Assembly (NCBI GenBank): GCA_031254115.1 | Contig: JAIRUZ010000031.1 | Span: 1 to 32,296, forward strand | Reading direction: 5' to 3' | From: Streptococcaceae bacterium | Lineage (GTDB): Bacteria; Bacillota; Bacilli; Lactobacillales; Streptococcaceae | DNA: 32,296 nucleotides | Part shown: piece by piece, positions 1-32,296 of the stretch | Layout of the letters: each line of letters begins with the position of its first letter | Numbering within the stretch: the first letter of the stretch is position 1 | The notes under the pieces: model-generated | The model's database searches: none | Told to the model about the DNA's origin: nothing | The model's input: the letters and a program-made list of their open reading frames with translations, nothing else | Made by a program: the position numbers and the translations under genes

Positions 1-1058
1 GTGGATGCAACGAGCGTTTTCTTGATTCCTATTGTGTCAAGTGACGTAAATTTTCCGCGCAACATCGCGAGCAAAAACGCGTACAGCATTGTCAGTGCGC
101 CGCCCGTCGTCAATAGAAATTTCGGCATAAGAAATAAAAGCACAAAAAATGTCGCTGAAAAATTGTCCAGAGTGCGAAACGGCAGACTTTTTTGAACCAA
201 GGCGCGTATCACAGACACTGAAAGTCCAGTCAAAAAGGCGTACACAATGCTAAACGGCAGCATGAGTTGATCGACCCTGTCACGCCGCATGCCCAATCGC
301 AATAAAATTTTGCGCAGCCAATCAATGAAAAAATTGACCTGCATGCCCGATAACGCAAACAGATGAATGATGCCAAGCGAGCTGTAAATATCGCCCATTT
401 CCGCATCAAAATCCTTCGGCAAATAGCCAAATAACAGGCCTGTCAGATAATTTGCCATAGGTTTTGGAAAGCGCGTTTCACACAGCAATATCGCACGCCG
501 GCGCAACACGCGTAAGTCAAGAAAACTTGTTTTCTTGCTGATGCTGCGAACTGTTTTTATCGTGACAACGCGGTAAATACCTTGTGTCGCGAGATATTTT
601 TGATAATCAAAGCCGTTAAAATTACGCACGGATTCTGGCACGTCAAGCGCGCCATCAAATGTGACAGAAACATTGTCGTCAAGATGGCTCCAAAACGCTT
701 GCTCTGATTGACTTTTCAGCGTATAGTACACTTGGAAAATGTGGCCCGAGTTCACGGCACGAAAACTAAGCAAATCGCCGTTTACTTCCACCGTGTCAAG
801 CTGCGGTGTCACTTCCGTGAGCATTTTCGGCTGGTCAGCCATCTGACGATTTTCTTCTGCTTTGACAAAGCCACTAACGCTTGCTACGACGAGCAGCACA
901 GCAAAAATTCCCCAAAATTTTCGCCAGATTGCGAGCAGGCAGCTGACCGCGAAAATGGCAAGCAACGCCCACGAAAAGCGCCAGATTAGAAAATACAAAA
1001 GAACCGACAAATAGGTTGCAAAAATCCACGGAAAACCTCTAAACGCGCGCTTAATCAA
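1..1058 (-). CDS. comEC: ComEC/Rec2 DNA-uptake channel, 5' part (gene continues past the left edge)
   Basis: Polytopic membrane protein that carries single-stranded DNA across the cytoplasmic membrane during natural transformation. About 352 codons are open on the minus strand without a stop. The N-terminus holds hydrophobic segments, followed by a soluble OB-fold-like part (around residues 70-170) and then the competence domain. That domain is recognised from YLTGLLFG and the SLGIIHLFALSGMQV stretch, the family's HLxAxSG signature. No good ATG or GTG exists near the front: a GTG-led frame closes quickly. I therefore place the start at a TTG (1056-1058) that overlaps the comEA stop codon, which implies translational coupling. 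The C-terminal nuclease-like domain lies outside the window. It is the second gene of a comEA-comEC operon. Family identity is secure; the start codon is inferred. Confidence 0.88.
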   Translation of the reverse strand, partial: MIKRAFRGFPWIFATYLSVLLYFLIWRFSWALLAIFAVSCLLAIWRKFWGIFAVLLVVASVSGFVKAEENRQMADQPKMLTEVTPQLDTVEVNGDLLSFRAVNSGHIFQVYYTLKSQSEQAFWSHLDDNVSVTFDGALDVPESVRNFNGFDYQKYLATQGIYRVVTIKTVRSISKKTSFLDLRVLRRRAILLCETRFPKPMANYLTGLLFGYLPKDFDAEMGDIYSSLGIIHLFALSGMQVNFFIDWLRKILLRLGMRRDRVDQLMLPFSIVYAFLTGLSVSVIRALVQKSLPFRTLDNFSATFFVLLFLMPKFLLTTGGALTMLYAFLLAMLRGKFTSLDTIGIKKTLVAS

Positions 1059-1725
1059 CCGTAATGCTGTCTTTCAGCTTCTCGAGCGTTTTATCGCCAA
1101 AACCCGCAACATTGCCCAAATCCTCAACGGTTTTAAAGGCGCCATTTTTCGTGCGATAATCAATAATATCTTGCGCTTTTTTCGCGCCAACGCCGCTGAG
1201 CGTCTGGAGTTCCGTCAAATCGGCCGTGTTAATATTGACCTTGGCGCCAGAAGCGCCCGCTTTTCCAGAGGCGGCTGAATTGCTTGATGCTGCGGAATTT
1301 CCAGCAGCTGGCGCGGTTTCACCAACTTTTGCGACAAAAATCACGTCCTCATCTTTAAGTTTGGCTGCTTGATTAATCGAATGTGCATCAGCCGACGCGC
1401 TCAGCCCGCCCGCAAGCGCAATCACATCAACCACGCGTTTATCAGCGCTAATCGTATAAACGCCTGGTTTTACAACGGCGCCCTCAACGTCCACCGTGAT
1501 TTTGTCTGACGCAGCGCTCGTGGATTTTTTGCTCGAGCTGACAGACGCATGACTGCTGCTTGACGACGTGAGCATGAGTTTGTCAGAGCTGACAGCGTTG
1601 TGCGGCGGCGTACGCAACGCAACAACAAAGTATACGCCGATTAATACCCCGCCGAGCGCGATAAAAAGATGAATCTTTGAAGCAAGCGTTCTGTTTTTCC
1701 AAACAAGTTTGATTTTTTCTAACAT
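1051..1725 (-). CDS. comEA: ComEA, membrane-anchored DNA receptor for competence
   Basis: Binds incoming double-stranded DNA outside the membrane and hands it to the ComEC channel. 224 residues: short cytoplasmic N-terminus, one membrane anchor (about 18-37), a Ser/Lys-rich linker, an SLBB domain (about 75-135), a second Ala/Ser/Gly linker, and a C-terminal double helix-hairpin-helix DNA-binding domain (163-224; VNINTADLTELQTLSGVG then the GFGDKTLEKL hairpin). Size and domain order are normal for the family. A strong AGGAGG precedes the ATG. It is preceded by the rnjB terminator and a cin-box-like promoter, so it heads its own competence transcript with comEC. The linker contains a one-mismatch copy of the iterated palindrome (1581-1594), and the SLBB part carries an ISADK pentapeptide. 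Confidence 0.95.
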   Translation of the reverse strand: MLEKIKLVWKNRTLASKIHLFIALGGVLIGVYFVVALRTPPHNAVSSDKLMLTSSSSSHASVSSSKKSTSAASDKITVDVEGAVVKPGVYTISADKRVVDVIALAGGLSASADAHSINQAAKLKDEDVIFVAKVGETAPAAGNSAASSNSAASGKAGASGAKVNINTADLTELQTLSGVGAKKAQDIIDYRTKNGAFKTVEDLGNVAGFGDKTLEKLKDSITVD

Positions 1726-1743
1726 AAAAACCTCCTACAGTAT

Positions 1744-1757
1744 TATGCGTAAAAAAA
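1744..1757 (-). promoter_or_regulatory. Cin-box (com-box) -like promoter of comEA-comEC
   Basis: Reading the minus strand, TTTTTTTACGCATA ends about 18 bp before the comEA start. The competence sigma factor ComX/SigX box in Streptococcaceae is TACGAATA preceded by T residues; this copy differs at one base. It lies after the rnjB terminator and before the AGGAGG, as expected for a late-competence promoter. The resulting leader would be short. Confidence 0.6.
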
Positions 1758-1780
1758 TCGGATTTGTAACCAAATCGAAT

Positions 1781-1808
1781 AAAAAAATCGTGAGCTCACG
1801 ATTTTTTG
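1781..1808 (-). terminator. Rho-independent terminator of rnjB
   Basis: Perfect 26-bp palindrome (1782-1807) of A-tract, TCGTGAGCTCACGA and T-tract. It overlaps the last codons and stop of rnjB and separates rnjB from comEA. Confidence 0.85.
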
Positions 1809-3508
1809 TTTTTTGTTGCGCGTTGATTGGTGCGTTCTTCGAGGACGACGGGCAAAATGGCGGGTTTACGCTTGGTTTGCTCGTATAAAAATTTGCCGAG
1901 CGTATCGCGAATTTCACCTTTGATGTCGGCCCAATCAAAATCTTTGCCGTGCGAACTGAGATAATCTTGCACCGCAAGATTGACTTTTTCGCTGGCTTCC
2001 TTGACCAAATCCCGCGATTTTTTAAGATAAACAAAGCCGCGCGTATGCACAAACGCCTTGCTGACAATTTTTTTCTTCGAGCGGCTAATCGTGATTGCCA
2101 CGATAAAAATGCCGTCTTCAGACAAAACTTTGCGGTCGCGCAGCACCACAGAGCCAATATCGCCAACGCCTGAGCCGTCAATCATCACATTTTCTGCGGG
2201 CACTTTGCCCTCAGGCAGAATATTGCCGTCTTTGAGCGCAATCGTTTCGCCCAGTTTTGCGAGGTAAATATGTTCTGGCAACATGCCGATTTCCATTGCG
2301 AGATCCGCGTGAGCCTTGAGTTCACGGTATTCACCTTGCACAGGAATCAGATTTTTAGGCCGCATGAGATCTAGGAAAAATTGTAAATCGCGCACATTCG
2401 CGTGGCCTGACACGCGCAAATCTTTTGCAAGCGTCACCATAACGCCGCCTGCGCGGTACACCGCATCCATCGTGCGCGCTACGCGCGTCTCAAACGCAAC
2501 GGACGGCGAAGTCACGCTATACACCAAATCGCCTTCTTTAATTTTCACATTATGATGGTGTTTGGAGGCCATTTTCATGACGGCTTCAAGCGGCTCGCCC
2601 ATGCGGCCTGTCTCAACAATCACAAGCTCATTGTCAGGATATTTGTCGATTTCTTTGGGCGAAATAATCATGTGTTTGTCGTCAATGCGCAATTTTTTGA
2701 GGCGAACGGCGGTGTCGACAATCGCATTCATGTCATAGCCTGTAAACGCGATTCGTCTGCCAAGCGCGAGCGCGCTGTCGATAACCTGCTGCACGCGCCC
2801 GATATTGCCCGAATTGCAGGCGATAATCACGCGTCCTTCCCAGTCATCAATCGTGTCGTAAATTTTGTTGGCAATTGCAGATTCTGACGCGGATTGCTCG
2901 CTTGAGAGCGCATTGGCTGAGCTTGAAATCAGCGCGAGAACGCCGGATTTCCCGATTTCTGCAAGTCGCGCCATGTCTGTTTTATAACCTTCGGAAACAG
3001 CTGGATCAAATCTGAAATCGCCCGTGTAAACGATATTTCCAGATGTCGTTGACAAAACAACGCCCAGCGACTCTGGAATTGTGTGCGTCGTCGGGAAAAA
3101 GCTGATTGTCGTCACCCCAAAATCGATTTCTGTTTTTTCAGTCACGACATGAAAATCAGCAAATTTTTTCGTTGGCTCGTAATTTTGCGTGTTGATTTTC
3201 GCAAGTTCAATCGTGAGCTCGCTCCCGAAAACGGGCAAATCGCCGACCTCGTCAAGCAAATACGGAAGCGCGCCAATCGCGTCTGAGTGCCCGTGCGTGA
3301 GAAATACGCCTGCGATTTTGTCCGCATTTTCCGCGAGATAGGTGAGCTCTGGAATGACAAAATCGACGCCGAGCATCTCGTTTTCTGGATATTTGAGCCC
3401 TGCGTCCAGCACAAAAATCGTGTCGTCGATTTCCACGATATACATATTTTTTCCAAATTCACGCACGCCGCCAAGCGGTGTCAGCTGAATTTTCTGAGTT
3501 TTTGGCAT
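1796..3508 (-). CDS. rnjB: Ribonuclease J2 (metallo-beta-lactamase / beta-CASP RNase)
   Basis: Subunit of the RNase J1/J2 complex that degrades and matures mRNA. 570 residues with the metallo-beta-lactamase fold, the beta-CASP insertion and a C-terminal dimerisation domain. The zinc motif reads HGHSDA (72-77). RNase J1 carries a histidine where this protein has Ala77, which is the mark of the weakly active J2 paralogue, so I call rnjB rather than rnjA. Start ATG has an AGAGG about 8 bp upstream. The 5' untranslated region (3509-3600) can fold into a stem-loop and follows the alsD terminator. The transcript ends at the palindrome that overlaps the stop codon. Confidence 0.93.
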   Translation of the reverse strand: MPKTQKIQLTPLGGVREFGKNMYIVEIDDTIFVLDAGLKYPENEMLGVDFVIPELTYLAENADKIAGVFLTHGHSDAIGALPYLLDEVGDLPVFGSELTIELAKINTQNYEPTKKFADFHVVTEKTEIDFGVTTISFFPTTHTIPESLGVVLSTTSGNIVYTGDFRFDPAVSEGYKTDMARLAEIGKSGVLALISSSANALSSEQSASESAIANKIYDTIDDWEGRVIIACNSGNIGRVQQVIDSALALGRRIAFTGYDMNAIVDTAVRLKKLRIDDKHMIISPKEIDKYPDNELVIVETGRMGEPLEAVMKMASKHHHNVKIKEGDLVYSVTSPSVAFETRVARTMDAVYRAGGVMVTLAKDLRVSGHANVRDLQFFLDLMRPKNLIPVQGEYRELKAHADLAMEIGMLPEHIYLAKLGETIALKDGNILPEGKVPAENVMIDGSGVGDIGSVVLRDRKVLSEDGIFIVAITISRSKKKIVSKAFVHTRGFVYLKKSRDLVKEASEKVNLAVQDYLSSHGKDFDWADIKGEIRDTLGKFLYEQTKRKPAILPVVLEERTNQRATKNKKS

Positions 3509-3553
3509 AAAAAAACCTCTTCTATTTCTTATTAATTTCTTGAATCTGTTCTT

Positions 3554-3589
3554 GCTTGGTTCCCGCGTAAAATCGGGTTTCCTCCAAGC
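3554..3589 (-). promoter_or_regulatory. Structured 5' leader of rnjB
   Basis: On the minus strand GCTTGG (3584-3589) can pair with CCAAGC (3554-3559), enclosing an inner CCCG/CGGG hairpin (3574-3577 with 3562-3565). It is followed after about 45 nt by the rnjB ribosome site. A small CTCC-GCTT-GGAG alternative hairpin shares the same bases. No known riboswitch class was recognised. Confidence 0.4.
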
Positions 3590-3598
3590 GGAGTTTTT

Positions 3599-3623
3599 AA
3601 AAAAGGACTGTCTTCACAGTCCT
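3599..3623 (-). terminator. Rho-independent terminator of the uvrB-alsS-alsD transcript
   Basis: Minus strand: AGGACTGT, loop GAAG, ACAGTCCT, then a run of six T. Stem of 8 bp without mismatch. A second hairpin, ATACACT/AGTGTAT (3631-3650), lies between it and the alsD stop codon. Confidence 0.88.
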
Positions 3624-3673
3624 ACCGTAAATACACTTCTTAGAGTGTATCATTTTCTTCTCAATTTTGCAAG

Positions 3674-4378
3674 TTATTCTGCGCTGTCAATCGCCTGCTG
3701 GATTGTTTTCACGTCCAATTTGGCTGCTAAAAACGCGGTGTCAGCTGACGGAAATTCTTGCTCAAGTTTGTCAAGCGCCATCAGCTCAAGCGTGGCTTTG
3801 TCAGCCGCAAACGCCATTGCGTGCCCACCAAATGTTTTGTCAGCGCTGATAAAATGAAGGTGCAGACCCGCAGCCGAGATGCCGTTAAACAGCTCTGGCG
3901 TAAAAAAGCCCAAAACGGTGCCTGCTATTTTTTCGCGCGTAAATTCGGGCTGATTTTCTGCGACGCGGTCAAACGGCATGCCTGACGGCGTGCGCGGCGC
4001 CATACGCACTTGCATCATTGAAAATATTCCCGTCAGCTTGAGCGCATAAAAAAGATTTTCAGTCTGCAAATGCGCGCGGATATCGGATTCATTGCCCGAA
4101 AAATCAAAGCCGTCAGCTGGCTCAAAGTTTGTCAGCGCAATATACGGCACTTTTTGCGACAAATCCGTGATTTTCTTGACAGCCGCCAGGTTTCCGTCGC
4201 CCGTCGCCTGATAAATCATGTCGTCAAGTACAATCATCTCACCGTCGACCTCGTGAAAGGTACCAATCCCGAAATCGCCATGCGCGCGCGCAGCTGACAG
4301 CGAAAAATTGCCATCGTAGAGCCCCGCCATAAGCGCGCCAAGCGTGTTAAATTGATACAAAATTTTAGTAGAATTCAT
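3674..4378 (-). CDS. alsD: Alpha-acetolactate decarboxylase
   Basis: Converts alpha-acetolactate to acetoin with CO2 release (L. lactis name aldB), draining pyruvate into a neutral product together with AlsS. 234 residues from ATG at 4378, the usual family length. A further upstream in-frame start would add 25 residues inside alsS that do not resemble the family. The metal-binding histidines are visible in GLHLHF (H173, H175) and GGHAMAF (H186). The gene overlaps the end of alsS by 14 bp with a GGAG upstream, so translation is coupled. It carries a one-mismatch iterated palindrome (3838-3851, peptide ISADK) and two further half-sites. The operon terminator follows. Confidence 0.95.
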   Translation of the reverse strand: MNSTKILYQFNTLGALMAGLYDGNFSLSAARAHGDFGIGTFHEVDGEMIVLDDMIYQATGDGNLAAVKKITDLSQKVPYIALTNFEPADGFDFSGNESDIRAHLQTENLFYALKLTGIFSMMQVRMAPRTPSGMPFDRVAENQPEFTREKIAGTVLGFFTPELFNGISAAGLHLHFISADKTFGGHAMAFAADKATLELMALDKLEQEFPSADTAFLAAKLDVKTIQQAIDSAE

Positions 4379-6029
4379 CTGGTAATAACGTCTCCCCAAG
4401 TTTGATATTGTCGCTGTAATCCACTGGCACATGCACCACGACAGGGCCGTCAAGCGCTGTCAGCCCTGACAGAATCGTGCGCAATTCATCAGCCGAATTT
4501 GCCTTAAACCCACGGGCGCCCATTGCCTGCGCGTATTTCACAAAATCAACCGCGCCAAGCTCAACGCCTGCGCTCTTGCCATATTTCATAATTTCCTGAA
4601 ATTCGACCATGTTGTAATGTCCGTCGTCCCAGATAATCTGCACAATCGGCAGCTTCAGGCGCACCGCAACTTCGAGCTCTTGTCCCGTGAAAAGAAAACC
4701 GCCGTCACCCGAATTGGAATACACTTTTCGCCCTGGCCGCAAAAGTGCCGCTGAAATTGCCCACGGCAGCGCCACACCAAGCGTTTGCATGCCGTTTGAA
4801 AACAGCAAATGCCGCGGCTCATAGCTCTTGAAATACCGCGCCATCCAGATATAAAGCGAACCCACGTCAACCGTGACCGTCTCATCATCGTGGACGATTT
4901 CCTGCAAAGCGCCGACAATATCAAGCGGATGCACTTTGCCTTTGTCAGCGCTGACAGGATTTTCGCTCAATTGCGTCAGCTGACGAAGCCCCAGCAAATA
5001 ATCCATCGAGCCTTCTGGCAGCTGATAGCCCATTATTGCTGGCAAAAGAGAGTCAAGCGTCGCCGCAATATCGCCAATCAGCTCGCGCTCAGGCTGATAA
5101 TACGTGTCAATTTCCGCCATCGCGTCATCAATAACAATCACGCGACTATCAATTTCCGCATTCCAGTTGCGCGCCTCGTATTCAATCGGGTCATAACCGA
5201 CCGCAATCACAAGATCTGCGCGCTTTAAAAGCATATCGCCCGGCTGATTTCTGAAAAGGCCAACACGTCCAAAAAATGTGCGCTCAAGATCACGCGAAAT
5301 AACGCCTGCGCCTTGAAAAGTCTCAACCACGGGAATTTTCACCGCCGTAAGCAAGGTGCGCAAACTCTTTGCGACTTTCGCATCTGACGCGCCTGCGCCC
5401 ACCAAAATCACAGGCAACACTGCGTTTTTCACCGCTTGCGCCAGATAATTAATATCATCAATCGATGCATCACCGATTTTCGGCTCAGAGAGCGGTTTGA
5501 TTGCCTTAACACCAACCTCGGCATCTGTCACATCTTGCGGAATCGATACGAAACTCGCGCCACCTTTGCCCGATTTCGCAATGCGCCACGCATTCGCAAG
5601 CGTTTCTGATAGCGTTTCTGCCGCTTCAATTTCGACTGAATATTTGCTAATCGGCGCCATCAGCGCCGCATTATTCATCGACTGATGCGCACGTTTGAGC
5701 AAATCCGCACGTTTGACTTGCCCGCCAATCGCGAGCACCGCGTCACCCTCAGCCGTTGCCGTCAAAAGTCCCGTCGCGAGATTGGACACACCGGGCCCGC
5801 TCGTCGCAATCACAACCCCAGGCTCGCCCGTAAGACGCGCAACACCTTGCGCCATAAAGCTCGCCCCTTGTTCATGGCGCGTAACGACAAGCTGTGGCGC
5901 CGCGTCGTCATGCTCCAAGCGCTCAAACACGCGGTCAATCTTCGCCCCCGGCACGCCAAACACCACAGGCACCCCGTGATTGATCAGTGAATCCACAATC
6001 AAATCACTTCCGAATTTTTTCTCTGCCAT
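4365..6029 (-). CDS. alsS: Catabolic alpha-acetolactate synthase
   Basis: Thiamine-diphosphate enzyme that condenses two pyruvates to alpha-acetolactate. From ATG 6029 (AAAGGA upstream) it is 554 residues, the length of the L. lactis catabolic enzyme. A TTG 21 bp further upstream is in frame but its site is weaker. Visible motifs are the catalytic glutamate in TRHEQGASF (E53) and the ThDP/Mg signature from GDGGFLF (441) to N473. Family members of this type lack FAD and the regulatory subunit, and no ilvN-like gene is nearby. It begins 17 bp after uvrB and overlaps alsD, so all three probably share transcripts. The exact palindrome at 4943-4956 encodes PVSADK in the linker before the C-terminal ThDP domain. 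Confidence 0.95.
   Translation of the reverse strand: MAEKKFGSDLIVDSLINHGVPVVFGVPGAKIDRVFERLEHDDAAPQLVVTRHEQGASFMAQGVARLTGEPGVVIATSGPGVSNLATGLLTATAEGDAVLAIGGQVKRADLLKRAHQSMNNAALMAPISKYSVEIEAAETLSETLANAWRIAKSGKGGASFVSIPQDVTDAEVGVKAIKPLSEPKIGDASIDDINYLAQAVKNAVLPVILVGAGASDAKVAKSLRTLLTAVKIPVVETFQGAGVISRDLERTFFGRVGLFRNQPGDMLLKRADLVIAVGYDPIEYEARNWNAEIDSRVIVIDDAMAEIDTYYQPERELIGDIAATLDSLLPAIMGYQLPEGSMDYLLGLRQLTQLSENPVSADKGKVHPLDIVGALQEIVHDDETVTVDVGSLYIWMARYFKSYEPRHLLFSNGMQTLGVALPWAISAALLRPGRKVYSNSGDGGFLFTGQELEVAVRLKLPIVQIIWDDGHYNMVEFQEIMKYGKSAGVELGAVDFVKYAQAMGARGFKANSADELRTILSGLTALDGPVVVHVPVDYSDNIKLGETLLPDEFY
4943..4956. repeat. Iterated palindrome, exact copy (in alsS)
   Basis: TGTCAGCGCTGACA, read as VSADK. 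Confidence 0.95.
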
Positions 6030-6046
6030 AGTTTCCTTTCTTTTTG

Positions 6047-8107
6047 TCAATCCATCGCGCGGATTTCAAGCACCATATCGCGAAGCGTAGCGGCTCCCTC
6101 AAAGTCGAGCGATGCGGCTGCTTCTTGCATTTGTTTTTCAAGCTTCGCAATGAGCTGTTTCCGTTCTTTTTTCGTCATCGCAGACGCGTCCACTTCCTCA
6201 AGCTCGCCCGCTTCATTTTTCTTGGTAATCGCAATCAAATCACGGATTTCCTTGACAATCGTCTTTGGCACAATACCGTGCTCTGTGTTGTAAGCCATCT
6301 GAATCTCGCGCCTGCGCGCCGTCTCGTCCATCGCATTTCTCATACTGCGCGTAATCTTGACTTTTTTGCCTTCAAACTCGATATAATGCCCTGCTTCAAT
6401 GTCTTCGCCACTTGCCGCACGCGACAAATCCGCATACAAAATCACGTGCCCGTTGCTATTTCTCGCGGCGCGTCCAATCGTCTGAATCAGCCCGCGCTCA
6501 TTGCGCAAAAAGCCTTCTTTGTCCGCATCGAGAATCGCCACCAGTGAAACCTCGGGCACGTCAATTCCTTCGCGCAAGAGGTTAATTCCGACCAAAACAT
6601 CAAATACGCCAAGACGCAAATCGCGGATAATCTCTGTTCGCTCAAGCGTTTTAATGTCTGAGTGCATGTATTTGACTTTTACGCCCATTTCCTTGAAATA
6701 ATCCGTCAAATCTTCAGACATTTTTTTCGTCAAAGTTGTCACAAACACGCGCTCATTGCGCTCGGCGCGCGCATTAATCTCGCCGAGCAAATCGTCAATT
6801 TGCCCCATCATCGGGCGCACCTCGACTTCAGGATCCAAAAGTCCCGTCGGCCGAATAATTTGTTCAACCACAGTGTCGGTCTGCTCGTGCTCGTAGTCGC
6901 CAGGCGTTGCGGACACGTAAACAATCTGATGCACGTGGCTCTCAAACTCTTCGCGCTTAAGCGGGCGATTGTCCACAGCTGACGGCAAACGAAAGCCGTA
7001 ATTCACAAGCATGTCCTTACGCGCACGGTCGCCATTGTACATGCCCTTAATCTGGCCCATTGTCATGTGGCTCTCGTCAATCATAATCATGAAATCGTCT
7101 GGGAAAAAGTCCAGCAAAGTATACGGCGGCTCGCCTTCCGCGCGCCCGTCCATGTGTCGTGAATAATTTTCAACGCCTGAGCAATAGCCCATCTCACGCA
7201 ACATTTCAATGTCATAGTTCGTGCGTTGCTCAAGGCGCTGCGCTTCCAGCAATTTGCCTTCGTCACGGAAATTTTTCAGCGTTTCTGCAAGCTCAGCTCC
7301 AATATTGCCGATAATTTCTTCCATGCGTTCGTCGTTTGTCATGAAATGCGTCGCGGGAAAAACCGCCAAATGGTCAACATCTGAGACGACTTGGCCTGTC
7401 AGCACTTCGATTTCGCGAATGCGGTCAATTTCGTCGCCGAAAAACTCGACACGAAACGCGTGCTCATCGCGCGAAGCAGGGAAAATCTCGACCACGTCGC
7501 CACGCACACGGAAACGCCCGCGCTGAAAGTCGATATCATTGCGCTCAAACTGAATGTCCACGAGCTCATTGAGCAAATGATCCCGCGAAATTTCTTGGCC
7601 TGGACGCAAGCTGACAACGCTGTCTTGGTATTCCTTGGGCGATCCGAGCCCGTAAATACAGCTGACAGAGGCCACGACAATCACATCGTTGCGCTCTAAA
7701 AGCGAGCTCGTCGCGCTGTGGCGGAGTTTGTCAATCTCATCATTGACCGAGCTATCTTTTTCGATATAGGTGTCAGACGAGGGGACATAAGCCTCGGGCT
7801 GATAATAATCGTAATAGCTGACAAAATATTCAACGGCATTGTTGGGGAAAAATTCCTTAAATTCGCTGTAAAGCTGACCTGCAAGTGTCTTATTGTGAGC
7901 CATGACAAGCGTCGGCTTTCCTGTGCGCGCAATCACTTGGCTCATTGTGTAAGTTTTACCCGTCCCTGTTGCGCCTTGCAAAATCTGCGCTTTCTCGCCA
8001 TTTTCAATGTTTTCAACCAGCTCTGCAATCGCCGCCCCCTGATCGCCCGCTGGGTCATATTTGCTGACAAGCTCAAATTTATTTGTTGTAATTCGCTCAA
8101 TAGGCAT
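6047..8107 (-). CDS. uvrB: UvrABC excinuclease subunit B
   Basis: Damage-verifying helicase of nucleotide excision repair. 686 residues. Walker A GATGTGKT (45-52), the DNA-clamping beta-hairpin region rich in Tyr (98-118), DESH Walker B (344-347), helicase C domain, and a C-terminal UVR domain that binds UvrC (last 40 residues, ending [11 protein letters not shown]). The ATG lies only seven bases after a terminator-like hairpin and has no clear Shine-Dalgarno, yet the N-terminus [17 protein letters not shown] aligns with the family start. An extended -10 box sits 26 bp upstream. alsS and alsD follow closely. Confidence 0.96.
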
Positions 8108-8129
8108 AAAAAAACCAACTTTCTGTTGG
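8108..8129 (-). terminator. Terminator hairpin abutting the uvrB start codon
   Basis: Minus strand CCAAC, loop AGAAA, GTTGG, seven T, then directly the uvrB ATG. It ends the transcript of the upstream 100-aa gene. Its left arm lies where uvrB transcription should begin, so a transcript from the local promoter would carry only part of the stem. Confidence 0.7.
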
Positions 8130-8133
8130 CTTT

Positions 8134-8142
8134 ATTTTATCA
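8134..8142 (-). promoter_or_regulatory. Extended -10 promoter of uvrB
   Basis: Minus strand TGATAAAAT, 26 bp before ATG. No good -35 hexamer at the normal distance. A start about 7 nt downstream gives a leader near 20 nt lacking the full terminator stem. Confidence 0.5.
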
Positions 8143-8184
8143 TTTTTTAGACGGAATTTCCTAAAAATTTCCTTGTATTCCTTG

Positions 8185-8487
8185 TCAGCCGCGGTGCAAA
8201 AGGCTGTGTGCAAATTCTGAAAGTGCAAGGCTTTCGGAATCGCTGGCATCTTCTGCAGTGAGGACGTTTGATGTCGCAACTATTTCTTTTTGAGCAGGCT
8301 TGTGCAACGCGGATTCAACGGCTTCTTGGGCTAATTGTGCGGATTCGCTCATGATTTCAAAGTCAAAAAGCGACGCTGTCGATGAAAAATCTGCCGAATT
8401 TTCCGTGGTCCAATTGTAATTTTCGTCAGCCGAGAGCGCGAGCGACTCGGAAATAATCTGCGAATCCAGGTCTGAAATGGAAGTCAT
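8185..8487 (-). CDS. Small acidic Ser/Ala/Glu-rich protein, function unknown
   Basis: 100 residues; I do not recognise a family. It is strongly acidic, without a signal peptide, membrane segment or cysteine. Two related stretches occur: SESLALSADE near the N-terminus (around 13-22) and SESLALSEFA near the C-terminus (around 84-93), suggesting an internal duplication or repeated helix. Codon use resembles neighbouring genes. It sits 23 bp after the UDG-like gene on the same strand and is followed by a terminator, supporting a real gene. The ribosome site is weak (AAAGAG about 10 bp upstream). An overlapping frame (8097-8279) looks less coding. Confidence 0.55.
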   Translation of the reverse strand: MTSISDLDSQIISESLALSADENYNWTTENSADFSSTASLFDFEIMSESAQLAQEAVESALHKPAQKEIVATSNVLTAEDASDSESLALSEFAHSLLHRG

Positions 8488-8510
8488 AATGATGATACTC
8501 TTTTCTAAAT

Positions 8511-9086
8511 TTATTTTAAAACCGCGTGCACACGCGCTTTGAGCGCTGGAAGCACGTCCGACTCAAACCACGGATTTTTCGCGAGCCAGATATTGTTTCT
8601 TGGCGACGGGTGAACCAGTGGAAAATACTGCGGCGCAAATTCCCCAAAACGCCGCACAGCTTCTGTCGTCGAAAGCTTTTCTTTGAGATAATAATGCTGC
8701 GCATACCCGCCGATTAAGAGCGTGGTTTCAAGTTGCGGCATGAGTGCGCGCAAGCGCGGATGCCATTTTTCAGCAAAACCTGCGCGCGGCGGCAAGTCAC
8801 CTGATTTGCCGTGTCCTGGGAAATAAAAATCCATCGGCACAATCGCGATGCGCGGGTCGCCGAAAAATTGGGCATAGTCCATGCCCAGCCAGTCAATCAG
8901 CCGATCGCCCGACTTGTCGTGCCAATACATGTGCGCTTCTTGCGCTTTGATGCCAGGCGCCTGACCGACAATCATGAGCGTTGCTCGCGCGTCCGCACGG
9001 TAAAGCGGCTCAATGCCAGCAGCTGTATACGCCGCATTTTGTGAATCGGCCCTGATTTCAGAAAAAATTTGAGTGAAAGTTTCCAT
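8511..9086 (-). CDS. Uracil-DNA glycosylase superfamily protein
   Basis: 191 residues with the two hallmarks of the UDG superfamily: the catalytic-loop motif GQAPG (41-45) and a C-terminal HPSPRN (159-164) that corresponds to the DNA-intercalation loop. The FYFPGHGKSGDLPPR stretch and the KWHP motif match the uncharacterised family common in streptococci and lactococci. It should excise uracil or related damaged bases, but substrate range is not known for this branch and it is distinct from Ung. The start codon lies one base after the rsmA stop and has no Shine-Dalgarno, so it relies on stop-start coupling with rsmA. Confidence 0.88.
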   Translation of the reverse strand: METFTQIFSEIRADSQNAAYTAAGIEPLYRADARATLMIVGQAPGIKAQEAHMYWHDKSGDRLIDWLGMDYAQFFGDPRIAIVPMDFYFPGHGKSGDLPPRAGFAEKWHPRLRALMPQLETTLLIGGYAQHYYLKEKLSTTEAVRRFGEFAPQYFPLVHPSPRNNIWLAKNPWFESDVLPALKARVHAVLK

Positions 9087-9087
9087 A

Positions 9088-9963
9088 TTATTTTAAGGGG
9101 AGCAGCGCGTCTGACAAACGCGCAAATTCTTGCAGCGTCAAGCTTTCGGCGCGTCTGACAGGCTCGATTTCGGCTTCTGTCAGCGCTGACAGAAGTTTTT
9201 CTTTGTTTTCAGCGCCAAATGCCAGCTGAAAATTGTTCAAAAGAGTCTTGCGGCGGTGTGCAAATGCGACTTTCACGACATGAAAAAACCACACGTCATC
9301 AGAAACCGCGACTGCTGGTTGCGCGAGACGCGTCATTTTCAAAATCGCTGAATCTACGCGAGGCGCTGGCACGAAAACCGTGCGTGGCACGTTGAAAGCA
9401 AGCTCGACCGTCATGTAATACTGCACGGCAATTGACAGCGCGCCGTAAACTTTCGTGTTTGGCCTAGCCGCAATGCGCTCTGCGACCTCTTTTTGCATCA
9501 TCACAACAAACGCGGCAAATGGCACCCCACTCTCAATCAGGTGCATCAAAATCGGCGTCGTGATATAATACGGCAAATTTGCAACAACTTTGAGCGGCAA
9601 CTCGGGATTTTTGAACTTTTTTACATAATCCGCGAGAGCAATTTTCAAAATATCGGCGTGCACGAGTTGAAAATTCGGATAGGGCGCGAGCGTTTCGCGG
9701 AGAATCGGCACGAGCGTGCCGTCAATCTCAAACGCCATGACTTCCGCCGCGTCACCCAGCAAATACTCAGTCAACGAGCCAATGCCGGGTCCGATTTCAA
9801 GCACATTTGCGCCTGTAATGTCGGCGGCTGTGACGATTTTCCTGAGAATATTTGCGTCGGTCAAAAAATTTTGCCCAAACTTTTTCTTGAACGTGAAGTC
9901 GTGCTTGCGCAAAATTTCCTGTGTGCGCACGATCGTGCTAATTCGCTCCAAATTTTCTGTCAT
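9088..9963 (-). CDS. rsmA: 16S rRNA dimethyladenosine transferase RsmA (KsgA)
   Basis: Dimethylates two adjacent adenines near the 3' end of 16S rRNA late in small-subunit assembly. 291 residues: KKFGQNFL (27-34), the SAM-binding loop [11 protein letters not shown] (55-65) and the catalytic NLPY motif (129-132) are intact, followed by the C-terminal helical domain. No Shine-Dalgarno precedes the ATG. Instead a TGATATACT box ends six bases before it, predicting a leaderless mRNA. The TGA of that box is also the dapE stop codon. The exact palindrome at 9178-9191 encodes LLSALTE in the helical domain, without lengthening the protein. Confidence 0.96.
9178..9191. repeat. Iterated palindrome, exact copy (in rsmA)
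   Basis: TGTCAGCGCTGACA with C/G flanks extending it to a 16-bp palindrome; read as LSALTE. Confidence 0.95.
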
Positions 9964-9969
9964 TGGATA

Positions 9970-9978
9970 AGTATATCA
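9970..9978 (-). promoter_or_regulatory. Extended -10 promoter of rsmA, six bases before ATG
   Basis: Minus strand TGATATACT, spacer TATCCA, ATG. Transcription normally begins about seven bases after a -10 box, which is the A of the start codon. There is no Shine-Dalgarno. Confidence 0.65.
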
Positions 9979-11103
9979 GATTTTGTCAGCGCTGACAAGG
10001 TGGCCGTAAGCCGCGAGAAACTCTGTCAGCTGCGCGACGTGACGATTCAGATTTTCTGTCAGCGCAAATTCATTCGTTTTGTGAGCTTGCGCGTCGGCGC
10101 CAGGTCCGTAAATAACGGTCGGAACGCCAATGGCCTCAAAAAAGCCTTGGTCGTTTGAGCCCTGGCTGACAGACAGTTCTGCGACACCCGTCACTTCTTG
10201 GAGGTGCTTGATAAACCCGGCGTCGCCGTCTGTGAGCGTTGCAAGGACTGGCGTTGCTACATCTTTGTAATCAAAGTCGAAGTCAGCTGCCAATTTTCCT
10301 ATAAAGCTATCAAACACGGCTTCAAACGCTGGATTTGTTCTGAAATCGACAATCAGCGTGGCTTTGTCAGCCGTTTTATTGGGCGTTTCAGGATTGCCCG
10401 ACTCAATAGACGTCGGCACCATCGTTGGCAAGCCGAGCGCTGCATCGTCGTAAGCAGTCAATTTTTTCGTTATCTCATCAAGTGCCGCGAGAAATTTTTC
10501 AGCTTTTGCAAGCGCGCTCACCGCGTAATGCGCCTGCACTGACGCATGTCCCGCCGTCCCGTGAAAAATGAAAGTCATAAAATGGCTGCCGCGCTGCCCG
10601 ATTTTAATCTGGCTGAGATCGGTCGGTTCAGAAATCACGCAAACGGTCGCGTCATACGCCGTATTTTCGTCAAACCAAGCGGCAAAATTCGCCGAGCCTT
10701 GCCCGTCGAGCTCTTCATTTGCCGTGCCCGCGACCCACACGTCAAACGGAAGTTCCTCGTGTGAAAGAGAAGCTGCCGCGCTCAAATTGCCAGCGACACC
10801 TGCTTTCATATCGGAAATGCCGAGCCCGACAATTCTATCAGCGCTGACAACAGGCTCCCACGGACTTTGCGCCCAGTCGGCGCGATTACCGGCTGACACC
10901 GTGTCAATATGCCCCGAAAGAATCACCGCCTGCGAATGCGCCGAACCAGCGATTTTCCCAGCAACAAATGTGTCAGTTTTGACAATTGCTGCAAATTTTT
11001 TCTCTTGCATCCATGACGCAAGAAATACCAAAATCGCTTCCTCGTCTCCCGAAACCGACGGAATACTGACTAATTTCGCCGCTAAATCCACAACTTCGCT
11101 CAT
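9976..11103 (-). CDS. M20-family dinuclear zinc peptidase, DapE/ArgE-like deacylase
   Basis: 375 residues of the ArgE/DapE/ACY1/CPG2 family, closest in pattern to the DapE-like proteins of lactic acid bacteria (succinyl-diaminopimelate desuccinylase). The zinc ligands and catalytic pair are present: H65 and D67 in SGHIDTV, D98 in GISDMKAG, E130-E131 in ANEELDG, E159 in ISEPTD, and a final His in the AQAHKTNE stretch. A GGGAG lies upstream of the ATG, with a TATAAT further up. The last residues, GHLVSADKI, are encoded by an exact palindrome copy placed directly before the stop codon. Whether the substrate is the lysine-pathway intermediate or a dipeptide cannot be told. Confidence 0.82.
   Translation of the reverse strand: MSEVVDLAAKLVSIPSVSGDEEAILVFLASWMQEKKFAAIVKTDTFVAGKIAGSAHSQAVILSGHIDTVSAGNRADWAQSPWEPVVSADRIVGLGISDMKAGVAGNLSAAASLSHEELPFDVWVAGTANEELDGQGSANFAAWFDENTAYDATVCVISEPTDLSQIKIGQRGSHFMTFIFHGTAGHASVQAHYAVSALAKAEKFLAALDEITKKLTAYDDAALGLPTMVPTSIESGNPETPNKTADKATLIVDFRTNPAFEAVFDSFIGKLAADFDFDYKDVATPVLATLTDGDAGFIKHLQEVTGVAELSVSQGSNDQGFFEAIGVPTVIYGPGADAQAHKTNEFALTENLNRHVAQLTEFLAAYGHLVSADKI
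9984..9997. repeat. Iterated palindrome, exact copy (3' end of DapE-like gene)
   Basis: TGTCAGCGCTGACA with T/A flanks extending it to 16 bp; encodes VSADK, the last residues but one before the stop codon. Confidence 0.95.
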
Positions 11104-11149
11104 TAACTATTTCTCCCTTTTGTAAATATTTATGCACCATTATCTCATA

Positions 11150-11155
11150 ATTATA
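11150..11155 (-). promoter_or_regulatory. -10 box upstream of the DapE-like gene
   Basis: Minus-strand TATAAT about 46 bp before the start codon, just after the terminator of the Usp45-like gene. No convincing -35 was found. Confidence 0.45.
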
Positions 11156-11168
11156 CACAAAATACAAT

Positions 11169-11191
11169 AAAAAAATCGGCGAACCGATTTT
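11169..11191 (-). terminator. Terminator of the Usp45-like gene
   Basis: Minus strand AAAATCGG, loop TTCG, CCGATTTT and further T residues, right after the stop codon. UUCG tetraloop. Confidence 0.88.
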
Positions 11192-11194
11192 GAG

Positions 11195-12304
11195 TTAAGG
11201 TCTGATGAATGAAAGACCAGCTGCAGACGCGATATGGCGCGTTGTACCCCATCCGCCAGCGTAGTTTCCTTCGATAATTTCAAAGGAGCCGTCTGAGTTG
11301 ACTTTCGTGACAGCTGCAACGTGCCCAACGCCACCAGCGCCGTCAACACCCGGTGGGAAGACAACAATCGTGTTGACCGCAAGACCACTATTGGCATAAG
11401 CCACCCAGTCGCCTGCGTTACCGCTGTAGTTTGGAATGCCTCCAAAATAATCATACACGAAGGCTGTACATTGACCAGCTGGGTAAGGATTGCTTCCCGA
11501 CGAAGTTGTTGGCGTTGCAACGCTCGTGTAGCTTGATCCTGTACTCTGACTGCTCGTCGTTGTACTTGTACTGGCTGCTGGGCTTTGAGCCGCTGCTTGC
11601 GCTTGCGCCTTTGCGATATTGGCTGCTGCTGCTGCTTGGGCTTTTTCCTGTGCCGCAACCCGCGCCGCTTCCGCTTTTTGAGCCGCGACGATTTGAGCCT
11701 GAATAGCTGCTTTTTGGTTGGTTGCAGTCGTGATGGTCGCCTGATAAGAAAGCTGTGCAACTTTCGCTTCTTGCTCCTGCGACGCTAAATTTTGTTGAAT
11801 CTTAGTCGCTTCAGCATAAGCTGTTTTGTTAGCCGCCATTTTTGTGTCAAGCGTTTTTTTATCTGCTTCTTGCTGCTGAAGCATCGTGTTATTTGCGCCG
11901 ACAACTTCAGACATTGCTGTTACTTTTTGTACCGCGTCCGTCAAAGATTTTGAGCTTAGGACGACGTTAATATAATTGGCTGCGCCGCCATCCGTTTGTG
12001 CCGAGCGCGCCTGCGCCGCAAGTGAAATCTGACGATCTTTGATTTGCGCGCTTAACGTATTGATTTGTTTGGTTGTATCAGCTTGTTGAGCTGTCAGCGT
12101 GGCAAGTTTTGTTTTTGAATCTTCAACTTGCTTGGCAAGTGAATCCGCCTGAGTTTTTGCTGTTGCGCTTCCTGCTTGCGCATTCGCGATAATCTTATCC
12201 AAATCTGCTGTTGTCGTTGCCGACGCTTTCGTCGAAACACCGACAGAAGCAAAGACAATTGCTGATAACATCAGGCCTGAGACGATTTTTTTCTTCATTG
12301 ACAT
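11195..12304 (-). CDS. Usp45/PcsB-like secreted peptidoglycan hydrolase with CHAP domain
   Basis: 369 residues resembling L. lactis Usp45 and streptococcal PcsB, extracellular factors for cell separation. Signal peptide about 1-29 (KKK, hydrophobic core, ASA cleavage site); a long Ala/Gln/Lys coiled coil (about 31-240) that in PcsB interacts with FtsEX; an Ala/Gln- then Ser/Thr-rich linker (to about 272); then a C-terminal CHAP domain with Cys279 (GQCTAF), His328 (GVGHVA) and Glu345 (IIEGNY). GGAGG lies 14 bp before the chosen ATG; another ATG follows two codons later. A perfect WalR-type box and an extended -10 lie upstream, consistent with control by the cell-wall regulator WalRK. A terminator follows. 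Confidence 0.92.
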   Translation of the reverse strand: MSMKKKIVSGLMLSAIVFASVGVSTKASATTTADLDKIIANAQAGSATAKTQADSLAKQVEDSKTKLATLTAQQADTTKQINTLSAQIKDRQISLAAQARSAQTDGGAANYINVVLSSKSLTDAVQKVTAMSEVVGANNTMLQQQEADKKTLDTKMAANKTAYAEATKIQQNLASQEQEAKVAQLSYQATITTATNQKAAIQAQIVAAQKAEAARVAAQEKAQAAAAANIAKAQAQAAAQSPAASTSTTTSSQSTGSSYTSVATPTTSSGSNPYPAGQCTAFVYDYFGGIPNYSGNAGDWVAYANSGLAVNTIVVFPPGVDGAGGVGHVAAVTKVNSDGSFEIIEGNYAGGWGTTRHIASAAGLSFIRP

Positions 12305-12370
12305 AAGTGAGTGTTAGTCCTCCAGTTTTCTGTAAGTCTGTAGAAACAAGACATGTGAATAACCTCTTTT

Positions 12371-12379
12371 ATTATAACA
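12371..12379 (-). promoter_or_regulatory. Extended -10 promoter of the Usp45-like gene
   Basis: Minus strand TGTTATAAT, giving a leader of about 60 nt with a good GGAGG site. No -35 match, so activator dependence is plausible given the WalR-type box just upstream. Confidence 0.65.
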
Positions 12380-12398
12380 AGATAATTATTAAATTTGT

Positions 12399-12415
12399 GT
12401 TACACTCGATTAACA
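12399..12415 (-). promoter_or_regulatory. WalR (VicR/YycF) binding site
   Basis: Minus strand TGTTAA-TCGAG-TGTAAC fits the WalR consensus TGTWAH-N5-TGTWAH at every position. It ends 22 bp upstream of the -10 box, overlapping where a -35 region would be, ahead of a PcsB/Usp45-type hydrolase, the classic target class of this regulator. Confidence 0.72.
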
Positions 12416-12444
12416 ATTCCATTTTGCAAATTTACAGCTTGATT

Positions 12445-12659
12445 TTATGCCTCTTCATAGTCCCGCCAAATGGCGTCAAACAAAGATAAGTTGAAATAAA
12501 ACGGCGCGTGCGTCTCAAGATACGTTGAAATTTCGTCATAATCGCTTGATTGCTTGGGGAATAATGTGTCTTGAAACGCCAGATTTGCAAGCCGCGTCGC
12601 GTCGTCAATTTCTGCTGGCGCGCGAAAACGCATGAGATACGTGTAAAAAGTTTCTGATT

Positions 12660-12663
<4 letters not shown>
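12445..12663 (-). CDS. yozE: YozE-family small protein (UPF0346)
   Basis: 72 residues of the YozE family, a small helical SAM-like fold found next to msrA in many streptococci; its role is unknown. Family pattern is visible: [30 protein letters not shown] and the aromatic C-terminus [11 protein letters not shown] chose the GTG at 12663, which overlaps the msrA stop as GTGA and has GGAG nine bases upstream. A TTG two codons earlier would sit only three bases from that site. No terminator was seen after it before the next promoter region. Confidence 0.85.
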
Positions 12664-15419
<2,756 letters not shown>

Positions 15420-15425
15420 ACTCTC

Positions 15426-15434
15426 ATTTTAACA
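15426..15434 (-). promoter_or_regulatory. Extended -10 promoter of cvfB, six bases before ATG
   Basis: Minus strand TGTTAAAAT, spacer GAGAGT, ATG. The first T of the box is the last base of the frr terminator T-run, so terminator and promoter share sequence. Confidence 0.6.
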
Positions 15435-15455
15435 AAAAAGCCGCCATTTAGCGGC
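15434..15455 (-). terminator. Terminator after frr
   Basis: Minus strand GCCGC, loop TAAATG, GCGGC, six T. A weaker 7-bp stem AGAGTTG/CAACTCT (15484-15490 with 15460-15466) lies between it and the frr stop. Confidence 0.85.
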
Positions 15456-15489
15456 AGCGAGAGTTGATAAGCGCTCTTTTTGGCAACTC

Positions 15490-16044
15490 TTAAACGTCAA
15501 GCAATTCTTTTTCTTTATTTTTAGCGACCGCCTCAACATTTTTTATCGCTTCATCTGTCGCTTTTTGTACATCTTTTTCGTAATCTTTGACATCATCTTC
15601 TGTCAATTCGCCCGCTTTTTGCTGTTTCTTTGCCGTGTCAAGCGCATCGCGGCGCGCATTTCTCACGCCAACCTTGGCTTCCTCAACATATTTCCCCATT
15701 TCCTTAACCAGCTCACGGCGACGCTCTTCGGTCAACATCGGCACAACCAAACGAATCGTCTCGCCATCATTAGCTGGTGTAATCCCGATATTTGCTATGT
15801 TAATGCCCGCCTCAATTTCTTTGAGTGCTTTTTTGTCAAACGGCGTCACTTTCAGCACGCGCGCCTCAGGAATCGTAATGCTCGCCAATTGTTTGAGCGG
15901 CGTTGGTGCGCCGTAATACTCGACCATCACGCGATCCAAAAGCGACGCATTCGCACGCCCCGCACGAATTTGCCCCAAATTCCGCTCCAAATTCTCAACA
16001 ACCCCTGCCATTTTCTCGGTCGCTTTTTTTACTATTTCGTCCAT
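15490..16044 (-). CDS. frr: Ribosome recycling factor
   Basis: 184 residues, the normal length. Splits the post-termination ribosome together with EF-G. Family stretches visible are [20 protein letters not shown] at the front, [14 protein letters not shown] in the middle and the helical C-terminus with [25 protein letters not shown] precedes the ATG. It lies 56 bp after pyrH, the conserved pair. A TGCTATAAT extended -10 in the gap offers a second promoter besides read-through from pyrH. Confidence 0.97.
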
Positions 16045-16071
16045 ATTAAATCCTTTATCTTATTTTAATCC

Positions 16072-16080
16072 ATTATAGCA
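16072..16080 (-). promoter_or_regulatory. Extended -10 promoter between pyrH and frr
   Basis: Minus strand TGCTATAAT, 27 bp before the frr ATG. Just upstream a GCAC...GTGC inverted repeat may form a short hairpin. Confidence 0.5.
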
Positions 16081-16100
16081 CACCACAGCGTGCACCTGAC

Positions 16101-16817
16101 TTATTCTACTGTTGTTCCGATATTTTCGCCCAAAATGACACGCTTGATATTGCCCATTTCGTTCATGTTGAAAACAACCAACGGAATATGATTGTCCATT
16201 GACATCGTCGAAGCCGTCGAATCCATCACATTCAATCCTTTTGTTAAAACATCCATGTGCGACAAATGGTCAAACTTAATCGCTTCTGTATCAATCTTCG
16301 GATCCGCATTGTAGACGCCATCCACGCCATTTTTTGCCATCAAAATGACATTTGCATTGATTTCCGCTGCGCGCAGCGCCGACGTCGTGTCCGTCGAAAA
16401 ATAAGGAGAACCTGTACCGCCCGCAAAAATCACCACGCGTCCCTTTTCAAGATGACGCTCGGCACGACGTCTGATATAAAGCTCCGCGACCGCAGGCATC
16501 GCAATAGCCGTCATCACGCGCGTGTCTACACCAAGATTTTCAAGCGCCGACTGCACAAATAAACCATTTTGAATCGTGGCAAGCATGCCCATATAATCCG
16601 CCTGCGCACGCTCCATTCCTGCCTTTTCGCCCGTGATGCCACGCCAAATATTGCCGCCCCCACACACAATCGCAAGCTCAACGCCCAAATCATGCACTTC
16701 TTTGAGCTCTTTTGCCACTTCCTTTGCGGTTTCTGGATCAAAACCAATCCCGCGAGAGCCCGCAAGCGCCTCGCCAGAGAGTTTCAAGAGGACGCGTTTG
16801 TATTTAATTTCAGACAT
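16101..16817 (-). CDS. pyrH: UMP kinase
   Basis: Phosphorylates UMP to UDP; bacterial hexameric enzyme of the amino-acid-kinase fold. 238 residues. KLSGEALAG at the N-terminus, GGGNIWRG (UMP and ATP site), and the [19 protein letters not shown] stretch are intact. AAAGGA lies eight bases before the ATG. It is followed by frr, and preceded by ackA with a modest terminator in between. Confidence 0.97.
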
Positions 16818-16832
16818 TTTTATTCCTTTCAG

Positions 16833-16856
16833 AAAAACCGTCGTTAAAGGCGGTTT
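16833..16856 (-). terminator. Weak terminator between ackA and pyrH
   Basis: Minus strand AAACCGCC, loop TTTAAC, GACGGTTT and a short T-run. The stem has one G-T pair and the T-run is interrupted, so read-through into pyrH is likely. Confidence 0.55.
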
Positions 16857-16868
16857 CAGTTATAGTGT

Positions 16869-18056
16869 TTATTTTAGACGTTCCACATCGCGCGTGATGA
16901 CAAGCTCTTCGTCCGTTGGGATGACAAGCACTTTGATTTTAGAATCCACCGTATTGATTTCACCGACTGTGCCACGCACATTTTTTTCGTCATCAATCGT
17001 CATTCCAAACCACGACATGCCGTTTATCACGTCGCGACGAACAAAACGTGCATTTTCGCCGACGCCTGCCGTAAAGACAATCGCGTCAACACCGTTCATC
17101 ACTGCGATATACTGCGCAATGTATTTTTGAATCCGATCAATGTACAGATTATAGGCAAGTTTAGCTTTCTCATTACCAGCCTCTTTCGCTTCCTGAATAT
17201 CGCGCATATCGCTCGAAATTTCAGAAACGCCCAAAAGCCCCGACTTCTTATTCATCATATCAATGACATCTTGCGCATTTTTGAGCTCAGGGGCGTTTTC
17301 AATCAAATAAGGAATCACCGACGCGTCCATCTCGCCTGCGCGCGTGCCCATCATAACCCCTGCAAGCGGCGTAAAGCCCATGGACGTATCAACAGATTTG
17401 CCGCCTTCTACCGCTGTGATAGAGACACCATTTCCGATGTGACACGTAATAATTTTCAGCTCTGATGCAGGTTTATTGAGGAATTTGACAGCTTCGCCCG
17501 AAACATACATGTGGCTCGTTCCGTGCGCACCGTATTTTCGTACCGCATAATCCGTGTAATAGGTGTTTGGCAATGGGTAACGATAGGCTTTTTCTGGCAT
17601 GGTCGTGTGGAAAGCCGTATCAAAGACAGCCACCGCATGCGCGTCTGGTAAAAGTTTCATAAACGCTTCAATTCCAGCTGCGTTCGCTGGGTTGTGAAGC
17701 GGCGCAAGACTTGAGAGACCTTTGATTTGCTCCAAAACCTCAGGCGTAATCACCGTTGATTCTTTGAAAATCTCACCTCCTGCAACAACACGATGACCCA
17801 CACCCGTAATTTCAGAAAAATCTTTAACGATGCCAAATTCCTTGAAATCTTGAAGCAAAATATCAACTGCTTGCGTGTGATCATGCACGTCTTGCGTTTT
17901 TGTATCTTCTTTGCCATCAAATTTGACGGTAATAATCGAATCGGGCAATCCAATACGCTCAAAAATGCCTTTTGCGAGCACTTTTTCCTCGGGCATTTCA
18001 TAAAGTTGCCATTTAAGCGAGCTTGAGCCAGCGTTGACTGCAAGTGTCTTGGTCAT
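16869..18056 (-). CDS. ackA: Acetate kinase
   Basis: Converts acetyl phosphate and ADP to acetate and ATP. 395 residues with the ASKHA-fold signatures: NAGSSSLKW (8-16), [37 protein letters not shown], the phosphate loop [17 protein letters not shown] and [15 protein letters not shown] precedes the ATG with ideal spacing. The gene has its own promoter after the murC terminator. With alsS-alsD it makes this window an overflow-metabolism region. No typical CcpA cre site was found near the promoter. Confidence 0.97.
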
Positions 18057-18086
18057 AAATTTCTCCTTAACTTTTTATTCTTTAAC

Positions 18087-18114
18087 ATTATATCATAAAA
18101 AACGACTTTGTGAA
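18087..18114 (-). promoter_or_regulatory. Promoter of ackA
   Basis: Minus strand -35 TTCACA (18109-18114), 16-bp spacer, -10 TATAAT (18087-18092) with a TG extension. It gives a leader of about 25 nt containing AAGGAG. Confidence 0.75.
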
Positions 18115-18130
18115 ATTTGAGTTTTCTTGC

Positions 18131-18160
18131 AAAAATCCCGACAGCGAACTATCGGAATTT
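18131..18160 (-). terminator. Terminator of murC
   Basis: Minus strand ATTCCGATAG, loop TTCG, CTGTCGGGAT, then T-run. Ten-pair stem with two G-T pairs and a UUCG tetraloop. Confidence 0.88.
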
Positions 18161-18164
18161 TAGT

Positions 18165-19496
18165 TTAATTAACCGTACTTGTTGTTAGCGCGAGGAGTTC
18201 TTCAAATTTGGCTTCGTATTTTTGGATGTCGCCTGCGCCCATGAAGACGTAAACGGCTTTTTTGTGATCCAAAAGCGGCGAAACGTCGTCTTCTGGAATG
18301 ACACGCGCGGGTTTCGCAATTTTTGCGGCCAAATCACGCACATTGACATCATGATGATCGATTTCGCGGGCCGAGCCGTAAATCTCTGCGAGGTAAACGC
18401 TATCGGCGTGATTGAGCACTTCCGCAAAATCGTCCAGCAACGCAATCGTACGCGTGAAAGTATGCGGCTGGAAGACGGCAATCACTTCGCGGTCTGGATA
18501 TTTCTGACGTGCTGCATCAAGCGTGGCCTCGATTTCGGTTGGGTGATGTGCAAAGTCGTCAATAACCACTGTATCGCCAATTTTTTTCTCGGAAAAGCGC
18601 CGTTTGACTCCGCCAAATGTTGGCATAAGTTCAGCGACTTTGTTCATCGGCATGCCCAGCTGATGGAGGACGGCAACGACCGCAAGTGCGTTCATAATAT
18701 TGTGCTTGCCATAGGTCGGAACCGCAAATTCACCGACTTTTTCCGCGTGATAATAAGCTTCAAAGGCCGAACCTGTCGTGCTACGCTGAATATTGCGCGC
18801 TTGATAATCGTCGTTCGCCTCTGTTCCATAATAAAAAATGGGTGTTTCTATGTCTAATTGCCGCAAGTAGCTGTCTTCGCCGTAAGCGAAAACGCCTTTG
18901 GTGACTTGATTGGCATAATCTTGAAATGCAGCCGCCACGTCGTTGATGTCATGGAAATAATCGGGGTGGTCAAAGTCAATGTTCGTGATAATCGTGTATT
19001 CGGGATGATACGGCATAAAATGGCGCTCGTATTCGTCCGACTCAAACACAAAATAGTCTGCTGCTTGGTGACCTTGACCTGTTCCGTCGCCAATCAAAAA
19101 GCTCGTGTCCACGATATTTTTCATGATGTGCGACAACATGCCTGTCGTCGACGTTTTGCCGTGCGCGCCAGCCACGCCGATTGACAAAAAATGCGTCATG
19201 AACGCGCCGAGAAATTCGTGATAGCGTTTATAGGGGAAATTATTTTTGTCAGCGTACGCCACTTCGACATTGTTGTCAGGGCGGAACGCGTTGCCCACGA
19301 TGAGTTCAACGTCCGTCGTGATATTTTTTTCGCTAAATGGCAGAATCGGAATGCCCGCTTTTTCAAGGCCTCGCTGCGTGAAATAATAATTTGTTTGATC
19401 AGAGCCTTGCACTTTCTCGCCCATTTGCTGAAGCATCAGCGCAAGCGCTGACATACCGGAACCTTTAATTCCGACAAAATGATAGGTTTTTGACAT
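18165..19496 (-). CDS. murC: UDP-N-acetylmuramate--L-alanine ligase
   Basis: Adds the first peptide residue to the cell-wall precursor in the cytoplasm. 443 residues, the lactococcal length. [11 protein letters not shown] (9-19) is the nucleotide fold, [10 protein letters not shown] (110-119) the ATP loop, and [16 protein letters not shown] marks the C-terminal domain. The ATG start (MSKTYHF) agrees with relatives, but there is no Shine-Dalgarno; TGGTATAAT ends six bases before the ATG, predicting a leaderless mRNA. A strong terminator follows. Confidence 0.96.
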
Positions 19497-19502
19497 AGTG
19501 AC

Positions 19503-19511
19503 ATTATACCA
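19503..19511 (-). promoter_or_regulatory. Extended -10 promoter of murC, six bases before ATG
   Basis: Minus strand TGGTATAAT, spacer GTCACT, ATG. No -35 match; the intergenic palindrome copy lies 33 bp further upstream. Confidence 0.68.
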
Positions 19512-19544
19512 TATCTCATAACTTAGCCATCAGTTAGAACTTTC

Positions 19545-19558
19545 TGTCAGCGCTGACA
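19545..19558. repeat. Iterated palindrome, exact copy (intergenic)
   Basis: The only exact copy outside a gene, between the terminator of the unknown 223-aa gene and the murC promoter. Confidence 0.95.
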
Positions 19559-19573
19559 AACTCGCGCGCAAAC

Positions 19574-19600
19574 AAAAAATCATCGTGTCAGATGATTTTT
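19574..19600 (-). terminator. Terminator after the unknown 223-aa gene
   Basis: Minus strand AAAAATCATC, loop TGACAC, GATGATTTTT plus one more T. It overlaps the stop codon and supports this frame as the real gene. Confidence 0.85.
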
Positions 19601-20270
19601 AAACGCCGCGGTTGAAGAGATTTTCGCGCTTTTGGCGAAATTCTGATTTGTTTTGGAAATAATCGCTTTCTTCGCGGTTAAAGATATTGCCTTGCTGCTT
19701 AGGAACGGTCTTGCCAAACGGCAGAGGCTCGATTTCCATCGTGTCTTCAAACGAAACCCGATCCCCAATGTGAACCGATTGACGCTTACGAAATTCTTCC
19801 ATGCGCTCAGCAGAAATCCGTGGTTTTTCTGGCTCGCGCTGGAAACCTTGCTGCTCGCGCTTGCGCTCAAGCGGATTGACATAGGCTTTCGGACGACGCG
19901 GCTTGTCAAGAAGTGCGCGTTTGGCGCGTTCTTTGGATTCTTCCGTGACTGATTTTTTATATGTTTTTTCGTAAGTATTGACCGAATAGGCAGAGGTGCC
20001 GTCTTCGCGATCGATGTCAAGCGGGCGGCTATCGCCGAGTGTGCGTTTGACAGACGCATAGCGCTGACGCTGATTTTGCGGCAAACCGCGCGAGGTTGAC
20101 GGGAGATTTGCAAAACCGCCTGAGCCAGAGACCGAAACAGAGCGCGTTAAAGGCTCTTCCTCGGCACTATTAGGCATTCGTGTCAAGATTTGCCGATTAT
20201 TCACGAGCGAGCGGCTGTCTGGAAGCGGAAATATCGCATCGTCTGGAAAAAGAGGAAACTGTATGGTCAT
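19599..20270 (-). CDS. Basic, probably disordered protein of unknown function between SNF2 helicase and murC
   Basis: 223 residues; I do not recognise a domain. Rich in Arg, Lys, Gln, Glu, Ser and Pro, with no signal peptide, membrane segment or cysteine; long charged stretches at about 95-175 (SKERAKRALLDKPRRPK, NPLERKREQQGF) could be helical and bind nucleic acid or an acidic partner, which is speculation. It has a consensus promoter (TTGACA-17-TAAAAT) ending 11 bases before the ATG and a terminator on the stop codon, so it is an independent gene. No clear ribosome site. An alternative minus frame (19580-20113) is rejected. Confidence 0.75.
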   Translation of the reverse strand: MTIQFPLFPDDAIFPLPDSRSLVNNRQILTRMPNSAEEEPLTRSVSVSGSGGFANLPSTSRGLPQNQRQRYASVKRTLGDSRPLDIDREDGTSAYSVNTYEKTYKKSVTEESKERAKRALLDKPRRPKAYVNPLERKREQQGFQREPEKPRISAERMEEFRKRQSVHIGDRVSFEDTMEIEPLPFGKTVPKQQGNIFNREESDYFQNKSEFRQKRENLFNRGV

Positions 20271-20281
20271 ACTTAGTTCAG

Positions 20282-20310
20282 ATTTTACACTATCTACGCG
20301 CGCTTGTCAA
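20282..20310 (-). promoter_or_regulatory. Consensus promoter of the unknown 223-aa gene
   Basis: Minus strand TTGACA (20305-20310), 17-bp spacer, TAAAAT (20282-20287), then 11 bp to ATG. The expected leader is only about 3-5 nt. The -35 box overlaps the SNF2 stop codon. Confidence 0.75.
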
Positions 20311-23300
20311 GCGGTGATGCCTAAAATTTCATTAATATCGGCCTGCGTCAGAGTGCTCGTTGTCGTTGTGTTTGTGTCAAGAATTGCTGTGAACAGGTCT
20401 TTTTTGCGTTTTTGAATCTCGATTATCTTTTCTTCAATCGTGCCTTTCGTAATCAAACGCACGACTTCGACACGTTTTTTTTGGCCCATGCGGTGCGCTC
20501 TGGAAATGGCCTGCTCTTCGACGGCCGGATTCCACCAGAGATCAACGAGAATAACCATGTCAGACGAGGTCAAATTGAGCCCTGTGCCGCCCGCTTTTAG
20601 GCTGATCAAGAAAACGTCACGACTGCCCGCATTGAACGCGCGTACACGCTCAACGCGCTCGCTTGACGGTGTCGAGCCTGTCAGCTTGTAGAAACTCAAG
20701 CCGTGTTTGTCAAGCAATTTTTCGATGTGCGGAAACATGGAGGTAAATTGGCTGAAAATCAGCGGCCGGCGCCCAGAGTCTTTGATTTGTGCGAGAAGCG
20801 CATCAAGCGTTTCAAGCTTGCCAGACGTGTCGTTGTAATCGTCAAGGAAAAGCGCTGGTGTGTCGCAAATCTGGCGCAAACGCGTGATGCCCGCAAGAAT
20901 TTCAAGCCGATTTCGCGAAAAGTCGCTCGCTGACAAATGCGAAAATTTTTGTTTCATTTGCTCAAGTTGCGCAAGATAAACGAGTTTCTGCGATTCTGTC
21001 AGCTCTGACAAATGCGTCATTTCAAGCTTATCTGGCAATTCGGTGAGCACGTCTTCTTTTTTGCGGCGCAAAACAAACGGCCGAATGGTGCGAAAAACCT
21101 CACTTGGCAGCATTTTGTTGAACGCTTTTCGCGCGGGCAAAAGTCCTGGCATCAGAAGATTGAAAATGGCCCAGAGTTCGTCAATTTTGTTTTCGATTGG
21201 CGTGCCTGAAAGAGCAAAAACATGCGCAGCTGTTAGCGCTGACAAGGCTTTGTTGGTCTTTGAATTGAAATTTTTGACGACTTGCGCCTCATCAAGAAAA
21301 AGATACGTCAAATTTTTCGCCTCGTAATCCGCCGCTTCTTTCAGGAAGCTGCCATAGCTCGTGATATAGACTTGGTGGGCTTCTGCGAGCTTTTCGTCAC
21401 GCTCATCTTTGCTACCGTCAACCGTCACCACATCAAGCGCACCTGGCGCAAATTTGCTAAATTCCGCGAGCCAATTGTACACAAGACTTGACGGCGCAAC
21501 AATCAGCGCGCAATCAGATGTTTCAGACGTTGTCAGCGCTGACAAAAGATACGTGATGGCCTGCAACGTCTTGCCAAGCCCCATATCGTCCGCGAGAATA
21601 CCCGACATATTGTAATGCGCAAGCATCTTCATCCAGCGAACGCCTGTCAGCTGATAATCGCGCAGCGTCGCATCGAGCGTTTCTGGCAGCGTCACAGGAA
21701 ATTCTTCTGGGTGCGTCAAATCATAAAATAGAGTCTCAAAACGCTTGTTAAACGAGGTTTTAGGCACATTTTCAAACAAGCTTGACAAAGCAAACGCGCG
21801 GTAGCTTTCTGTCATCAAATGATTGCCTGAAATTTTAAGATCGTCAGACGTCTCAAGCGCGCTTTTGAGTGGCTCAAAGCGCTGATCCAGCTTCAAATAA
21901 TTGCCGTCAGCCGTCACAATATGCCTAGCACCCTTTGTCAGCGCTGACAAAATCCGCGAAAACTCACTGTCAGCCACGTTTGGCAGGCTAAACGAAATAT
22001 CAAGCAAACTGCCTTCTAAACTGACCGAAATCTCAGGCTCGGCCGTGATGTCCTGAGCCTCTAGCGCCTCGTCAAGACTGAGCACTCCGAGCGTCTCAAG
22101 CTGCGGCAAAAAATGCTCGTAAAAGCTGTAAAATTCGTCTGGCAGCAAACGCGCGCGCGCGCTTTCAAAGCCTTCTGGGAAGCCCATTTGCGCCGTCGTC
22201 TCAAAGATTTTCTTTTCAAGACGCAAATCTCTCGAAAACTCCAGTGTTTCAAGCTCCTGAAAGCTCGAAATTTCAAAATCGCCATAATCAAACGACATTT
22301 TGAGCACGAGCTGATTTTCCGTGAGCGAAAGACTGAATGCTGGACGAAATGAGCGAATCTGAAACGCCGGCGGCACGTTCACTTCTCCCAAATCCGTAAA
22401 CAGCTGCATCGCCTGCGCGAGCGCATCCTTGTCATCATACGACAGCGAAAGGCGACTCGAAAGTCCTTTTTCGCTCGAAACATGTGGTAAAACCTGTCTT
22501 AGCCGTGTTATCAAGGCATGTTGCTTCTCAGAAACGACGTAAAATGTTTGACCTGCGATGACCAAACGCCCGTCATACAGCATAAATTCGTGATTTTCGC
22601 GCACGTCCAGCAAAATCTCATCATCCTGCGGTTTCACGCTCAGAGAAAATAAATTTGCCTCGGCACTAAGCGGCACAAATGCCCAATAATTCAGCTTTTT
22701 CATGTCAATTGTCACGCTGAAATCTTCGAGCGACGCAATCAAATCCAAAAATTCTTCTACAAAAATGTAGGGCAAAACAAGATAGCGGCCTGATTTTTGA
22801 TAAAAATTTTGAGTGGCCATCAAAAACGACTCTTGCTGCCAGCTGATTAATTTCTCAAGAAGATGCGCGCTTGCGTCGTCAAAATTTGCGAGCGACATCG
22901 GCGAGAAATAAAGTTGTCCCGTGCTGTACGAATCGCCGCCCGCAACAGCTTTCAGAAACGCTGGAATATCGCGCACCACGTAGCTTCTGGGCATTTTTTC
23001 CTTGCGAATGCGCAAGGTGACCGCCAAAAAATCCGCGAGCGCCTGAAAATCTTCTGAGCTGCTCGCATTGAAAACCTCGACGTCAAGCGTGTAGAACTGC
23101 TTGTCATCAGCCTCTAGGTCTTCATTCATGCGCGCAAGAAATGTGCGGCCGACCTCAAATTCCGCATTTTGCGCGCGTTTCGTTTCCGCGCGCTCAACAA
23201 CCGCCACGACTTTTTCCTGCTGAGCTTTCTCTTTTTTCAGATATTCTTCAACGGCCGCGAGGTGCGCGCAATAGCGGTGATTTGCCTGAAAAGTCGCACA

Positions 23301-23459
23301 AAAACAGCTGTCCGATTGGCCGTCAAGGTCATACACAACAGGTTCACCGTCTACGACAGCCGTCAATTTCAATGTGTCAAACGCGACTTCTTCTACTTGA
23401 GCGTTTTTATAGAGCGCAATTCCCTCAGCACGCACCTTGGCTGGCATCATTCGACTCAT
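20307..23459 (-). CDS. SNF2-family DNA-dependent ATPase/helicase with SWIM zinc finger
   Basis: 1050 residues. A SWIM zinc finger lies at the N-terminus (C52, C54, C64, H66: CxC-x9-CxH), then a long bacterial-type middle region, then the SNF2 motor: ADDMGLGKTLQ around residue 626 (Walker A), LDEAQ (Walker B), SGTPIENK (motif III), and the helicase C half ending with SRAHRMGQKKRV (motif VI). The family is commonly placed upstream of murC in streptococci; its substrate is not established. AGAGAGG precedes the ATG. Three LSALT peptides in the motor region are encoded by palindromes: exact copies at 21531 and 21936 and a one-mismatch copy at 21231. A fourth near-copy lies at 20997. Confidence 0.92.
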   Translation of the reverse strand: MSRMMPAKVRAEGIALYKNAQVEEVAFDTLKLTAVVDGEPVVYDLDGQSDSCFCATFQANHRYCAHLAAVEEYLKKEKAQQEKVVAVVERAETKRAQNAEFEVGRTFLARMNEDLEADDKQFYTLDVEVFNASSSEDFQALADFLAVTLRIRKEKMPRSYVVRDIPAFLKAVAGGDSYSTGQLYFSPMSLANFDDASAHLLEKLISWQQESFLMATQNFYQKSGRYLVLPYIFVEEFLDLIASLEDFSVTIDMKKLNYWAFVPLSAEANLFSLSVKPQDDEILLDVRENHEFMLYDGRLVIAGQTFYVVSEKQHALITRLRQVLPHVSSEKGLSSRLSLSYDDKDALAQAMQLFTDLGEVNVPPAFQIRSFRPAFSLSLTENQLVLKMSFDYGDFEISSFQELETLEFSRDLRLEKKIFETTAQMGFPEGFESARARLLPDEFYSFYEHFLPQLETLGVLSLDEALEAQDITAEPEISVSLEGSLLDISFSLPNVADSEFSRILSALTKGARHIVTADGNYLKLDQRFEPLKSALETSDDLKISGNHLMTESYRAFALSSLFENVPKTSFNKRFETLFYDLTHPEEFPVTLPETLDATLRDYQLTGVRWMKMLAHYNMSGILADDMGLGKTLQAITYLLSALTTSETSDCALIVAPSSLVYNWLAEFSKFAPGALDVVTVDGSKDERDEKLAEAHQVYITSYGSFLKEAADYEAKNLTYLFLDEAQVVKNFNSKTNKALSALTAAHVFALSGTPIENKIDELWAIFNLLMPGLLPARKAFNKMLPSEVFRTIRPFVLRRKKEDVLTELPDKLEMTHLSELTESQKLVYLAQLEQMKQKFSHLSASDFSRNRLEILAGITRLRQICDTPALFLDDYNDTSGKLETLDALLAQIKDSGRRPLIFSQFTSMFPHIEKLLDKHGLSFYKLTGSTPSSERVERVRAFNAGSRDVFLISLKAGGTGLNLTSSDMVILVDLWWNPAVEEQAISRAHRMGQKKRVEVVRLITKGTIEEKIIEIQKRKKDLFTAILDTNTTTTSTLTQADINEILGITA
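21531..21544. repeat. Iterated palindrome, exact copy (in SNF2 gene)
   Basis: TGTCAGCGCTGACA, read as LSALT, shortly after the Walker A region of the motor. Confidence 0.95.
21936..21949. repeat. Iterated palindrome, exact copy (in SNF2 gene)
   Basis: TGTCAGCGCTGACA with T/A flanks giving an 18-bp palindrome; read as LSALTK. Confidence 0.95.
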
Positions 23460-23489
23460 TTTCGCGTCCTCTCTCGTTCAATTTATTTC

Positions 23490-23508
23490 AGACTATGAAA
23501 CATAGTCT
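23490..23508 (-). other. Leader hairpin of the SNF2 gene
   Basis: Minus strand AGACTATG, loop TTT, CATAGTCT: 8-bp perfect stem in the predicted 5' untranslated region, without a following T-run, so not a terminator. Could stabilise the 5' end or bind a regulator. Confidence 0.45.
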
Positions 23509-23523
23509 AGTGATTAACAGATA

Positions 23524-23532
23524 ATTATAGCA
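23524..23532 (-). promoter_or_regulatory. Extended -10 promoter of the SNF2 gene
   Basis: Minus strand TGCTATAAT, 64 bp before the start codon and just after the terminator of the upstream operon. No -35 match. Confidence 0.55.
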
Positions 23533-23541
23533 TTTCCAGTT

Positions 23542-23578
23542 AAAAAAATCACTTCTTTTCGTGCGCAAAAAAAGTGAT
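23542..23578 (-). terminator. Terminator of the CppA-like/serine hydrolase operon
   Basis: Minus strand ATCACTT ... AAGTGAT with inner T/A pairing, then seven T. It overlaps the hydrolase stop codon. Confidence 0.75.
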
Positions 23579-24508
23579 AAATTGCTCGATGAGCGCGTCG
23601 CGCTTTAAAATCCAGTCTGCGCGCGCGTCTTTTAGATGTACACGATTGGAGAGAAAAATGACGGCCTGCTTGGTTTGCAGATTGAGCAGAATAAAAGTGC
23701 CCGTGTAGCCTGTGTGGCAGAGCCATTTTCCGTCGCCGCGTGTCGCCCAAGCAAGCGGACGACCGTCTGTGAGCTGTGCGTATAGCTGTAGGTAATTTTC
23801 ATCCGCCAAATAATGGCGGACAAATTCTGTCAGCGCTGACAACGTGCCAAAAAGCCCGGCAGAGCCGCAATGCGTACCCAGCACGCGCGCTTTCGGATCG
23901 TGAACAACGCCCGCAGGCACGTCAGTCGCCGTTGGAACGGCTTTGTCAGCCGCAATTGGCCCGTAGCCAAGACCTGTCAGCGCCCATTTTTCAAAAATGC
24001 GCGCATTTATAATGTCAGCTACCGACTGATGAAACTGCACTTCGAGCATAAAACCCAGCAAAATAAAATTCACATCTGAGTAATTAAATGTTTTGTCAAG
24101 GCTGACAGATAGCTGATTCATGGCTTTCGTCAGCTCGCGCGCCGTCATTTGGTTCCGATTTTTGATAAACGGGTCAATGCCCGACGTGTGCGTCAAAAGC
24201 GCACGAATCGTGACCGTTTCTTCGTGCCATGCGGGATACAGACTTTTTAGCGGCGCGTCGATATCCAAATTCCCCGAAAGCCAGAGGTCAATGCACGCCG
24301 TCCCTGCGCCAATGACTTTTGTAAGCGACGCCAGATCCCACCAAAGCCCTGGTTCAAGCGGTTTTTCGTGCGGCAAAATCTGCCGATTGCCCAAGCAAAA
24401 ACGACGCACCTCGCTAGAAAAGGGCGCGCCGTCAATCACCGCAAATTCGCAACCTGGAAAAACTTCCTGCTGGATAAGCGCGTCAATAGTTGCTAAAATT
24501 TCCTTCAT
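23549..24508 (-). CDS. Serine hydrolase of the class C beta-lactamase / DD-peptidase family
   Basis: 319 residues. The serine beta-lactamase-fold triad is visible: SLTK (S61, K64), Y143 in the YSDVNF motif, and HTG at 265-267 in place of KTG, as in many class C-like esterases. There is no signal peptide, so a cytoplasmic esterase or peptidase role is as likely as penicillin binding. The ATG overlaps the stop of the CppA-like gene (ATGA), indicating an operon. An exact palindrome (23828-23841) encodes TLSALTEF, and further half-sites lie in the same gene. Confidence 0.87.
   Translation of the reverse strand: MKEILATIDALIQQEVFPGCEFAVIDGAPFSSEVRRFCLGNRQILPHEKPLEPGLWWDLASLTKVIGAGTACIDLWLSGNLDIDAPLKSLYPAWHEETVTIRALLTHTSGIDPFIKNRNQMTARELTKAMNQLSVSLDKTFNYSDVNFILLGFMLEVQFHQSVADIINARIFEKWALTGLGYGPIAADKAVPTATDVPAGVVHDPKARVLGTHCGSAGLFGTLSALTEFVRHYLADENYLQLYAQLTDGRPLAWATRGDGKWLCHTGYTGTFILLNLQTKQAVIFLSNRVHLKDARADWILKRDALIEQFITFFAHEKK
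23828..23841. repeat. Iterated palindrome, exact copy (in serine hydrolase)
   Basis: TGTCAGCGCTGACA, read as LSALTE. Confidence 0.95.
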
Positions 24509-25269
24509 TTTTCAAACCAGAAGCCAAGACCGAGCGGCGTATCAGCTGACAAAACTTTTTCGCCCGCGTCCAAATACGCGCCGTCAAATGCCGCTGCAAG
24601 CGCTGACAAATCAAACGCGTCCGTAACGAGCACGTCAAATGACTCAATATCCCACGTTTCCTTCGATGCCAAATCGCCCGATTTTTTTTCGTTAAATAAA
24701 ATCTCAACACCACCCAAAGTCAACGCGTGATAACCGTTCAATTCGCAGCCAAGCGCGTGCGCAACAGCCGTTGCCTCAGGCAAATGTCGCACATTTAAGC
24801 TGACCGTCGTCACCTCAAAATCAGAAAGTGTCGGCACCTCTTCTGTCAGCGCCTCTGCAATCTCCGTCAGCGCGCGCTTTTCAAACGCGCAGCCCTCCGC
24901 GTAAACAATAAAATGATCACCTTCAGGCGAAATCGCTTCAAAACCCGCGTCGTAAATATCCTTTAAAACGTCTGGCTGCACTGCTTTCGCGTGCATTAAC
25001 AGCTGATTCATTTCCTGCTTGTCAGTCTTCAACAGCGTGACAGCATGCCGTTTTCTGCCCTGAACCGCGCGAAAACCATCGTCAGCTGGCGATTCTTCAA
25101 GCAATAAGCGTGTCAGCCGCGCTGACTTATTGCCACCAAGCTCAACCATCGCGCCTTCTTCAAGCAAGACTTTCATGCCCAAAATACCCACGAAAAATGC
25201 CAGATTTTCTGCACGATTGTTAATTCGGTACACCGGACGCACCGCTAAAATTCCATTTTCATTTGCCAT
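24505..25269 (-). CDS. CppA-like protein of the VOC (glyoxalase) fold
   Basis: 254 residues matching the streptococcal CppA pattern: RPVYRINNRAENLAFFVGILGM starts a glyoxalase-type half, and a second, shorter half begins near residue 150. CppA was named as a complement-C3-degrading factor, but the VOC fold makes a metal- or ligand-binding role possible. It heads the operon with the serine hydrolase. The upstream TGATAAAAT box ends eight bases before ATG, with AGGA between them. If that box is used, the AGGA is not transcribed and the mRNA is nearly leaderless. The C-terminus carries a VLSADTP peptide from a palindrome-like site. Confidence 0.78.
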   Translation of the reverse strand: MANENGILAVRPVYRINNRAENLAFFVGILGMKVLLEEGAMVELGGNKSARLTRLLLEESPADDGFRAVQGRKRHAVTLLKTDKQEMNQLLMHAKAVQPDVLKDIYDAGFEAISPEGDHFIVYAEGCAFEKRALTEIAEALTEEVPTLSDFEVTTVSLNVRHLPEATAVAHALGCELNGYHALTLGGVEILFNEKKSGDLASKETWDIESFDVLVTDAFDLSALAAAFDGAYLDAGEKVLSADTPLGLGFWFEK

Positions 25270-25277
25270 CTTTTCCT

Positions 25278-25286
25278 ATTTTATCA
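25278..25286 (-). promoter_or_regulatory. Extended -10 promoter of the CppA-like gene, eight bases before ATG
   Basis: Minus strand TGATAAAAT, spacer AGGAAAAG, ATG. It lies back to back with the promoter of the permease gene in a 75-bp divergent gap. Confidence 0.5.
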
Positions 25287-25335
25287 CAACTTAACGCAAT
25301 CTTAAAATCATATCTTTGTAAAGCTCTCATTTTTC

Positions 25336-25344
25336 TGATAAACT
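25336..25344 (+). promoter_or_regulatory. Extended -10 promoter of the TauE-like gene
   Basis: TGATAAACT, then ATGAAA and a second in-frame ATG at 25351. A weak -35 TTGTAA lies 17 bp before the -10. Initiation about seven bases downstream would make the second ATG the leaderless start. Confidence 0.55.
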
Positions 25345-26238
25345 ATGAAAATGAATGAAAACGCAATTTTAATCCCTATACAGATGTTACTCATCCTGGC
25401 CATTTTATCCATTCTCGCACGCATGCTTTTTGTTTATGCAAGCAAAAAAGTGCCCTTTGGAAACGTGCCACAGCTCATCAAAGGCTTTTTCATTGGACTT
25501 GTCACCGATACGCTTGACACGTGGGGAATCGGCTCCTTTGCAACAACAACCACACTCTTTAAAATCACGCGTTTTCTCCCCGCAAAAAATGACAACGAAC
25601 TCCCAGGCACAATGTCTGTCGCACATGCCATTCCCGTCATGGTCGAAGCCCTTTTTTTCATTACCGCAATCAAGGTTGAGCTCACGACGCTCATTCCGAT
25701 GACGACCGCCGCATTTTTAGGCGCGCTTTTCGGCTCAAATCTCACCAAAAACTGGAAAACAAACCGCGTCAGACGCGTCCTTGGCGCGCTTTTGATTCTC
25801 GCCACAGTTATCATGGTTGTACGTCTCGTCTTTAACATCGGCGCAAATGTCTCCGAATCCGTGCACGGTCTGACGCTTCCTTGGCTGATTGCGGGCGTTG
25901 TCTTTAACTTTGTTTTGGGCGTGCTCATGACCATGGGTCTTGGAAACTACGCCCCTGAACTCGTCTTCTTCAGCCTCGCCGGTGTCAATCCGCTCATTGC
26001 GCTTCCTGTGATGATGTTAGATGCCGCGGCCATTCTACTCACGAGCGCCCATCAATTCATTCACCAAAAGCGCGTCTTTTGGCCTGGTCTCGCGTCTGTC
26101 ACGACAGGTGGTGTGCTCGGCGTCATCTTTGCCGCCACCATCGTCACCACGCTCAATCTCCAAGTCTTCAAAATCGCAACCATCGCCATTGTTGCCTACA
26201 CTGGCGGCATGCTCATTTATGAATCCATCAAAAATTAG
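25345..26238 (+). CDS. TauE/SafE-like membrane permease
   Basis: 297 residues from the first ATG, 295 from the second at 25351, which the promoter geometry favours. About eight hydrophobic segments in two repeats, with GIGSFATTTTLFK in the first half and MGLGNYAPELVFFSLAGVNP in the second, the layout of the sulfite exporter TauE/SafE (DUF81) family. Such proteins export sulfite or small sulfonate and carboxylate anions; substrate here is unknown. No Shine-Dalgarno. A small terminator overlaps its end. It is monocistronic and divergent from the CppA-like gene. Confidence 0.83.
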   Translation: MKMNENAILIPIQMLLILAILSILARMLFVYASKKVPFGNVPQLIKGFFIGLVTDTLDTWGIGSFATTTTLFKITRFLPAKNDNELPGTMSVAHAIPVMVEALFFITAIKVELTTLIPMTTAAFLGALFGSNLTKNWKTNRVRRVLGALLILATVIMVVRLVFNIGANVSESVHGLTLPWLIAGVVFNFVLGVLMTMGLGNYAPELVFFSLAGVNPLIALPVMMLDAAAILLTSAHQFIHQKRVFWPGLASVTTGGVLGVIFAATIVTTLNLQVFKIATIAIVAYTGGMLIYESIKN

Positions 26239-26257
26239 CCTATCGTAAGGCTTTTTT
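26237..26257 (+). terminator. Terminator of the TauE-like gene
   Basis: AGCCT, loop ATCGTA, AGGCT, T-run. Five-pair stem starting in the stop codon. Confidence 0.7.
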
Positions 26258-26266
26258 CTTATTTTT

Positions 26267-26275
26267 TGTTATACT
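26267..26275 (+). promoter_or_regulatory. Extended -10 promoter of the CPBP protease gene
   Basis: TGTTATACT, then ATGTCC and a second in-frame ATG at 26282, six bases after the box. Same geometry as the TauE-like, murC, rsmA and cvfB promoters. No Shine-Dalgarno. Confidence 0.6.
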
Positions 26276-27181
26276 ATGTCCATGGAAAATGTTATCATAC
26301 ACAACAAACCAAAGAAAAAAGGAAATTTGCCGCTTGCCCTTGTTGGCGGGATTTGTCTTTTATTTGGCTTTGGTATTTTACTCTTTATGCCGCTCGTTTG
26401 GCACCAAGCGAATGCCAAGCACCCCGCAGCGCTTTTCTCCGAGCTTGAGCTACTCGCGCTTCCTCTATCGATTGTCGGTATCGTCTTCCTGTCCATTTTT
26501 TCGCCTTTGCGCGGCAGGCGCATGCTTTGGCTGTTTTTTCTCTCACAAATACCGCTCACACTCCTTTCAATCATTGCAGCCATTAACACACGCGCGCATA
26601 TCGCGGGAAATTGGATCGCTATCACCTCCGAAACGCTTGTTTTCATTCCTGTCTTGGGTGTGCTGTATTTTCTGGCCTACCGTGCGGTGCGCAAATATAA
26701 TGTGATTCCCCCATTTTCGTGGCATTATTTCCGCTGGGGACGCGCATTTATCGGTGCGGCAATGCTTCTTGGCTCAGAATTTCTCATCTCCTTCATTGCG
26801 GAGATTATCACGCACAGCAGCGGCGGGACGAGCCAAAATCAGCAAACTTTAAATACACTTGCTATACAAGTGCCGTATCTGATTTACACGCTCACAACGA
26901 TTTCCGCAGGCTTTTTTGAAGAATTGCTCTTTCGTGTGGGCTCGTTTGAAATCTTGCTCAAAAAGCACAAAATATGGGCGTTTATCGTTGCCTCAGTCTT
27001 CTTCACTATTGCGCATGGCCCAACCAAGCTCACAGATGTGTTCGCTTACGGCGCGCTCGCGCTTATTTTGACCGGCTTTTACGCAAAATATCGCAACTTT
27101 TACCTGAACATGACAATGCACATGCTGCTCAATCTCGTTGCGACCGGCGCGTTCTGGCTGTCACTGATTCTTCATCATTAA
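26276..27181 (+). CDS. CPBP (CaaX/Abi-type) intramembrane metalloprotease
   Basis: 301 residues from the first ATG; the likely leaderless start is 26282. About eight membrane segments. The catalytic motifs are intact: EELLFR (E215, E216, R220), His247 in FFTIAHG and His282 in MTMHMLLN. Bacterial members process membrane peptides or protect against bacteriocins (Abi family); no bacteriocin gene is adjacent, so the substrate is unknown. A terminator follows. Confidence 0.88.
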   Translation: MSMENVIIHNKPKKKGNLPLALVGGICLLFGFGILLFMPLVWHQANAKHPAALFSELELLALPLSIVGIVFLSIFSPLRGRRMLWLFFLSQIPLTLLSIIAAINTRAHIAGNWIAITSETLVFIPVLGVLYFLAYRAVRKYNVIPPFSWHYFRWGRAFIGAAMLLGSEFLISFIAEIITHSSGGTSQNQQTLNTLAIQVPYLIYTLTTISAGFFEELLFRVGSFEILLKKHKIWAFIVASVFFTIAHGPTKLTDVFAYGALALILTGFYAKYRNFYLNMTMHMLLNLVATGAFWLSLILHH

Positions 27182-27184
27182 ATT

Positions 27185-27219
27185 AAAAACCGAACAGCAA
27201 TGCGGCTGAACGGTTTTTT
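27185..27219 (+). terminator. Terminator of the CPBP gene
   Basis: AAAAACCG ... CGGTTTTT stem with an inner CAGC/GCTG helix separated by an AA/AA internal loop, then T-run. Confidence 0.75.
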
Positions 27220-27225
27220 AAATAT

Positions 27226-27249
27226 AAAAAATCCCGTTCGGGATTTTTT
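27226..27249. terminator. Bidirectional terminator at the convergent CPBP/aquaglyceroporin ends
   Basis: AAAAAATCCCG, loop TT, CGGGATTTTTT. A and T tracts on both sides make it work in both directions; it directly follows the aquaglyceroporin stop on the minus strand. Confidence 0.85.
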
Positions 27250-27251
27250 GT

Positions 27252-28049
27252 TTAGCCTGCTGTTGTTGTGCTGCTTGTTGAGGCGGTACCTGTTTTCAGA
27301 ATGATTTTCACGAGGGCAACGGCGGCAATCGCTGCGATAAATGGCACGACAATCGGCACGATTGAATACCACCAGCGGCTGTCGTCTTTTGCATCGCCAA
27401 GGATTGAGTCGGGCATGAACCAGAAAATCAAACGCGCGGCGAAGTCCATGGCTGGGTTCATGACAGCGCCTGTTGACGCCACGAGAACGAACGCGACAAA
27501 GCCGATAACGAGCATGATAGACGATTGCTGCAAATTGATGCTGAACGCGAGGATAAAGAAGAAGATAAATGACGCAAAGAATTCGGTGAAGAAGCCGTTA
27601 ATCCACGCTGATGGGCGATTTTCGTAGGTCCGATTATCAAAATCATTAATCGTAACGAACATTGCAAGGAGCTCGGTTGAGTCTTCGACTTCTTGATATT
27701 TTTTGTAATTGGCGAGGACGACAAGGATTTGGCCGACGAGCATGCCGAGGACTTGAGACGCAATCATGGGCGCGACTTGCGCCCATTTCACGCCGCCAGC
27801 AACAGCCATACCGACTGTGAAAGCAGGGTTAATCAGGAAGAAATAGTTCGCCGACGTCGTCGTTTGAATGACCATACTAAGGCCGAGGAAAACCGCAAAG
27901 GTAGCCGCGCCGTAAGCGACTCCGCGCACAATTTTCGCATTGCGTTGGGGAAGTGATTTGATATTTGCCATCGCCATGTTGACGATCATGATGAAGATAG
28001 CGGATGCCATAAATTCAAGCAAATATTGGACAGTGGTTGGAAATGTCAT
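27252..28049 (-). CDS. Aquaglyceroporin of the MIP family
   Basis: 265 residues, six membrane helices and two half-helix NPA motifs: N74-P-A in INPAFTVG and N198-P-A in MNPAMDFAAR with pore Arg206. It should pass water, glycerol and small uncharged solutes. L. lactis has a comparable aquaglyceroporin gene beside pepX, so this arrangement is ancestral. AAGGAA precedes the ATG. The loop after helix 3 is longer and more acidic than in compact GlpF proteins. Confidence 0.92.
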   Translation of the reverse strand: MTFPTTVQYLLEFMASAIFIMIVNMAMANIKSLPQRNAKIVRGVAYGAATFAVFLGLSMVIQTTTSANYFFLINPAFTVGMAVAGGVKWAQVAPMIASQVLGMLVGQILVVLANYKKYQEVEDSTELLAMFVTINDFDNRTYENRPSAWINGFFTEFFASFIFFFILAFSINLQQSSIMLVIGFVAFVLVASTGAVMNPAMDFAARLIFWFMPDSILGDAKDDSRWWYSIVPIVVPFIAAIAAVALVKIILKTGTASTSSTTTAG

Positions 28050-28095
28050 GTTAAAATTCCTTTTCTATAAAAAATCAATGCTTAACGATTGAACC

Positions 28096-28133
28096 TGTTT
28101 TGAAAGCCAGCTTTTCGTCTCGATTTCAAAACA
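28096..28133. repeat. 10-bp inverted repeat in the aquaglyceroporin/pepX divergent gap
   Basis: TGTTTTGAAA (28096-28105) and TTTCAAAACA (28124-28133), perfect arms separated by 18 bp. Could be an operator or a leader hairpin for the minus-strand gene. It is not a standard CcpA cre site because the central CG geometry is missing. Confidence 0.6.
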
Positions 28134-28184
28134 AGTCTATTTTATCATTTTTTCGGGAGAATGTGAGACTTCGGACGCAAGATT

Positions 28185-28193
28185 TGTTATAAT
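28185..28193 (+). promoter_or_regulatory. Extended -10 promoter of pepX
   Basis: TGTTATAAT, leader of about 25 nt, GAGGA ribosome site before the ATG. No -35 match. Confidence 0.65.
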
Positions 28194-28224
28194 TAAGGTA
28201 ATTTAAAGGTTGTGAGGACTTTTC

Positions 28225-30501
28225 ATGGTACATTTTAATCAATTTTCGGTGGTTGAAAAATCGCATGCTGAGAAACGCGCGGAGCTTGCGACGCTTGGCT
28301 TTGACGTTTTGTCTGATTTGAGTGCAGCGAAGCTGTTGGCACGCTGGTTGACAAAAGCGCCTGTCACTTCTGACAGCTTACAGGCAACGGCTGATATGAG
28401 TTTTGACGCTTTCGTAGCAGCTGACAGAACGCTCACGTGCGAGGCGTTTTATTGCGTGGGCTTACAGCTCTTGGAATTCGTCGTTAATTTTGAATTTCAG
28501 GCGGATAAGGCGGTCGAATTTGCACAAAAAACAGGGCTCGTCGTTTTACCAGCTGACAGCATAAGCGATCTGATCGATGCGTTTTATCAGCTGCTGTGCA
28601 CGCGCACGAAAGGCGGCATGTTGCTTGTTGAAAAATGGGTGTCTGAAGGTCTTTTGCCTGTTGACAATGCGTTTCATTTTTTCAATGATAAGTCGCTCGC
28701 GACATTTGATACGAGTTTGTCTGCGCTGACAAAGGAAGTTGTCTATGTTGAGACACCGGTGGACACGTTTGGGCGCGGCACCTACGACCTCGTGAAAGTT
28801 CAGATTTTAAGGCCAAATTTTTCCGGAAAATTGCCAGTCGTGATGACTGCGAGCCCGTATCATCTAGGCATTAATGAGCTGGCAAATGACAAACGGCTCC
28901 ATGAAATGAAAACGGATCTGACACCTAAAACGCTTGGGCAGCTGAGCGTTGAAGAACGGTTGCCAAAAGATCCTGGCTACGAAAAAATCGCTGTGCCGTT
29001 GGCTGACAAAGCCACCGAAACTTTTACGCACGGCTGGAGTTCGAGCCTCAATGATTATCTGCTGGCACGCGGATTTGCGTCTGTTTATGTGGCAGGTGTT
29101 GGCACGCGCGGCTCTGACGGCATGCAAACGAGTGGCGATTATCAGCAAATTTATTCGATGAAAGCAGTCATTGACTGGCTGGGTGGGCGCGCGCGCGCTT
29201 TCGTTGACAAAAAACGCAGCGCTGAAATTCGGGCAAATTGGGCGAGCGGCAATGTGGCGATGACGGGCAAATCTTATCTCGGAACAATGGCTTACGGCAT
29301 TGCAACCACGGGCGTCGACGGACTCAAAGTCATTTTGGCCGAAAGCGGCATTTCAAGTTGGTACACGTATTACCGCGAGGGCGGGCTCGTGCGCAGTCCA
29401 GGTGGCTTTCCGGGCGAGGATCTTGACGTGCTTGCCGAATTGACTTACAGTCGAAATTTGGAAGGTGCGGATTATTTGGCGGCCAATGCAGCATATCAAA
29501 AAGCGCTTGATGCACTTTCCGAGGCGCAAGACCGGCTGACAGGCGATTACAATCAATTTTGGCACGCGCGGAATTATTTGCCCTATGCGAAAAATGTGCG
29601 CTGCGATGTGTTGATTGAGCACGGGCTGCAAGACTGGAACGTCACGCCTGATCAGGCCTACAATTATTGGCAGGCGCTGCCTGAAACGCTCACGAAACAC
29701 GCGATTTTGCACCGTGGCGCGCACATTTATTGCAACGCGTGGCAGAGTTTTGATTACAGCGAGCTTATCAACACGTATTTTACCGCGAAACTCCTTGATA
29801 GGCCGCTCGCGCTCGCGCTTCCTCCTGTCATTCTCCAGGAAAATGGCAAATCACAAAGCTGGACGACCGCGCAAGAATGGGGCGCCGCAAACACGCGCAT
29901 TCTGCCGCTTGGCACCGAAAACGCGACCTTTGAAAATGCGTACGATGACGCAACTTTTGAACGTTATGCCAAGGATTTTAATGGGTTCAAAAAAGACCTT
30001 TTTGAGAATCGCGCAAACGCTGTCAGCCTTGAGCTTCCTATTTTGTCAGCGTTTGCAATCAACGGCAGCGTCAAATTGCAGCTGCGGCTTAAACTGACAG
30101 ACACAAAAGGCTTTCTGTCAGCGCAATTGCTTGACGCTGGGCCTAAAAAACGGCTCGCAGATGCTGCACGACCGCTTGCGCTTGGCGCGCTTGACCGCGG
30201 CCGAAATTTCCAGTTTGAAAATCTTGTCGAATTGCCGCTCACGGACACGCCGTATCAGGTCATTACCAAAGGCTTTGTCAATCTTGAAAATCGCGAGTCG
30301 CTGAGCAAGCTCACGCCGTTTTCCGCAGACGAATGGCTCGACGTGACGCTTGCCTTACAGCCGACGCTTTACCAGCTGACAGCTGACAGCGCACTCAAAC
30401 TCGTGCTTTACACGACCGATTTTGAGCACACGATTCGTGACAACCGCGCGGCGACTTACACGATTGATCTCGCAGCGTCAAAACTCGTGTTGCCTTATTA
30501 A
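28225..30501 (+). CDS. pepX: Xaa-Pro dipeptidyl-peptidase (X-prolyl dipeptidyl aminopeptidase)
   Basis: Cytoplasmic serine peptidase that removes Xaa-Pro dipeptides from casein-type and other proline-rich peptides. 758 residues against 763 in L. lactis. N-terminal helical dimerisation domain, alpha/beta-hydrolase core and C-terminal jelly-roll. Triad: Ser350 in GKSYLG, Asp470 in GLQDWN, His500 in HRGAHIY, each two positions later than the known L. lactis residues 348, 468 and 498. Good GAGGA ribosome site. Rich in half-sites of the iterated motif, with a one-mismatch copy at 28718 (SLSALTKE) and a doubled half-site near 30373 (LTADSAL). Confidence 0.97.
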   Translation: MVHFNQFSVVEKSHAEKRAELATLGFDVLSDLSAAKLLARWLTKAPVTSDSLQATADMSFDAFVAADRTLTCEAFYCVGLQLLEFVVNFEFQADKAVEFAQKTGLVVLPADSISDLIDAFYQLLCTRTKGGMLLVEKWVSEGLLPVDNAFHFFNDKSLATFDTSLSALTKEVVYVETPVDTFGRGTYDLVKVQILRPNFSGKLPVVMTASPYHLGINELANDKRLHEMKTDLTPKTLGQLSVEERLPKDPGYEKIAVPLADKATETFTHGWSSSLNDYLLARGFASVYVAGVGTRGSDGMQTSGDYQQIYSMKAVIDWLGGRARAFVDKKRSAEIRANWASGNVAMTGKSYLGTMAYGIATTGVDGLKVILAESGISSWYTYYREGGLVRSPGGFPGEDLDVLAELTYSRNLEGADYLAANAAYQKALDALSEAQDRLTGDYNQFWHARNYLPYAKNVRCDVLIEHGLQDWNVTPDQAYNYWQALPETLTKHAILHRGAHIYCNAWQSFDYSELINTYFTAKLLDRPLALALPPVILQENGKSQSWTTAQEWGAANTRILPLGTENATFENAYDDATFERYAKDFNGFKKDLFENRANAVSLELPILSAFAINGSVKLQLRLKLTDTKGFLSAQLLDAGPKKRLADAARPLALGALDRGRNFQFENLVELPLTDTPYQVITKGFVNLENRESLSKLTPFSADEWLDVTLALQPTLYQLTADSALKLVLYTTDFEHTIRDNRAATYTIDLAASKLVLPY

Positions 30502-30504
30502 ATT

Positions 30505-30542
30505 AAAAAACGTCACTCAGAAAAGTCTGGGCGGCGTTTTTT
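30505..30542. terminator. Bidirectional terminator between pepX and the RpiR-type gene
   Basis: AAAAAACG (30505-30512) pairs with CGTTTTTT (30535-30542); an inner CAGA/TCTG stem closes the loop. It serves the convergent genes on both sides and overlaps the regulator stop codon. Confidence 0.8.
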
Positions 30543-31250
30543 GTATGCTTCAAATAAACTCTCGGCAATGACCAAAAGCGGCGTTTTATCTTGAATGTTG
30601 GAGCCGTTGAGCCGGCGCTCGGGCGAATAGCAAAATAAACTATGATTAGATAACTTGGAAAGAGGATTTTCTGAAAGCATGGTCAGGCTCAGCACTGATT
30701 GGCCACTTTCTCTGGCTTCTTTTGCGAGGCTCAAAAAGGGTTCTTTGTCGCCAGAGAGGCTAATGAAAAAGAAGGCTTCATTTTTAGCTGTGCGTATTTT
30801 TTGGCGGACTTCGTGTTCGTATTCGTAAAAAATAAATTTATAATCAATCGAATTAAATGTGTCAACGATAATACGCGCGGCCCATGCGGTTGAGCCAACA
30901 GCAAAGACATTGACCTTGTCTGCTTTTTCAAAAACGACGGCGATTTCGCGCTCTTTTTCCGCGTCAATCATGGCAAAATTTCGCAAGAGAATGTCTTTTT
31001 GGCTGTTGTCTGCGCGTTTTCGCGGCAGCAATTCTTCTCGGAGCGCTTTTTTCAGATCAAGAAAACCCGTGTAGCCGACTTTCGTGCAGAGTCTGGAAAT
31101 TGTGTTGGGCACAGTAAAAAATGTCTGCGCCAGAGCCGTCATTTTCAGCTCAACGACCTCGGCGCGGTGTGCTAAAATATACTCCGAAATTTCTTGCTCA
31201 AGCTCGGATAATTTGTGGCGATAGACAATCGTGCGTGTTTTAAAGTTCAT
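30513..31250 (-). CDS. MurR/RpiR-family transcriptional regulator (HTH + SIS)
   Basis: 245 residues: an N-terminal RpiR helix-turn-helix (about 1-75; TALAQTFFTVPNTISRLCTKVGY is the recognition part) and a SIS sugar-phosphate-binding domain (about 100-225; VNVFAVGSTAWAARI, FFISLSGDKEP). Members sense phosphosugars and control sugar or amino-sugar genes; the target is unknown but may be the partial gene at the right edge. No Shine-Dalgarno. TGATATAAT ends eight bases before ATG, so the mRNA should be leaderless or nearly so. Confidence 0.88.
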   Translation of the reverse strand: MNFKTRTIVYRHKLSELEQEISEYILAHRAEVVELKMTALAQTFFTVPNTISRLCTKVGYTGFLDLKKALREELLPRKRADNSQKDILLRNFAMIDAEKEREIAVVFEKADKVNVFAVGSTAWAARIIVDTFNSIDYKFIFYEYEHEVRQKIRTAKNEAFFFISLSGDKEPFLSLAKEARESGQSVLSLTMLSENPLSKLSNHSLFCYSPERRLNGSNIQDKTPLLVIAESLFEAYKKRRPDFSE

Positions 31251-31258
31251 TTTTTTTC

Positions 31259-31267
31259 ATTATATCA
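31259..31267 (-). promoter_or_regulatory. Extended -10 promoter of the RpiR-type gene, eight bases before ATG
   Basis: Minus strand TGATATAAT, spacer GAAAAAAA, ATG. It lies in the 37-bp gap after the nitrilase-fold gene, which has no visible terminator. Confidence 0.62.
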
Positions 31268-31287
31268 GAAAACCTTTTCATTAGCGG

Positions 31288-32148
31288 TTAAGCAAGTTTA
31301 CCATGAGCTTTTCTTAGCTCTTGATACATCTCATTTTTTAAATCTCTAAGAACAGGAAAAACAGGACGAATCGACTTATCATACGGATCAAGCTCTGCAA
31401 ATGTCAGTCCTTCGGTCTTATAATCTGCTTTGGCGATTAATTTGCCAGGCACTTTCCTTGCGGCGTCTCCCGCCGTGTACACGCAGCCACCACCCCAATA
31501 AGTCGTCTCGTCCTCGTGACCGACGAGATTTGTATAGACAAAATCAATCGTATTTTCCATGGCACGCGCCTGAATCAGCGGCTCAAAAATATCTTTTTCA
31601 AAAGCTGGCGAGCCAGAAATTCCGACCAAAAAGTCGGCGCCTTTGAGCGTGAGTAAGCGCGCCAGCTCGGGGAAGAAAATGTCATAGCAGATCAGACAGC
31701 CAATCCGTCCAATCTTCGTGTCAAAAACTTCCAGACCTGAGCCGTTTTTGAAAAAGCGCCGATCTGGGAAAGCGCCTGGGCCTGCCTTATCTGTCGCGTG
31801 GCCTGGCAGCGTATTCTTGCGCCAACTGCCGATATATCCGTCAGGTCCGACAAGCGCCGCTGCGTTGTATAGAACGCCTGGCAGCGACATTTCAGGCATT
31901 CCCCAGATAATATGGATATTCAAGTCTTGCGCTAGTTTTTCAAAAAATTGGATACTCTCACCTGACGGAATTTTTTCAGCGAGCTCAAAAAAGCAATCGC
32001 CACAATTATAGCCTGTCAGCGCAAGCTCGGGAAAAACAATTAAATCCGCGCTGGCTCTGGCAGCTTCTTCAACATAATTTGCCATTTTCTCACGATTGGC
32101 AAGCTTTTCTGACGTTTTCGGCGTAATTTGTGCAATAGCTACTTTCAT
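31288..32148 (-). CDS. Carbon-nitrogen hydrolase (nitrilase superfamily)
   Basis: 286 residues. The nitrilase triad is clear: Glu41 in FPELALTGY, Lys111 in WRKNTLPG and Cys153 in GCLICYD. These enzymes hydrolyse amides, carbamoyl groups or nitriles; the ARAMENTIDFVYTNLVG segment is typical, but sequence alone does not give the substrate. AAGGGG precedes the ATG, 10 bp after the stop of the partial upstream gene, so the two probably form an operon, possibly continuing into the RpiR-type regulator. A half-site of the iterated motif lies at 32018. Confidence 0.88.
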   Translation of the reverse strand: MKVAIAQITPKTSEKLANREKMANYVEEAARASADLIVFPELALTGYNCGDCFFELAEKIPSGESIQFFEKLAQDLNIHIIWGMPEMSLPGVLYNAAALVGPDGYIGSWRKNTLPGHATDKAGPGAFPDRRFFKNGSGLEVFDTKIGRIGCLICYDIFFPELARLLTLKGADFLVGISGSPAFEKDIFEPLIQARAMENTIDFVYTNLVGHEDETTYWGGGCVYTAGDAARKVPGKLIAKADYKTEGLTFAELDPYDKSIRPVFPVLRDLKNEMYQELRKAHGKLA

Positions 32149-32158
32149 TTAAATCCCC

Positions 32159-32296
32159 TTATAAATAGACTTTGAGCGTCAACTGGTCATAGGCCGAGAT
32201 TTCGTGAACGGGCTCAATGACCTTTTCTGCGGCATCTACCTGCTCAATTTTCTTGAACTTGCTAAAATTCAACTGACCGAGCGGCAACGCTTTAGC
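32159..32296 (-). CDS. 3' end of an unidentified gene (continues past the right edge)
   Basis: Open minus-strand frame of 45 codons plus a TAA stop, ending ISAYDQLTLKVYL. No start is present in the window. The tail is too short to assign; alternating hydrophobic residues suggest a terminal beta-strand. It is co-directional with the nitrilase-fold gene and close to it, so part of the same operon. Confidence 0.6.
   Translation of the reverse strand, partial: AKALPLGQLNFSKFKKIEQVDAAEKVIEPVHEISAYDQLTLKVYL

What the first reader, a model, noticed from the sequence alone, without database searches (positions are those of the whole stretch)
19509..19574. An exact palindrome copy in the intergenic region upstream of murC
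Outside codon constraint the full 14-mer is still kept, between a terminator and the murC extended -10. This argues that the DNA sequence, not the peptide, is what is maintained. Its centre is about 45 bp upstream of the -10, so a repressor or activator site for murC is an alternative.
Basis: partly seen in the sequence, partly recalled or inferred. Interest (0 to 1): 0.5.

Follow-up and report, generated by a model that had tools for sequence, protein, structure and literature searches.

The report
Genome-wide palindromic tag with species dialects
A 16-letter palindrome recurs hundreds of times across the chromosomes of some lactic acid bacteria, mostly inside genes, with a centre that differs by species; it may be a self-recognition tag for taking up DNA, a kind of signal best known from two families of Gram-negative bacteria.

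Summary
The copy upstream of murC is real: TGTCAGCGCTGACA at 19545-19558. It is not a murC operator but one of 7 exact copies in the window and 327 in the 1.42-Mb genome, against 0 for the reversed control. The full motif is YTGTCA-RNNY-TGACAR: the arms are fixed, the centre is a species dialect (GCGC here, AATT in a same-genus MAG, GTAC/GCAC in several Lactococcus). It occurs 315-700 times in six genomes, 0-76 times in 17 other Lactovum/Lactococcus, 0-9 elsewhere in the family and 0-3 in the other Lactobacillales sampled. In the three genomes read, 70-85% of sites lie in genes. Places are partly shared between species while the centre follows the dialect, and sites arise by substitution. A prophage stretch and plasmid stretches have none. 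Best explanation: a DNA-uptake-sequence-like tag spread by biased uptake and recombination. All 20 of 23 genomes with any site have ComEC; the two genomes without ComEC have none. There is no uptake assay and no known receptor, motif-poor species also have com genes, and a chromosomal DNA-binding protein or adenine methylase is not excluded. Unlike known uptake sequences, it is palindromic.

The parts
19544..19559 (.). the copy in question: CTGTCAGCGCTGACAA between murC and the ORF upstream of it
1580..1595 (.). motif TTGTCAGAGCTGACAG in the linker part of comEA; comEA carries at least one motif in all six motif-rich genomes read
4457..4472 (.). motif, centre GCCC, in a TPP-enzyme gene
4942..4957 (.). 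motif, centre GCGC, in the same TPP-enzyme gene
9177..9192 (.). motif, centre GCGC, in a ksgA-like gene (RrnaAD)
9983..9998 (.). motif, centre GCGC, in an M20 peptidase gene
14187..14202 (.). motif, centre GGTC, in a Cys/Met metabolism enzyme gene
20996..21011 (.). motif, centre GCTC, in the SNF2-helicase gene
21530..21545 (.). motif, centre GCGC, in the SNF2-helicase gene; G019 has TGTCAAATTTGACA at the aligned place
21935..21950 (.). motif, centre GCGC, in the SNF2-helicase gene; not shared with G019
23827..23842 (.). motif, centre GCGC, in a beta-lactamase-family gene; G019 has TGTCAGATTTGACA there
24093..24108 (.). motif, centre AGGC, in the same gene; G019 has TGTCAAATCTGACA there
19575..19600 (-). 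hairpin (10-bp arms, 6-nt loop, T run) between the upstream ORF and the murC-proximal copy, terminator-like
   Evidence: not called by the consensus scan
1051..1725 (-). comEA (SLBB + helix-hairpin-helix), DNA receptor of the competence machinery
45..416 (-). part of comEC at the contig end (a weaker second match, below the family cut-off, lies at C8:5-295)

Best explanation
The palindrome is a genome-wide DNA tag that works like a DNA uptake sequence. Some part of the competence machinery, or a DNA-binding protein that feeds it, would prefer double-stranded DNA carrying YTGTCA-RNNY-TGACAR. Preferred uptake of tagged DNA, followed by homologous recombination, would then convert near-matches into tags wherever the protein or the space between genes tolerates it. 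The centre changes when the receptor's taste changes, giving species dialects. Shown here: the motif, its numbers, dialects, origin by substitution, partly shared positions, graded near-matches, absence from one prophage stretch and two plasmid-type stretches, and presence of competence genes. Inferred: that a receptor exists, that uptake is the driver, and that the receptor belongs to the Com system.
For: Numbers: 327 exact copies against 0 reversed. The general motif occurs 434, 315, 700, 481, 408 and 381 times in G000, G019, G061, G045, G059 and G063. Graded excess of near-matches in three genomes; in G000 0/1/2/3/4 mismatches give 55/53/31/55/199 against 0/0/1/15/99 expected. Single half-sites are also in excess: CTGTCAG 1.40/kb in G000 against 0.075 reversed, and 0.074 against 0.072 in L. 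miscens. Dialects with fixed arms. 7 of 26 aligned G000 coding sites have TGTCAN4TGACA at the same place in G019, with 0 hits at five shifted control places each; 5 of the 7 carry the G019-type centre. Over all 29 directed pairs of the six motif-rich genomes it is 54 of 170, with 6 control hits in five shifts each (sums by hand; shared sites count in both directions). 0 of 38 sites aligned to L. miscens (6 with a gap) and 0 of 49 aligned to G057, L. termiticola, L. cremoris and L. petauri have it there, so sites arise by substitution. No orientation bias of single half-sites, 109:109, and by eye no ori/ter trend. None in a 20-kb prophage stretch of G045 against 17 in three other 20-kb stretches of that contig. 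None in 28.3 kb of G063 plasmid-type contigs against 70 in 400 kb of chromosome. ComEC is matched in 21 of the 23 Lactovum/Lactococcus genomes of the draw; the two without it have 0 sites. L. miscens also lacks ComEA and a ComGA-grade ATPase. comEA carries a motif in 6 of 6 motif-rich genomes and 0 of 9 others, where overall density predicts about 0.1-0.2 per gene. Several intergenic copies are terminator-like hairpins, as passages of PMC12616744 describe for uptake sequences.
Against: No uptake or transformation data. Competence genes are also present in motif-poor species (G057 with 0 sites; G039, G042, G065 and G036 with 1-4), so they do not predict the motif. One of the two ComEC-less genomes, G069, is 71% complete, and L. 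miscens is one event; two ComEC matches lie in short frames (G036 386 aa, G048 473 aa). Known uptake sequences are not palindromes and only about 10% occur as inverted repeats (PMC1939737, passages). In G061, the richest genome, no pilin genes follow comGB in the 10-kb stretch held. One 20-kb stretch of ordinary G063 genes also has 0 sites, and single half-sites are not absent from the G063 plasmid stretch, 18 against 8 reversed. Places are rarely shared between the two genera. A near-palindromic 16-mer looks like a target of a dimeric protein, and I know of no Com protein that binds DNA that way (recalled).
Confidence: 0.5

Rival explanations
1. The sites are targets of an abundant dimeric chromosomal DNA-binding protein (nucleoid organiser or nucleoid-occlusion-like factor). 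Selection keeps hundreds of sites, and the protein's specificity drifted between species.
For: Near-perfect two-fold symmetry, fixed half-site YTGTCAR with 2-bp spacer, and a 4-bp spacer class in G063; sites occur in pairs less than 100 bp apart in G019, 13 of 69 against 1.5 expected.
Against: No origin-terminus pattern by eye in 20 evenly spaced G063 stretches. Most positions are not shared between related species (19 of 26 G000 sites aligned to G019). Drift of specificity would have to rebuild hundreds of sites by selection alone. No such protein was identified here.
Confidence: 0.25
2. It is a highly iterated palindrome of the cyanobacterial HIP1 type, created by methylation-directed mismatch repair around a methylase site.
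For: Palindromic, made by substitution, mostly in genes, alternative sequences in related genomes; PMC4390886 describes a highly iterated palindrome replaced by alternate HIPs in some genomes (abstract and section 3.4 part 1).
Against: The arms are fixed and the centre varies, with non-palindromic centres common (AATC 22 of 89 in G019, GCAC 30 of 70 in G063), which a short methylase site does not explain. C5 methylases (PF00145) are not found in G045 (481 sites, 99% complete) or G000 (76% complete) and are found in G057 (0 sites); 10 of 16 genomes have a match. Adenine methylases were not tested.
Confidence: 0.15
3. A regulatory operator: a repressor or activator site for murC, or a catabolite (cre-like) site.
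For: The copy lies 43-48 bp from a TATAAT in front of murC. The GCGC dialect fits the loose cre consensus (recalled).
Against: Not conserved upstream of murC. 69 of 81 G000 sites are inside genes and intergenic ones do not favour promoters. The AATT and GTAC dialects lack the central CG of cre (consensus recalled).
Confidence: 0.03
4. Transcription terminators or a small mobile palindrome (REP/MITE-like) explain the family.
For: Several intergenic copies extend into longer stems with T runs; the 6-base-centre class of G063 is mostly intergenic, 19 of 28.
Against: 70-85% of the 4-base-centre sites are in genes. 32 of 38 aligned L. miscens orthologues, all without the motif, show no gap there, so the copies are not insertions. 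Flanks beyond one or two bases are not conserved.
Confidence: 0.05

Closest known systems
DNA uptake sequence (DUS) of Neisseriaceae, with its dialects
   Same: Hundreds of short copies in genes and in terminator-like inverted pairs, fixed core with dialect positions, competence genes present
   Different: DUS is not palindromic and a single copy suffices (PMC1939737 and PMC12616744, passages); here the near-abutting inverted pair is the main form; Gram-positive; receptor unknown
Uptake signal sequence (USS) of Pasteurellaceae
   Same: Graded excess of near-matches, majority in genes (65% in H. influenzae per PMC1939737, passages), two dialects, no orientation bias
   Different: USS is not palindromic; Gram-negative; uptake shown by experiment there, not here
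HIP1 (GCGATCGC) of cyanobacteria and alternate HIPs
   Same: Highly iterated palindrome, replaced by another palindrome in some genomes (PMC4390886)
   Different: HIP1 is 8 bp at about one per kb; here 14-16 bp at one per 3-7 kb in the six rich genomes, with fixed arms and variable centre, and no matching C5 methylase in G045
Methylation-dependent uptake of RAATTY-tagged DNA in Campylobacter (recalled)
   Same: A short sequence marks self DNA for transformation
   Different: Depends on a methylated 6-mer; no evidence on methylation here
Nucleoid-occlusion sites (Noc, SlmA) and MatP sites (recalled)
   Same: 12-16-bp palindromes or near-palindromes spread over the chromosome
   Different: Tens of copies rather than hundreds, arranged by chromosome region; no such arrangement seen here

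Membership tests
DNA uptake sequence (DUS/USS) | strongly over-represented short motif spread over the chromosome, in and between genes | tested here: met
DNA uptake sequence (DUS/USS) | graded over-representation of near-matches | tested here: met
   three genomes; in G019 the excess is slight from 4 mismatches on
DNA uptake sequence (DUS/USS) | related species carry dialects with a conserved core | tested here: met
DNA uptake sequence (DUS/USS) | competence machinery present in motif-bearing genomes | tested here: met
   ComEC matched in all 20 of the 23 drawn genomes that have any site, two of them in short frames; comG pilins of G061 not found in the stretch held
DNA uptake sequence (DUS/USS) | non-palindromic single motif | tested here: not met
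   near-perfect palindrome; single half-sites also enriched
DNA uptake sequence (DUS/USS) | motif increases DNA uptake or transformation | not testable with these tools
   needs experiment
DNA uptake sequence (DUS/USS) | sequence-specific receptor (minor pilin) | not tested
   comG operons read without a specific candidate
Highly iterated palindrome (HIP) | highly iterated palindrome made by substitution | tested here: met
Highly iterated palindrome (HIP) | methylase specific for the palindrome in the genome | tested here: inconclusive
   no C5 methylase match in G045 and G000; adenine methylases not tested
transcription-factor operator at murC | conserved upstream of murC in relatives | tested here: not met
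transcription-factor operator at murC | genome copies gathered at promoters | tested here: not met
nucleoid-occlusion / MatP-type sites | uneven distribution between origin and terminus | tested here: not met
   20 stretches of one genome judged by eye, low power
REP / MITE | copies are insertions, mostly extragenic | tested here: not met

The most novel reading that the evidence does not exclude
Lactovum and a branch of Lactococcus carry the first DNA uptake sequences known in Gram-positive bacteria. They are palindromic, read by a symmetric receptor, and have split into at least three species dialects (GCGC, AATT, GTAC/GCAC).
Probability: 0.42. Interest if true: 0.9.

Novelty: new variant of a known kind. 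Interest (0 to 1): 0.72.

Why it matters
If it is an uptake tag, self-recognition of DNA by sequence during transformation would not be confined to Gram-negative bacteria. It would have arisen, with dialects, in lactic acid bacteria, at least one of them a named insect-gut species (Lactococcus allomyrinae) in which the receptor can be sought. If it is instead the target of an unknown DNA-binding protein, hundreds of 16-bp sites whose centre is rewritten from species to species would still be an unusual case of coevolution between a protein and its genome-wide sites. Either way, the motif changes protein sequences (LSALT, LSNLT, LSVLT), so it must be allowed for when these genes are analysed.

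Tried and rejected
murC operator: no conservation upstream of murC and no promoter clustering. RNA hairpin as the selected form: the bases flanking the arms covary weakly in G000 (Fisher p 0.02) and not in G019 (p 0.65), and compensatory double changes in the arms are few, 2 of 38 and 7 of 49. C5 methylase as common driver. Oriented signal (Chi- or KOPS-like): single half-sites 109:109. Phage or mobile origin: the 16-mer with centre GTAC occurs in 16 IMG/VR stretches, one copy each. Of the 136 viral loci held, none has two or more general motifs; ten have two or more of TGTCAN4TGACA, the densest (L294, four exact 14-mers) in a 65% GC contig with other flanks, so another repeat. Phages are therefore not shown to be a reservoir.

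Placing L. miscens by pairwise identity of shared proteins did not resolve its position. The ComGA+ComGB tree puts the motif-rich and middle genomes together with Lactovum and five of the six poor genomes apart, but the central split has weak support (54/30). The G063 row holds a wrong ComGA piece (122 aa), so its place rests on a shortened ComGB. I first took the 1050-aa protein for SftA; Pfam shows an SNF2 helicase. That the reading frame with the motif's own TGA is never used inside ORFs is true by construction and is not evidence. Rows dropped before the count: alignments under 40% identity or not spanning the site; a few G019 sites are counted twice because loci overlap (L132 and L169). 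L. cremoris and L. petauri were not counted genome-wide for the motif.

Literature: no paper in the held library contains the GCGC 14-mer. The GTAC and AATT forms had no hits; only shorter fragments appeared, in eight papers seen as a listing and unrelated by title. Searches for uptake sequences with Gram-positive or lactococcal terms (listings) showed nothing on this motif. PMC5031613 (passages) names Pasteurellaceae and Neisseriaceae as the families with sequence-specific uptake. The P. laudensis methylome paper PMC13335696 and the Lactococcus reclassification PMC12281737 were read as passages only; the methylated motifs of the former are in a figure that is not held.

Full report
What was claimed and what is there. 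The window lies in a fragmented bacterial genome (G000, 1.42 Mb, 74 contigs, 76% complete) of the same genus as Lactovum miscens: G001, of that genus, has a first contig of the same length as NZ_JACHHV010000001.1. TGTCAGCGCTGACA is at 19545-19558, between murC and the next ORF. It lies after a terminator-like hairpin and 43-48 bp from a TATAAT on the murC strand. The consensus scan did not call that promoter or the hairpin, so the promoter remains a guess. The window has 7 exact copies, 9 with one mismatch and 25 with up to three, where shuffles give 1.7. The genome has 327 exact copies and 545 with up to one mismatch; the reversed control gives 0 and 1.

Anatomy. In the 279 kb of G000 that I read, a pyrimidine almost always precedes and a purine follows the exact 14-mer, and the next position out is rarely A on the left. 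The motif is YTGTCA-RNNY-TGACAR, a half-site YTGTCAR repeated inverted with two bases between. The centre in G000 is mostly GCGC (55 of 94 TGTCAN4TGACA), then GAGC, GCCC, GACC and GCAC. In G019 it is AATT (54 of 89) or AATC/GATT (22). In G063 it is GCAC (30) or GTAC (28) of 70. G063 also has a class with two more central bases (28 sites, CTGTCAGTATACTGACAG type). Single half-sites are in excess as well.

Distribution among bacteria. Of 196 family genomes drawn, 23 belong to the window's genus (5) and to genus g8 (18). In g8 it occurs 700 (G061), 481 (G045), 408 (G059), 381 (G063), 76 (G054), 42 (G030), 41 (G067) and 0-28 times in the other 11 genomes. The remaining genomes of the family have 0-9, and the other Lactobacillales drawn 0-3.

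Position in genomes. Sites in ORFs: 69 of 81 (G000), 60 of 86 (G019), 50 of 70 (G063), in both frames that avoid the motif's own TGA. Density between genes is about two to three and a half times that in genes (from; my ORF caller is crude). Intergenic copies are not gathered at promoters, and several look like bidirectional terminators. I saw no origin-terminus trend in 20 stretches of G063 and no strand bias of single half-sites, 109:109.

How sites arise and change. Of 26 G000 coding sites that could be aligned to G019 orthologues, 7 have TGTCAN4TGACA at the same place, and none of the shifted control places does. At the four of these where G000 has the exact GCGC palindrome (window 21531 and 23828, L102:328, L110:9502), G019 has AATT or GATT, changing LSALT to LSNLT or LSDLT. 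At one of the seven G019 itself has GCGC, and at another GCTC. Over all directed pairs of six motif-rich genomes 54 of 170 aligned sites are shared, with 6 control hits; sharing between the two genera is rare. None of 38 sites aligned to L. miscens, and none of 49 aligned to G057, L. termiticola, L. cremoris and L. petauri, have the motif. Only 6 of the 38 alignments have a gap at the place. So sites are made and lost by substitution, some places persist, and the centre mostly follows the species.

Where sites are missing. A 20-kb stretch of G045 with Erf, terminase, portal, head and tail genes has none, while three other 20-kb stretches of that contig have 6, 6 and 5. In G063, 20 kb of the 54.9-kb plasmid and the whole 8.3-kb contig C3 (presumably a plasmid) have none, where chromosomal density predicts about 5. 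Against this, one 20-kb stretch of ordinary G063 genes also has none, and half-sites in the plasmid stretch are 18 against 8 reversed.

Competence. ComEC (PF03772) is matched in 21 of the 23 genomes. It is missing from L. miscens (99% complete) and G069 (71% complete), both with 0 sites; one genome with ComEC, G057, also has 0. The matches in G036 and G048 lie in short frames (386 and 473 aa). L. miscens also lacks ComEA: its best match is a 56-residue stretch in a 751-aa frame. It also lacks a ComGA-grade match: best E 4e-21, against 8e-49 or better in the other 15 genomes tested. comEA lies in this window (1051-1725) and carries a motif; so does comEA of the five other motif-rich genomes, each in its own dialect or a variant, and none of the nine other comEA genes read has one. 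In G061 no pilin genes follow comGB in the 10-kb stretch held.

Interpretation. A recurring palindrome with fixed arms, interchangeable centre, graded near-matches, origin by substitution, shared places and absence from recently acquired DNA is what biased DNA uptake plus recombination would leave behind. PMC1939737 (passages) describes this molecular drive for uptake sequences. PMC12616744 (passages) describes dialects with a conserved core and a second role in terminators. The joint absence of motif and competence genes in L. miscens fits. What does not fit is the symmetry, because known uptake sequences are not palindromes. A chromosomal dimeric protein would explain the symmetry but not the lack of regional pattern or the turnover of sites. 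A HIP-type origin is weakened by variable, often non-palindromic centres and by the absence of a C5 methylase match from G045; adenine methylases were not tested.

Verdict. I file the feature as working like a DNA uptake sequence, not as a proven member: one textbook feature (non-palindromic unit) is not met and the functional one is untestable here. My searches of the held library showed no report of it.

Noticed in passing
L167:8200-8310, L168:11740-11880, L170:9018-9077 (G019): Sites in G019 occur in close pairs or triplets: 13 of 69 neighbour distances under 100 bp where about 1.5 are expected.
   Followed up: no
L172, L185, L188 and other G063 stretches: A second spacing class (CTGTCAG-NNNN-CTGACAG, often TATA in the middle) occurs 28 times in 400 kb, 19 of them between genes, several terminator-like.
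   Followed up: partly
window 1580-1595 and L346-L348, L351, L352: comEA carries the motif in all six motif-rich genomes (twice in G061 and G045), far more than density predicts for a 0.6-kb gene.
   Followed up: partly
L193:6416-9621 (G061): Nine motif copies lie within about 3 kb in G061, five with centre GCGC rather than the species' usual GTAC, most spaced by multiples of 3.
   Followed up: no
L401 (G061:C7): In the genome richest in the motif, comGA and comGB are followed by non-pilin ORFs including an HTH protein, so the comG operon may be interrupted.
   Followed up: partly
L017:2800-3003: L. cremoris has inverted CTGTCAG...CTGACAG arms with a longer loop just upstream of murC, half-sites like those of the motif; this species was not counted genome-wide.
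   Followed up: no
G002 and G012 (genus g2): Five and four copies of TTGTCAAAATTGACAG in two genomes of another genus, perhaps a separate small repeat.
   Followed up: no
L294:519-5278: Four exact TGTCAGCGCTGACA copies with GC-rich shared flanks in one 5.6-kb, 65% GC contig of the viral collection, apparently another repeat family.
   Followed up: partly
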